In this document: positions 1 to 64,000 of the stretch, piece after piece
Numbering within the stretch: position 1 is the first letter of the stretch
Layout of the letters: every line of letters starts with the position of its first letter
NCBI GenBank assembly: GCA_012517855.1
Contig: JAAYUD010000058.1
Location: forward strand, 16,654 to 80,653
Source: Bacteroidales bacterium
GTDB lineage: Bacteria; Bacteroidota; Bacteroidia; Bacteroidales; Bacteroidaceae
Reading direction: 5' to 3'
DNA length: 64,000 nt
Notes under the pieces: generated by a model
Databases searched by the model: none
What the model saw: only the letters and a program-made list of their open reading frames with translations
What the model was told of the DNA's origin: nothing
Program-made: the position numbers and the translations under genes

Positions 1-1489
1 ACTGACCATTTCTAAAGTATATGTCAGCATTTGTGGTCAATCATTCCGATCTTTAAAGAATGTAGTCTCCCGTGACTTACCAGAGAATGTCAGCATCACC
101 GAAGAGATGGTTGATTCCATTTGCGAAGAAAATAGAGCCATAAAGCTGACCGATATGGACATCTTCGATGTAATTCCTCAGGGGTATCATATCGGAACAA
201 TTAGCGAGATGGATCCGGTTGGAGTTATCGGCAATCGCATAGAAGGTTGTTTTCTCAATATTGTAGGACGTTCTATCGTTCGCAAGAATCTAGAACGTTG
301 TTTCTCGGACGCGAGAATTAAAATTGCCGACGACCCTGATATCACCTCAACGGTCACTGCCAAATATGTACTGACCGAAAGCGAACGGCGCTTGGGATGC
401 GCACTTATCGATTTTGGGGCAGATACCACAACGGTTTCTATTTATCACAAAAACATTCTACGCTTTTTGTCAGTCATTCCAATAGGAAGTTCAAGCATCA
501 CCCACGATCTAATGTCACTCAATATCGATGAAAATGAAGCAGAAGAATTAAAAGTACATTATGGGAGTGCCACTTTAGAAATTAGCAAAGATGAAGAGGA
601 AATCATTCACTTGAACGAAGAGAACCACTCTGTTAAGCTAAGTGAGATAAACAATATTGTAGAGGCACGCGCCATGGAGATTATTGCTAATGTTTGGAAT
701 CAAATTCAGCTTTCGGGATATACCAACCGGCTAGGATCAGGACTAATTTTTACAGGCGGCGGTTCCAATTTGCGTAACCTAAGTACAGCATTCTGCAAAT
801 ACATCAAACGCAATCCCAAAATCCGCACCGCTTCTTTAGTTTACGAACCATCTATTTCGGGACTCACTATCCCAAGTGATGGAACTATCAATGCATTAAT
901 AGGGTTGACGCTCGGTGGCAGAGAAAATTGTTGTGAAAGGATTTTCAACCAGCCGATACCAAATCCTGATCAAGAAGTAAAAATAGACCACCCATCTGAG
1001 GAAATCGATGAAGGAGGATTGAGTGTGAGTTATGATAATAATGACAAATATGATACTAAACCAGATAGACCAGAAACTGAAGATATGCCATTACCCTCTG
1101 ACGAGGAAAATAAAAAGATCGGCATTAAGGTTCCTTTTTGGGATAAAATTAGGAAGCCGAAAAAAGAAGAGATTGAAATAGAAGATCCGGAAGCTGTGGC
1201 ACAAAGAGAATACGAAAGAGAACAACAACAAATACGCAAAGACCGTGATAGAGCAGAAAGAGAAGCCCAACATGAAGTAGAGACCTTGCGGAGAGCTGAA
1301 CAAAAGAAAAAGCAAGATGTTCTAAAAGCGCAACAACAAGAAAAGGAAAGAATCCTTCGGGAGAAAAGGAAAGAGCAAGAAAGAATAGAAAAGCTAGCTA
1401 AGAAAAAAGACAATAAATTTAATAAAGCACTCAATCATCTCACCGATATCTTCTTTAACGAAGACCAAATGAAAGATGATAATGATTAA
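1..1489 (+). CDS. ftsA: Cell division protein FtsA, 5' end outside window; long charged C-terminal region
   Basis: Frame stays open upstream of the listed ORF to position 2; FtsA/actin-like motifs (GCALIDFGADTTTVSIY, LIFTGGGSNLRNL); directly upstream of ftsZ. Confidence 0.93.
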   Translation, partial: LTISKVYVSICGQSFRSLKNVVSRDLPENVSITEEMVDSICEENRAIKLTDMDIFDVIPQGYHIGTISEMDPVGVIGNRIEGCFLNIVGRSIVRKNLERCFSDARIKIADDPDITSTVTAKYVLTESERRLGCALIDFGADTTTVSIYHKNILRFLSVIPIGSSSITHDLMSLNIDENEAEELKVHYGSATLEISKDEEEIIHLNEENHSVKLSEINNIVEARAMEIIANVWNQIQLSGYTNRLGSGLIFTGGGSNLRNLSTAFCKYIKRNPKIRTASLVYEPSISGLTIPSDGTINALIGLTLGGRENCCERIFNQPIPNPDQEVKIDHPSEEIDEGGLSVSYDNNDKYDTKPDRPETEDMPLPSDEENKKIGIKVPFWDKIRKPKKEEIEIEDPEAVAQREYEREQQQIRKDRDRAEREAQHEVETLRRAEQKKKQDVLKAQQQEKERILREKRKEQERIEKLAKKKDNKFNKALNHLTDIFFNEDQMKDDND

Positions 1490-1521
1490 AGTGTCTAACG
1501 AAGAATAAAAAATAAATAGAT

Positions 1522-2823
1522 ATGGACTTAGATTTTGAATTAAAGAAAAATTGTCCCAATGTTATTAAAGTCATCGGCGTAGGCGGTGGCGGTAGTAATG
1601 CTGTGAACCACATGTTTGTTCAAGGTGACATCCAGGACGTTTCGTTTGTTCTTTGCAACACAGACAGTCAGGCCCTAATACAGTCGAAGATCCCTGTCAA
1701 AATACAACTGGGAGATGAAGGTTTGGGAGCAGGTGCTATACCCGAAGTAGCAAAAAACGCTGCCGAAGAAAGTAAAGAACGAATCAAAAAGATGCTGTCC
1801 GACGGCACAAAGATGGTATTCATCACCGCAGGAATGGGAGGTGGAACCGGAACAGGTGCTGCGCCGGTAGTTGCCAAAATTGCCAAAGAAATGGGCATTT
1901 TGACCGTAGGTATCGTTACTATACCTTTTCTTTTTGAAGGTGAACAGAAAATACTCAAAGCACTAAGTGGAGTAGATGAAATTGCTAAAAATGTAGATGC
2001 GTTATTGGTCATCAACAACGAACGTCTTCGCTCTATCTATTCGGATCTCACCCTAACCAATGCCTTTGCAAAGGCTGATGACACACTATTAATAGCAGTA
2101 AAAGGCATCGCAGAAATCATCACACTACCTAAAAAAATAAACCTTGACTTTGCCGATGTCCGTACAACGCTGCAAAATGGCGGTGTAGCTATCATGGCTA
2201 CAGGCGAAGCAGTTGGCGAAAACCGCATCACAGAAGCCATCAACAAAGCTTTGCTTTCGCCGTTACTAAGCAACAAAGACATCACCAACTCAAAACGCAT
2301 TTTGCTTTGTGTAACTTTTAGCCCCAATTCAGAACTCATCGTAGAAGAGCTTGATGAAATTCATGACTTTATGAAAAGTATCGAAAAAAATGTTGAAGTT
2401 ATCTGGGGAGGCGGTCCCGATGAGAAACTGAAAGATGGCGTAAGAATTACCATTTTGGCTACCGGATTCGGTGTAAAAGATGTTGCTGATAAGAGGGATA
2501 TATTGGGCGAAGATATTGCCGAACTAATTGATGAAGAAGAACAGAACCGCCGAAACCGTTTAATTAAACAATATTATGGAGAAGGCATTCAGGACCTGGG
2601 CCGTTCAAGGCGTCACGAAACATTCTTGTTTGATCCATCAACACTCGATAACGATGATATTATCTCAAGAGTAGAATCATCACCAACTTTTGAGCGTACC
2701 AGACAACAGCTCAAAAAAATTAAAGCCCTAGCAGCTTCTGACAGTGCTCAAACTGAAAAAGAAAAAGAGTCAGGGGAGAATAAGAATGATGCAGTAGCAG
2801 ATGGCGTCATCAATTTTGGATAA
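1522..2823 (+). CDS. ftsZ: Cell division protein FtsZ
   Basis: IKVIGVGGGGSNAVNHM and GMGGGTGTGAAPVVA tubulin signature motifs. Confidence 0.98.
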   Translation: MDLDFELKKNCPNVIKVIGVGGGGSNAVNHMFVQGDIQDVSFVLCNTDSQALIQSKIPVKIQLGDEGLGAGAIPEVAKNAAEESKERIKKMLSDGTKMVFITAGMGGGTGTGAAPVVAKIAKEMGILTVGIVTIPFLFEGEQKILKALSGVDEIAKNVDALLVINNERLRSIYSDLTLTNAFAKADDTLLIAVKGIAEIITLPKKINLDFADVRTTLQNGGVAIMATGEAVGENRITEAINKALLSPLLSNKDITNSKRILLCVTFSPNSELIVEELDEIHDFMKSIEKNVEVIWGGGPDEKLKDGVRITILATGFGVKDVADKRDILGEDIAELIDEEEQNRRNRLIKQYYGEGIQDLGRSRRHETFLFDPSTLDNDDIISRVESSPTFERTRQQLKKIKALAASDSAQTEKEKESGENKNDAVADGVINFG

Positions 2824-2857
2824 ATAAAGACAGAATACTTATAAACAATAAAATAAG

Positions 2858-3313
2858 ATGAGTTTATTTGATAAAGTCAGCGAAGACATTAAAAACGCAA
2901 TGAAAGCCCACGACAAAGTGGCACTCGATACTTTAAGAAACATAAAGAAATGTTTTTTGGAAGCAAAAACAGCAGAAGGAGCCAACGGCGAATTAAATGA
3001 TGCCGATGCAACAAAAATCATTCAGAAACTGGTTAAACAAGGAAAAGACTCGGCAGAACAGTATATGGCCGCCAATCGTCAAGATCTTGCAGATGGAGAA
3101 TTGGAACAAGTCAAAGTAATGGAAACATATCTTCCAAAACAACTCTCGTCTGAAGAGCTTGAAATCCGCTTGAAAGCAATTATTGCCGAAGTCGGTGCAA
3201 CCGGTGCCAAAGACATGGGAAAAGTGATGGGAGCCGCTTCTAAACAATTAGCGGGTTTGGCAGAAGGCCGCATCATTTCAACTAAAGTAAAAGAACTCCT
3301 CGCAGCTCTTTAA
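2858..3313 (+). CDS. GatB/YqeY domain-containing protein
   Basis: YqeY-like sequence (DTLRNIKKCFLEAK, MGKVMGAASKQLAGLAEGRIIS). Confidence 0.9.
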   Translation: MSLFDKVSEDIKNAMKAHDKVALDTLRNIKKCFLEAKTAEGANGELNDADATKIIQKLVKQGKDSAEQYMAANRQDLADGELEQVKVMETYLPKQLSSEELEIRLKAIIAEVGATGAKDMGKVMGAASKQLAGLAEGRIISTKVKELLAAL

Positions 3314-4035
3314 TCAAACACCTCGCGCAAGACCTCTACAGACTTCAACTCCGGGAACTCGGGAAGATGAATTCTGTAATACGACAAAAGGACTTCTATG
3401 CACCTGTTACGCTGATCACGATTCATAGCGAACAGGTGCATATTATTATAATTCATTCGCATCAAAGTATTGATACGATGGGCTTCATCAGGTTTCAAAA
3501 AAGGTTGCCCAGTCAGAGGCAAAGAAGTGTAACAGCTATTCTGCAAATCAAAATAATCGCCTTTCCTATATCCGGTTAGATTGGGATAGAATCCTAAGAA
3601 CCAAGACAAATGCATCATAAACACCAAATGAAAATTCGAAAAATTGGCAGAACAATTGTCTAGCCACAAAATAGAATTTTTAAGATACCCGAACAAAAGT
3701 TGGTTTTCGGCTTCTTCACGCAAAGAATAAAGCATAAATTCTGCCAAGAAAAAAGCGATTGTGGTTTTTGACCTGTCAAAAGGTATAGAGGCAAAAGGAT
3801 AACTCAATTTAGCATTCTTAATACGATTCAATGAACGATTAGAACGAAAGTCCGCCTCAATATCGACTAGCGCCAACGGCTGGAATAAAGAAGCTTTAAA
3901 GATTGAACGGCGAGATTTTGGGATAGAAACCAATAAAGTAGTTCTACCATAAAGAGAAGTATATACATCGACGATATTTGATGTATCACTATATTTTATT
4001 TGATGTAGAACAATTGCCTCCGATTTCTGCAACAT
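3310..4035 (-). CDS. recO: DNA repair protein RecO
   Basis: MLQKSEAIVLHQIKYSDTSNIVDVYTSLYGRTTLL N-terminus typical of RecO; convergent with yqeY, 4-bp overlap. Confidence 0.88.
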   Translation of the reverse strand: MLQKSEAIVLHQIKYSDTSNIVDVYTSLYGRTTLLVSIPKSRRSIFKASLFQPLALVDIEADFRSNRSLNRIKNAKLSYPFASIPFDRSKTTIAFFLAEFMLYSLREEAENQLLFGYLKNSILWLDNCSANFSNFHLVFMMHLSWFLGFYPNLTGYRKGDYFDLQNSCYTSLPLTGQPFLKPDEAHRINTLMRMNYNNMHLFAMNRDQRNRCIEVLLSYYRIHLPEFPELKSVEVLREVFD

Positions 4036-4533
4036 ACACTTCCTTATAATTATGCTCAAAAGTAAATAAAAATAAGTCGCCGTACAAACGAGTACACAAA
4101 TTAATTATCACAGTGCGCATTATCAATGCAATTTTCCTGCTTTGCCTTATCCCAAAAATTCACTAACAGTACTATACTAATATCGTCCCTTTTTGCTTTT
4201 TGAATTACAAAAATCAAAAAGAGATGTTCTCTTCCTTATGTTTTTTACGACTCACGAGCGTGAGTCGCAAGCTATATATAGACGGAAAAAACTTTGGCTC
4301 ACCAGTAAAAGTAGGGGAATTAAGCATGATGGCATTCGGGTACTTAGATCCGAGACAGAGAATAGATTTATATTAATAAGTTGTTGCAGAGGACGTGAAA
4401 TATTTATCTATTTTGCAGAAAAAAATTGTATAAACAGCCACATAGATGTTGTCTTACTCTATGTAAATCGTTGGAGTGCACACCCCATTGACACAGAAAC
4501 AAGTTATGATACAACACTTTGCCTACAATCCAT

Positions 4534-4876
4534 TTTTCAGAACGTATTTCAATGTGAACATTCCCCGACATTCTGATACTTTCTTATCCGAACAGGGGTA
4601 ATAGGCCATTACAGGGCACTATTTTCGTACTCATTTCACCACCCTAATATAAATCGAATCAGAACAAGACATGAAGAGATAACGTGCAAGAGACTGATAT
4701 ACAGCGACAAATTCATAAGGACGAAAATAAATGTTTATACTTACAAACATTTATATTCGTCCTTATCATTTTTCGAAAGCAAAGGTTCATTTTGTATATC
4801 AAGAAATAGCATTTCAGTGTAGTTAAAAAAGTATCAGAATGTCGAGGAGTATTCACCTTCCAAAACGCTCTGAAAA
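4534..4876. repeat. Nested ~343 bp segment bounded by ~51-bp imperfect inverted repeats
   Basis: 4534-4584 (TTTTTCAGAACG...CTGATACTTTCT) is the reverse complement of 4826-4876 at roughly 78% identity, counted by eye. Confidence 0.6.
4715..4766. repeat. Long hairpin, 22-bp arms with one mismatch
   Basis: ATAAGGACGAAAATAAATGTTT / AAACATTTATATTCGTCCTTAT. Confidence 0.8.
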
Positions 4877-5265
4877 CTGGCACCAATATTACTACTTTAG
4901 ATTAACACAATCTTGCGTCAACGAGGATGTACGTCTTGGACTCATCAGTAAAAAACAGGAAGCTAAGTGGCACGAAGTACTCGATAGATGAGATACACTC
5001 GTCTATGTGCAAAACGGTTCCTCAGGTATCTGTAAGCCATCGTTTAGAATCGTTCTAAGCAGAGGTCCGCTGAAAATAAGGAATCTACAGTATACTCTAG
5101 GGCCGATTTTCGGACCTTTTTCCGCTGGCGTTGTATATGGTGCATCGTTAACATGTTGTATGGCAGTGCCGTATGGTGTCATACGGAGGTGGCAAAGGTT
5201 GTTATGAAGATAGAATTTGATGCATATTCCCGACTTTACTGGTGAGCTTTTACACACCCAAAACC

Positions 5266-5333
5266 ACGTATGTACCTAAATTTGTTGACGTCCATACGTT
5301 TTCAAAAAAACTTAAGGACGTCACCGAAAAAAC
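5266..5333. repeat. 68-bp intergenic repeat, copy A
   Basis: ACGTATG...GTCCATACGTTTTCAAAAAAA...ACGTCACCG AAAAAAC, matching 23903-23970. Confidence 0.65.
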
Positions 5334-5342
5334 TAACATACG

Positions 5343-5376
5343 ACACTTTCGACTCATAGTTATGAGTCGAAAGTGT
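5343..5376. repeat. Perfect inverted repeat, 16-bp arms, 2-nt loop
   Basis: ACACTTTCGACTCATA gt TATGAGTCGAAAGTGT. Confidence 0.85.
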
Positions 5377-5586
5377 TTTATTTTTAGAGTATACATACCC
5401 CATTTATGCAATAACGTGTTTATTTATAGTGGGTTATTTTCAGACCGTTTTTCAAAACGTTTTTCGAGATGAATATTTATCGCAGCACTGGTACTTTTTT
5501 ATCCCATACCTAGTTCGTTTAATACGCTTCATATCTTTGTCGTCGTGTATCAGCGTATGAGCGTCCTCTGAGCTTCCTCTATTAGC

Positions 5587-7584
5587 TTATTTCGTTTTCT
5601 CTTTAATGAAACCGTGTCGATAAGCGTAAAGCAATTGTCTTATTTCTTGAATTTGGTGGCGTAATTCTTTGCCTTTGTCTGTATCGTTTACTAACATGCG
5701 GTGGCGGCTAAGCTCTACTATTTGCGTGGAACTTTTAATATCCGACCCAGTACGAATCGATTCTTCGGCAGAAGAAAACGGTTCATGTTGTACAAGTTCG
5801 AAACCACGACTATGAAAAACGAGTGTATAGCCTGCTATGCCTGTCGTGTTGTGATAGGCACGGGAGAAACCTCCATCGATGACTAACAATTTGCCGTTGG
5901 CTTTTACCGGTTGTTCTCCGCTAGATGCATGAACCGGTACATGCCCGTTGATAATGTGACGGGCTTTGCCTTCTACGCCGAAAGAATCGAGAATATAGTC
6001 ACATATCTTTTCGTCGTCACGAAGTTTATAATAATAGCCGTTTTCTTCTTTCCACGTGGCTTTGTCTTTCAAAAAATAGCGCTCGAATGTGGCCATTTTT
6101 GATTTATCGAATAGTGGGGAGTCTGTTCCGCACCAAAGATACCAAAAGTAATCGACAGCAAATTGGAGTTCACTCTCTTCGGTGTCAGAATTAAATGCCT
6201 TGCGGATGGTAAGTCCTATTTGTGTAAGAAGTTCTTTGCCGGCATATTTCTTTTTATCGATCAATACTTCTTTTAAAGTTCCATCAGAATTGAGAGGTAC
6301 TGATGCATGAAACAATAGATTGGAATTATAAATATTGTAGATGCATCCGTGGCTTAGTAAACAACGGATGTGTTTCTTTAGTCTGTCTCGCATAACGAAA
6401 GAATGCCGCAAGTTATTGATGACCTCTGCCTCTTCTGGCGTCAACTTATAAGGATGTTCGGGATCTATTGTCGGAAAGTTGTTGTCTTTCATTTCATACT
6501 CCTTCCCATTAATTAGCAATACCCCTTTCTCCTTGTCTATGAGGTGCAATAGCTTACGGTTGCTCATATTCCATTCGGGATGACGATCGATCATATCGCC
6601 TTCTAGCTTGAATTGAATAATGCTGATGGCTTTGTGCATCTTGCTGAGCTGAACAATTTCTTTGGGGCTGAATCCCGTATTCATTTTTTCTAGCTTGGGA
6701 ATGAATTCTGTGCAGGGGTCGTCTGCATAGACATCCATCGCAAGAGTAGCAAGTGGAAGCAGATTAATGCCGTAGCCGTCTTGTAGCGTTTCCATATTGC
6801 CATAGCGTAATGATATTCGAAGGACATTGCAGATGCAACACTCATTTCCTGCCGCTGCACCCATCCAAAGAATATCGTGATTGCCCCATTGGATATCGAA
6901 GCTATGGTAATGTCGTAGAGTCTCCATTATGATATGTGCTCCGGGCCCGCGGTCGTAGACGTCACCAAGCACGTGAAGTTGGTCGATGGCTAGTTGCTGA
7001 ATAAGTTTGCACATGTCAATAATGAAATCGTCAGCTCTTTCGGTAGAGATAATTGTTTCTGTAATGACGTTAACGTATGCTTGTTTGTTATGGTCGTCTG
7101 CATTTTCGTGAAGTAGCTCTTCTATAATATAAGCAAAATCTTTGGGTAGGGCTTTGCGAACTTTGGAACGAGTATATTTGGAAGAAACACTCCGGCAGAC
7201 TCTGACTAGTTGATGAATGGTTACTGTGTACCAATTGTCTAAGTCGGGTTCGGCGGCTTTCACCAATTCCAATTTTTGTTCGGGATAATAGATTAAAGTA
7301 CAAAGATCACGAATTTCTGCCTCACGAAGGTTGTTGCCGAATATTTCTTTTACTTTTCTTTTAATATTACCCGAAGCGTTTTTCAATACATGTTGAAAAG
7401 CTTCGTATTCTCCGTGAATATCGGCGAGATAATGTTCAGTTCCTTTAGGCAAATTAAGAATCGCTTCCAAATTGATGATTTCAGTACTTGCTGCAGCTAC
7501 TGTTGGAAAAATATGAGCCAATAATTGTAAATAACTCATATTCTTTTCAATCATGTCAGGAGTAATGATTTCTTCCTTTTTCAT
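5587..7584 (-). CDS. fbp: Class III fructose-1,6-bisphosphatase
   Basis: ADIHGEYEAFQHVLKNASG, LHVLGDVYDRGPGAHIIME, IQWGNHDILWMGAAAGN metallophosphatase motifs; start set at MKKEEIITPDM. Confidence 0.93.
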   Translation of the reverse strand: MKKEEIITPDMIEKNMSYLQLLAHIFPTVAAASTEIINLEAILNLPKGTEHYLADIHGEYEAFQHVLKNASGNIKRKVKEIFGNNLREAEIRDLCTLIYYPEQKLELVKAAEPDLDNWYTVTIHQLVRVCRSVSSKYTRSKVRKALPKDFAYIIEELLHENADDHNKQAYVNVITETIISTERADDFIIDMCKLIQQLAIDQLHVLGDVYDRGPGAHIIMETLRHYHSFDIQWGNHDILWMGAAAGNECCICNVLRISLRYGNMETLQDGYGINLLPLATLAMDVYADDPCTEFIPKLEKMNTGFSPKEIVQLSKMHKAISIIQFKLEGDMIDRHPEWNMSNRKLLHLIDKEKGVLLINGKEYEMKDNNFPTIDPEHPYKLTPEEAEVINNLRHSFVMRDRLKKHIRCLLSHGCIYNIYNSNLLFHASVPLNSDGTLKEVLIDKKKYAGKELLTQIGLTIRKAFNSDTEESELQFAVDYFWYLWCGTDSPLFDKSKMATFERYFLKDKATWKEENGYYYKLRDDEKICDYILDSFGVEGKARHIINGHVPVHASSGEQPVKANGKLLVIDGGFSRAYHNTTGIAGYTLVFHSRGFELVQHEPFSSAEESIRTGSDIKSSTQIVELSRHRMLVNDTDKGKELRHQIQEIRQLLYAYRHGFIKEKTK

Positions 7585-7717
7585 AATGATCGATTGATGG
7601 CTTTTATTTTTGCAAATGTAGGTACTCTGTGTAATAAAAACAAATTTTTGTGACAACATTATTCGGCTATTGTCCTTATTTTAGTTATCTTTGGAGGCAG
7701 ATTAACCTTCTGATGCT

Positions 7718-8620
7718 ATGTTGAAAGACTTTTTTTATTATACAAAAACAGAAAGACGAGGAATAATTTTTATTATTGTAATTATTATACTTTGTTTGTT
7801 TGGATCGTTTCTCATCAGTGATGTAGTGAGATCGCCTCGTGGAGGTGGCGATAAGAGTTTCAATAAAGAATATGAAGCATTTGTCCATTCTATCGAAGTG
7901 CTTAATCGAAAGGAGTATAGTAAATTTCATCATACCCAGTTTAATCAAGATGTGGTATTGGCTTCTTTTAATCCAAATACAGTAGATTCTCTTACTTTCT
8001 TGCGTTTAGGTTTGCCTCGATGGATGGTTCATAATATATTAAAGTATCGGGCAAAAGGGGGTAAGTTCCGTAAACCTCAAGATTTTCGTAAAATATATGG
8101 TATGACCGACGAACGTTTTGCTCTTCTTCTGCCCTATATAGATATTCCGACGGTCAACCGTGATACTGTTCGAATGGCGGTTACACGAGATTCTCTCCCT
8201 CTTGCTAAATATCCCATAAAGTATGCTTCTGCCATAAAATTGGAATTGAATGCGGTTGATACTACCGAATTGCGAAAGATACCAGGAGTGGGCAGTGGCA
8301 TCGCCCGAATGATAGTGCGCTATCGGCAGCAATTAGGAGGCTATTATTCTGTTCAGCAATTAGAAGAGATACATCTTATAAGTAGTAGGCTGAGCAAGTG
8401 GTTTACTGTTGATCCGGCTTTGATACATCGATTGAATGTAAACAAAGACGGACTACAAAGACTTAATGCTCATCCTTATATCAATTTCTATCAGGCCAAG
8501 GCCATAGTAGAATACCGACGTAAGCGTGGTACAATTAAAAATCTTAATCAGCTTGCTTTTTATGAAGAGTTTACTTCAGCCGATTTTGAACGAATGAGTC
8601 ATTATATAGCGTTTGACTGA
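7718..8620 (+). CDS. Helix-hairpin-helix (ComEA-like) domain protein with N-terminal TM segment
   Basis: Repeated HhH motifs: [65 protein letters not shown]. Confidence 0.85.
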
Positions 8621-9369
8621 GACTCTTCTGATGATTGAATTGTAGTATCTTCTTGAAGTATGTCCACTTTTGTATTGTTATTAGCTTCTGTCTCTAATTC
8701 CAATTTAGCTTCGGGATTATCAATCATAAGTCCATCAACCATGTGAAGTGTACGATCGGTGATTTTGGCAAGCTTCTCATCATGTGTGACAATGACAAAT
8801 GTTTGACCGAATTGTTTGCGAAGTTCGAAGAACAATTGGTGCAGCTCTTCTTTATTGTGAGAGTCTAAGCTTCCGGATGGTTCGTCGGCAAGAATTATAT
8901 TCGGATGGTTAATAAGCGCGCGAGCTACTGCAACACGTTGTTTCTCACCGCCGGACAGCTCGTTAGGCTTGTGGGTAGCACGATCTTCGAGCCCCATGAA
9001 CTTTAGTATCTCCAATGCTTCGCTACGAGATTCTTTACGAGATTTTCCAGCAATATAAGCAGGGATAAGCACATTCTCTACTGCCGTAAATTCAGGAAGT
9101 AATTGGTGAAATTGGAATACAAAACCAATGTGTTTGTTGCGGAAAGCCGAAAGTGCTTTCTCTTTATATTTATTAATATTGACGCCGTCGAAGAGTACTG
9201 TGCCTGAGTCAGGTTTGTCAAGCGTTCCCATGATCTGAAGTAACGTTGTTTTGCCGGCACCGCTCGGTCCTACGATGCTGACAATCTCTCCTTCGTTTAT
9301 CCTTAAGTCGATTCCTTTCAAAACCTGCAAGGAACCGAAATTCTTAGTGATGCCTTGTAATTCTATCAT
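8602..9369 (-). CDS. ABC transporter ATP-binding protein, LolD-like
   Basis: Walker [11 protein letters not shown], signature [15 protein letters not shown], Walker [10 protein letters not shown]. Confidence 0.92.
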
Positions 9370-9422
9370 AGTTGTTATATTATAAATGTTTTTATTACAT
9401 ATTTAGTTTTCTACTTGCATTT

Positions 9423-11573
9423 TCAGACTTTCTTTAGCTGATTGTTAATCCATTTGATTATCTGATTATATAGTCGAGTATTGACCTTTTTGGTACGCTC
9501 GGGATGATTAGAAGCTAGAAATGATGATGGGGGCGTCTCGAGTGGGTCACCGTTTTGTTCTGGATATATCATCATCAGACTGTTGTTGTTGAAATATCTG
9601 GCAATTTGATGAGGTAAATTTTCAAACGAAGAATCATAAGAGATGAATCCAGGGCGTGCACTGACAATAACTAATAAACAGTCGTAGTTTACTTCTCCCG
9701 TTAGTAATAATAGATCTTCCCATTTGTCAAGCTCACTATACTCTGCATTAATGTTGTCGAATTTATGTGCAACAAAGCCTTCTAAATATTTTAGAGTGTG
9801 GGGATGAGCGTAAAAATGCAATCGGCATCCTAACATAGAGGTTATGCGGCAAAGGTGTCTAGCCCATTTGTAAAAACCTACCTCATATTCAGCTTTTGGT
9901 GGTACCGCTACGACAATACGTCGAAATGTATTGGGAGGAATAAGGCATTTGACTATCATTATTTGTCGGTGTGTACCTTTTAATAGAGTATCCCCGATGG
10001 CTCCAAAGAAAGAATCCGTAATATTCATTTTTCGATGCAATCCAAGCATCAGTTCAGATGCATCATATTCTTTCATGGTATGAATGATACCCGTAATGAT
10101 ATTGGTGCTGACCCGTTCAATCGGCGTTAATGTTACATTTGCACTCGAAGCTATTTTTGCTGCTTGCGTAAGACACTTGCGCCCTATAGCTTTGTGGCGG
10201 GCCACGTTAGGAGAATCGGCTATCACATTCAACCCCAAGAAGGTGTTTTGCTTATGCTCATGGTGCATCATGATAGCTATTTGGGTCAACATTGAGACAT
10301 TCTCGGGATTAGAATAAGAAATTATACATGGTCCGCGGTCGGGTAGTTTGTCTTCGTTGTTGATTTTGACATCGGAAAGTGCCATTTTTCGTGCGGCATA
10401 TTCGGTGGTGAAAGAACTAAAAATGCATGTTACTAAAATGAGCAGTATGGTTCCGTTAAGGATCTCATCATTTAATAGATGGGTGTGGTTTGGTAAAATG
10501 ATATTATATCCCACTAAAACGGCAGCAAGAGTAGCGGCTGCTTGTGCATTACTTAAACCATATATCAAATCGCGCTCTATGCGCTTCATTTTGAAGATCT
10601 TTTGAGTGGCATAAGAGGCCAGCCATTTACTGGATAGGGCCACGGTAATCATAACGGCCGATACTTTTAGTGTGTTAATGCCACTGAATAGTATTTTTAT
10701 GTTCACCATCATTCCTACGCTGATTAAGAAATAAGGAATGAAGAGAGCATTTCCTACAAATTCGAGGTGAGCCATTAAAGGAGATACTTGTGGAATATAA
10801 CGGTTTAATACCAATCCTGCCAAAAAAGCTCCTAAAATACCTTCCATTCCTATGAATTCCATCAGTCCGGCCCCTAAGAAAACCATTGCCAATACAAAAA
10901 TAAATTGCGTTACATTGTCTTCATAACGTTTGAAGAAGGCACGTGCAATACGGGGAAAGAAAAAAATGATAGAGAAGAATAAAACGATAGTCTTTATAAT
11001 CATCCATATCCAGAAATGTCCAGATATATCTCCTTTAAACATGCCTCCTACAATAGCTAATACTAATAATGTCAGTGTGTCTGTTATTGCAGTCGCTCCG
11101 ACTGCAATCCCTACACTTCGTTGGCGTGATAATCCGTAACGTAATGCTATAGGATAAGCAATAAGAGTATGAGAGGCATACATGCTGGCCAATAATATGG
11201 AGGTAAGAATGCCGTATTGAAGAAGAGTAATATTAGTGATTAAACCAAGAATCATTGGAATAATGAACGCTAATATTCCATGCGTAAATGTTTTGGTTTG
11301 ATTCTTTCGAAAATCGCCCATATTCATTTCAAGGCCTGCAAGAAACATGATATAATACAAACCCACTTTCCCAAAAAGTTTGAAACTGCTGTCTTCTGCC
11401 AAAAGGTTAAGCCCATGTTCTCCAACGATAATTCCGGCGATGATAAGTCCGATAATAGAAGGAATACGCAGCTTGTCGAAGAGTAGGGGCGCGAATAAGA
11501 TGATGGACAAGACAAGGAAGAATATCCATGTCGGGTCACTTATTGGAAGACTTATGATAAAAGCTTTGAACAT
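9423..11573 (-). CDS. Cation:proton antiporter (CPA2/Kef-type) with C-terminal USP-like region
   Basis: PSIIGLIIAGIIVGEHGLNLL plus many TM segments (GILGAFLAGLVLNR) and hydrophilic C-terminal half. Confidence 0.88.
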   Translation of the reverse strand: MFKAFIISLPISDPTWIFFLVLSIILFAPLLFDKLRIPSIIGLIIAGIIVGEHGLNLLAEDSSFKLFGKVGLYYIMFLAGLEMNMGDFRKNQTKTFTHGILAFIIPMILGLITNITLLQYGILTSILLASMYASHTLIAYPIALRYGLSRQRSVGIAVGATAITDTLTLLVLAIVGGMFKGDISGHFWIWMIIKTIVLFFSIIFFFPRIARAFFKRYEDNVTQFIFVLAMVFLGAGLMEFIGMEGILGAFLAGLVLNRYIPQVSPLMAHLEFVGNALFIPYFLISVGMMVNIKILFSGINTLKVSAVMITVALSSKWLASYATQKIFKMKRIERDLIYGLSNAQAAATLAAVLVGYNIILPNHTHLLNDEILNGTILLILVTCIFSSFTTEYAARKMALSDVKINNEDKLPDRGPCIISYSNPENVSMLTQIAIMMHHEHKQNTFLGLNVIADSPNVARHKAIGRKCLTQAAKIASSANVTLTPIERVSTNIITGIIHTMKEYDASELMLGLHRKMNITDSFFGAIGDTLLKGTHRQIMIVKCLIPPNTFRRIVVAVPPKAEYEVGFYKWARHLCRITSMLGCRLHFYAHPHTLKYLEGFVAHKFDNINAEYSELDKWEDLLLLTGEVNYDCLLVIVSARPGFISYDSSFENLPHQIARYFNNNSLMMIYPEQNGDPLETPPSSFLASNHPERTKKVNTRLYNQIIKWINNQLKKV

Positions 11574-11687
11574 CGTCTATTATTCTTTTCTCTCTATTTC
11601 TCTGCAAAATAACGAAAAAAAATAATTGTATTCGCATAAAACGTGTAATTTTGCAGCTGTATTATTTATAAACTAAAAAAAAGAAAA

Positions 11688-12701
11688 ATGAAAGTCGCAA
11701 TTGTTGGCGCAAGCGGTGCTGTTGGACAAGAGTTCCTGCGCGTCTTAAACGAGAGAAATTTCCCTGTGGACGAATTAGTCCTTTTTGGTTCGTCACGTAG
11801 TGCCGGACGAAAATATACCTTTATGGGTAAACAGATAGAAGTGAAACTTTTGCAACATAACGACGATTTCAAAGGTGTGGATATCGCATTTACTTCTGCC
11901 GGGGCTGGAACTTCTAAAGAATTTGTTGAAACTATTACCAAATACGGAGCAGTGATGATTGATAACTCCAGTGCATTCCGTATGGAGAATGATGTACCTT
12001 TGGTAGTCCCGGAGGTAAATTCTGATGATGCTTTGAAACGTCCGCGTGGTATTATTGCCAATCCGAATTGCACAACCATTCAGATGGTTGTTGCACTAAA
12101 AGCAATTGAAAAGCTTGCTCACATAAAAAGGATTCATGTTTCGACTTATCAGGCTGCTAGTGGTGCAGGTGCTGCTGCAATGGATGAATTGCTCAATCAA
12201 TATAAGCAAATTATAAATGGCGACCCCGTCACTGTGGAGAAGTTCGTTTATCAGTTAGCATATAATGTAATTCCTCAGGTTGATGTCTTTACTGATAATG
12301 ATTACACAAAAGAAGAAATGAAAATGTATAATGAAACACAGAAGATAATGCATTCTGATGTTAAGGTCAGTGCCACTTGTGTTCGTGTTCCGACTCTTCG
12401 TTCTCATTCTCAGAGTGTGTGGATTGAAACAGAACGCCCCGTATCTGTAGATGAGGCTCGTAAAGCTTTTGCTGAGGGTGAGGGTCTTGTGCTTGATGAC
12501 AATCCTGCAAAGAATGAGTATCCGATGCCATTGTTTTTGGCTGGCAAAGATCCTGTCTATGTAGGTCGGGTTCGCAAAGATTTGAGCAATGAAAATGGAT
12601 TGGTTTTTTGGATTGTGGGTGATCAAATAAAGAAAGGGGCTGCTCTCAATGCTGTTCAGATTGCTGAATATCTTATTAAAGTGGGTGACGTTAAGCAATA
12701 A
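11688..12701 (+). CDS. asd: Aspartate-semialdehyde dehydrogenase
   Basis: [36 protein letters not shown] active-site Cys; [16 protein letters not shown]. Confidence 0.97.
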
Positions 12702-12720
12702 AATATAGCTTTTTTAACAA

Positions 12721-12750
12721 GTGGTAGGCCTAATAAGCCTACCATTTGTT
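12721..12750 (+). terminator. Probable intrinsic terminator downstream of asd
   Basis: GGTAGGC ctaataa GCCTACC followed by T-rich ATTTGTTTG. Confidence 0.6.
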
Positions 12751-13128
12751 TGTATATGTCAATAGTGGCATAAAGTGTTTTCTGTCTCATTAGGGGTCCC
12801 TAAAAAGTAATATTGCATGTTCTTCAGTATAGGAGCTTGATAGTCTAAGCTCTACCCTCACTGCTTGTCTGGTTGATTTTTGAACTTATATTCAAAGCTT
12901 ATGCTTTCGTTTACGATCTACAAGTAAAAATCTAATGTGCTGGTAGTGTGTGAATTTAAGAATGCACCCAAGGTGATTGCCCTTTTTGATATGAGTTGCT
13001 GTTTTGTCTCTTTATTTTGCTAGGTCTCTTTAATATTTCACCTATAACAGTAATAAAGTTTCTAAATAATAGAAATAAATTAAAAAAAAATTATATTTTT
13101 GCAAAACAATACAAGAAAATATTACGTC

Positions 13129-13983
13129 ATGAAACTAATAGCCGAAAGTGGTTCTAATCGTACAGAATGGTCGTTAATAGAAGATGGTGAACTTATAGAA
13201 CATTTCAATACAGAAGGAATTAATCCATTTTTTCAAACGAGACGTGAAATAAGTCGAAGCATACGCTTGGGGCTTCCTGAACATTTTTTCAAAAAGAAAA
13301 TAGAAACAATCTATTATTATGGTGCTGGTTGCTCTTCGGAAGAGAAAAAACAAACAGTTGGTGCATCTTTTATTACTCAATTTAGAACTCGCACAGAAGT
13401 CGAGAGCGACTTGCTGGGTGCGGCGCGTGGCTTATTTTTTCATGAATCGGGGATCGCTTGTATTTTGGGGACTGGTTCCAATTCTTGTTTCTATGATGGC
13501 GAGAAGATTATGAATAATGTGACGGCAGGTGGATATATTTTGGGAGATGAAGGTAGCGGTGCATCAGTAGGAAAAGAATTTTTGTCGGACGTATTGAAAG
13601 GATTGGCTCCTGGAGGTCTTACAAACGATTTTTTGAATAAAAATCGTATTACTGTGGAAGATATAATGAATGCGGTCTATAATCAACCTTTGCCAAACAA
13701 ATTTCTGAGTTCTGTATCGTTTTTTTTCAAAGACTATAAAAACGAAGAATATGTAGCTGAGGTCGTGACTCGCAATTTTAAACGTTTTTTTACTCGCTGC
13801 GTTTTCCAATATAATTATAAGAACTATCCGATTCGTTTTGTTGGTTCTATGGCTAGTAATTTTCAAGAATTTCTTGTTGATGTAGCTAAAAGCTACGATA
13901 TTGAAATTTCTGCTATAGAAGAGACTCCGATGGCTGGACTTATCAAGTATCATTCGTCTGAATTGGATGCAAAAAATAAATAA
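13129..13983 (+). CDS. BadF/BadG/BcrA/BcrD-type ATPase, N-acetylglucosamine kinase-like
   Basis: KLIAESGSNRTEWSLIEDG phosphate-1 motif, GIACILGTGSNSC, GGYILGDEGSGASVGKEFL. Confidence 0.85.
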   Translation: MKLIAESGSNRTEWSLIEDGELIEHFNTEGINPFFQTRREISRSIRLGLPEHFFKKKIETIYYYGAGCSSEEKKQTVGASFITQFRTRTEVESDLLGAARGLFFHESGIACILGTGSNSCFYDGEKIMNNVTAGGYILGDEGSGASVGKEFLSDVLKGLAPGGLTNDFLNKNRITVEDIMNAVYNQPLPNKFLSSVSFFFKDYKNEEYVAEVVTRNFKRFFTRCVFQYNYKNYPIRFVGSMASNFQEFLVDVAKSYDIEISAIEETPMAGLIKYHSSELDAKNK

Positions 13984-13988
13984 TTAAG

Positions 13989-15416
13989 TCACTTAGTCTG
14001 CTCTTCTGGGTAATTGATGAGGTATAGGGTGCCCGTGGCTCGAGTGAAAGCTGTATATAACCATCGAAAATACTCTGGTGTTATATAGTTTGGTGGAATA
14101 TAGGCCTGATCTAAGAAAACATTTTTCCATTGCCCTCCTTGTGCTTTATGACAAGTTATGGCATAGGCATATTTTACTTGTAGAGCGTTGTAATAGGGAT
14201 CCGCCTTTATTTTTTTCATTTTGTCGTGTTTCAAAGGAATTTCGGAATAATCCTCGAAAACGGCCTTGAAAAGTCGTTCGCTATTCTCTGTGGAAAGGGC
14301 CGGCGTTTCGGAATGGAGGGTATCTAGCAGTAGTGTCGCATCTATCTCCAAATCGTCATAATTGGGAAATAACAATGTGACATCTACAAAGTGAAAACCG
14401 TATATTTCTCTACTATGACGTACTCTTCTGACAATGGCATTCTCTCCATTGGCGATAAAATCTGTATCTTTGTAATGTTCTGTCCAAAAATAATTGTTTT
14501 TGGCAATCATTAATACATCTCCTGTTTCAAGCTCTTCCTCTCTATACAAAATTTGTGTCCTTATGCCATTGTTATATAGATTGGCTCTTTTATTGGAGCG
14601 GCAAATTACAACAGTTTCGTCTAATCCGTCATTGTCGTAGCAGTTTGACAACGTTGGTATTAAATCTTCTCCGGATAGTCGCTGAATATCGCGAAATCCT
14701 TTTAATGTAATTTTGGGTAACAGATTGTATTTGTTGTGCTGAATACTTGTTCGTATTGTGGAAGAATTGAAGAGAATGCCCGATTTTTGTTTTTGACGCA
14801 CTACTTGAACCAAGTCTTTTTCTACGAGGTGCATGCCATAGCTTAATAACTCGATTCGGGATAGAGCAGGACTTTCGTTTTCGCCAATAGGAGGTAGCTG
14901 TGCCGTGTCTCCAATGAGTATTAGTTTACAATTGTTTCCATTGTATACAAATTGGATCAGATCATCGAGCAAGCGTCCTGAACCGAAAAGATGTCCGGAT
15001 AATCCACTATTGGAGATCATTGAGGCTTCGTCAACAATAAAGAGTGTGTCTTTCGAAAGATTTATATTCAAAGTAAAGTCATCGACGTCTGAAGAAAATC
15101 TTTTCTGCCTATAGATGTATTTATGAATAGTGAATGCCGGATGAGAGGCATAGGACGAAAAAACTTTTGCAGCTCTACCTGTGGGTGCTAATAATACGGT
15201 TTTGCGAGTAAACTTTTGCATTGTTTTTACCAATGCGGCGACCAATAATGTTTTTCCGGTTCCGGCATAGCCCCTCAAGACAAACAATGATTCTGTATCT
15301 GTTGATGATACAAATGATGCTATTCCCTTCATTGCATCAGCTTGCTCCTCTGTTGGTTCATAAGGAAAATTTTGTCTAATCTGTTGCGCTATATAATTAT
15401 TAATGTTTGTTTCCAT
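13989..15416 (-). CDS. RecD-like ATP-dependent DNA helicase (AAA + UvrD_C2-like)
   Basis: LRGYAGTGKTLLVAAL Walker A, LFIVDEASMIS, LILIGDTAQLPPIG, C-terminal YAITCHKAQGGQWKNVF. Confidence 0.9.
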   Translation of the reverse strand: METNINNYIAQQIRQNFPYEPTEEQADAMKGIASFVSSTDTESLFVLRGYAGTGKTLLVAALVKTMQKFTRKTVLLAPTGRAAKVFSSYASHPAFTIHKYIYRQKRFSSDVDDFTLNINLSKDTLFIVDEASMISNSGLSGHLFGSGRLLDDLIQFVYNGNNCKLILIGDTAQLPPIGENESPALSRIELLSYGMHLVEKDLVQVVRQKQKSGILFNSSTIRTSIQHNKYNLLPKITLKGFRDIQRLSGEDLIPTLSNCYDNDGLDETVVICRSNKRANLYNNGIRTQILYREEELETGDVLMIAKNNYFWTEHYKDTDFIANGENAIVRRVRHSREIYGFHFVDVTLLFPNYDDLEIDATLLLDTLHSETPALSTENSERLFKAVFEDYSEIPLKHDKMKKIKADPYYNALQVKYAYAITCHKAQGGQWKNVFLDQAYIPPNYITPEYFRWLYTAFTRATGTLYLINYPEEQTK

Positions 15417-15421
15417 TCAGT

Positions 15422-16858
15422 TTAGAGTAATGGGGATAGTAGTCTGGTAATTGATTCGGCTACTTTATAATACCATTTACGTTTTTCCCAGATGCTAAGG
15501 ACTACTTGATTGCAGTTACGTTGATCCGTTAAGAATATTTCACGCATCTTTAAGGCCATATTTCTGTCGTAGATAAATGCATTAATTTCAAAGTTATGTT
15601 CGAAACTGCGAAAATCAACATTGGTAGAACCTACGGTAGAAAACAAATCGTCGGATACCATTAATTTAGAATGCAGGAACCCTTTATTATAGAAAAGAAC
15701 TTTTACTCCAGCTTCTAGCAGAAATTTTAAATAGGAAGAACAAGCTAATTGGGATAGCCAACTATCATTTTTTGCCGGTAGCATTAAACGTACATCCACT
15801 CCGGCAAGCGCTGCGGTTTGCATTGCAGACAGTATCGTATCTGTAGGCAGAAAATATGGTGTTTGAATGAAAAAATAGCGTTTTGCACTCAATATGGCTT
15901 GTGTCAATCCTAGCATTATTTCTCGCCAAGGTCCGATTGGCGAGCTGGATACTATTTGTATAATGGAACTGCCACAAATAGCCGAAGAATCAAAATAACT
16001 TTCGGAAGTGATTAATGTGCGATCTACAAAATACCAATCGAGAAGAAAGATAGTCTGAAGTCCATGTACCGCTTTTCCTTCTATCAATAGGTGGGTATCA
16101 CGCCATACACCGTTAGAAACTCCTTTTAGATACCGTAATGCTAGATTCATACCTCCAATAAATCCTATTCGTCCGTCAATAACGACAATCTTTCGATGAT
16201 TACGGTAGTTTACACGGCTTGTGAAAAGAGGAAAACGTACTTTTAGGAAGCTCTTTACTTCAATTCCTGACTCAAGCATTTTTTCAAAAAACTCGTGTGG
16301 CACTTGCCAACAACCTACATCATCGTATATAATTCGTATTTCGACCCCAGCTTTTGCCCGATCTATCAATACGTCGCGTATCAAACGGCCTACAGCGTCG
16401 TCTTCGAATATATAATATTCTAAATGAATATGATGTTTGGCTTTCATCAGCTCTCTGATGAGTCCTTGTAACATTGAGTATCCGTCTGTATATATTTCAC
16501 AGCGGTTGCCTCCTAAAGGAAAAGCTTGTTCCGTCTGACGGAAAAAACTGATGAGCCTGCTATATTCGGGTACATTTACTGTCGGCTCTTGTGCCATATA
16601 TTCTGAAATAGGCATTCGTAGCAACTTGTTGTAGCTCTTTTTATTAATAATGCGCTCTCGGCGAACATTGCGTCCGAAGAAAAAGTACAAAATGAGTCCG
16701 ACAAAGGGAAGAAAGAGCAGAATAAGTATCCACGCAATTGTATGGACTGGGTTTCGGTTATCTAGTACGATAATAATAATGGTACTGATAATCGATCCGA
16801 AATAAAGGATGTCGAATAGAACTTTCCAAGCAATACCTAATATTTGAGACCATTCCAT
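15422..16858 (-). CDS. cls: Cardiolipin synthase (phospholipase D superfamily)
   Basis: Two HKD motifs (NHRKIVVIDGRIGFIGGMN; HSKLMVSDDLFSTVGSTNVD), N-terminal TMs. Confidence 0.94.
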   Translation of the reverse strand: MEWSQILGIAWKVLFDILYFGSIISTIIIIVLDNRNPVHTIAWILILLFLPFVGLILYFFFGRNVRRERIINKKSYNKLLRMPISEYMAQEPTVNVPEYSRLISFFRQTEQAFPLGGNRCEIYTDGYSMLQGLIRELMKAKHHIHLEYYIFEDDAVGRLIRDVLIDRAKAGVEIRIIYDDVGCWQVPHEFFEKMLESGIEVKSFLKVRFPLFTSRVNYRNHRKIVVIDGRIGFIGGMNLALRYLKGVSNGVWRDTHLLIEGKAVHGLQTIFLLDWYFVDRTLITSESYFDSSAICGSSIIQIVSSSPIGPWREIMLGLTQAILSAKRYFFIQTPYFLPTDTILSAMQTAALAGVDVRLMLPAKNDSWLSQLACSSYLKFLLEAGVKVLFYNKGFLHSKLMVSDDLFSTVGSTNVDFRSFEHNFEINAFIYDRNMALKMREIFLTDQRNCNQVVLSIWEKRKWYYKVAESITRLLSPLL

Positions 16859-16948
16859 AAGAATAATGCGTATTTTAATTTATCGTCCTGATAACGAAAA
16901 CAAAAATACGTATTATTCTTTACTATTCACAATTTATAATGGGATAAA

Positions 16949-19765
16949 TTAAAAACGCCCACCACCAAAACCTCCTCCATGAGGAGGACCGAATCCTCCA
17001 CCATGACGACCGAATCCTCCGTGTGGGCCATCTCTATGCATGTCTTTACCTCCCAAAGTATTGATACGATAAACGAAATGTACCATAAAATAACTTCCTA
17101 ATGTGTTGTATTCCGTATCTGTCATCATCGTTTCACTAATGCTACGGCTTAAATTGCTTCTCTGACGCAGAATATCGTAAATTTTGAATCGCAATGTTGC
17201 TTTATTGTTTAGTAGTGTCTTTGCTATTTGTGCATTCCATATATATGTGTTTTCGTTCAAGCCTGATGAGTAGCCTTCTTTGAAGAGGCAATTTAGATCG
17301 GTAGAAATCGAAATATTCCATGGTAGATTAAGGTCAGTGTTGAAACCTGTTGTATAGTCGAATGTTTCTCGATTGCTGTTCACCTGTTTATTGTTTTTAG
17401 TCAGGTTGTAGATCATACCGCCGTTGAGAGTGATATCGAATACATCTGAACGGAAACTGCTTGATAAACGTTGGTTTAGAATCAAGTTGCGGGTGTTGCT
17501 CAGTGTTGCCTCTGTATTGGCATTTACTGTCGTATAGCTTACTGCATTGCTAAAGTTGGCACTTGAATTTGATGAAATAGTGAATTTCTTATTTTTCAAA
17601 GGCGTGTTCAATGAAAAGAAACCACTGGCGTTCCAATTGCCGTTCACATTAGTCATCCGATAGATTCTACCGCCGGTTGTCGTGTCGTAGGTCATTTTAC
17701 TTGCTATTGAATTAATCGTATTATTATAGAAGGCATTGGCATTCATGCTTAATTGCGATTTTGGAAAGTAGTGATTGTAAAACAACCGAAAGCGGTTAGT
17801 AAACGAAGGCTTCAAATCGGGATTACCGTAACGTTGATTTAGTGGGTCAGAAATATCAATTACTGTTTGTAGTGATTGAATATCGGGTGCACTACTTCTT
17901 CCATCATATCGGAAGAAAAGAAAATGTTGCTTATTGAACATAAATCTGAATGTTACATTTGGAGCGTAATTTATTACATCTTGTTTTAGCGTTCCTTGAC
18001 GTTTTATTGGGATGTCAGTGACACTTTTCGATGATTGGGGTATTATGCTGAGTCCCACTCCATACATCATTTTGGTATAGACTCCTCGCAGTGATAATCC
18101 AATGGTCTGAGAATTATAATAGTTGGTTAGTTTTGAACTTAGACTATCTGAATATTCGCCTAAATCGGTATGGTCAAGATAGGTATTCGGATTGTTGTAA
18201 ACGTAAGATTTGCTAATTTGGTTGTTGTGAGAGAAGTCATATCTGACCTGTAAATAATGTTTTTTGAATATTGGTTCCGTATATGAAACGGAGATTCCCC
18301 AATTTTTACTATTATTGTTCTTATCGTTATATCTATTTATAAGTGTACTGTCTCCTAATTGATTGAATTTAGTATTTGAATAAGAGTCATTATCAGCGTC
18401 GGTATTTGTATAGCCCAGATTAGCACCTACCATAAAATTTCGGCCCTTATTATTTAAACGCCGGAATATCATTACTCGACCGCTTAGCGAGACATTGTTG
18501 TCTTTATTGTATCCCTTTGCTGTTCTACTATTTATTAATGATGAAAAGTCGCTCGTCGAGGCAGTGGTTGAAGAAGACTGACTATTGGAATGCGTTTTGG
18601 AATAACTGGTCGTTGGCATGAATACAATATTGGTCAATGTGTCTGGTTGCCATACCATGTGCATATCCAGTCTAATATCATCTCTTATGCGGTTTGAAAA
18701 GCTATTACTTTTTCCATAAGTTGAACTTTGACCTAAAAAGGTTTCCGAATCTGATTTGAGTCTGGCATCGTTATTGGTATGTCCATATTCAATGTTGCCT
18801 TCTACTTTCAGTTTCTTTTTTTCGGAACCAAGATTGAATCCTACTTGTTTGGCTGCTGTAATGCCGGAGCCACTACTTCCGTCTCTTCCTGCCCCTGAGT
18901 CTCCGAACTCTGAAAAACCTTGGTTGTTCGTGTTGTTGGCTGATGTGATCAAAGTTCTGCTTGCATTGTCATTAAAATTGCTTAACATACCTTGCACTTC
19001 ATAACGGCTTTTATTTCCTGTCCCGCCTATAAAGTTACCTATGAATCCTTGTTTCATCTCTTTTTTGACAGATAAATCGAGAACAGATTCGTCGTCTCCG
19101 TCATCAATACCGGTATAACGTGCGTTATCACTCTTCTTTTCGTACGCTTTTACCTTATCGACCATATTGGCGGGTAGATTTTTCATGGCGACAGCAGGGT
19201 CGTCTGAGAAGAATTCTTTTCCGTCTACTAAAATCTTAGTTATTTGTTTCCCATTGTGTGTGATTTTTCCATCAGAGGATACTTCAACGCCGGGGATCTT
19301 TTTTACTAAATCTTCGAGCATTGAACCTTGGGCTACTCGATAGGCTGAAGCGGCATATTCAATTGTATCGCCTTTTACGGTGGCAGGGGGAGCCTGGCCT
19401 ACTACAATGGCTTCTTTTAAGAGAACAGCATCGGGTGATAGTGAAATGATTCCCGCATTGTAGCTGGGTCGCGACGATGTGAGTTTCATGGCTATCTTCT
19501 TTGTTCTATAACCCACATAAGATAGTTTTAGAACATAAGAGCCATCTTTTACCTTTGGTAGCATGAACGTACCGTCGCTTTTACTTACACTTCCCGCAAT
19601 ATAAGTACTGTCGGGTAGATGAAGGAGTTGAACGCCTGCCTGAATAACAGGTGATTTATCGCTCGCATCAATAATTTTGCCGGAAACGGTGATAATTTTG
19701 TTTTGTGCAAAAGATGAAATAATTCCTATCATCAGGAATAGAATACCGGTAGCAATCCTTTTCAT
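16949..19765 (-). CDS. Outer-membrane beta-barrel / TonB-dependent receptor-like protein with carboxypeptidase-regulatory-like N-terminal domain and Gly/His-rich C-terminal tail
   Basis: Signal peptide, VSGKIIDASDKSPVIQAGVQL, plug-like KIPGVEVSSDGKITHNGKQITKILVDGKEFFSDDP, C-terminal GGFGRHGGGFGPPHGGGFGGGRF. Confidence 0.85.
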   Translation of the reverse strand: MKRIATGILFLMIGIISSFAQNKIITVSGKIIDASDKSPVIQAGVQLLHLPDSTYIAGSVSKSDGTFMLPKVKDGSYVLKLSYVGYRTKKIAMKLTSSRPSYNAGIISLSPDAVLLKEAIVVGQAPPATVKGDTIEYAASAYRVAQGSMLEDLVKKIPGVEVSSDGKITHNGKQITKILVDGKEFFSDDPAVAMKNLPANMVDKVKAYEKKSDNARYTGIDDGDDESVLDLSVKKEMKQGFIGNFIGGTGNKSRYEVQGMLSNFNDNASRTLITSANNTNNQGFSEFGDSGAGRDGSSGSGITAAKQVGFNLGSEKKKLKVEGNIEYGHTNNDARLKSDSETFLGQSSTYGKSNSFSNRIRDDIRLDMHMVWQPDTLTNIVFMPTTSYSKTHSNSQSSSTTASTSDFSSLINSRTAKGYNKDNNVSLSGRVMIFRRLNNKGRNFMVGANLGYTNTDADNDSYSNTKFNQLGDSTLINRYNDKNNNSKNWGISVSYTEPIFKKHYLQVRYDFSHNNQISKSYVYNNPNTYLDHTDLGEYSDSLSSKLTNYYNSQTIGLSLRGVYTKMMYGVGLSIIPQSSKSVTDIPIKRQGTLKQDVINYAPNVTFRFMFNKQHFLFFRYDGRSSAPDIQSLQTVIDISDPLNQRYGNPDLKPSFTNRFRLFYNHYFPKSQLSMNANAFYNNTINSIASKMTYDTTTGGRIYRMTNVNGNWNASGFFSLNTPLKNKKFTISSNSSANFSNAVSYTTVNANTEATLSNTRNLILNQRLSSSFRSDVFDITLNGGMIYNLTKNNKQVNSNRETFDYTTGFNTDLNLPWNISISTDLNCLFKEGYSSGLNENTYIWNAQIAKTLLNNKATLRFKIYDILRQRSNLSRSISETMMTDTEYNTLGSYFMVHFVYRINTLGGKDMHRDGPHGGFGRHGGGFGPPHGGGFGGGRF

Positions 19766-19866
19766 TTGTTACTTATTATAGACTTTTTGTATTAAGACGA
19801 AGAAAAGGGGAAAAGGTTTAATGAGAAAATGCCGAGTTAAGATTATTTTGTTTTTCTTTAAAATAA

Positions 19867-19906
19867 ATTAGTCCAATTAGGCTGTATTAAAGCTAATTGG
19901 ACTAAT
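19867..19906 (-). terminator. Hairpin downstream of GH3 gene, probable terminator
   Basis: ATTAGTCCAATTAG ... CTAATTGGACTAAT, T-rich on the minus-strand 3' side. Confidence 0.65.
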
Positions 19907-19924
19907 GGCTAATAAGGTATGCAA

Positions 19925-22177
19925 TTACTTACTTACCTCGAAATGATAATTTGAGCGAATATCTTGTGATGAAGCTCCTGCAAAAGCTTGGAAGCTGCCT
20001 GAATCTACCATCCACGTTTGCTTTTGATCGTCATAATAACTCAGAGCATCTTTGCCGATTGTTATAGATGCTTCTTTTGTTTCTCCTGGTTGCAAATAGA
20101 CTTTGGTAAAGCCTTTCAACTCTTTTTGGGGACGGACCAATAGAGGCTTGTTCTCTCCTATATAGAGTTGTATTACTTCAGCCCCTGCGCATTTCCCCGT
20201 ATTTGTAATGTTGATGTGGAATGTAATGCTATCACCTATTTGGAGATTTTTTTTGTCGGCTGTGAGTTTCCCATATTTAAATGTTGTGTAGCTCAGCCCA
20301 AATCCAAAGGGGAATAAAGGTTTCAATTTCTTTTGATCTATGTAGCGATATCCTACAAAAAGACCTTCTTTATATGTCTCGTTTTTACCGTCTCCGGGAT
20401 AATCACCAAGTTTGTTTGCCGAACATTGATTGAGATTGGCGTAAAAAGTAAAAGGTAGTTTGCCTGATGGATTGACATCGCCGAACAGAATATCCGCTAT
20501 TCCGTTTCCGGCTGCCGAACCACCATACCAAGCTTCTAATACCGCAGGAACTTTTTGTAACCAAGGCATTGTTACGCAGCTTCCTGTGAGCAATACTACA
20601 GATAAACGAGGATTTACTTCGGCAAGGCCTGCTATTAATTTGTCTTGTCCATAGGGTAGACTTAGCGTGAGGCGGTCGTCACCTTCGCAATCCTGTTTCT
20701 CGTTTTTATTCAATCCTCCTATAAAAATGACAGCGTCAGCTTTGCGAGCTTCATCTATAGCGGTTTGTAACAGACTATCGGAGTTGATAACCTTCTCTTC
20801 AGGACGTTGGGCTCCTTTTAAGTCTTGTTCAGCTACGGCTGGTGATTCATAACCTTTTGTGTAGCTGACCGTGATTTTTTCTTGTGCCGCACGAGTGAGA
20901 ATCCCTTCCAAAGGCGATATCTCATGTCTTACTTTTAGGGATGACGAACCACCACCTATTGTCAGTTTTTTTGTAGCGTTTTCGCCTACAATTAATAAAT
21001 GTTTTATAGAGTGTGTGTTGAGGGGTAATACATTTTTATCATTTTTCAGTAAGACCGCTCCTTCTTGAATGATCTTTCTACCAGCCTCTATATGTTCGTC
21101 TGATCCAAACGAACCGAAAGGGCGATTACGGTTCATGTTTGTTCGGAATTCTAATCTTAAAATACGGCGTACTTTATCATCCAACTCTTTTTCGGAGAGC
21201 TCACCCTTTTGAATCATATTTAGATAGGGCGCTGCCAAGTAGTAATTGTCATAAGCATTGCTGGCACTCCAATTGAGTCCGTTTGTCCATGTACCGAATT
21301 CCATGTCTAATCCATTTAGAGCAGCTTGTTTGGTTTCGTGTGTGCCGCCCCAATCGGATATAACCACTCCGTCAAATTTCCAGTCTCCTTTTAGTATATT
21401 GTTAAGTAAGTATTCGTTATGACAGCAATGCTGGTTTTTGTATTGGTTGTATGAGCCCATCAAAGCCCATGCGTGTCCCTGTTCTACTGCTGCTTTGAAA
21501 GCTGGCAGATATATTTCGTGTAAAGTCCGGTCGTCAACGTTTACGTTTATTTCCCCACGATATTTTTCTTGATTGTTCAATGCATAATGTTTAACACAGG
21601 CTGCAACTCCATTTTCTTGAACGCCTTTTATGTAAGGTACTACCATTTCTGAAGTCAGATAAGGATCTTCACCAAAGTATTCGAAGTTCCTTCCATTCAG
21701 CGGTGTACGGCAGATATTCACGCCTGGGCCCAATAGTACATTCTTATTGCGAAAGCGGGCTTCTTCGCCGATACTTTTTCCATAAAGAAATGACATCTGT
21801 GGGTTCCATGTGGCGGATAAACAAGTTAAGGCTGGAAATGCTGTGCATGAATCGTTAGTCCATCCTGCACCATACCATTCATCCCAAAGTACTTCGTTAC
21901 GTATTCCATGAGGTCCGTCACTCATCCAATTGTCCGGAATACCTAGACGAGGTACGCCGGCTGAGCTGAACTTGGACTGAGCATGTACCATCGCTACTTT
22001 TTCTTTGAGAGTCATTCGAGAAAGAGCATCTTCCACACGTTGCTCAATAGGTTTGGAATCGTCAAGATAGATGGGACGATTTTGTGCAATGACAACCGGT
22101 GAGGTTAGAACCAAGCCTGTCATCATTATTTTAAAAAGCTTTATCATAAGTAATATTCTTATTAGATTTTGTTTCAA
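19925..22177 (-). CDS. Glycoside hydrolase family 3 beta-glucosidase-like
   Basis: GH3 N- and C-domain motifs (VAACVKHYALNNQEKYRGEINVNVDDRTLHEIYLPAFKAAV, FDGVVISDWGG), C-terminal fibronectin III-like region. Confidence 0.93.
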   Translation of the reverse strand: MKQNLIRILLMIKLFKIMMTGLVLTSPVVIAQNRPIYLDDSKPIEQRVEDALSRMTLKEKVAMVHAQSKFSSAGVPRLGIPDNWMSDGPHGIRNEVLWDEWYGAGWTNDSCTAFPALTCLSATWNPQMSFLYGKSIGEEARFRNKNVLLGPGVNICRTPLNGRNFEYFGEDPYLTSEMVVPYIKGVQENGVAACVKHYALNNQEKYRGEINVNVDDRTLHEIYLPAFKAAVEQGHAWALMGSYNQYKNQHCCHNEYLLNNILKGDWKFDGVVISDWGGTHETKQAALNGLDMEFGTWTNGLNWSASNAYDNYYLAAPYLNMIQKGELSEKELDDKVRRILRLEFRTNMNRNRPFGSFGSDEHIEAGRKIIQEGAVLLKNDKNVLPLNTHSIKHLLIVGENATKKLTIGGGSSSLKVRHEISPLEGILTRAAQEKITVSYTKGYESPAVAEQDLKGAQRPEEKVINSDSLLQTAIDEARKADAVIFIGGLNKNEKQDCEGDDRLTLSLPYGQDKLIAGLAEVNPRLSVVLLTGSCVTMPWLQKVPAVLEAWYGGSAAGNGIADILFGDVNPSGKLPFTFYANLNQCSANKLGDYPGDGKNETYKEGLFVGYRYIDQKKLKPLFPFGFGLSYTTFKYGKLTADKKNLQIGDSITFHINITNTGKCAGAEVIQLYIGENKPLLVRPQKELKGFTKVYLQPGETKEASITIGKDALSYYDDQKQTWMVDSGSFQAFAGASSQDIRSNYHFEVSK

Positions 22178-22347
22178 AATTATAATAAAATAATGGAAAG
22201 ATAAAGATACTTTGTGTAAATAGTGGATGCAACCTATACTAAAGCGCTAAAAATTAGTATCGTAATAGAAAAAAGCAGCCTGAAAAAGTGGATAAATATT
22301 TGAACTAAATAGTTGAAAGATTGTTGATTCTTCATAACTTTGTTGTT

Positions 22348-22854
22348 ATGAAAGCATTAAATGAAAATATTCAGATTGTTGTGGGCGATATTACAAAATA
22401 TTGCGGTGATGCTATAGTCAATGCTGCCAATACCTCTCTTCTTGGCGGTGGTGGTGTGGATGGTGCTATTCATCGTGCAGCCGGTCCTGAATTATTAAAG
22501 GAATGTACTGCTCTGGGTGGATGTCGTGTGGGGCATAGCAAAATAACTGATGCCTACAATTTGCCTTGCAAAAAGGTTATTCATACTGTAGGTCCTATAT
22601 GGTATGGTGGCAGTTTTCATGAAAGAGAAATGCTCATTTCTTGCTATAAAACCTCTCTGCAATTGGCTGTGGATAATCATTTGGCTTCTATTGCTTTTCC
22701 TTGTATTAGTACCGGAGTTTATCGTTTCCCGAAAAGTGAAGCATCACAGATAGCTCTTAAAACTATTTCAGACTTTCTGGCTCAGTCTTGTGATCAATTT
22801 TTAAAAATCACCATTGTTTGTTTTGATAAAGATTCGGCCAGTTATTATAGCTAA
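22348..22854 (+). CDS. Macro domain protein (O-acetyl-ADP-ribose deacetylase-like)
   Basis: [26 protein letters not shown] and [14 protein letters not shown]. Confidence 0.95.
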
Positions 22855-23182
22855 AATTCTTTTGTGTATTTTCTATTTTTTGTTTTTTTAAATAACGTTT
22901 GTGTGTAAAATCAAAATTTCTCTGGTGTATTTTGAGACAGTATCGTTCCATTTATGTCATTTATGCTCAAAAAAGAAGGGGCGTGCATGCCTATGTGTTG
23001 ACAAAAAATGCTCTTTCCCCTAAATAAAATGTGACATTTATTGCGTCTTGTAGCTGTTTTTTTGCAATGACGGATAAAAAAAATTAATTTATTCGAATAA
23101 CCGTGGAAACTTAATTTATACGTTTGGTTTTATATTTACCTTTGTATATTATTAGAATGATAATCGACCTGATAATTATGAT

Positions 23183-23839
23183 ATGATAAGGGTAAAAGAT
23201 ACAAATGAACACACCGATGCTATTAAGTTGAAAGTAGTAAAATTAGCTTCCAAAATGTTTAGATCGCGTGGTGTCAAAGATGTAAAGATGGATGAAATCG
23301 CTTCGGCTTTGTCAATGTCGAAACGGACGATATATGAATTGTTCAATGACAAAGAGTCATTGTTGATAGATTGTATGCAATATCGTCATGAGAAAAAATC
23401 GAAGGAAACCTGCGTGATCGTTAAATCTGCATCCAATGTGCTCGAAGTCATATTATTGGTATATGCTCATAGTCTCCAAGAATTGCACGAAACGAATTTG
23501 AAATTCTTTCAAGATGTAAGGTTGTATCCCAGAGCTTATGCTCTAATAGGAAAGCGTAATAAGCAAGATTTTGAAGATGCGGTAAATTTCTTCAAACAAG
23601 GTGTTGATCAGGGTATCTTTAGGTCGGATATTAATTTTGAAATATTTATCGTTATCCTTCACAAGCAGATAGATACGTTACTTAATGGAGGGGTTAGTAA
23701 GAATTTTTCTTTTTTTGATGTTTATGAATTTATAATGTTTACCTTCCTAAGGGGGGTATCTACGCGAAAAGGGCAAGACATTATTGAAAATTTTATAGAG
23801 AACTTTAAGAAGAAATCTTTATACATAAAAGGCGAATAA
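23183..23839 (+). CDS. TetR/AcrR family transcriptional regulator
   Basis: N-terminal HTH: KLASKMFRSRGVKDVKMDEIASALSMSKRTIYELFNDKESLL. Confidence 0.92.
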   Translation: MIRVKDTNEHTDAIKLKVVKLASKMFRSRGVKDVKMDEIASALSMSKRTIYELFNDKESLLIDCMQYRHEKKSKETCVIVKSASNVLEVILLVYAHSLQELHETNLKFFQDVRLYPRAYALIGKRNKQDFEDAVNFFKQGVDQGIFRSDINFEIFIVILHKQIDTLLNGGVSKNFSFFDVYEFIMFTFLRGVSTRKGQDIIENFIENFKKKSLYIKGE

Positions 23840-23902
23840 TACTACGCGCTCCACCTTAAAGGCTTTTGTCGAACCTCACAGCTTCTTTATGTTATCCAAA
23901 CG

Positions 23903-23970
23903 ACGTATGCCCTTAAAAATATTTTCGTCCATACGTTTTCAAAAAAATTGAGAACGTCACCGGAAAAAAC
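23903..23970. repeat. 68-bp intergenic repeat, copy B
   Basis: Matches 5266-5333, approximately 80% by eye. Confidence 0.65.
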
Positions 23971-24022
23971 GATCTATATCTTGTTATGTACTACTTGTCT
24001 TTCCGAAATAGACGGTTTAATT

Positions 24023-24695
24023 GGCTTATCTGCAAAAGTTAGGGGGCTAACCAATATGTAATGAATAAGTTGCCTGAAACTTGCTCGGAACGCTACTGCT
24101 TTTGTAGATATAAAAGAAGTATCACACGTGTGATACATATGTCGCACACGTGTGATACTTCCAGACTTTAATTATAAACTTAATTTTAAATGACCAACTT
24201 GTGAGAATAGTTAATTACAGTTGATACGATGCGCTTCCTTTAAAAGAAGCGTAGAAACCTTATTATATGGTGAATGTCGAACGTGGCAACGATGAAGTTT
24301 GAGGAAGTATACGAGGAATTTGAAAAGACATCGATGCCGACCAGAGGCAGATGTAAAAACGATTGTCGAGGAGTTGTCGCCTTTGCTTGCCTACCACCTT
24401 TCATCGGGCATGAGGTCCTTATCAAAAAGGCTGGAGTACACTTCTCTGTGTACAAAGCGGCTCCACAGTTATCTGTAGGCTGTCGTTTAGAATCATTCTA
24501 AACAAAGGTCCGCTGAAAATAACGGTTCCACAACATACCCTCAATGCGATTTTAAGGCTTTTTTTCGCTGACGTTGTATATGGTGCATCGTTAACCTGCT
24601 GTGAGGCAGCTCCGTATGGTGTCATACGGGAGTGGTAAAGGATATTATGAAGATGGAACTTTATGCATATTTCCCCCTGATTTTGCCAGTGAGCC
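24023..24695. mobile_element. Degenerate non-autonomous IS-like element (copy 2), ISL3-like ends
   Basis: Left GGCTTATCTGCAAAAGTTAGGGGG, right (reverse complement) GGCTCACTGGCAAAATCAGGGGG; flanked directly by perfect 8-bp duplication GTTTAATT at 24015-24022 and 24696-24703. Confidence 0.75.
24117..24160. repeat. Compound palindrome: CACACGTGTG core repeated twice
   Basis: AAGTATCACACGTGTGATACATATGTCGCACACGTGTGATACTT. Confidence 0.85.
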
Positions 24696-24725
24696 GTTTA
24701 ATTCGCAGTAGCATGTCGGTGATAT

Positions 24726-24785
24726 AAAAAGAGTGGAAGACTGTTCGTTGATTATATCGTGACGATTCAGTCTTCCACTCTTTTT
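24726..24785 (-). terminator. Strong hairpin terminator downstream of GH20 (possibly bidirectional)
   Basis: AAAAAGAGTGGAAGACTG ... CAGTCTTCCACTCTTTTT. Confidence 0.85.
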
Positions 24786-24850
24786 CATAGAAAAGCCGTG
24801 GGGCTTTAATAAATAAATTTATTGCATTCTCAATACGGGCTCGTTTGGGG

Positions 24851-27184
24851 TTATTCGATTGTTATTTCGTCAATGAATAAGAATGCCGGTTTGCCTTCCG
24901 AATAGTGCCCCTTGGGAAGTGCGCTGCTCGGTTTGATCGTTACTTTCACATAACGTGCGTCAGTAGGTGCAAAAGCAACGTCATAGTGGGCTATGTCTAT
25001 TTTATTTAAATCGGTATCTTCCGGATATTCCATGTTACCTACTTCGGTGAAGTTTACTCCGTCTTCGGATACGGCAACGGAAACATAGGAGGCTCCCATG
25101 ATGAAAGCGGGCAAATTGACAATGGCTTCGCTGCTTACTTGATTGATTTCTTGAGTAGTTCCCATGTCTATGGTTGCTTCAACTATTTGGTTATAGAATC
25201 CCAACCAAAGTCCACTGGCATAGTTACTGTTGCCTTTTAATCCATCATTGAGTGCGGGAGCGCCATTGAAGGCATAGCGTCCTTTTGGATCGTCTTTCAA
25301 CTTGATGGGGCATAAGGTAGCTTTATTGAAAAAGAATTCTTTCGACAGGACGTTCGATCGGTGGTTAGGACGTATAGCTACGGCTTTCAATGCACACGAT
25401 TTGTTTATCTTGATCGGTTCGGTGTATCGCGTTGAAGAAGCTGTAGGTTCTGTTCCGTCTGTTGTATAATATATAGGAGCGTTGTCGATTGTAGACATCT
25501 TTTCGAAAATGCATTTCTTTGTTGTGTCTGTCTGACATTCGTCTGTGATGTCATAAACATGTTTTGCATAATTCAGTCCATCACGTTGGAAAATGTCGAG
25601 CAGGCGAGGTAGACGTGAGGCAAAATCTTTGTAATCTTTCTTTTCCTGATTGCTCCATTGAACTTCCGCCAAAGCCGACATACGAGGCAGTACCATATAT
25701 TCTACTTGTTTGGTTGTAGGAATGTATTCTGACCATACATTGGCTTGTGCCCCTATTATATATGGTTTCACATCTGCAGCAAGCGAATCGGGTGCGGGTT
25801 CGAAGTTGTACACGTCTTTAACTGGTAGATAACCACCAATAGCAAGAGGTTCGTTGGCTATGTCGGTCGATTGATAATAGTCGAAGTAAACATAAGTATT
25901 GGGTGTCATCACAACGTTGTGGTGTAAATGTGCTGCTTCAATGCCTCCGGACATGCCACGCCACGACATCACTGTTGCATTGGGAGCTACATCGCCTTCG
26001 AGTATTTCGTCCCAGCCTATAATTTGGCGACCTTTGCTGTTCAGAAACTTTTCGATGCGGCTCATGAAATAAGATTGTAGACGGTCTTCTGCCGAATGTT
26101 TGCTATCGCTCTTTAATCCTTCATCTTGAATTCGCTTTTGACACAGCGGGCATGCTTTCCAGCGAACCCGTGGTGTCTCATCGCCACCGATATGGATATA
26201 TTTGGAAGGGAAGAGCGATATGACTTCTGATAGAACGTCTTCAATGAATGTAAATGTAGATTCTTTGCCGATACAAAGAATATCGTCGAAAACGCCCCAC
26301 TCTTCCTGTACCTTGTAGGGGCCTCCTGTACATCCCAAATAAGGATAGGCAGCCAATGCCGCGCTCATGTGTCCCGGCATGTCTATTTCGGGAATAATAG
26401 TGATGTGGCGGGCTTTGGCGTAGGCTACTATTTCTTTTATCTCAGCTTGAGTGTAAAAGCCACCATAAGGTTGTCCGTCGTATTTACCGGAATTATGTCC
26501 AATAACAGTTTGGGCACGTTTCGAACCTATTTCAGTAAGTTTCGGATATTTCTTTATTTCAATGCGCCAGCCTTGGTCTTCGGTGAGATGCCAATGGAAG
26601 TAGTTCATGTTGTGCAGTGCGAGCAAGTCTATATATTCTTTGATGAACTTGGCGGGGAAGAAATGGCGACCACAGTCGAGCATCATGCCCCGATAGGCAA
26701 AACGGGGATAATCATTAATAGTAACACAGGGAAAAGCAATATTGTTGCCTTTGGCTATTGCAGGCATTGATTTGCGCAAGGTCTGAATGCCATAAAACAC
26801 GCCGTTCTCATCTTTTCCGGTTATGGTGATTTGTTGCTCTTCTACTTTGAGTTCATATCCTTCATTATGAGCGAATGATTTGTCGATTTTCAACAAGATG
26901 ACATTCTTTTCTTTTGCGGTTTTTATTGTGATAGGAGAGATTGGTACCGATCGTCCGGTAGTCTCTTTAATATAATTGGAGAGAAATACGGCATCGCTTT
27001 TTAGCATTTCGCTGTTGGTAGCGTACTTTATTTTGCTTTGCGCATTCAAAATGAAAGGCCTACCATGCTGCAAATCTATTTGTTGTGGCAGTGGTATTAC
27101 TTGATAATTGGCTTCTTTCTGCTGAGCAAATCCTGAGAATCCGCAGAAAGTAACGAAACAAGATATTAAAAGGTTTAATCGCAT
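24851..27184 (-). CDS. Glycoside hydrolase family 20 beta-N-acetylhexosaminidase
   Basis: GH20 motifs FAYRGMMLDCGRHFFP, NMNYFHWHLTEDQGWRIEIKKYPKLTEIGSKR, catalytic pair YIHIGGDETPR; C-terminal discoidin-like domain. Confidence 0.94.
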   Translation of the reverse strand: MRLNLLISCFVTFCGFSGFAQQKEANYQVIPLPQQIDLQHGRPFILNAQSKIKYATNSEMLKSDAVFLSNYIKETTGRSVPISPITIKTAKEKNVILLKIDKSFAHNEGYELKVEEQQITITGKDENGVFYGIQTLRKSMPAIAKGNNIAFPCVTINDYPRFAYRGMMLDCGRHFFPAKFIKEYIDLLALHNMNYFHWHLTEDQGWRIEIKKYPKLTEIGSKRAQTVIGHNSGKYDGQPYGGFYTQAEIKEIVAYAKARHITIIPEIDMPGHMSAALAAYPYLGCTGGPYKVQEEWGVFDDILCIGKESTFTFIEDVLSEVISLFPSKYIHIGGDETPRVRWKACPLCQKRIQDEGLKSDSKHSAEDRLQSYFMSRIEKFLNSKGRQIIGWDEILEGDVAPNATVMSWRGMSGGIEAAHLHHNVVMTPNTYVYFDYYQSTDIANEPLAIGGYLPVKDVYNFEPAPDSLAADVKPYIIGAQANVWSEYIPTTKQVEYMVLPRMSALAEVQWSNQEKKDYKDFASRLPRLLDIFQRDGLNYAKHVYDITDECQTDTTKKCIFEKMSTIDNAPIYYTTDGTEPTASSTRYTEPIKINKSCALKAVAIRPNHRSNVLSKEFFFNKATLCPIKLKDDPKGRYAFNGAPALNDGLKGNSNYASGLWLGFYNQIVEATIDMGTTQEINQVSSEAIVNLPAFIMGASYVSVAVSEDGVNFTEVGNMEYPEDTDLNKIDIAHYDVAFAPTDARYVKVTIKPSSALPKGHYSEGKPAFLFIDEITIE

Positions 27185-27304
27185 AATAAAGATCTATATA
27201 AATATGTTATTAATTAATGCAAATATAACAAAGATACTTGATAATTAGTATCGTTTTTACGCAAAATATTGTTCAATATGAGTTTTTATTATTTTTTTCT
27301 ATTT

Positions 27305-27350
27305 TGACATGTACAGAATAAATTTTTGATAACTTATTCAGTACATGTCA
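27305..27350. repeat. Inverted repeat upstream of SLATT-like gene, 17-bp arms with one mismatch
   Basis: TGACATGTACAGAATAA ... TTATTCAGTACATGTCA. Confidence 0.75.
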
Positions 27351-27463
27351 CATTTTTAATGATAGTCTTTGCCTTTTGATATAAATTAAATTTAATTATA
27401 TTGTGTTTAACATTAAATAATAATATATATATATATTATTGCAATAACAAATTATTAATTATT

Positions 27464-27877
27464 ATGGAAAAAATTGCTAAAATTATCAATGACGAAATGG
27501 AAAGATACTCTATCGTTTGGATTAAGAGATCAACCTCTTGGGGAAAATGTTATTGGTGTTTACATAATGGTTTTCTTATTATATCATGGATATGTTCATT
27601 AGGCGTTATTTCTGTAATACCGATCTTTTATATGTATAAAAACCAATCCTCAAATTTGTGTGATACTATTATTATTAGTGCTACTGGCTTAGGGTTAATT
27701 TTACAATTATTAGATTCTATCCTTTTTTTTAAAGATAGAGCAACTCGGGCAAGGAAAATGGCTTCTGAGCTGAAGTTGGCATTATTAAAATATCAAAACG
27801 GATTCCTCTCGAGAAAAGAAATGTCAGATGCTATTGGTCAGTATCTAAATAAAGACTGGGATGAAGAATGCGCTTGA
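27464..27877 (+). CDS. Small two-TM protein, SLATT-like (SMODS/SLOG-associating 2TM effector) candidate
   Basis: About 137 aa, two hydrophobic helices (HNGFLIISWICSLGVISVIPIFYMY; TIIISATGLGLILQLLDSILFF) followed by amphipathic RATRARKMASELKLALLKYQNG. Confidence 0.55.
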   Translation: MEKIAKIINDEMERYSIVWIKRSTSWGKCYWCLHNGFLIISWICSLGVISVIPIFYMYKNQSSNLCDTIIISATGLGLILQLLDSILFFKDRATRARKMASELKLALLKYQNGFLSRKEMSDAIGQYLNKDWDEECA

Positions 27878-28116
27878 ATATCTAGACGAAATTTTGAAAT
27901 ATGGATACTACTAGCTACCTCGATAAATTGGTTCTTTAGTTGAAAAATAACGTTTAAACGATAATGGAAATAGCAGGAGTGACAATTATAGCCCTTTTGT
28001 AGGAATTGGTTATCGCGGAAAACCAGAAAAATAAAGCGATTAATACTACTATTTTGTTTTTTAAGATGAAACGCAACGATTAAAAAGTTAGAAATATCTC
28101 ATTTTATGGATTATAA

Positions 28117-29133
28117 AAACTCACGCGTACATTGCCGAAATTCTTTTTGGAACACATACAAGCGCCGATCGAGCTTTTTGCAAGTCCTAATTTTCGACCA
28201 TCGGCCGAAAATAAACGTTTCAATTTGCTCTGGAGTGTGCTTTGCAATTTGATGAAACTTCCATTATATATCAAAAGTATGCTCTTCATTCGTCGGCGTA
28301 TTAGTCACACTCAGCCTGATATGGTTATTAACTTTTATGAGGTGCTTACTGGATTGACTTATCTTTTTTTGTGGCCATCGAGTCCATATATCTGTATCGG
28401 GCATCAATATATGTTTTTACATCCTGATTTTCGTTTTCCGCCTTATAAGAATCATTTACAGCTCAATATGCTACGTTTCTTTACTTGGCTGACTAGCATC
28501 CGGACTAAAAGGCGTTTGGCTCTTTCTTTTTACGGCATGTCGGCAGTAGAAGATCGCCGATTGGTTGCGGTTCCTCCTCTGCTTCGTAAAGAAATAGCTT
28601 TTCTTCGTCCCCGAAAAGGTGAGTATATTCATGGCTATTTACTGAATAGTGGGTTTGCAACCGAAGTGCAAGAATATCATCAATTACATCCTGAAGTGTC
28701 GCTTCGTTTCTTCTGGGATAAGAAAGGTGCAGACGAAAAAACACGTATTGACAATACGTTGTCGTTTTATCAATTGGACGATGCTAGATTTCTGCAAAGT
28801 TTGGCGGGATGCAAAGCTTATGCTACAACTGCCGGGTTCGAATCTATTTGCGAGGCTCTTTATTTGGGTAAACCAGTTATGATGGTACCGGTTCATATTG
28901 AACAAGATTGCAATGCTTTTGATGCCGTTAGAGCTGGAGCGGGCATCGTATGTCCTAATTTTGACATCAATCGCCTTTTACGTTTTACTTTCTCTCATTT
29001 CTCTCATAATGAATTTATCTGTTGGGCGTCGAGTAGTGAGATTCGTATCATTAGAGAAATTGAAAGAGCAGGAACGGATCATAAAAGAAATGTCACTCGA
29101 AAGGATATTGATATGGTGCCTGGATGTGCTTGA
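28117..29133 (+). pseudogene. 5'-truncated glycosyltransferase (GT28/MJ1255-like)
   Basis: Homologous-looking body (APIELFASPNFRPSAENKRFN...; C-terminal TTAGFESICEALYLGKPVMMVPVHIEQDCNAFDA) but no N-terminal GxGRGH sugar-nucleotide region; in-frame TAA at 28114; only TTG start candidate at 28132. Confidence 0.65.
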
Positions 29134-29148
29134 ACTTAAAGGACCGTT

Positions 29149-29162
29149 TGCAAACGTTTGCA
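29149..29162. promoter_or_regulatory. LacI/PurR-type operator-like palindrome upstream of lacI-family gene
   Basis: TGCAAACGTTTGCA, perfect 14-bp palindrome with central CG, ~100 bp upstream of the LacI start and just upstream of TATTTTTG promoter-like sequence. Confidence 0.6.
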
Positions 29163-29265
29163 TTGATTTTTGTTCAAATAAGATTTTATTTTCGTATTTT
29201 TGATGCGCTAAACCCTTTATATTTGTAATAGAGTATATTAACCTTATAAAGGAATAGCGCATGTC

Positions 29266-30279
29266 ATGAAAGGCCCCCTTACAATAAAAGATATTGCCCA
29301 GGCATTGGGTATTTCTGTCTCTACCGTCTCACGGGCGTTGAAAGACAGTCCCAATATCAGTGTGGATATGCGGCGGCAAATTAGAGATTATGCCATTGCA
29401 CACCATTATCAACCTAATACTGCGGCGGCCAATTTGCGTACACGTCAATCCAAAATTATAGGTGTTATATTACCCGAATTTGTCCACTTCTTTTTTTCGA
29501 GTGTACTAAGTGGCATTGAAGATGTGGCGTGGCAACGGGGCTATAATCTCATGATAGCTCGAAGCGACGACAAGTACGAGCGTGAAGTAAATGCTGTAAA
29601 CAGATTCATGGAGAATCGGGTTTGCGGAGTGATTGCTTCATTGGCTAAAGAAACTCAACTTTTCGAACACTATCAGCGATTGATAGATAACGACATCCCG
29701 GTAATCTTCTTTGATCGTATCTGTACCGAGATACAGACAGAGCGAGTTGTTGTTGATGACTATATGGGAGCCTTTGCTGCGGTTGAGTATTTGATAAAAA
29801 CTGGTTGCAAGCGTATTTTCTTTTATAATTCTCCTCTTCATCTTGAAATTTCGAAGAATCGTCGTAATGGTTACCTGGATGCGATGAGAAAATATGGTAT
29901 GCCTATTGAGAATGATATGATGAAGATATGCGATTCTCGAGAAGAGGCAATGATTATCACACCCGATATTCTTAAATCGGAAAACAGACCTGACGCTTTT
30001 TTTGCTGTCAATGATGAAACTGCAGCGGGAATATTGACTGTCTGTAAAGACTTACATTTAAAAGTTCCTGATGAGATTTCTATATGTGGCTTCTCGAACG
30101 GTGCAGTGGCCATGTCGACAGATCCTAAGCTTACTACTGTCGAGCAGAAAGGTGTGGAAGTGGGAGAGTGTGCGATTAAAATATTGTTAGATAAACTGGA
30201 AGGAAATTCCGATATGCCGCGAAAGAATAGAATAGTCCGTACGAATCTGGTAGTGAGGGGAACAACAAGAAAAATATAA
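29266..30279 (+). CDS. LacI family transcriptional regulator
   Basis: TIKDIAQALGISVSTVSRALKDSPNIS HTH; periplasmic-binding-like effector domain. Confidence 0.96.
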   Translation: MKGPLTIKDIAQALGISVSTVSRALKDSPNISVDMRRQIRDYAIAHHYQPNTAAANLRTRQSKIIGVILPEFVHFFFSSVLSGIEDVAWQRGYNLMIARSDDKYEREVNAVNRFMENRVCGVIASLAKETQLFEHYQRLIDNDIPVIFFDRICTEIQTERVVVDDYMGAFAAVEYLIKTGCKRIFFYNSPLHLEISKNRRNGYLDAMRKYGMPIENDMMKICDSREEAMIITPDILKSENRPDAFFAVNDETAAGILTVCKDLHLKVPDEISICGFSNGAVAMSTDPKLTTVEQKGVEVGECAIKILLDKLEGNSDMPRKNRIVRTNLVVRGTTRKI

Positions 30280-30291
30280 AGTAAAGATACC

Positions 30292-31671
30292 ATGAAGACA
30301 AAGCCCGACTTAAGTTTTTGGAAACTATGGAATATTAGTTTCGGTTTCTTTGGCGTGCAAATAGCATATGCTTTGCAAAGTGCCAATATTAGCAGGATCT
30401 TCTCCACGTTGGGTGCCGATCCTCATAATCTAAGTTATTTCTGGATTCTTCCTCCTTTAATGGGGATTATAGTTCAACCCATTGTGGGCTATTTTAGTGA
30501 CAAAACATGGACTCGTTTCGGTCGGCGCATACCTTATCTGTTTATCGGAGCAACTGTCGCAGTTTTTATTATGTGCATGTTGCCCAATGCCGGAAGTCTT
30601 GGGATAGGAGCTAGTGCTGCAATGGTCTTCGGACTTGTGTTCTTAATGCTTTTAGACACTTCCATCAATATGGCAATGCAGCCTTTTAAAATGTTGGTAG
30701 GCGATATGGTTAATGAGAAGCAAAAAGGCCTGGCCTATTCGATACAAAGTTTTCTTTGCAACGCCGGTAGCTTGGTTGGCTATTTGTTCCCATTTGTGTT
30801 GGCTGTGTTTGGTATTAGCAATACAGCTCAAAAGGGGGTTGTTCCCAATTCGGTTATTTATGCTTTTTACATTGGTGCCGCCATCTTGATTCTTTGTGTC
30901 ATATTTACGACACTGAAAGTAAAAGAGATGCCGCCTAAGGAATATGCCGAATATCATGGACTGAGCGAAGAGAAAGAAAAGGAGAAAATAAATATGTTCA
31001 GGTTGCTTGTCAAAGCACCGAAAGTGTTTTGGACTGTCGGACTTGTACAGTTCTTCTGCTGGGGGGCTTATATGTATATGTGGACCTATACCAATGGCAC
31101 TGTAGCTTATCATTTCTTTGGTACTCCGGTTTTGGATACCGTCGTAGGCGGGATTCATAAAGTGGTGCTCAATACACAGTCCGTACAATATCAGAATGCG
31201 GCCAATTGGGTGGGCGTTGCTTATGCGGTTCAAGCTATAGGGGCAGTGATATGGGCAATGATCATTCCTCTATTCAAGAATCGCCGATTTATTTATTCGT
31301 TCAGTTTGTTGTTGGGGGCTTTGGGCTTTATTCTTATGTCCTTCTCGACAGAACTTTATATGTTGTTTGTCTCTTTTGCTCTTATCGGCTGTGCCTGGGC
31401 TGCAACGTTGGCGTTGCCTTTCACTCTATTGACGAATGCTCTCAACGGTTCTCACATGGGTACTTATTTGGGCCTGTTCAACGGAACAATATGTGTGCCT
31501 CAAATCATTGCTGCTTCTTTGGGAGGAGTTATACTTTCGCTTATCTCTCCTGTAGGAGCAGTTCCTTCCGAATGGCTGATGATGTTTATTGCAGGTCTGA
31601 TGTTGTTTGTCGGAGCATGCTTTGTGTGGATGATTAAAGAACAATATGGTGAAGTTCAACCGGCAGATTGA
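30292..31671 (+). CDS. MFS transporter, maltose/glycoside-type
   Basis: 12 TM-like segments; VGYFSDKTWTRFGRRIPYLFIGA; operon context with GH13/GH77. Confidence 0.88.
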   Translation: MKTKPDLSFWKLWNISFGFFGVQIAYALQSANISRIFSTLGADPHNLSYFWILPPLMGIIVQPIVGYFSDKTWTRFGRRIPYLFIGATVAVFIMCMLPNAGSLGIGASAAMVFGLVFLMLLDTSINMAMQPFKMLVGDMVNEKQKGLAYSIQSFLCNAGSLVGYLFPFVLAVFGISNTAQKGVVPNSVIYAFYIGAAILILCVIFTTLKVKEMPPKEYAEYHGLSEEKEKEKINMFRLLVKAPKVFWTVGLVQFFCWGAYMYMWTYTNGTVAYHFFGTPVLDTVVGGIHKVVLNTQSVQYQNAANWVGVAYAVQAIGAVIWAMIIPLFKNRRFIYSFSLLLGALGFILMSFSTELYMLFVSFALIGCAWAATLALPFTLLTNALNGSHMGTYLGLFNGTICVPQIIAASLGGVILSLISPVGAVPSEWLMMFIAGLMLFVGACFVWMIKEQYGEVQPAD

Positions 31672-31702
31672 GTCAGCGCTGAGAATTTTACCTAAAAACA
31701 AA

Positions 31703-33700
31703 ATGACGATGAGGCTAGCGAATAGATTTCAAACAATATTATTGTCAGTTATATTTAGTTGTTCGGCCTACGCTGTCGGAGTAGGGCAATATAGTAGTTA
31801 TCCTATGCCAACGGGGCAATGGGAGGAGTGTCGTTACACCGTTCGGAATACTTCATTTTCTTTGTGGGCACCTACGGCGAGTCATGTTAGACTTAATATC
31901 TATTCATCTGGAACCGGTAATAATATTTTGCAGACCTTCCTAATGCAATACAACAAAGAAGAAGGTTTGTGGAAGACTACTGTCAATAAAGATTTGAATG
32001 GTGAGTTCTACACTTTTCAGATACAAGCGAATGGGCATTGGCTTGCTGAAACTCCCGGTTTGTGGGCTAAGGCTGTCGGCATTAATGGTGAGCGGGCCGC
32101 CATTCTGAATCTTACTACAACTAATCCGACCAATTGGGAAAAGGATCGTCGTCCGCCGTTGAAAAGCTTCTCGGATATCGCAATATATGAAATGCATTAT
32201 CGGGATTTCTCGGCAAGCAGAAGTTCGGGAATCAAGCATCGTGGGAAGTTCTTGGCACTGACAGAAGAAAAAACTCATACTTCTGACGGATTGTCTACCG
32301 GTATTGATCATTTAAAGGAACTGGGTATTACTCATGTTCACTTGCTGCCTTCTTTCGACTTTGCCTCTATCGATGAGAGAGATAGCAATCGATACAACTG
32401 GGGGTACGATCCTCAGAACTATAATGTTCCGGATGGCACTTATTCCACCGATCCTTACGATCCTAAGATCCGCATTATGGAATTCAAGAAGATGGTAATG
32501 GCTTTGCACCTTTCGGGCATTCGCGTTGTTCTTGATGTTGTTTACAATCATACATCGAAAATGGATGAAAGTAATTTTCAGCTTACCGTACCCGGTTATT
32601 TTTATCGGACTGATGATAAGGGAACCCCTTCCAATGCTTCGGGGTGTGGTAATGAAACAGCTTCGGAACGACCGATGATGCGTCGTTACATGATTCAATC
32701 GGTGTTGTATTGGGCGAAGGAATATCATATAGATGGTTTCCGTTTTGATTTGATGGGTGTACATGATATCGAGACCATGAATGGAATAAGAAAAGCGTTG
32801 GATGCTTACGATCCTTCCATCTTTGTTTATGGCGAAGGTTGGGCAGCTGGTGCGCCTGCTTATCCAGCAGACAAGTTGGCTATGAAAGCCAATATTATTG
32901 ATATGCCTCGTATTGCGGCTTTTGGCGACGAAATGCGTGATGCTCTCCGCGGTCCTTTTAGTGATGATAGCAAAGCAGCTTTCCTTGGGGCCGTATCGGG
33001 TAATGAAATGAGTGTCAAGTTCGGTATCGTAGGTGCTATTAGTCATCCTCAGATACTATACAATAAAGTAAACTACAGTACCAAGCCATGGGCTTTGCAG
33101 CCCACACAAGCTATTAATTATGTGTCATGTCACGACGATATGTGCTTGGCCGATCGCTTAAAGGCTTCTATCCCCAATGCTACTGAATCAGAACTTCTTC
33201 GACTCGACAAACTGGCTCAAACAATAGTCTTTACGTCTCAAGGAGTGCCTTTTATGTTTAATGGAGAAGAAGTGTTTCGAAACAAAAGGGGAGTACACAA
33301 TAGCTTTGATAGTCCAGACAGTATCAATGCCATTGATTGGTCGTTGAAAAGCAAATATAAAGATCTGTTTGAATATTATAAGGGGCTTATTGCTTTGCGT
33401 AAAGCACATCCTGCTTTTCGGATAGGCCATGCCGATGTTATTCGAGAAAAGTTAAAGTTCCTGCCGACGACGAGAGATAATGTCATCGCCTACGTTTTGA
33501 ATAATCATGCCGGAGGTGATCAGGCAGAACAGATTGTAGTAGTGTTTAACTCGAATAGAGAAGAGGTCAAACAAACAATAGATAGCGGGAAATATAAAGT
33601 GCTGTGTCGAAACGGTGAAATCAAACTAAGTGGATTGGGTACAGTAGATGGTGGAGAGATAACTGTACCGAAACAGTCTGCCCTTATATTGTCTAAATAA
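31703..33700 (+). CDS. Type I pullulanase-like GH13 with N-terminal CBM48-like domain
   Basis: YNWGYDPQNYNVPDGTYSTDP, VVLDVVYNHTS, FRFDLMGVHD, YGEGWAAG, NYVSCHDDMCL; signal peptide. Confidence 0.92.
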   Translation: MTMRLANRFQTILLSVIFSCSAYAVGVGQYSSYPMPTGQWEECRYTVRNTSFSLWAPTASHVRLNIYSSGTGNNILQTFLMQYNKEEGLWKTTVNKDLNGEFYTFQIQANGHWLAETPGLWAKAVGINGERAAILNLTTTNPTNWEKDRRPPLKSFSDIAIYEMHYRDFSASRSSGIKHRGKFLALTEEKTHTSDGLSTGIDHLKELGITHVHLLPSFDFASIDERDSNRYNWGYDPQNYNVPDGTYSTDPYDPKIRIMEFKKMVMALHLSGIRVVLDVVYNHTSKMDESNFQLTVPGYFYRTDDKGTPSNASGCGNETASERPMMRRYMIQSVLYWAKEYHIDGFRFDLMGVHDIETMNGIRKALDAYDPSIFVYGEGWAAGAPAYPADKLAMKANIIDMPRIAAFGDEMRDALRGPFSDDSKAAFLGAVSGNEMSVKFGIVGAISHPQILYNKVNYSTKPWALQPTQAINYVSCHDDMCLADRLKASIPNATESELLRLDKLAQTIVFTSQGVPFMFNGEEVFRNKRGVHNSFDSPDSINAIDWSLKSKYKDLFEYYKGLIALRKAHPAFRIGHADVIREKLKFLPTTRDNVIAYVLNNHAGGDQAEQIVVVFNSNREEVKQTIDSGKYKVLCRNGEIKLSGLGTVDGGEITVPKQSALILSK

Positions 33701-33711
33701 AAAATACATAA

Positions 33712-36396
33712 ATGATGAAAGTTTATTTTCAAATTAATTATTGTACGGCTTGGGGCGAAGAGGTTAGAATAAAATTGATTCAAGCCAATGGGAAAGAAAC
33801 TGTTTATCCTCTTATTACTACCGACGGTAAAGTATGGAGTGGGAGTCTTTCTATTTCTGATGATATTCGTTATCAGTATTGCATCTATGCCAATGGCGAA
33901 TTTTCACGTTCCGAATGGGATGTGAACATGCGTTGCATCTGCTATGGTGGAAATGAAAGAGTGATTCATACAATAGATGCTTGGCGTGACAAACCCGAAA
34001 TGTCTTTTTACTATAGTTCGGCTTTTACCGATTGTATCAGACGCGAAGAGAAGTCCAATAAAAAGGCACAGAAAAAGAAAATCCTCTCTAAAGCAATACG
34101 TCTCCATGTAATTGCTCCTCAGATTACTCGTGATCAGGTTCTTTTCCTTTCCGGTAATCAAAACTTTCTAGGCAAATGGGATACAACAAAGGGCATCCCT
34201 TTGGAGAGAGGTGCGGGATTGCTTGAATGGCAGGCGCAGTTGGATGCATCAACATTAATCCTTCCATTGGAATATAAGTTTTACGTTGTCGATCGTACAA
34301 CAGGAGAAGTTGAGTGGGAAATAGGTATGAACCGTTCTATTGATGATTTGAGTATCCAAGAAAATGAAATGTATGTATTCTCGGATATAACGGCCTATTT
34401 CTCTTGTCCTAGTTGGAAGGGCGCAGGAGTTGCTATTCCTGTCTTTTCGTTGCGTAGTAAAAAGAGTTTTGGCGTAGGAGACTTCGGCGATTTGAAAAAG
34501 ATGATTGATTGGGCTGTGCTTACTCACCAAAGCGTTGTTCAGATTCTCCCGATCAACGATACCACCATCACTCATACGTGGGTAGATTCTTATCCTTATA
34601 AGAGTATTTCAATATATGCGCTTCATCCCATGTATATGGATCTTAATGCCCTAGGCAAACTTAAAGACGCGAAGAAAAGTGCTGCTTTTGCCAAGAGACA
34701 AAAGGAACTGAACGCTCTGTCTCAGATAGATTACGAAGCAGTCAATAGTACCAAGCTCAAATATATGAAGCAGAAGTTTGATGAGGAAGGAGAGGACGTT
34801 CTTAAGTCTGATAAATATAAGATATTCTTTGCAGACAATGAGTCGTGGCTAATGCCTTATGCTGCCTTTTCTTATTTGCGTGATAAGTTCGGTACGGCCG
34901 ATTTCGATCTTTGGGGCGATTACCGGAAGTTTGATCGGCAGAAGATTGCTCAGCTTTGTTCGCCAGAGGGGGCGATATATAAGGAGATAGCTTTCTGCTA
35001 TTATATTCAATTCAATCTTCATCTTCAGCTTTCCGAGGCTGGCGCTTATGCTCGTACACATCACATTATTTTGAAAGGTGATATTCCAATAGGGGTTAGT
35101 CGTCATAGTGTTGAGGCTTGGACTGAACCTCATTATTTCAATCTTGACGGTCAGGCAGGGGCTCCACCCGACGACTTTTCTGTTAAGGGGCAAAATTGGG
35201 GATTCCCTACTTACAATTGGGATGAAATGGCTAAAGATGGTTATGCTTGGTGGAGGCGTCGTTTCAAGCAAATGGCACAGTACTTCGATGCTTATCGCAT
35301 AGATCATATTTTGGGCTTTTTCCGTATTTGGGAAATTCCTATAGATGCTGTTCATGGGTTATTGGGACAATTCTCGCCGGCATTGCCGATGTCTGTTGGC
35401 GAAATACAACGTTACGGTTTGTGGTTCCGTCCCGATGTCTTCACTAAACCGTTCATTAACGATCATGTTCTGGATAAAATATTTGGAGAGCATGCTCAAG
35501 AAGTCAGACTCAACTATTTGCAATCCATCCACGACGAGCGCTATCAAATGTTGCCGCAGTATGATACTCAACGTAAGGTAGAAGAAGCTTTTGCAGGGAA
35601 GACTGATGAAAAGAGCAACTGGCTTCGTGAGGGATTGTATTCGCTTATCAGTGATGTGCTTTTCATTCCCGATCGGAAGAATCCCAATATGTATCATCCG
35701 CGTATCGCCGTTCAATTCGATTTCGTTTACGAAGCGCTGTCGTGGGAAGAGAAAGAGGCATTCAATCGGTTGTATAACGACTATTATTACCGTAGGCACA
35801 ACGATTTTTGGTATCATGAGGCTATGAAGAAGTTGCCTTGCCTCATTGGTGCTACTCGGATGTTGGTGTGCGGAGAAGATCTCGGAATGGTGCCCGATTG
35901 CGTGGAAGCTGTTATGAAGCAGCTTCAGATATTGAGCTTGGAGTTGCAGCGTATGCCCAAAAGTCCGAATGCCGAGTTCGGGCATGTTGCAGAGTATCCT
36001 TATTTGTCGGTTTGCACCTTTTCTTCGCACGATACTTCTACTATTCGCGAGTGGTGGGAAGAAGATTATGGCAAGACAGCACGTTATTTTCAAAACGAAT
36101 TGCATCGGCAAGATGACATACCACCGCATGCTGCCGCTTGGATTTGCAAATTGATAGTCGATATGCAACTCAACAGCAATTCGATGCTTACTATTCTATC
36201 GTTTCAAGATTGGTTGTCCATCAATGAATCTGTTCGTCTTGCCGATGCCTCGGCCGAACGCATAAATATTCCTGCTGATCCGCAGCATTATTGGCGTTAT
36301 CGTATGCATCTGACCCTTGAAGAATTAATGAAAAGTGATGAATTGAATGAAGAAATAAAGAGTATGATAGGCAATAGCGGCAGAAATCAGAAATAA
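33712..36396 (+). CDS. malQ: 4-alpha-glucanotransferase (GH77) with N-terminal starch-binding-like domains
   Basis: GH77 motifs GDIPIGVSRHSVEAW, YDAYRIDHILGFFRIWEIP (FDAYRIDHILGFFRIWEIP in ORF), VCGEDLGMVPDCV, SSHDTSTIREWWE. Confidence 0.95.
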   Translation: MMKVYFQINYCTAWGEEVRIKLIQANGKETVYPLITTDGKVWSGSLSISDDIRYQYCIYANGEFSRSEWDVNMRCICYGGNERVIHTIDAWRDKPEMSFYYSSAFTDCIRREEKSNKKAQKKKILSKAIRLHVIAPQITRDQVLFLSGNQNFLGKWDTTKGIPLERGAGLLEWQAQLDASTLILPLEYKFYVVDRTTGEVEWEIGMNRSIDDLSIQENEMYVFSDITAYFSCPSWKGAGVAIPVFSLRSKKSFGVGDFGDLKKMIDWAVLTHQSVVQILPINDTTITHTWVDSYPYKSISIYALHPMYMDLNALGKLKDAKKSAAFAKRQKELNALSQIDYEAVNSTKLKYMKQKFDEEGEDVLKSDKYKIFFADNESWLMPYAAFSYLRDKFGTADFDLWGDYRKFDRQKIAQLCSPEGAIYKEIAFCYYIQFNLHLQLSEAGAYARTHHIILKGDIPIGVSRHSVEAWTEPHYFNLDGQAGAPPDDFSVKGQNWGFPTYNWDEMAKDGYAWWRRRFKQMAQYFDAYRIDHILGFFRIWEIPIDAVHGLLGQFSPALPMSVGEIQRYGLWFRPDVFTKPFINDHVLDKIFGEHAQEVRLNYLQSIHDERYQMLPQYDTQRKVEEAFAGKTDEKSNWLREGLYSLISDVLFIPDRKNPNMYHPRIAVQFDFVYEALSWEEKEAFNRLYNDYYYRRHNDFWYHEAMKKLPCLIGATRMLVCGEDLGMVPDCVEAVMKQLQILSLELQRMPKSPNAEFGHVAEYPYLSVCTFSSHDTSTIREWWEEDYGKTARYFQNELHRQDDIPPHAAAWICKLIVDMQLNSNSMLTILSFQDWLSINESVRLADASAERINIPADPQHYWRYRMHLTLEELMKSDELNEEIKSMIGNSGRNQK

Positions 36397-36422
36397 GTAA
36401 AAAATAGTATGTACTTATGTAT

Positions 36423-36511
36423 CTTGCGACTCACGCCCGTGAGTCGCAAGTTTCGTCCTTACGTTTTTTCCGACTCACGGGCGTGAGTCGCAAGCGTCAT
36501 AAGGACGAAAA
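36423..36511. repeat. Compound palindrome between GH77 and GH97: two GACTCACG...CGTGAGTC hairpins interleaved with TTCGTCCTTA/TAAGGACGAA arms
   Basis: CTTGCGACTCACGCCCGTGAGTCGCAAG ttTCGTCCTTACGTTTTTTC CGACTCACGGGCGTGAGTCG caagcgtcaTAAGGACGAAA. Confidence 0.9.
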
Positions 36512-36781
36512 GTTTTTCTTCTCTTTTAGTATTTACAAAAAACACTATGTCTGGAGTAAAAGGATGAAGAGAGTATCGTTTCTGAACTTTTATAGAATGC
36601 TGGCGAGGCTATACTACTTTGGCATAAAACGTCAGAAGCCCCGCCATATCACATGGGGAGACTTCTTTATTTAAAACCTTAACACTAACACAAAAATTGA
36701 TAATATGTATGTTTTTGTCCGCCTTTTATATGTTGCGAGTCGGCTTATTGCATCATCGATACTTATGATATGATGATTGCG

Positions 36782-38923
<2,142 letters not shown>

Positions 38924-39035
38924 CTAATTATGTTAACAATATACGTTTTTTGTAGAATATTGATTACTAAGAATCTTTGTATTCTATTGGTTCCAAAATT
39001 ACTATTAATATATTAGAGGGGTTGGCAATGTTAGT

Positions 39036-39049
39036 AAAAAAGTAGTAGC
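39036..39049 (-). promoter_or_regulatory. Operator-like motif, proximal site of GH97 promoter
   Basis: AAAAAAGTAGTAGC (reverse GCTACTACTTTTTT), exactly 68 bp from 39104 copy. Confidence 0.55.
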
Positions 39050-39103
39050 TTGCATTATTTAATTTTATTGACAATCAGTCTGTTGTGAATATCTGTAAAG
39101 TGT

Positions 39104-39117
39104 AAAAAAGTAGTGGC
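39104..39117 (-). promoter_or_regulatory. Operator-like motif, distal site of GH97 promoter
   Basis: AAAAAAGTAGTGGC (reverse GCCACTACTTTTTT). Confidence 0.55.
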
Positions 39118-39130
39118 TATATGCTGTTTG

Positions 39131-40759
39131 TTATCCTAAATCGTTAAGTTGTGCTATCTTCATTATTTCTTTCTCGAGTGCATTGCGATCACCTTTTGCT
39201 GCATTTCTTATTTTTACTCTATAATTATAGATAGTGGTGACCGAGTATCTTAAGAACTTTGCAATCTTCGCACTATCAGATATACCTAATCGGATTAATG
39301 CGAAGATGCGCAACTCTACATTAAGTTGTCCTTTCTCCTTAGGATAAATTCTACCTTCGGGTATTAACATCTTGTTGAATTCTTCTACAAATGTGGGGAA
39401 AAGCTCTAGGAATGTTTTGTCGAAGTTCAAGTAGAAGTCTTTTAATTCTTCTTCTATGAATTCTGACGAACGTAATGCTCTATACAAAGCTTCGACTTTC
39501 TCGTTGGAGGCGATCTTTATAAGTGAATGTTGGTATTCGTTCATCTTTTCGATATAGAAAGAACACAATTCCATGTATCGACTTAAGCTTGCTTCTTTGA
39601 TATTATTTGCTTCGACAAGCGACACATTGGCTGTTGTCAGCTTTTTATTTGAATGCTTGAGTGCTTCATTCAAGTCGATTAAGTTACGTTTGAATAGAGA
39701 GAGTTTATTTTTCTGTTTGTTCAGATAGAACAACACAATGGCCAATACGATCGCCAATATTGTAATGCAGGCAAAGGCAATAGTGCGTTGTTGTTCTTTC
39801 TTCTGTAGCTTTAGTTGATAGCTCTTCTCTACAATGGGATATATCTGAGAAATCTCAACGGTGCGAAGTCGTGCATTGCAATAAGAGGCATCTTCCATTG
39901 CGCATTTCATATAGTTGTATGCTCTATTCAGGTCTCCTCTTTTATATAAAAGCTTGGATAGCTCTAGTAGCGAAAGGTATTCTTTTGTGGCCGACTGCAA
40001 GTCTGCAATGGCTGATGTAGCTAAATAGAACTCTTCTCTTTCCTTATTGCCGGCTTGTCGATAAGCCATAGCTATAGTATAACCTAAGTACCTCATCATA
40101 TCCATATTCGATTTTTTCACCCAAGGGAGCATTAGAGCGAGAGCTTCTTTGTAATTCTCTTTGTCTAAAAGTTTTTCTGATTTTGAGATAGCATACGAGG
40201 AAGTGTTCTTGCCTTGATAGAGCATCAGAGAGTCTCTATAAAGACTTACTTGGCGAACATACTCGTTATGGAACGATTTCTTTGAAGAATAGTCGGCCAT
40301 GAAACCATACATCATGCGATAAACGTGATAACAATATTTCAGATTGTCTGCATTGAGAGAATGTCTATTAACCGAATTGGCTAGATTAAGAGCTTCCAGA
40401 TATAGTCCTTCTGTAGCATATACTTCGGCCAATGTTAATATCGAATGATTGATATATTCCGTATTATTTAGTGCTTTGGCCAATGTCAGTTGCTTGGAAG
40501 CAAAAACTTCGGCCGAGTCGAGGTTAAAGACTCGGTACTCTTCGTAAATCTCATCAATCAATTTGTATTGACGCTCTTTACTTTTGGCCATGTTGAATTG
40601 TTCTTTTGTCTTTGCAATCAAATCCAATTTTGTTTGGGTAATTTGTTGCTTCTCTTTTACAACTCTATCGAGTATGGCTAATGCTTCTGGTGCGGTCGAT
40701 TGGGCAGAGCAAACGGCTGGTAAGAATATTAGAACAATAAGGCGTAATAAATTTTTCAT
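39131..40759 (-). CDS. SusR-like transmembrane regulator (TPR periplasmic domain, TM, coiled coil, C-terminal HTH; DUF6377-like)
   Basis: Signal peptide, helical repeat region, TM IAFACITILAIVLAIVLFYLNKQKN, C-terminal LRIFALIRLGISDSAKIAKFLRYSVTTIYNYRVKIRNAAKGDRNALEKEI. Confidence 0.85.
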   Translation of the reverse strand: MKNLLRLIVLIFLPAVCSAQSTAPEALAILDRVVKEKQQITQTKLDLIAKTKEQFNMAKSKERQYKLIDEIYEEYRVFNLDSAEVFASKQLTLAKALNNTEYINHSILTLAEVYATEGLYLEALNLANSVNRHSLNADNLKYCYHVYRMMYGFMADYSSKKSFHNEYVRQVSLYRDSLMLYQGKNTSSYAISKSEKLLDKENYKEALALMLPWVKKSNMDMMRYLGYTIAMAYRQAGNKEREEFYLATSAIADLQSATKEYLSLLELSKLLYKRGDLNRAYNYMKCAMEDASYCNARLRTVEISQIYPIVEKSYQLKLQKKEQQRTIAFACITILAIVLAIVLFYLNKQKNKLSLFKRNLIDLNEALKHSNKKLTTANVSLVEANNIKEASLSRYMELCSFYIEKMNEYQHSLIKIASNEKVEALYRALRSSEFIEEELKDFYLNFDKTFLELFPTFVEEFNKMLIPEGRIYPKEKGQLNVELRIFALIRLGISDSAKIAKFLRYSVTTIYNYRVKIRNAAKGDRNALEKEIMKIAQLNDLG

Positions 40760-41140
40760 GTAAGTGTTAGTGCTATTTTTGGTAGGTTTCTCTCTTCTCT
40801 CTATACAATCTCAAAAATATACATTTTATTTGATTTACAAAGTATAATCAAGGGAAAATATGCTAATTTTAATGTGCAACCGTTTTACTTGCTCTAAAAG
40901 TTTCTTTATCCTTTTGAGATCGTGGGATGTTAGCATCAGACTTGATCATTGTTATATAGATTGATAATATAATCATCACAAGATAAATTGTGTCATTCAA
41001 TATCTTCTTATGTGTATAATATATTTGATTTTTATTAATTTTCGGCTTTGTTCTTAATAAAGAAGAGGATGTATACGATGCGATTAATAAATATTATTTA
41101 TATTTACGTCGTTCTAATTAACCTTTTTATTATCTAGCGT

Positions 41141-42235
41141 ATGTCGAATAGAAGAAATTTCTTTAAAACTCTTATCGCAGGGTCTTCGTTACTAATAAGC
41201 CATAAGGTGATGGCTTCGAGTCAGAATTTTGAAAGCGTAATCGCTTCGGATACTAAATCTCCCGGAAGCCGATTGAATAATTTTGCTACTCCCGGTGTAT
41301 TTAAAGGTATGCCAATAAAAGCAACTTTTCTAGACGAGATTAGTTGGGATATTCCTCATCAAAATTGGGGAGTTCGCGAGTGGGATAATGATTTTAAGGC
41401 AATGGCAAAGATGGGCATTAATACTGTGGTGATGATTCGTGCCGGTCTGGGACGTTGGATTGTTGCTCCTTTTCAATCATTGCTGAAACAAGAAGAAGTC
41501 TATTATCCTCCAGTAGATCTGGTAGAAATGTTTTTAACTTTGTCAGATAAGTATGGACTGAATTTTTATTTTGGAATGTATGATTCAGGTAAGTATTGGC
41601 AAGAAGGTCTTTTCCAAAAGGAGATAGATTTGAATCTACAGCTAATTGATGAAGTATGGGCCAAATATGGGCATCATAAGTCGTTTAAGGGTTGGTATCT
41701 GTCGCAAGAGATAAGCCGCAGAACTAAGAATATGTCCAAAATATATGCTTCAGTAGGTAAGCATGCCAAAGAAATATCAGGCAATCTAACCACGATGATT
41801 TCTCCATATATACATGGAGTAAAGACTGATCAGGTAATGGCTGGAGACAAGCCTCTCTCGGTGAAAGAACACGAGGAAGAGTGGAATGAGATATTGGATA
41901 ATATACATGGTGCAGTTGATATATTGGCTTTTCAAGACGGACAAGTGGATTACCAGGAGCTTTATGATTATCTTGTTGTGAATAAAAAATTAGCCGACAG
42001 ATATGGAATGAAATGTTGGACAAATATCGAGTCTTTCGATCGGGATATGCCTATTCGTTTTCTTCCGATAAAGTGGGAGAAGCTTTTATTGAAGCTTGAG
42101 GCTGCACGTAAAGCTGGTATGGAAAATGCCATCACTTTTGAATTCTCTCATTTTATGAGTCCCAATTCAAGTTATTCACAAGCAGGACATTTATATAATC
42201 GCTACCTTGAACATTTCAATATTAAAAGAGGGTAA
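41141..42235 (+). CDS. DUF4434-like putative glycoside-hydrolase-fold protein with twin-arginine-like signal
   Basis: SNRRNFFKTLIAGSSLLIS leader; KATFLDEISWDIPHQNWGVREWDNDFKAMAKMGINTVVM, FKGWYLSQEI TIM-barrel-like pattern. Confidence 0.65.
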   Translation: MSNRRNFFKTLIAGSSLLISHKVMASSQNFESVIASDTKSPGSRLNNFATPGVFKGMPIKATFLDEISWDIPHQNWGVREWDNDFKAMAKMGINTVVMIRAGLGRWIVAPFQSLLKQEEVYYPPVDLVEMFLTLSDKYGLNFYFGMYDSGKYWQEGLFQKEIDLNLQLIDEVWAKYGHHKSFKGWYLSQEISRRTKNMSKIYASVGKHAKEISGNLTTMISPYIHGVKTDQVMAGDKPLSVKEHEEEWNEILDNIHGAVDILAFQDGQVDYQELYDYLVVNKKLADRYGMKCWTNIESFDRDMPIRFLPIKWEKLLLKLEAARKAGMENAITFEFSHFMSPNSSYSQAGHLYNRYLEHFNIKRG

Positions 42236-42293
42236 AATAAATATTAGTATTTTCCTACTTGTCTAGGATCGACTAATCGCGTAGGCTTCTTAT

Positions 42294-42347
42294 GGGCATG
42301 CAATTAATTGATTATTTCCTTTGAGGATGCAATTAATTGTATGCCTC
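42294..42347. repeat. Compound palindrome: CAATTAATTG core repeated twice inside 16-bp arms
   Basis: GGCATGCAATTAATTG ... CAATTAATTGTATGCC. Confidence 0.75.
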
Positions 42348-42568
42348 ATTTTATTTTATGTGTATTTTTTTTAGAGAATAAGTTTTGCAATTTATTTATT
42401 TCTGTAACTTTGTTTATCAGAAACGCTTCAGGAGTCTTTGTTGCTTTCTGGAGTATTTGGCGAATTGTCCGGTGTTATCATCATGTTCTATTGTTTCGTG
42501 AGAGAGATCTTTTGTCTTTACGATTATATGACATTGAATTAATGTAGAATTGTTATTATTAATTGCTT

Positions 42569-44230
42569 ATGAATCATATGAAGAAGTATTTGTGCTTTGC
42601 GTTTTTTTTATGCTTGCCCTCTTTTTGCTTTTCTCAACTAAATCTTTCGCAAGTATTGAACCAACTAGATAGAGTTATTCTTGATAGGCAGCAAATAACA
42701 AATCTGAAACTTGATAGTATTCAAAAATTGAAGGAGCAGTTTAGATACACTCGAAGTACTTTGCAAAAGTACCTATTGTCAGACAAAATATATAAGGCTT
42801 ATAGTAAATTTGAAACAGATTCGGCAGGAGCTTATGCTCGATATAAGTTGGCATTAGCTTATGAAATGAATAATGCTTCATGTATTGAATATGCTAAATT
42901 AAATATAGCTGAAGTCTATCATATTCAGGGCATGTATATAGAAGCCCTGAAAACAGTAAGCGATGTGAGAAAAGAGTATTTGGATAAAGAAGGGCTAAAG
43001 TATTATTTTAATATATATCGTACTCTCTATGGATATATGGCAGACTATGCATCTGATAAAACGTGCAAACGTCTTTATACTGATAAAACAGATGTTTATA
43101 GAGATTCTTTATTGGCTGTTCAAAATAGAGGATCGTTTAATGAAGTTATTATTAAAACAGATGGGCTCTTACGTAGAGGATATTATAGGAAAACACTTGC
43201 TTTATTATTTCCATGGTTTCATAAGAGCGATATTGATATGATGCGTTCGCTTTGTTATACATTTGCGATGGCTTATCGTCAGGCGGGAGATATGGAGAAA
43301 GAAGAATATTATTTTGCTCTTTCGGCTATAGCCGATTTAAAAACAGGTACTAAGGAATATTTGTCTTTATTGGAATTATCGAAGATATTATTCAAAAAGG
43401 GAGATTTGGATAGAGCCTATACTTATATGAAAACGACAATGGAGGATGCTGCTTTTTGTAATGCGCGACTTCGTACTATTGAAGCTTCTGAAATTTATCC
43501 AATAGTAGTAAAGGCATATCAGCATAAACTAAAGAAGAAAGAGTTGCAGCGCACTTTAGCTCTTTCGTGTGTAAGTCTTTTAGCAGTTCTTTTAGCTGCA
43601 TTGCTATTCTTCTTGAATAAACAGAAAAATAAATTGAGTGCTTTTCGGAAAGACCTTATAAATTTAAACAAAGCATTAAAAACATCTAATGGAGCTTTAA
43701 AAGACTCTAACGTAGCTTTAAAGGCATCTAATGCTTTGCTCGTAGAGGCAAATTGTATCAAGGAGGCAAGTGTCAGTCAATATATGGAATTATGTTCTCT
43801 CTATATTCAGAAGATGGGAGAATATCAGCATTCGTTAATTCGAATTGCTTCTAATGAAAAAATAGAGGCCCTTTATCAAGCGCTGAAGTCTTCTTCTTTT
43901 ATTGATAAAGAACTGAAAGATTTTTATTCTCATTTTGACAGAACATTCTTGCAATTGTTTCCTACTTTTGTAGATGATTTCAATAATCTTCTTGTTCCCG
44001 AAGGGAAAATTCAGCCTAAAGTAAAAGGACAACTCAATGTTGAATTACGCATCTTTGCATTAATTCGGTTAGGTATATCAGATAGTGCAAAGATTGCAAG
44101 CTTTCTTAGATATTCTATTATTACGATTTATAATTATAGAGTAAAAATAAGGAATGCGGCAAAAGGCGATCGTAATTTGCTTGAAAAGGAAATAATGAAC
44201 ATTGGTTGTTTTAAGAATACCACGGATTAA
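42569..44230 (+). CDS. SusR-like transmembrane regulator, paralog of 39131-40759
   Basis: Same architecture; C-terminal LNVELRIFALIRLGISDSAKIASFLRYSIITIYNYRVKIRNAAKGDRNLLEKEIM; start uncertain (42569 or 42578). Confidence 0.85.
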   Translation: MNHMKKYLCFAFFLCLPSFCFSQLNLSQVLNQLDRVILDRQQITNLKLDSIQKLKEQFRYTRSTLQKYLLSDKIYKAYSKFETDSAGAYARYKLALAYEMNNASCIEYAKLNIAEVYHIQGMYIEALKTVSDVRKEYLDKEGLKYYFNIYRTLYGYMADYASDKTCKRLYTDKTDVYRDSLLAVQNRGSFNEVIIKTDGLLRRGYYRKTLALLFPWFHKSDIDMMRSLCYTFAMAYRQAGDMEKEEYYFALSAIADLKTGTKEYLSLLELSKILFKKGDLDRAYTYMKTTMEDAAFCNARLRTIEASEIYPIVVKAYQHKLKKKELQRTLALSCVSLLAVLLAALLFFLNKQKNKLSAFRKDLINLNKALKTSNGALKDSNVALKASNALLVEANCIKEASVSQYMELCSLYIQKMGEYQHSLIRIASNEKIEALYQALKSSSFIDKELKDFYSHFDRTFLQLFPTFVDDFNNLLVPEGKIQPKVKGQLNVELRIFALIRLGISDSAKIASFLRYSIITIYNYRVKIRNAAKGDRNLLEKEIMNIGCFKNTTD

Positions 44231-44240
44231 TTCTTATTTA

Positions 44241-44254
44241 TTTACTACTTATTT
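44241..44254 (+). promoter_or_regulatory. Operator-like motif, distal site of susC promoter
   Basis: TTTACTACTTATTT, exactly 68 bp from 44309 copy. Confidence 0.55.
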
Positions 44255-44308
44255 GTTAATTGCAATTAAGCTTAATCGTCTGTTTTATAGCTTAATTGTA
44301 ACAGATAT

Positions 44309-44322
44309 TTTACTACTTATTT
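44309..44322 (+). promoter_or_regulatory. Operator-like motif, proximal site of susC promoter
   Basis: TTTACTACTTATTT. Confidence 0.55.
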
Positions 44323-44437
44323 AATACGTATCTTATTTTGTTCTCTTATTTAAGATTACATTTGAATTGAAAAACGAGTAACACCTTGGAACCTGTTTTT
44401 CTGAGAACATTTTGTTAACGATTAATATTATTGAAAA

Positions 44438-47400
44438 ATGGAACAAAAAAAATTGTTACGACGAATTCTATTTGTTTGTATAGGATTTTTATTTTCCGTC
44501 TGTGCTCTTGCACAGCAAATCACGGTTACCGGTCATGTGAAAGATAATACTGGCGAACCGATTATTGGAGTAAATATTTCGATTCAGGGAACAAAAACAG
44601 GAACAGTTACCGATGTTAATGGTAATTATGTTTTGAAGAGTGTGAATCCGAATGCTAATTTGTTGTTTACTTTTGTAGGTTATTCTAACAAGAGTGTTGC
44701 TGTAGGAAATAGGAAAATAATAAATGTTGTTCTGTCCGAAGATTCGAAGGTCCTCAACGAAGTAATGGTAGTAGGTTATGCTATTGGCAGCAAACATACT
44801 GTATCTGGCTCAGTTGAGAACCTTAAGCGTGAGGATATGAATAAAGGCGTTGTTACGAGTCCGCTTGAAGCATTGAAAGGTAAAATAGCAGGAGTCATTA
44901 TAAGCCAATCGGGTGGTGATCCAATGGGAACAGTAAATATTCGTATCCGCGGTACATCTTCTCTTTCTGGAGGTAACGAGCCATTGGTTATTATAGATGG
45001 TGTATTTGGTGATATGTCTATGTTGAATGCGATAGCTCCAAATGATATTGCTTCTATGACCATATTGAAAGATGCATCAGAAACGGCTCAATACGGTTCT
45101 CGTGGTGCCGCTGGAGTTATCGTTGTTACTACTGCCAAAGGCCATTCCGGTCAGAATTATACAAATATCGAATATAGTGGCCAATTTGGTGTAAATAGTG
45201 TATTCAAGAATCTAAAGATGCTTTCTGCCGATCAATATCGCTCTACAGCAAAATCGTTGGGTCTCTCTTTCACCGATATGAATGGTAATACTAATTGGCT
45301 AGACGAGATTGAACGTAGTAATGGCTTGACTCAGAATCATAACTTTTCTTTCACATCGGGTAGTGAATATTCAAATATGAGAGCTTCTATTGGAGTTATT
45401 GAACGCCAGGGAGCTTTGAAGAATTCGGATATGATGAACTATACAGCCAAATTCGATGCTACTCAATATGCATTCAATAAGAAATTAAAACTGGAGCTTG
45501 GAGTCTTTGGTTCTCAACGTGATGGCAATATTCAGTATGACATGCAAAAGATGTTTTATTCGGCTGCAGCTTTTAATCCTACTTATCCCAATGCAAGAAA
45601 CAGTAGTGGAGCTTATGATGAGGATTTGTTAGCTAACGAAATCTATAATCCATTGGGGCAATTGGAAATAACAAATAAGTATAGCGTAGCTTCGGCGAAT
45701 GTCCATGGGCGCTTGACGTATACCATTCTCCCAGGATTGAATTTAAGCGGATTCGGATCTTATTCATATAGAGATGCTCAAAACAAACGGTATATCCCAA
45801 ATGATATCCGTCAAGGCAAATTGAATGGTAATGGATGGGCTTATATAGCCGATGATAATCATAAAGACTTGATGGGCAATATAGAGTTGAATTATACAAA
45901 AGATTTTGGTAAACATCATATTGATGCATTGGCTTTGATAGAAGGACAAGATTATAAAACTTTCACTTGGAGTACTCAAGCTAAGGGATTTGAAACAAAT
46001 TATTTTAAATATAATAATTTGAAGGCCGGAGCCAATATTGCATGGGGTGATAATACTTCTTATTCTTCCGAATATAAACTGATGTCATACATGGGCCGTA
46101 TTAACTATATGTTTAACGATCGTTATATTGTTACCGGCAATCTTCGTGCCGATGGATCTTCAAAATTAGGGCAAGGTAACAAATGGGGTTACTTTCCATC
46201 AGCTTCGGCGGCATGGATTGTAAGTAGTGAATCCTTCTTTAAGGGGCTACTTCCTATTGTCAATAACTTTAAATTGCGTGTGGGCTATGGCGTTACAGGT
46301 AATCAGGATGCCATAGATCCTTATAATTCATTGTCTTTAATGGAACCTAATGGAACAACGTTGGTCAATGGAAGCAAGACGACTACTTTTGCTGTAACTT
46401 CCAATAGTAATTCTGATTTGAAATGGGAAACTAAATATACTTTTGATGTCGGTGCCGATTTGTCTTTTTGCTCTAATAGGTACAATTTGACTGTAGATTA
46501 CTATCGTTCGAAGACAAAGAATCTATTATATAATTATACTGTTCCTGTTCCTCCTTTTACTTATACCAGCTTGTTGGCAAATGTCGGCGAAATGACTAAT
46601 AATGGATTGGAGTTTGCTTTTAGTGGTGATATTGTTAAGATGAAAGACTTCTCATTCAATGCTTCGGTCAACTTCTCATATCAGAAAAATAAGCTAGTAT
46701 CTTTGCATGGTACATACAACGGGCAAGATTTAACGACGAGCCAACATATTGCTGTTGCAAATATAAATGCAGCTGGCTTAACTCAGAATACTGGCGTGAC
46801 ATATTTGATGGAGGGACAGCCCATAGGAGTCTTTTATTTGCCTCATTTCATTGGGTTCAGTGATAAAAATCAGTACGAATTTCAAGATTTGAATGGCGAT
46901 AAAACAATTGATACGGGTGATAGTGGTGACCGTCAGGTTTGTGGTCAGTCATTACCTAAATATTATTTGTCCATGAATTATACCTTTAAGTATAAGAATT
47001 GGGATCTGACAACTCAGTTCAATGGTGCTTTTGGTCATAAGATTTATAACGGTACTTCTATGACATATAGCAATATGAGCTCTTTCCCAACTTATAATGT
47101 ATTGAAGAATGCTTTGAATGAAAATAATGGCAAAGGAATTTATGATATACAAATATCTGACTATTGGTTGCAAAAGGGGGATTATTTGAACTTCGAATAT
47201 TTGCAATTAGGCTATACTTTTACACCTAAGCAGCTTAAGGCGCTCCATATTATAAATAATCTCCACGTAGGTTTCTCTGTCAATAATATTTGTACGTTTA
47301 CCAGTTACAAGGGTTTGACTCCTATGATCAATTCTGCCAGCTTGAGTCGACAGAATGAGGGTACTACAAATTATGGTACAATGGGTGTGGATGATAAGCG

Positions 47401-47452
47401 TATTTATCCGTTGACACGTACTTATATGTTGTCATTATCCGTTAAATTCTAA
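44438..47452 (+). CDS. susC: SusC-family TonB-dependent outer-membrane transporter
   Basis: VTGHVKDNTGEPIIGVNISIQGTKTGTVTDVNGNYVL, plug domain VRIRGTSSLSGGNEPLVIIDGV-type motif, followed by susD. Confidence 0.96.
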   Translation: MEQKKLLRRILFVCIGFLFSVCALAQQITVTGHVKDNTGEPIIGVNISIQGTKTGTVTDVNGNYVLKSVNPNANLLFTFVGYSNKSVAVGNRKIINVVLSEDSKVLNEVMVVGYAIGSKHTVSGSVENLKREDMNKGVVTSPLEALKGKIAGVIISQSGGDPMGTVNIRIRGTSSLSGGNEPLVIIDGVFGDMSMLNAIAPNDIASMTILKDASETAQYGSRGAAGVIVVTTAKGHSGQNYTNIEYSGQFGVNSVFKNLKMLSADQYRSTAKSLGLSFTDMNGNTNWLDEIERSNGLTQNHNFSFTSGSEYSNMRASIGVIERQGALKNSDMMNYTAKFDATQYAFNKKLKLELGVFGSQRDGNIQYDMQKMFYSAAAFNPTYPNARNSSGAYDEDLLANEIYNPLGQLEITNKYSVASANVHGRLTYTILPGLNLSGFGSYSYRDAQNKRYIPNDIRQGKLNGNGWAYIADDNHKDLMGNIELNYTKDFGKHHIDALALIEGQDYKTFTWSTQAKGFETNYFKYNNLKAGANIAWGDNTSYSSEYKLMSYMGRINYMFNDRYIVTGNLRADGSSKLGQGNKWGYFPSASAAWIVSSESFFKGLLPIVNNFKLRVGYGVTGNQDAIDPYNSLSLMEPNGTTLVNGSKTTTFAVTSNSNSDLKWETKYTFDVGADLSFCSNRYNLTVDYYRSKTKNLLYNYTVPVPPFTYTSLLANVGEMTNNGLEFAFSGDIVKMKDFSFNASVNFSYQKNKLVSLHGTYNGQDLTTSQHIAVANINAAGLTQNTGVTYLMEGQPIGVFYLPHFIGFSDKNQYEFQDLNGDKTIDTGDSGDRQVCGQSLPKYYLSMNYTFKYKNWDLTTQFNGAFGHKIYNGTSMTYSNMSSFPTYNVLKNALNENNGKGIYDIQISDYWLQKGDYLNFEYLQLGYTFTPKQLKALHIINNLHVGFSVNNICTFTSYKGLTPMINSASLSRQNEGTTNYGTMGVDDKRIYPLTRTYMLSLSVKF

Positions 47453-47481
47453 TGTCACACAATTATTAAAAGGAAACAACA

Positions 47482-49209
47482 ATGAAAAAAATTATATTTG
47501 GCTGTTTATGTTTGATGAGTATGTTTGTTACATCATGCTCGTTGGATGAAAATCCTGAAAGTAAATTTAGTGAAGAAGAGGCTTATAAAACTTCTACATT
47601 GATTTATGTGAATACGGTAGCTAATATCTATTCGGCAATTGGTAGTGGCATATATGGTGGTACAGACTGTATACATACACTTCAGGAGTTTACTTCTGAT
47701 GCAACAATGCTTCCGGGTCGTCAAGGTGACTGGGTAGATGGTGGTAAGTGGCAGAATATGTTTCTGCACAATTTCAAATCGTCTGTCGACTTGTATGCTA
47801 CCGTTTGGAATCACTTGTATCAAATTATAGGGTTATGCAATTCGTCTATTGATAAATTGACGGCATTGTCCGCTACCAATGAAGAGGCCAAACCTTATAT
47901 TTACGAAGTCCGTACTCTTCGTGCTATCTATTATTATTATGCAATGGATTTGTTTGCCGAAGTGCCTCTTGTTACTTCAAGTACCGCTTCTATTTCGAGT
48001 GTTGCACAATCTAAACGTCCCGAGGTCTTTGCCTTTGTGACAAAAGAGTTGGCAGAATGCATTCCTAATCTTTCCGAAAGTGCTTCTCAGAAATCAGGTT
48101 TATATTATGGTCGGATAACAAAAGCCATTGCTTATATGTGCATGGCTAAGTGTGCTCTTAATGCTGCCGTTTATAATATCGATGATGCGTCGGCAACTAG
48201 CTACCAATCGTTTGTAGGCAATGATTTGTCTGGGGCTTGTACAGCTAGCGAAACGTTGGGCGCAGCTGTTACTACTAAGGGTAGTGCCATTAATATATCG
48301 CTTGACGGAACTACAAGAAATGCTTGGCAAACCGTTATCTATTGCGTAGATAAACTGGCTTCGTTAGGCTATTCGCTGCAAGCCAAATATGCTGATAACT
48401 TTGTCACTGCAAACAATTCTTCTGTAGAGAATATATTTACTCGCCCCAATGATGATGTGACCTACAAAATTGTAGATTACAATTTGATACGTTCAATACA
48501 CTACAATCATGCAGGAGCTATGGGGTACTCCGGCTGGAATGGTGCATGTTCTACTGTTCATCAAATGATCGTTTTGGGGTATGGTACGGCAAACCAAGAT
48601 CCTCGTGTTGCTATCAATTTCTATACAGGGACCGATTATACTGCCGATACCAATGGCAAATTAGTGAAAGACGGAGCTACGGATCAAGACCTTTCCTATG
48701 AACCGATGAAAGCGATAATTGATTTTAAAACCGGTTCGGATGCTCATGATGTTAAGTGTGCAGGGGCACGTTTTAAGAAATACCAATATGATACATCCAG
48801 CAGTATACAGGGTTGTATGAATAATGATTTGGTTATCTGGCGTTATGGAGATGCACTCTTGATGAAAGCCGAAGCCGAATATCGGTTGGGCAATACAGCA
48901 GAGGCACTAGACGAAATAAATCAGATTCGTAATCGTGTTGGCGCCATTCCTGCAACATCTGTTTCGCTCAATAGTCTTTTAAATGAACGTATGGCAGAAC
49001 TTTCATGGGAAGGTGTCAGACGGCAAGATCAAATTCGTTTTTGTACATTTACACAACCTACCGAAGATCGATATGTAGGCGTTTGGCATAACGCTTCGGC
49101 AGGCGATTACAATAACGATACTCAAGGATATACTTGTGTTTATCCTATTCCTTATTCGGTTATTAATTTGAATAAAAACCTGAAGCAAAATCCCGGCTAT
49201 AGCAATTAA
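47482..49209 (+). CDS. susD: SusD-family nutrient-binding outer-membrane lipoprotein
   Basis: Lipobox MSMFVTSC; RTLRAIYYYYAMDLFAEVPLVT; C-terminal AEALDEINQIRNRVGA, LNERMAELSWEGVRRQDQIRF. Confidence 0.96.
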   Translation: MKKIIFGCLCLMSMFVTSCSLDENPESKFSEEEAYKTSTLIYVNTVANIYSAIGSGIYGGTDCIHTLQEFTSDATMLPGRQGDWVDGGKWQNMFLHNFKSSVDLYATVWNHLYQIIGLCNSSIDKLTALSATNEEAKPYIYEVRTLRAIYYYYAMDLFAEVPLVTSSTASISSVAQSKRPEVFAFVTKELAECIPNLSESASQKSGLYYGRITKAIAYMCMAKCALNAAVYNIDDASATSYQSFVGNDLSGACTASETLGAAVTTKGSAINISLDGTTRNAWQTVIYCVDKLASLGYSLQAKYADNFVTANNSSVENIFTRPNDDVTYKIVDYNLIRSIHYNHAGAMGYSGWNGACSTVHQMIVLGYGTANQDPRVAINFYTGTDYTADTNGKLVKDGATDQDLSYEPMKAIIDFKTGSDAHDVKCAGARFKKYQYDTSSSIQGCMNNDLVIWRYGDALLMKAEAEYRLGNTAEALDEINQIRNRVGAIPATSVSLNSLLNERMAELSWEGVRRQDQIRFCTFTQPTEDRYVGVWHNASAGDYNNDTQGYTCVYPIPYSVINLNKNLKQNPGYSN

Positions 49210-49236
49210 TATTGCATAGCAAATCGTTTAGAAGGA

Positions 49237-49270
49237 GAGACTGTGTGAATTTAATTTATTCAGTCTCTTT
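49237..49270 (+). terminator. Intrinsic terminator between susD and GH13
   Basis: GAGACTG ... CAGTCTC TTTTTCTT. Confidence 0.75.
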
Positions 49271-49344
49271 TTCTTAAAAGATGATAAAGCTATTGCGCTT
49301 CATCCATAAAATATAGATTTTTGTACAATAAATTATGAATATGT

Positions 49345-51087
49345 ATGTTTAGTAAAAGCTCTCTTAGAAAAGTTTTATTTGCGGCGTCGGTCGCATGTTT
49401 GTTGCCTGCGTCGGTTATGGCGCAAAAGGGCCCTCAGTGGCTCAACAAAGCAGTGTTCTATCAAATATATCCTTCTTCGTATATGGATACCGATGGCAAT
49501 GGCATTGGCGACCTACCCGGTATTATTTCTCGGTTGGATTATATTAAGTCTGTCGGTGTGAATGCTATTTGGCTCAATCCGATCTTTGAATCGGGATGGT
49601 TTGACGGAGGTTATGACGTGATAGATTTCTACAAGGTAGATCCTCGCTTCGGTACGAATACGGATTTAGTGCGGTTGGTCGACGAAGCGCACAAACGTGG
49701 TATTAAAGTTTGTCTTGATCTCGTTGCAGGGCATACCAGCGACAAGTGCGCATGGTTTAAAGAATCGAGCGAAGCCGATCCGAATCAACGTTATAGCGAC
49801 TACTATATATGGACCAATGAAATATCGCAGGCTGACAAGAATGAGATACTGAAGCGTCATCAACAACCCAATCCTCAATCGAGTACCATTGGACGATATG
49901 TTGAGGCTGATGCTCCTCGTGCCAAATATTATGAAAAGAATTTCTTCGAATGCCAGCCGGCATTGAATTACGGTTTCGCCACTCCAGATCCTGCTCATCC
50001 GTGGGAACAGACGGTCAATGCACCCGGCCCTAGAGCTACTCGACAAGAGTTGAAGAATATCATGTCGTTTTGGATGGACAAAGGGGTCGATGGTTTCAGA
50101 GTGGATATGGCTGCCAGTTTGGTCAAAAACGATCCGGATAAAAAAGAAACTATAAAATTGTGGAACGAAATGCGTAGTTGGATGAATAATAATTATCCGC
50201 AGTGCATCTTGATTTCCGAGTGGTCCAATCCTGCTCAGGCTATTCCCGCAGGATTTAATATCGATTTTTTTATACAGTTTGGCATTAAAGGTTATCCTTC
50301 GCTATTCTTTGCCAAGAATACTCCGTGGGGAGAACGTAACAGCCATCCTTATTGCTATTTTGATAGATCGGGAAAAGGGGAACTCAAAGAATTTGTAGAC
50401 AATTTCTCGGATGCTTATAGCCGGACTAAAGACTTGGGCTATATAGCCCTTCCATCGGCAAATCATGATTTTCAACGCCCCAATATCGGGACACGCAATT
50501 CTATTGACCAGCTAAAGGTGGCAATGACTTTCTTCCTCTCCATGCCGGGTGTCCCTTTTATTTACTATGGCGACGAGATCGGGATGAAATACGAGGTGGG
50601 TCTTCCGAGCAAAGAAGGAAGCAATGAACGTGCCGGCGCGCGTACGCCGATGCAATGGGACAATAATGCTACGGCCGGATTCTCCACATGTACTCCTGAC
50701 AAACTTTACTTTCCGGTAGATACCGAGAATGGCAAGCTTACTGTTGCCACACAGGAGAAAGACAAAAATTCATTACTCAATTATGTCCGAAGCCTGATTC
50801 GCTTGCGCCAGTCGTCCGAGGCATTGGGCAATGAGGGCGATTGGACTTTGGTGAGCGATGTGAACAAACCTTACCCAATGGTATACAAACGTAGTAAGGG
50901 CAATGAAACATACATAGTGGCATTAAATCCGAGCGAGAAGAAAGTCGAAGCGGATATTGCCAATCAAGGCTTCCAATCAGCCAAGATTGTTTCCGCCACA
51001 GGTAAAGGACGCTATAATGTCAATAAGAATGGCAAAGATAAAGTACAATTGAATGCTTTTTCGGCTATTATTGTCAGAGTCAATTAA
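49345..51087 (+). CDS. GH13 alpha-glucosidase/alpha-amylase-like enzyme with signal peptide, no lipobox
   Basis: KAVFYQIYPSSYMDTDGNGIGDLPGI, DGFRVDMAAS, LISEWSNP, SANHDFQRP catalytic region motifs; leader LLPASVMAQKG. Confidence 0.92.
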   Translation: MFSKSSLRKVLFAASVACLLPASVMAQKGPQWLNKAVFYQIYPSSYMDTDGNGIGDLPGIISRLDYIKSVGVNAIWLNPIFESGWFDGGYDVIDFYKVDPRFGTNTDLVRLVDEAHKRGIKVCLDLVAGHTSDKCAWFKESSEADPNQRYSDYYIWTNEISQADKNEILKRHQQPNPQSSTIGRYVEADAPRAKYYEKNFFECQPALNYGFATPDPAHPWEQTVNAPGPRATRQELKNIMSFWMDKGVDGFRVDMAASLVKNDPDKKETIKLWNEMRSWMNNNYPQCILISEWSNPAQAIPAGFNIDFFIQFGIKGYPSLFFAKNTPWGERNSHPYCYFDRSGKGELKEFVDNFSDAYSRTKDLGYIALPSANHDFQRPNIGTRNSIDQLKVAMTFFLSMPGVPFIYYGDEIGMKYEVGLPSKEGSNERAGARTPMQWDNNATAGFSTCTPDKLYFPVDTENGKLTVATQEKDKNSLLNYVRSLIRLRQSSEALGNEGDWTLVSDVNKPYPMVYKRSKGNETYIVALNPSEKKVEADIANQGFQSAKIVSATGKGRYNVNKNGKDKVQLNAFSAIIVRVN

Positions 51088-51273
51088 TAGAAAAACATCT
51101 GGAAAGGTTGTATTGATGTAAAAGTTACCAGACGGGGAATTGATGCCCAACTATATATCTGATTAAAGTCACTACACTGTTAGTGTACCGCTTGGATATG
51201 GATCTTCAATCTTTTTCGTCCTTTACGCTCAACCTTTTTATTCAAGCGTTTCAATGTTTTTCTACTTATCTTT

Positions 51274-51366
51274 CATTCGTTTGGTGGGCAGCATACAATC
51301 GTTTTCTGCCCACCAAATGATTGTATGCTGCGCAGCAGACAATCATATGCTGCGCAGAAAACGAAT
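51274..51366. repeat. Compound interleaved palindrome between GH13 and GH95
   Basis: TTGGTGGGCAG/CTGCCCACCAA, GCAGCATACAATC/GATTGTATGCTGC, CATTCGTTT/AAACGAATG, TGCTGCGCAGCA. Confidence 0.85.
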
Positions 51367-51493
51367 GGCGGTAACAGACGAAAACAATGTGTGCTCTTTG
51401 TTTTGCTGATGAAACTAACTGATTGTAAGGTTTCTGCGTACCAATCTACAATCTGCCTCTTCGTTTTCTTCTTATTTATTGTGGCACGTGTTG

Positions 51494-51550
51494 AAACGGC
51501 GAACCAATTTCATTCATAAAACGAAATTGGTTCGCCGTTTATTTTTGTTT
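51494..51550. terminator. Bidirectional terminator between convergent GH13 and GH95
   Basis: AAACGGCGAACCAATTTC ... GAAATTGGTTCGCCGTTT ATTTTTG. Confidence 0.85.
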
Positions 51551-51557
51551 TTAATGT

Positions 51558-54014
51558 TTATCGGATGATATTAAGATTGGCATCCAGACGGTATGCTTTT
51601 CCTTTTACTGTTCTAAACGATTGTGTCTTGTTTTTATATCTGACGTGGCACATTCCGCCCGAATTCGATACGATCGTAGCTTCCTTTAGTTCGTTGTCGG
51701 CCCACTTCATGTTGACCTGAAAGTTTCCTCTTGCGCAAAGTCCCTTTACCAAGCCGTCTTTCCATGCGTCGGGTAGTGCCGGTAGCAGTTGTATGAAACC
51801 CAAATGACTCTGAAGCAACATTTCTGTCATACCCGCAGTGCCACCGAAGTTTCCGTCAATCTGAAATGGCGGGTGGGTATCCCATAAGTTATCCATTGTA
51901 CCATTCTTTAGCAGATTGCCCAATAGCATATAGGCATGATTGCCATCTTCGAGTCTCGCCCATTGATTGAGCTTCCATCCCATGCTCCATCCGGTAGCAC
52001 CGTCGCCCCGATGTTCTAAAACTACTTTGGCTGCCTGGGCTAGGGTAGGGGTAGTAATGGGAGAGATGGTGTGTCCGGGATGTAATCCGAACAAGTGGTT
52101 TACGTGACGATGATGGTCGTTAGGGTCATCAATATCTTTCGACCATTCCATGAGTTGTCCATAACGTCCTATTTTGTATGGTGCCAAGTGTTTGAGTGCA
52201 TCTTCCCAATCCTTTCTGTCCTTGTTGTCTAGTCCTAACGTTCGGGATGCAGATACCGCATCCAAGAGTATCTCGCGAATGACGGCATGGGCAAAAGTAG
52301 CTCCTTCGTCTATCGGCCCGTGCTCGGGAGACGTTGATGGCGCGGCGGTATAAGTTCCGTCGGGTTTATGCCATAGATAGTCGGCGGCAAAGTCGGCAGC
52401 TCCTTTGATAATGGGATAACCGGTTTCCTTTAGAAACTTTACGTCGCGAGTGTAGTCGTAGCAGTCCCAAATATGCGTTGCCAGCCACGGGCCTGCCATT
52501 GGAGAAAAGTTCCACGACATGTCTTCGCTTTGCAATGGGGTAGTGAAGCCGAAGATGTTGGCCGAGATTGATACCGTCCAGCCGCGTGTACCAAAATAAT
52601 CTTTTGCTGTTTCTTTGCCGGGTTTAATCAAGGTTCGTATGAAGTCTACGAGCGGTTTGTTACATTCGCTCAGATTGGTGGAGAGTGCCGGCCAATAGTT
52701 CATCTGTATATTGATGTTGTTATGGTAGTCTACATTCCACGGTCCTTCTACATTGTTGTGCCATATTCCTTGCAGATTGGCGGGCATATTGCCGGGCCGC
52801 GAACTGGCGATGAGCAGATAGCGTCCGTATTGATAGTACAGAGATTCCAAATAAAAGTCTGCTGTGCCTTTGCGATAATTTTCCAATCGTTTGTCGGTAG
52901 GCAGGTCTGCGGTGGCTTTGTCCGGATTCAGGTTGAGGCTGACTCTGTCGAATAAGCTGGAGTAGTCTTTGTAATGTTCGGCAAGTAGTGCGTCGTAACC
53001 TTTGCTTTCGGCCGATTGTATCCATTTGTTTGTTGTCTCAACGGGATTAGTACCAACGTATGTTTTAGGATCTTTGAAGTCGGGGTTGAAATTCATCTTA
53101 TAATCCGTGTCGGCAGTTACATAGAATACAACTTCATCGGCATTTTCAGCTGTTAGTTTAGTACCGTCGTTGGACAGGTTTCCCCCTTTCACTTCTGCTC
53201 TAATGCGAACTACAAATTGCATGTTATTATTGTCTAAGCGCGAAACGAAGACTAGCCCGTTGTTACCGTCGGCTCTCATCTTACCTGTGAGCAAAGGATT
53301 TGGTGCATAACTAAATGTTAGATTCTGCATACCTCGTTTGTTGGCTTTGAAGCGAATGACCATTACGTTGGCGGGATAAGAAATAAAATAGTTGCGCAGG
53401 TAAGCAACTCCTTCTTTCTGGAAAGAAATGTTTACTAATGCCGAGTCGAGCGATAGCGAGCGGCGATAATTACTCATACCGGCGCTGTTGAGTCCTGTTG
53501 CAATATAAAACTCTCCGGCAGTAGTGAAATTGCCAAAGCGGAAAGGCTTTTCTTCGTTTGAACTGTAAGCCACTTCGCTATTGAAATTCTTTCGTGTAAG
53601 CGAATCGACACGCTTGTCGTCTCCTTGTGCAAAGGCTTCTCTGATATTGGTCAGTATAGATGCCGATCTTTTGTTGACATTCCAATAATAAGCTGCCCCT
53701 TTGGCCGTATTGGGACCGCCTCGCCACAATGTCTTTTCATTGAATGTGATTCGTTCGGATTCAATGGATCCTAATATATTCGCCCCAATACTACCGTTGC
53801 CTATAGGTAGCGAGCGCATCTCCCAACTTTTGTCTGTATTTCCATTATCCCATGGGGCTTTGCCTTGAAGCGTATAGGGGGTATCAAACCATATAGTCAG
53901 TGCATAGCTGCTCTGGTGTACAGATTGTGCCTTTAGTGGCTGCCAAGTGGCGATAATTGATAGTATATACAAGAGACCTAAGCCTAGGCATGTAGGTGTG
54001 AGTGATTTTTTCAT
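51558..54014 (-). CDS. Glycoside hydrolase family 95 alpha-L-fucosidase/galactosidase-like
   Basis: WEMRSLPIGNGSIGANILGSIESERITFNEKTLWRGGP, PANLQGIWHN, NINIQMNYWPAL, STSPEHGP, IDGNFGGTAGMTEMLLQSH. Confidence 0.94.
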   Translation of the reverse strand: MKKSLTPTCLGLGLLYILSIIATWQPLKAQSVHQSSYALTIWFDTPYTLQGKAPWDNGNTDKSWEMRSLPIGNGSIGANILGSIESERITFNEKTLWRGGPNTAKGAAYYWNVNKRSASILTNIREAFAQGDDKRVDSLTRKNFNSEVAYSSNEEKPFRFGNFTTAGEFYIATGLNSAGMSNYRRSLSLDSALVNISFQKEGVAYLRNYFISYPANVMVIRFKANKRGMQNLTFSYAPNPLLTGKMRADGNNGLVFVSRLDNNNMQFVVRIRAEVKGGNLSNDGTKLTAENADEVVFYVTADTDYKMNFNPDFKDPKTYVGTNPVETTNKWIQSAESKGYDALLAEHYKDYSSLFDRVSLNLNPDKATADLPTDKRLENYRKGTADFYLESLYYQYGRYLLIASSRPGNMPANLQGIWHNNVEGPWNVDYHNNINIQMNYWPALSTNLSECNKPLVDFIRTLIKPGKETAKDYFGTRGWTVSISANIFGFTTPLQSEDMSWNFSPMAGPWLATHIWDCYDYTRDVKFLKETGYPIIKGAADFAADYLWHKPDGTYTAAPSTSPEHGPIDEGATFAHAVIREILLDAVSASRTLGLDNKDRKDWEDALKHLAPYKIGRYGQLMEWSKDIDDPNDHHRHVNHLFGLHPGHTISPITTPTLAQAAKVVLEHRGDGATGWSMGWKLNQWARLEDGNHAYMLLGNLLKNGTMDNLWDTHPPFQIDGNFGGTAGMTEMLLQSHLGFIQLLPALPDAWKDGLVKGLCARGNFQVNMKWADNELKEATIVSNSGGMCHVRYKNKTQSFRTVKGKAYRLDANLNIIR

Positions 54015-54221
54015 TGAAGTAAGATTAGTCTAAAAATGATTTCAAAGGTAATGGATATTACAGAATGATCAAAATTTATTTTCTACTTCTAAAGGCGTTT
54101 TATTCATTCTACAGTGGCATGGCGGCTTTGGTAGATGTAAGCATGGCGGTATATAAACAAAAGGAGGAAGCATAATGGCCTCCCCCTTTTAGTCTATTCG
54201 GTGATCAATCTATTCGTATGT

Positions 54222-55496
54222 TCAGTTTATATCCCATATCCCGGCGCTTTTCTCTAAATTTATTAAGGCGGAATCATAATCGAATACCGCTTGGTAATAT
54301 TGTCCTTGCACTTCGTTGTAAGTGCGTTGGGCATTGAGAACTTCGAGTAGGGAAGTGTCGCCTCTGCTGTAACTATAGATTTTGCCTTTCAGTACCTCCA
54401 GAGCTTGTCTAAGTAGCCCGTTCTCGAAGTGGAGCACTTGTTTGGCAGCCGATTCGTAATCGTAATAAGCCTTCATTATCTCGTTCTGAACCTGTAGTGC
54501 CGCTTGGTCGTACTCCAACGAAGCTTGCCTTACTCGTTGCTTGGCGGCATTAATACTACCTCTGTTCATTTTTGAGAATGGAATAGGAAGTGATATTCCT
54601 GCCGTCAGGCTATTGTATGAGGGAGCCGGTGCAATCTCATTCTTTACTTCTGCATTGTGACCCAACTCCAATGAAACCGTAACATCACTATTCTTCTCTC
54701 GCTGTGCTACCTTTAAGGCTTTGTTGGCAACGTCTATGTTTTGCATAGCTGCAACCAAGTCAGTTCTTTGGGTTTTGCCTTGTTCTATCAAATCTGCCAA
54801 CCGATACGAACGGTAGGTCAGCTTTATTGCCGATTCGGGTTGATAGAGTAGGGTTGCTTTCGTCGTTCCTGTGTAGAGAGACAATTCGGTGAATGCTTTC
54901 TTCTGTTCAGTTTCGGACTGAAGCAGCTCGTTGTACGCCAAACCTGCTTCAACTTTACTTTGTATGGCATCTATCTCCATTATTTTACCTTTGGCAAAAC
55001 GTATGCTATCCGACTTGGCTAAATCGGATATGTTTTGATACGCCTCTTTTTTTATCTCATAGAGCTTCTTCTGCCTTAGAGACTCGAAGAAAGAAACCGT
55101 AGCATCTGCATGAAGATTCCTCAGATAGTCGGCAAGTAATGATTTAGAGAGTTCTGTCTCGCTTTTGGCTAAACCAATGGCTGCTGAACGTTTGCCAAAG
55201 GTAAAGGTTTGCGAGACGGAGATCGAACCACCATATCCCATTTTCTTCTTGGCTTGCTCGTTGTTGAAATAGTTGAATCCAAGTTGGGGATCATTCCTTA
55301 CTTTTGCTGCGATAACTTGTGCCTCGGCTATGCTGACATTAAGTTTCTGCGCCGCATATTCCAAGTTTCCCGAGTCTACCTTTTGCAGATAAGTAGAAAA
55401 TGTGATAGGCTTTATGGCCGTCTGCGAATATCCCAACGACCAAAGGACTATGCTGACCATAGTCAGCAGTAGCCTTTTATTGATGAATGTTTTCAT
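54222..55496 (-). CDS. TolC-family outer-membrane efflux protein
   Basis: Coiled-coil TolC repeats (LEYAAQKLNVSIAEAQVIAAKV..., ISLPIPFSKMNRGSINAAKQRV); operon with CusA/CusB. Confidence 0.88.
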   Translation of the reverse strand: MKTFINKRLLLTMVSIVLWSLGYSQTAIKPITFSTYLQKVDSGNLEYAAQKLNVSIAEAQVIAAKVRNDPQLGFNYFNNEQAKKKMGYGGSISVSQTFTFGKRSAAIGLAKSETELSKSLLADYLRNLHADATVSFFESLRQKKLYEIKKEAYQNISDLAKSDSIRFAKGKIMEIDAIQSKVEAGLAYNELLQSETEQKKAFTELSLYTGTTKATLLYQPESAIKLTYRSYRLADLIEQGKTQRTDLVAAMQNIDVANKALKVAQREKNSDVTVSLELGHNAEVKNEIAPAPSYNSLTAGISLPIPFSKMNRGSINAAKQRVRQASLEYDQAALQVQNEIMKAYYDYESAAKQVLHFENGLLRQALEVLKGKIYSYSRGDTSLLEVLNAQRTYNEVQGQYYQAVFDYDSALINLEKSAGIWDIN

Positions 55497-58400
55497 TGTC
55501 TGCAATTTCCAAATGATTCTTTTTCTCCTCTTTGTCTTCATGTTTCTTTTCGATCATGAAGTAAAGAGCCGGAAGTATATATAATGTAATAACTGTAGAG
55601 AACAGTAATCCGTAGACAATAACCGTAGCAAGCGGACGTTGCACATCCGACCCGATTCCTGTTGTAACAGATGCCGGGAATAGACCGAGGATGGCTACTG
55701 TTGCCGTCATAATGATGGGGCGGAACCGATGCATGCTGCCTTCGGTAACGGCATCGTATAAACTCTTTCCTTTCTTGCGAAGATTATTGATATGAGATAC
55801 CATAATGACACCATTCTGAATGGCTACTCCGACTAAAGCGATGAATCCAACGGCAGACGACACATTGAGCGTCATCCCTCTCAGGTTGAGTGCGAGCATT
55901 CCTCCAAAGAGCGCCAATGGAATGATACACATCTGTAGGACGGCCTGTCGGAACTTGCCGAATGCAGCAAACAACAGAAGTAACATAATACCCAATGTTA
56001 ACGGAATGACAACTCCCAATTTGGCATAAGCCCGCTGCTGATTCTCGAATTGACCTCCCCATCGCAAGTGGATGTTTTGTTTGTTGAAGTGAACATTCTT
56101 GTTTATTTGTCTGTTCGCTTCTTGCAGGAAAGAAGTCAAGTCGTTGCCTCGAAGATTTACTCTCACAGTGAGGTGACGCTTGTTCATCTCACGCGATATG
56201 CAACTTGCTCCGGTTGTCAGTTTGATGGTCGCTACTTGCGAAAGAGGAATCTTTACACCCGAATTGGTTGTCAACATTAAGTTACCAATCTTCTCGGGAG
56301 TGTCTCTGCTGTCTTGATTCAATTTGCAAGTTACGTCGTACGATTTGCTGCCTACAAATATTTCTGAGATAGGCGTACCCCCGATAGCCATTTCGATGAC
56401 ATCTGCTACGTCTGATATATTTAGTCCGTATAATGCAATCTTGTCTCGGTCGGCAATGATTTGCAGTTGTGGTAGCGGAGGTTCTTCATCAATCGTTACG
56501 TCGGCTGCACCTTTTATTTTATTCAGAGTGTTCACTATTTGCTCGCCAACGTTTCGTATCTCTTTCAAATCATCTCCATATATCTTGACTGCAAGATCAC
56601 TATGTGCTCCGGCTATCTGATCCATTACCATATCTAGTATGGGCTGCGAAAATCCGACGGTATATCCCGGCATTTTGCTTAGTGTACCAGACATCTTCTC
56701 TATTAGTTGAGCTTTGGTCAGTCCACTCTTCCATGTATTGTATGGCTTCAATCCGACGCAGCATTCTACGTGAGAAAGAGAGAATGCGTCAGTTCCTTCG
56801 TCGTCTCGTCCTACTTGTGTCATAACGTAAGAGACTTCATCAAAGCCTTTGATGACCTTTCTGAAGTCGGCTGCCATTTGCTTAGACTTCTCTTGAGATA
56901 TTCCCGGAGGTAATTGCATCTGTACCCAAATGGAACCTTCGTCAAGCGGAGGAAGAAAATCTTTTCCTACCATCCAGCTTAGTCCGATGGCAAGAATCAA
57001 TATGACAACCAGCGGGGTCAGAACTTTTTTAGGATGTTGGAGAATCTTTATAGTCTGCTTGTGGTAACCGTTGGAGAGCTTTTCGAGCCATTTGTTCTGG
57101 CGCATTTTGGTCGGCTTATGATAGATGATGTACGATAAGGCCGGCGTAAGTAAAAACGAAACGCACATGGCACCAATTAATGCATACCCTACGGTATATG
57201 CCATTGGGGTGAAGAGTTTCTTCTCTATATGCTCGAAAGTGAAGAGAGGTAGATAGGCCGTAATGATAATCAGGGTAGAGAATAGAATGGGACGTGCAAC
57301 TTCCAGTGTTCGTTTCAACGTCGATTCTTCTTCTAAAGGGGCAAGTGGGTGGCTTTCTCTCTTCTTTAATATGGTTTCCATCATCACGATGGAACCGTCC
57401 ACGAGTATACCGAAGTCGATAGCTCCCAATGAGAGTAAATTGGCCGGAATACCAGTGAGGTGCATCAAGATGAAGGCAATGAGTAGAGAAAGAGGAATGG
57501 TCAATGCAACGACTGCTGCCCCTCTCCAATTGCCCAAGAAGATGAATAAGACAAGCAATACCAATATCATACCTTCTAATAGCGTGTGAGATACGGTATG
57601 CAATGTGGTATCCACTAAATTGGTGCGGTCTACAAAGGGATGGATAGAAACTCCTTTAGGTAATCCGCCGTGGTTGAGTTCTTCGACAGACTGATGTATT
57701 CCATCCAATACTTTTGAGGGGTTTTGAAAACGAAGCATCTGTACGATACCTTCTACTCCGTCTGAAAGATTGGTCGAGTCGGAAGAAAAACCTAAAACAC
57801 CTTTTCGTTCGAGATTACCATATTTGAGTGTTCCTATATCGTTGATGTAAACAGGTACTCCATCCTTGGAACTTATCACTATTTTACCTATATCGTCAAG
57901 GTTCTTTACTAGGCCAATGCCTCGAATGACATAACTTAAATCCCCTTGTTGTAGAATACTTCCGCCTGCGTTTACATTGTTTTTCTCTATCTTGTCTTTG
58001 ATGTCGGACAGAGTAATGTCGTACTGCTCCATCTTATGCGGATCTATTTCTATCTGATACTGTGTGGTGATTCCTCCGAAATTACTAACGTCGGCAACTC
58101 CTATCACTTGTTTCAGGCGTGGGATGACTACCCATTTGTTTATATCGGTAAGCTCCCTTAGGTCATGGTTCTTGCTTTCGAGTACATAACGATAAATCTC
58201 TCCGATGGGAGATGTCAATGGATTGAGCGAAGGAGTAGCGCTATAGGGTAACTCTACATCCGTGAGCCGCTCTTGTACTCGCTGCCTTGCCCAGTAATCA
58301 TCTACTCCGTCTTGAAACACCAATATAATTGTCGAGATTCCAAACGAACTGCGGCTACGCATGACGGTCGTTCCCGGCAATCCGTTCAGTGCACGTTCTA

Positions 58401-58602
58401 TCGGAATAGTGATCTGCTGTTCTATTTCTTCGGCGGCAAGACCGGGAACTTGAGTTATGACTTGAACGGTAACGTCGGCAATGTCGGGGTATGCATCGAT
58501 CGCTAATTGCTTCCATGAATAATATCCAATGGCGGCAATAAAGCAAAAAACAACGATCATCAGTCCTCGCCGATGAAAAGCTAAAGAAATTAATTTTTTC
58601 AT
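55477..58602 (-). CDS. CusA/CzcA-family heavy-metal RND efflux transporter
   Basis: HME-RND features: AIDAYPDIADVTVQVITQVPGLAAEEIEQQITIPIERALNGLPG, DFGILVDGSIVMMETIL, SAVGFIALVGVAIQNGVIMVS. Confidence 0.95.
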   Translation of the reverse strand: MKKLISLAFHRRGLMIVVFCFIAAIGYYSWKQLAIDAYPDIADVTVQVITQVPGLAAEEIEQQITIPIERALNGLPGTTVMRSRSSFGISTIILVFQDGVDDYWARQRVQERLTDVELPYSATPSLNPLTSPIGEIYRYVLESKNHDLRELTDINKWVVIPRLKQVIGVADVSNFGGITTQYQIEIDPHKMEQYDITLSDIKDKIEKNNVNAGGSILQQGDLSYVIRGIGLVKNLDDIGKIVISSKDGVPVYINDIGTLKYGNLERKGVLGFSSDSTNLSDGVEGIVQMLRFQNPSKVLDGIHQSVEELNHGGLPKGVSIHPFVDRTNLVDTTLHTVSHTLLEGMILVLLVLFIFLGNWRGAAVVALTIPLSLLIAFILMHLTGIPANLLSLGAIDFGILVDGSIVMMETILKKRESHPLAPLEEESTLKRTLEVARPILFSTLIIITAYLPLFTFEHIEKKLFTPMAYTVGYALIGAMCVSFLLTPALSYIIYHKPTKMRQNKWLEKLSNGYHKQTIKILQHPKKVLTPLVVILILAIGLSWMVGKDFLPPLDEGSIWVQMQLPPGISQEKSKQMAADFRKVIKGFDEVSYVMTQVGRDDEGTDAFSLSHVECCVGLKPYNTWKSGLTKAQLIEKMSGTLSKMPGYTVGFSQPILDMVMDQIAGAHSDLAVKIYGDDLKEIRNVGEQIVNTLNKIKGAADVTIDEEPPLPQLQIIADRDKIALYGLNISDVADVIEMAIGGTPISEIFVGSKSYDVTCKLNQDSRDTPEKIGNLMLTTNSGVKIPLSQVATIKLTTGASCISREMNKRHLTVRVNLRGNDLTSFLQEANRQINKNVHFNKQNIHLRWGGQFENQQRAYAKLGVVIPLTLGIMLLLLFAAFGKFRQAVLQMCIIPLALFGGMLALNLRGMTLNVSSAVGFIALVGVAIQNGVIMVSHINNLRKKGKSLYDAVTEGSMHRFRPIIMTATVAILGLFPASVTTGIGSDVQRPLATVIVYGLLFSTVITLYILPALYFMIEKKHEDKEEKKNHLEIADNENIHQ

Positions 58603-58607
58603 AGGAC

Positions 58608-59714
58608 TTAAAATACGTTGTTGAGATAGAAAGCGCCTTCGGTAATAATTTCTTCACCCTGATTCAGTCCATATATGATAGCTACTTGTCCGGCAGATGC
58701 GGTTGTGGTGTGTACTGCTCGTTTTAAGTATTTATTTTTTCCTACTTTTACAAGGACATAAGTGGAATTCTCTTCTTGCAGAATGGCTGAAGAGGGTATC
58801 ATTATTTTTTGAGTTGGTCTATCAATCAATTTGACATAGCCATACATCCCAGGTTTCATTAATCGATTGACATTGTTGCATTCGATGATGACTTCTACCG
58901 AGTGAGTATCTTGATCCATTATTTGGCTGATGTGGTATATCTTGCCTTCTATCTCTTTGTTGGGCATAGAAACCAATGCAATCTTGACCGTTGATAAACT
59001 CCTTATTAAACTAATGTCCTTCTCTTTGACGTGAGCTACAACCCAAACTTTGTTCAGATTGGCTACTGTTGCTACCGGATCGGCATCTTCTTTCAGGTAT
59101 TGGCCTATAACGATATCACTATTCACTACTTCTCCGGATAGAGGAGAACGGACAATGAGTGGTTGGCCTAGCTTCATTTGTTTCGGTGATATATGATAGA
59201 TGGATAAAGCGGCTTTGGCATTTTCTACTTCTTTTTTCTTCAGCGTGTAGTTGAGTTCGGCATCTTCTTCTTCTTTTTTTACGCCGACTTTATTTTTTAC
59301 CAAGTCCTTTTCTCTTCTCATATTTATATAGGCCACTTTCAATTCTTGTTGTGCCTGGTAGTAATCTTTTATAGATTCGTAGAAATCTGCTGAGCTAATC
59401 TCGAATAACGGACTTCCTGCTCTGACTTTTTGTCCTAAACGAACGAACGATTTTGTGATACGTCCGGCAAATGGGGAAGCTATTTTTGCAAAATTGTTAG
59501 GGATAGCTTCAACAACTCCTGAAGCCGTGAATGTCTCATTGTATGGCTGTAGAGTTGCCGATTCTGCCTTGATCTTTTTTAGTAATGACGATTGTGGCGG
59601 AATACATATAGTATCACCATGAGTGAAATAATCTTGTTGGTTATTTGATTCTTTTCCACTTTTACAAGATGACATGGCAATAACTAGTACAAGAAAGTAA
59701 TAGTAAATTCTCAT
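58608..59714 (-). CDS. RND efflux periplasmic adaptor (CusB/CzcB-like) lipoprotein
   Basis: Lipobox VIAMSSC, GRITKSFVRLGQKVRAGSPLFEISS, VRSPLSGEVVNSDIVIGQYL. Confidence 0.92.
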   Translation of the reverse strand: MRIYYYFLVLVIAMSSCKSGKESNNQQDYFTHGDTICIPPQSSLLKKIKAESATLQPYNETFTASGVVEAIPNNFAKIASPFAGRITKSFVRLGQKVRAGSPLFEISSADFYESIKDYYQAQQELKVAYINMRREKDLVKNKVGVKKEEEDAELNYTLKKKEVENAKAALSIYHISPKQMKLGQPLIVRSPLSGEVVNSDIVIGQYLKEDADPVATVANLNKVWVVAHVKEKDISLIRSLSTVKIALVSMPNKEIEGKIYHISQIMDQDTHSVEVIIECNNVNRLMKPGMYGYVKLIDRPTQKIMIPSSAILQEENSTYVLVKVGKNKYLKRAVHTTTASAGQVAIIYGLNQGEEIITEGAFYLNNVF

Positions 59715-59764
59715 ATTTCTTACGTTAATAATTTATGTTATTGGTGGGTGTTATTTCTTTGTCG

Positions 59765-60106
59765 TTAGAATGGTTCAATTGCCAAAGGAGGACCCCGTAA
59801 GAAAATATGTTGTAAATGTTTGAGTGTATGTAATAAATGAATTGTAACAGTGAGCTTTCCTATAATACATAGGAAAATGGCGGCGAAAGCTGTGAAAGTT
59901 GTAAAAAAGAGAGCTTTTGTTAGAAGAGAGATTGTAACATAGGCCGAAGTAGTATGAGAATGTGCACCTTTGAACGGGTGAGAGTGAGTGATCGGACCGA
60001 AAGGAGTCTGGTGAGTATGCATAAAAAAGGTTGAGCATCCATAATAGTTCATGAAAAGAACTATTAGGAATAATCCCGATAATAATCGTAACCTTTTGGC
60101 TCTCAT
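59765..60106 (-). CDS. Small hypothetical membrane protein with His-rich extracytoplasmic segment
   Basis: Two hydrophobic segments and MHTHQTPFGPITHSHPFKGAHSHTTSA; first gene of cusBAC-like operon. Confidence 0.6.
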   Translation of the reverse strand: MRAKRLRLLSGLFLIVLFMNYYGCSTFFMHTHQTPFGPITHSHPFKGAHSHTTSAYVTISLLTKALFFTTFTAFAAIFLCIIGKLTVTIHLLHTLKHLQHIFLRGPPLAIEPF

Positions 60107-60194
60107 ATTGAAATCCTTAAAACTTCTTTGTATGTAATTTTTCTTTTTGCAAACTTACGTAAAATATCTGAATAATGTGATGCAGTTTAATGAC

Positions 60195-60242
60195 AAAAGG
60201 CATTTTTCTCATTATAAATGAAAAAAATGCCTTTCGTTTTAT
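60195..60242 (-). terminator. Hairpin downstream of alaS
   Basis: AAAGGCATTTTT ... AAAAATGCCTTT. Confidence 0.65.
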
Positions 60243-60260
60243 TGGAGTTATATGGCAAAT

Positions 60261-62876
60261 TTAAAGATTTGCCAGTTCTATTATTTTATTTACAGCCTCA
60301 CGAAGTCCATCCTTGTTTTTGCCGCCAGCTTGGGCAAAGTGTGGTTGTCCGCCGCCACCACCTTGAATCAGTTTGGCAGCTTCTTTTACCATCATACCTG
60401 CTTTCAGTCCTTTGGCAACCAATTCGTCGCTAATGGCGACAGTCAACATTGGTCTCTCGTTGTCTTCTGTACCTGCAACGAACAATGAATTCGGAACTTC
60501 ACTACGAATCTGGAAAGCTAAGTTCTTCACCATTTCGGCTGGCATTGTACTACAGATGCTAATAAGTTTTACCCCATTGACATTTGTTGCGTTTTCTATC
60601 AATTTAGTCTTCAAGGAGGCTTCTTTCTCATGCATGAATTCTTCGATCTGTTTCTTTAGAGCAGCATTCTCTTCAATAGATTTCGAAATAGCCCCTTTTA
60701 GGTCGGGTACGTTATTGAAAAGCTCCTTCATTCCTTTAATTAGGTCTTCATATCGCTCCATCAATTCTTCTGCTTTTACCCCTGTAACAGCCTCTATACG
60801 TCTTACGCCAGCGGCAACACTGCTTTCGGAAATAATCTTGAACATGCCAATCTTACCAGTCGCACTGACGTGTGTACCTCCGCAGAATTCAATGGATTGT
60901 CCAAACTGAACAACACGAACCTTGTCTCCATATTTCTCGCCAAACAGTGCGATGGCTCCTAATTCTTTGGCTTTCTCTATGGGGTAATCACGTTTCTCTT
61001 GTAAAGGAATGTCTTCTCGAATATGTTCATTAACGATGTGTTCCACTTGGCGCAATTCTTCGTCAGTCACCTTCTGGAAGTGCGAAAAGTCGAAACGTAA
61101 ACCTTCTGAATTGACGAGTGAACCTTTTTGCTCTACGTGGTTACCTAATACTTGGCGTAATGCTTGATCGAGTAAATGGGTAGCAGAGTGATTGGCTGCA
61201 GAGGCATTGCGTTTCTCCACATCGACACATGCCATAAATTCTGCTGACGGATCGTTCGGACATTTGGCAGAAAGGTGGATCGTTAAGTTATTTTCTTTTT
61301 TGGTGTTAATGATGTCGATAGTTTCACCTTCGCAAACTAATACGCCGGTATCACCTACTTGCCCGCCCGATTCGGCATAGAATGGAGTGTTGTCGAGAAC
61401 AATCTCGTAAAAAGTGTTCTTCTTTTGAGTGACTTCACGGTAGCGGAGTATATGAACGTTGTATTCGGTATAATCATAACCTACAAAGTTCGATACACCT
61501 GGTTTCAGTTCGATCCAATCGCCTGTTTCTACTGCCGCCGCATTGCGTGCGCGTTGTTTCTGTTTGTCCATTTCCGCTTTGAACTCGTCTTCGTTGAGCG
61601 ACAAATTATTCTCGCGGAGAATTAATTCGGTTAAGTCAAGAGGAAAACCGAATGTATCATATAGAGTGAAAGCGTTTTTACCGCTAATTTCTTTCGTCCC
61701 AGCCTCTTTTGCGCGTTCCATTACATTATCGAGTAATCCGATGCCATTATCAAGAGTACGTAGAAAAGCTTCTTCTTCATCTTTGGTTACTTTCATGATG
61801 AGTTCCTTTTGGGCAACGAGCTCTGGATAAGCTTCGCCCATTTCTGCATTCAGTACTGGAACCAACTTGTACATGAAAGGAGCTTTTTGATCGAGGAAAG
61901 TATAACCATAGCGAATAGCACGACGCAGAATGCGGCGAATGACATAGCCGGCTTTTGCATTTGACGGTAATTGGCCATCGGCGATCGAAAATGCTATCGT
62001 ACGAACGTGATCTGCAATAACTCGCATGGCTATGTCTTTTTGTCCGTCTTTGCCATATTCCACCTTCGAAAGACTTGAAATCTCTTTGATGAGCGGTTGA
62101 AATATGTCTGTGTCGTAATTGGACGTTTTCCCTTGTAGAGCCATGCAGAGACGCTCAAATCCCATACCGGTATCGATTACTTTGTTTGGAAGTGATTCGA
62201 GCGATCCGTCAGCTTTGCGGTTATATTGCATAAACACCAAATTCCAAATTTCAATAACTTGCGGATGGTCTTTATTGACAAGTGATTTGCCGTTTATTTT
62301 TTTGCGTTCTTCTTCAGGTCGCAAATCAATATGGATTTCCGAGCAAGGGCCACAAGGACCTGTTTCGCCCATTTCCCAAAAGTTATCGTGTTTATTGCCG
62401 TTGATAATACGGTCGGGTGAAATAAATTGTTCCCAATATTCGGCAGCTTCATTATCACGTTCCAATTTATCAGCTGGCGAACCTTCAAATACTGTCACAT
62501 ATAGTAAATCAGGATTAATCTTTACGACATCTATTAGAAACTCCCACGCATATTCTATAGCTTCTTTCTTAAAGTAATCACCGAACGACCAATTGCCCAA
62601 CATTTCGAACATCGTTTGATGATATGTATCGTGGCCAACTTCTTCAAGATCATTATGCTTTCCGCTCACACGTAAACATTTCTGAGAGTCAGTCGCCCGT
62701 TTGAATTTTGCCGGTTGGTTACCTAAAATAATATCTTTAAATTGATTCATCCCGGCATTAGTAAACATCAATGTCGGGTCGTCTTTTATTACCATTGGTG
62801 CAGAAGGAACAATCTGATGTCCTTTCGATTGAAAGAAATTTTTAAACGAATCTCTAATTTGATTAGCAGTCAACAT
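60261..62876 (-). CDS. alaS: Alanyl-tRNA synthetase
   Basis: [40 protein letters not shown]-type motif ([16 protein letters not shown]), [33 protein letters not shown]. Confidence 0.98.
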
Positions 62877-62995
62877 ACCTAATTATTAACTAATTTTGAA
62901 ATTTATCTTCACGAATTATTGTGCAAAGATACTTTCTTTTTAGTATTTTTGCTTCACAAAACTCTAATTAATTTTCAATAAACTCTTAAAAAAGA

Positions 62996-63337
62996 ATGAA
63001 TCAGGTGGTAGAAAAAGGGGATAAAATGTTTTATCGTATTAGCGAACTGGCTGAGATGTTCGATGTAAACGAGTCGTTACTTCGTTATTGGGAGAAAGAG
63101 TTTCCGCAAATTTCACCTAAAACGAATAATCGCGGTGTACGTTTGTATCGTAAAGAAGATATTGAAGTGATAGGATTAATTTATCATTTGGTTAAAGAAA
63201 GAGGAATGACTCTGCAAGGGGCTCGTCAGAAATTGAAAGAAAATAAAGAAGATACTGCTCGCAATTATGAGGTAGTGCGTCGCCTTCAAGGTGTTAAAGA
63301 ACAGTTGATAGCTTTAAGTAAAGAATTGGAGGGGTAG
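62996..63337 (+). CDS. MerR family transcriptional regulator
   Basis: FYRISELAEMFDVNESLLRYWEKEFPQISPKTNNRGVRLYRKEDIEVI. Confidence 0.95.
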   Translation: MNQVVEKGDKMFYRISELAEMFDVNESLLRYWEKEFPQISPKTNNRGVRLYRKEDIEVIGLIYHLVKERGMTLQGARQKLKENKEDTARNYEVVRRLQGVKEQLIALSKELEG

Positions 63338-63492
63338 TTCTATTACAAAGATTTTATATGATTTATTTGAGCTCGGGATAAGAAATCAAAAGAAGGCGAA
63401 TCGTTTGTCTTAACGGAATCATCTCCGATAAGTGCTTTCGGCTTGTTTTTAAAGAAGCAGATCGCGGCAATCACTAAAATGGAGCAAAACAA

Positions 63493-63533
63493 GAAAAGGC
63501 ATTATTTCACTCTCTGATATAATGCCTTTTCTA
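63493..63533. terminator. Hairpin terminator downstream of merR-like gene
   Basis: GAAAAGGCATTAT ... ATAATGCCTTTTC TATTT. Confidence 0.7.
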
Positions 63534-63929
63534 TTTGAATAGCTTTTTACTTTTCTTCTTATCTCGAACTAAAAATGAATTATTCAAGCTAATATTTCGC
63601 AAAAAAAAAGTTTTAAGACTCTTTCCGTCACATTATCTCATTGACTATGAGTGATATATATGGATATGATTTGTTTTTGGGACTCTAAAATGGTGTTATC
63701 TTGTTTATTGTTAGTGCGTTATGAAATACGGATCGTCCGTTTCGTATGTCAACCGATTAAGTCATTACTCGTTATCTGTGGTGTGTGCACCGTGTAGCAA
63801 TTCCCGTGCTTATCATTTATGTATGGAAGAGCTCCGGTTCTTTTCATCTAGAAGAAGATTTTTGTACATATCTTATTGAATCATAGTTGTCGTATTTAAA
63901 GCATTTTTGTCGGCTCATTAATGTTTTGT

Positions 63930-64000
63930 CGTTCCACATATGTGATTCGATCAACTCACATATATGGAACGATCGAATCACATATGTGAGTTGATCGAAT
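63930..64000. repeat. Compound interleaved palindrome, cut by window end
   Basis: CGTTCCACATATGTG/CACATATATGGAACG interleaved with ATTCGATCAACTCACATAT/ATATGTGAGTTGATCGAAT. Confidence 0.9.

Follow-up and report, generated by a model that had tools for sequence, protein, structure and literature searches.

Dispersed intergenic palindrome arrays with a common 22-bp spacing and a template-switching signature in a Bacteroidaceae genome

The compound palindrome at positions 36423-36511 of the window (the whole stretch of Bacteroidales DNA analysed here, 64,000 nucleotides long) appears to be a copy of an intergenic repeat that is neither coding nor autonomous, and this prototype would represent one among several palindromic minisatellite families with 22-bp units. 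The favoured and rather probable explanation is that these are non-autonomous, MITE-like palindromic minisatellites that are dispersed through the genome, reshuffled and kept palindromic by template switching. The genome holding the window comprises 3.64 Mb in 114 contigs and is 99.92% complete, the window lying on contig C6. The features concerned are the following.

4231..4271, + strand: single-hairpin copy of the prototype (A) family
4539..4902, + strand: P module, a palindromic repeat of ~400 bp, ~40 loci sampled
5021..5201, + strand: M module, 181 nt, constant in length in 36 copies, ~63 genomic candidates (40 scored)
5258..5349, + strand: X module, a hairpin repeat with >30 copies
23898..23968, + strand: X module copy
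24116..24161, no strand: H24 array, a pair of CACACGTGTG palindromes at a 22-bp distance, ~7 loci
24170..24674, + strand: tail of repeats in the H24 element, made up of R24 and an M module
36423..36450, no strand: prototype hairpin 1, 13-bp arms, centre CC, from a family of 48 cores
36451..36494, no strand: prototype inner arm TTTCGTCCTTACGTTTTTT and hairpin 2, which has the centre GG and is offset 44 bp from hairpin 1
36498..36510, no strand: prototype outer arm CATAAGGACGAAA, which pairs with the inner arm; linker motif with 120 genomic occurrences
42294..42347, no strand: single-copy inverted repeat with 29-bp spacing, outside all families
51274..51366, no strand: array in 22-bp rows, with a second copy on another contig (L212)
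63353..63926, + strand: leader of the 63930 family, with the 19-bp terminal motif TTTGAGTTCGGGATAAGAA at 63366 (+) and 63556 (-)
63927..64000, no strand: 22-bp palindrome array of the 63930 family, CACATATGTG units, cut by the contig end

The prototype is flanked by a GH77 gene (33712-36396, + strand), whose top protein relatives are Bacteroidales proteins of at most 55% identity, and a GH97 gene (36782-38917, - strand), and the interleaved A-B-A'-B' arrangement that the sequence-only reading had placed in this gap was located as claimed. Its first hairpin, CTTGCGACTCACG-CC-CGTGAGTCGCAAG (36423-36450), is formed by perfect 13-bp arms (36423-36435/36438-36450) around a 2-nt centre, the second core, GACTCACG-GG-CGTGAGTC, is offset from it by exactly 44 bp, and the B arms are interleaved with them, TTTCGTCCTTA starting at 36451 and TAAGGACGAAA ending at 36510. 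The RNA-fold z score of the site against shuffles was -10.4 on the + strand and -12.8 on the - strand. The intergenic status that had been attributed to all sites was borne out by the ORF map and, for both neighbours of the prototype, by Pfam.

Searching the genome with the prototype returned 78 partial matches. The 28-nt A core, with up to 3 mismatches, was found at 48 sites in ~36 loci (reversed-pattern control, 0), the best copies being 82-97% identical and occurring in both orientations, and the linker CATAAGGACG(A/T)(A/C)(A/G) occurred 120 times (control, 0). No copy was found inside a credible gene. The stem at 4248-4267, described earlier as shared with the prototype, indeed proved to be that of a single-hairpin member of the same family. 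As for its range, no A repeat was found among 40 genomes of relatives, the exact A core had no match in all other contigs and species of GTDB-220 and was absent from viral contigs, and a composite query was absent from 200 genomes of the bacterial family (30 genera). The A repeat is, among the genomes compared, specific to the source species.

The four other compound sites named by the sequence-only reading are all real inverted repeats, but the one at 42294 is ordinary, with a 29-bp spacing and no second copy, and fits no array. The proposals that the sites share architecture and not sequence, and that they are REP/MITE-like units, stood for the remainder, as four of the five sites belong to dispersed multi-copy families with a common 22-bp phasing (~33 loci for the 63930 family, ~7 for 24117 and two for 51274). 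Palindrome pairs sharing the same half-arm within 100 bp numbered 4 in the window versus 0 in 20 dinucleotide shuffles. A further family of 22-bp arrays, with AACTAACG/TTAGTT half-units, was observed at L032, L043, L079, L096, L103, L237 and other loci.

A regularity that the sequence-only reading had missed concerns spacing. Across the loci compared, 81 of 86 palindrome pairs with the same half-arm were spaced at multiples of 22 bp (44 bp, n=34; 22 bp, n=29; 66 bp, n=18), in a sample comprising ~430 kb of loci selected for their repeats, together with 162 kb from short contigs, where the independent units are five families and not the pairs. Five Markov-resampled control sets contained 0-2 same-arm pairs each at any spacing. 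By an independent measure, distances between identical 8-mers averaged 176 per distance at 22n versus 15 elsewhere, the corresponding values in 80 control loci from other Bacteroidales being 61 and 60. The 22n spacing was seen in the A (44), 63930 (CACATATGTG), H24 (CACACGTGTG), 51274 (GCTGCGCAGC rows) and AACTAACG/TTAGTT families, which obey it without an obvious common sequence. ACTCA..TGAGT recurs in the A, X and 63930 cores, and part of the set may therefore be related by descent. These observations raise the sharp question of why the dyad spacing is identical across sequence-unrelated families, and it counts against the favoured explanation that template switching itself leaves the 22-bp unit in such families unexplained.

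An alternative of lower standing, possible but doubtful, draws on this spacing. The arrays could be binding sites whose dyads, placed on one helix face, are occupied by a cooperative dimeric protein (nucleoid, segregation or regulatory), the sequence families tracking the specificity of paralogous proteins. Twenty-two base pairs correspond to two helical turns, and the exact 22n phasing in unrelated sequences, the core motif common to three families and the 4-bp GATC dyads lying midway between the 10-bp palindromes of the 63930 family, so that a dyad occurs every 11 bp, would all be expected of such sites. On the other hand, the spacers are conserved as well as the dyads and flip as units, many loci hold one or two palindromes only, and there is no candidate protein.

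The explanation as MITE-like palindromic minisatellites draws on the organization of the larger elements. The 63930 element reaches upstream to ~63353, the end of the window being the end of contig C6, and the family is laid out with a ~300-bp leader, then the palindrome array and then a ~250-bp tail. The terminal motif TTTGAGTTCGGGATAAGAA, present in 46 genomic copies (control, 0), is carried by this family and by short relatives of 58-214 bp, and is mostly preceded by or next to TA, as a MITE would have. In fact, the elements are non-coding, 50-1000 bp long and present in many copies, as is required of a MITE. A short MITE-like unit bounded by inverted TTTGAGTTCGGGATAAGAA copies was also observed at 63366-63574. 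The sampled short contigs held no multi-copy transposase ORF, and the sampled TTTGAGTTCGGGATAAGAA end motifs pointed to no obvious parent element. For the prototype family, in which no empty site, target duplication, terminal motif or autonomous partner was found, it is the dispersal of the copies that suggests transposition.

Module mapping revealed that the palindromes are lodged in or beside bigger non-coding composites, made of P, Q, M and X modules. A search extending 60 bp from the margins of the P composites revealed no terminal inverted repeats. The M module, of which a second copy lies at 24466-24641 in the window, has a conserved hairpin (GTTTAGA..TCTAAAC) and appears to be under constraint as a structure of RNA or DNA; it had no match in Rfam, plasmids or viral contigs. 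A coding origin, considered in view of one near-stop-free frame, was rejected for want of codon-position periodicity (entropy 0.48/0.42/0.50), and RNAalifold gave weak structure with little covariation; consequently, the module is claimed as neither protein nor RNA. Across the whole window, Rfam returned chance microRNA-type matches only.

A status as REP/BIME elements, mobilised by a RAYT now lost or missing from the assembly, is improbable for these repeats. Like REP/BIME/REPIN systems with their RAYT (TnpA-REP), they are palindromic, intergenic and present in dozens of copies of alternating orientation, with oppositely oriented pairs, and CGTC-type REPs, also known from Bacteroidetes, likewise lack a dedicated transposase (PMC3733652). 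However, a profile search for Y1_Tnp (PF01797) found none in this genome, for all its completeness, with control matches in 5 genomes, E. coli included; since no Y1/RAYT transposase is present, the system is not a canonical REP/RAYT one. The hairpins differ as well: their stem is 13 bp long, their centre 2 nt, and an unpaired CGTC/GTAG foot is lacking, whereas the published CGTC families have stems of 8-9 bp and loops of 4-5 nt. Mobilization by a structure-recognising enzyme, as suggested from the sequence alone, gained no support, no candidate enzyme being tied to the repeats.

The evidence for template switching comes mainly from the 63930 arrays, in which CACATATGTG recurs every 22 bp with 12-bp spacers between. 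When array states are written with a capital letter for the reverse complement of a spacer, the complete arrays comprise abA (7), acA (4), Aca (2), aCA (2), ACa (2) and five other forms, mostly shorter. For example, L197 (Aca) and L219 (ACa) differ by the inversion of one 12-bp spacer (flanks 90.8% identical, support 0.988), L192 and L199 by a unit loss with inversion (91.0%, support 1.000), and L193 and L213 by the loss of 66 bp (88.1%, support 0.884), unit losses between sister copies spanning 22-66 bp. The variant half-palindrome CACATATATG moves together with its spacer, indicating that the breakpoints are at the palindrome centre. The perfect arms that bound these spacer inversions are 9 bp or more in length, and template switching has been reported to invert spacers and homogenise arms where arms exceed 9 bp (PMC8604942), arm homogenisation being described elsewhere too (PMC8794818). 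Changes of 22 bp within a 76-bp array fit well inside one read and are unlikely to be assembly artefacts, although the genome is assembled as a draft. Such arrays form the ends of several contigs, which partly explains the fragmentation of the draft genome. It was also observed that C6 ends within the 63930 palindrome array and that C14, C41, C71, C91, C110 and C114 begin in or near copies of it.

In the A family, the long outer arms of the hairpins vary between copies yet remain complementary (L025, L038, L051, L058), and such copy-specific but perfect stems fit arm homogenisation by template switching. Compensatory arms would also be expected under selection on RNA or DNA structure, which weighs against the favoured explanation, and arm exchange is less clear here than the inversions of the 63930 family. 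That the inner segment of the A unit is inverted with respect to its outer arms was considered and set aside as not demonstrable, the outer arms being mixed.

The inversions could instead be the work of a site-specific recombinase acting on the segments in a shufflon-like manner, with palindromes as crossover sites, and both the breakpoints at palindrome centres and the 8 tyrosine-recombinase matches and 1 serine recombinase of the genome agree with this. It is nevertheless a very improbable account, as segments of 22 bp are shorter than known recombinases are able to bring into synapsis, no such gene is tied to the arrays, and the inversions are accompanied by unit losses. Equally remote is the idea of plain bidirectional terminators, a function also raised by the sequence-only reading, or of mRNA-stabilising hairpins: among the A loci with two flanking genes (L024-L061, excluding the 63930-family cores that share ACTCA..TGAGT), 12 are convergent versus 4 divergent (p = 0.08), with 14 tandem, but a terminator scan gave no terminator-like site at the prototype, the T-runs of full prototype-family units precede the stem (5') whichever strand is read, contrary to the order in a terminator, and family identity and flips would be left unexplained. 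Overall, the REP/MITE-like character and the common architecture are the parts of that earlier interpretation that are retained, and enzyme mobilization and termination are parts that gained no support; nothing specific speaks for an RNA switch either.

Under the favoured explanation of dispersed repeats remodelled by template switching, copies would reach new intergenic sites by means of a putative mobiliser. Once in place, their arms would be made and held complementary by template switching during replication, and single units would be inverted or lost by template switching and slippage between adjacent palindromes, both steps being suggested by the signature seen in the arrays. The A-B-A'-B' interleaving of the prototype most likely arose from half-arm exchange between adjacent array hairpins, and not as a designed switch. 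The dozens of dispersed copies provide a natural series in which arm correction, spacer flips and the loss of units are directly visible.

A related layout was found beyond this genome. In the sister genome of Bacteroides sp. Marseille-P3684 (L110), positions 15583-15691, intergenic by the ORF map, hold four palindrome-like units of 14 bp, of which three are the perfect palindrome AAACAATATTGTTT, at 22/44/66 bp, in a sequence unrelated to the families described here. Because this unrelated array has the same phase, the 22-bp layout may be wider than one species. Short 22-bp repeats with weaker dyads occur at L106 and L167, and these observations are a lead toward a wider class and not a demonstration of it. 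Only tentatively, and with little probability attached, could palindromic minisatellites with a fixed dyad unit of 22 bp (two turns) be taken as a general, undescribed class of Bacteroidaceae DNA, with sequences of each lineage's own but the same geometry, built, flipped and spread either by a protein phased to the helix or by a dedicated process coupled to replication. A compound-palindrome array of a different period was observed at a metagenome-type Parabacteroides contig end (L112:66-240), where CCAACACGTGTTGG palindromes recur every 42 bp.

Among known systems, the closest in design is BrickBuilt, a MITE/minisatellite of Porphyromonas gingivalis with an intergenic leader, a 23-nt array of changing unit number and a tail (PMC4596501). 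Both are found in Bacteroidales, dispersed, always intergenic, species-restricted and without an internal transposase, and the 63930 family repeats the leader, short-unit array and tail of up to ~1 kb with variable unit number. The inner 10-mers of the 12-nt IS5-type TIR of BrickBuilt, GAGACCTTTGCA, gave 0 matches. The units of BrickBuilt are 23-nt direct repeats, whereas those described here are 22-bp dyad-symmetric inverted units, which fall into several sequence families and undergo inversions. The changes themselves resemble quasipalindrome mutation by template switching (the Ripley model; PMC8604942, PMC8794818) in arm homogenisation, in spacer inversion and in arms of at least 10 bp; that process is known from isolated repeats, whereas here it would be recurrent in ~25 dispersed copies of one array.
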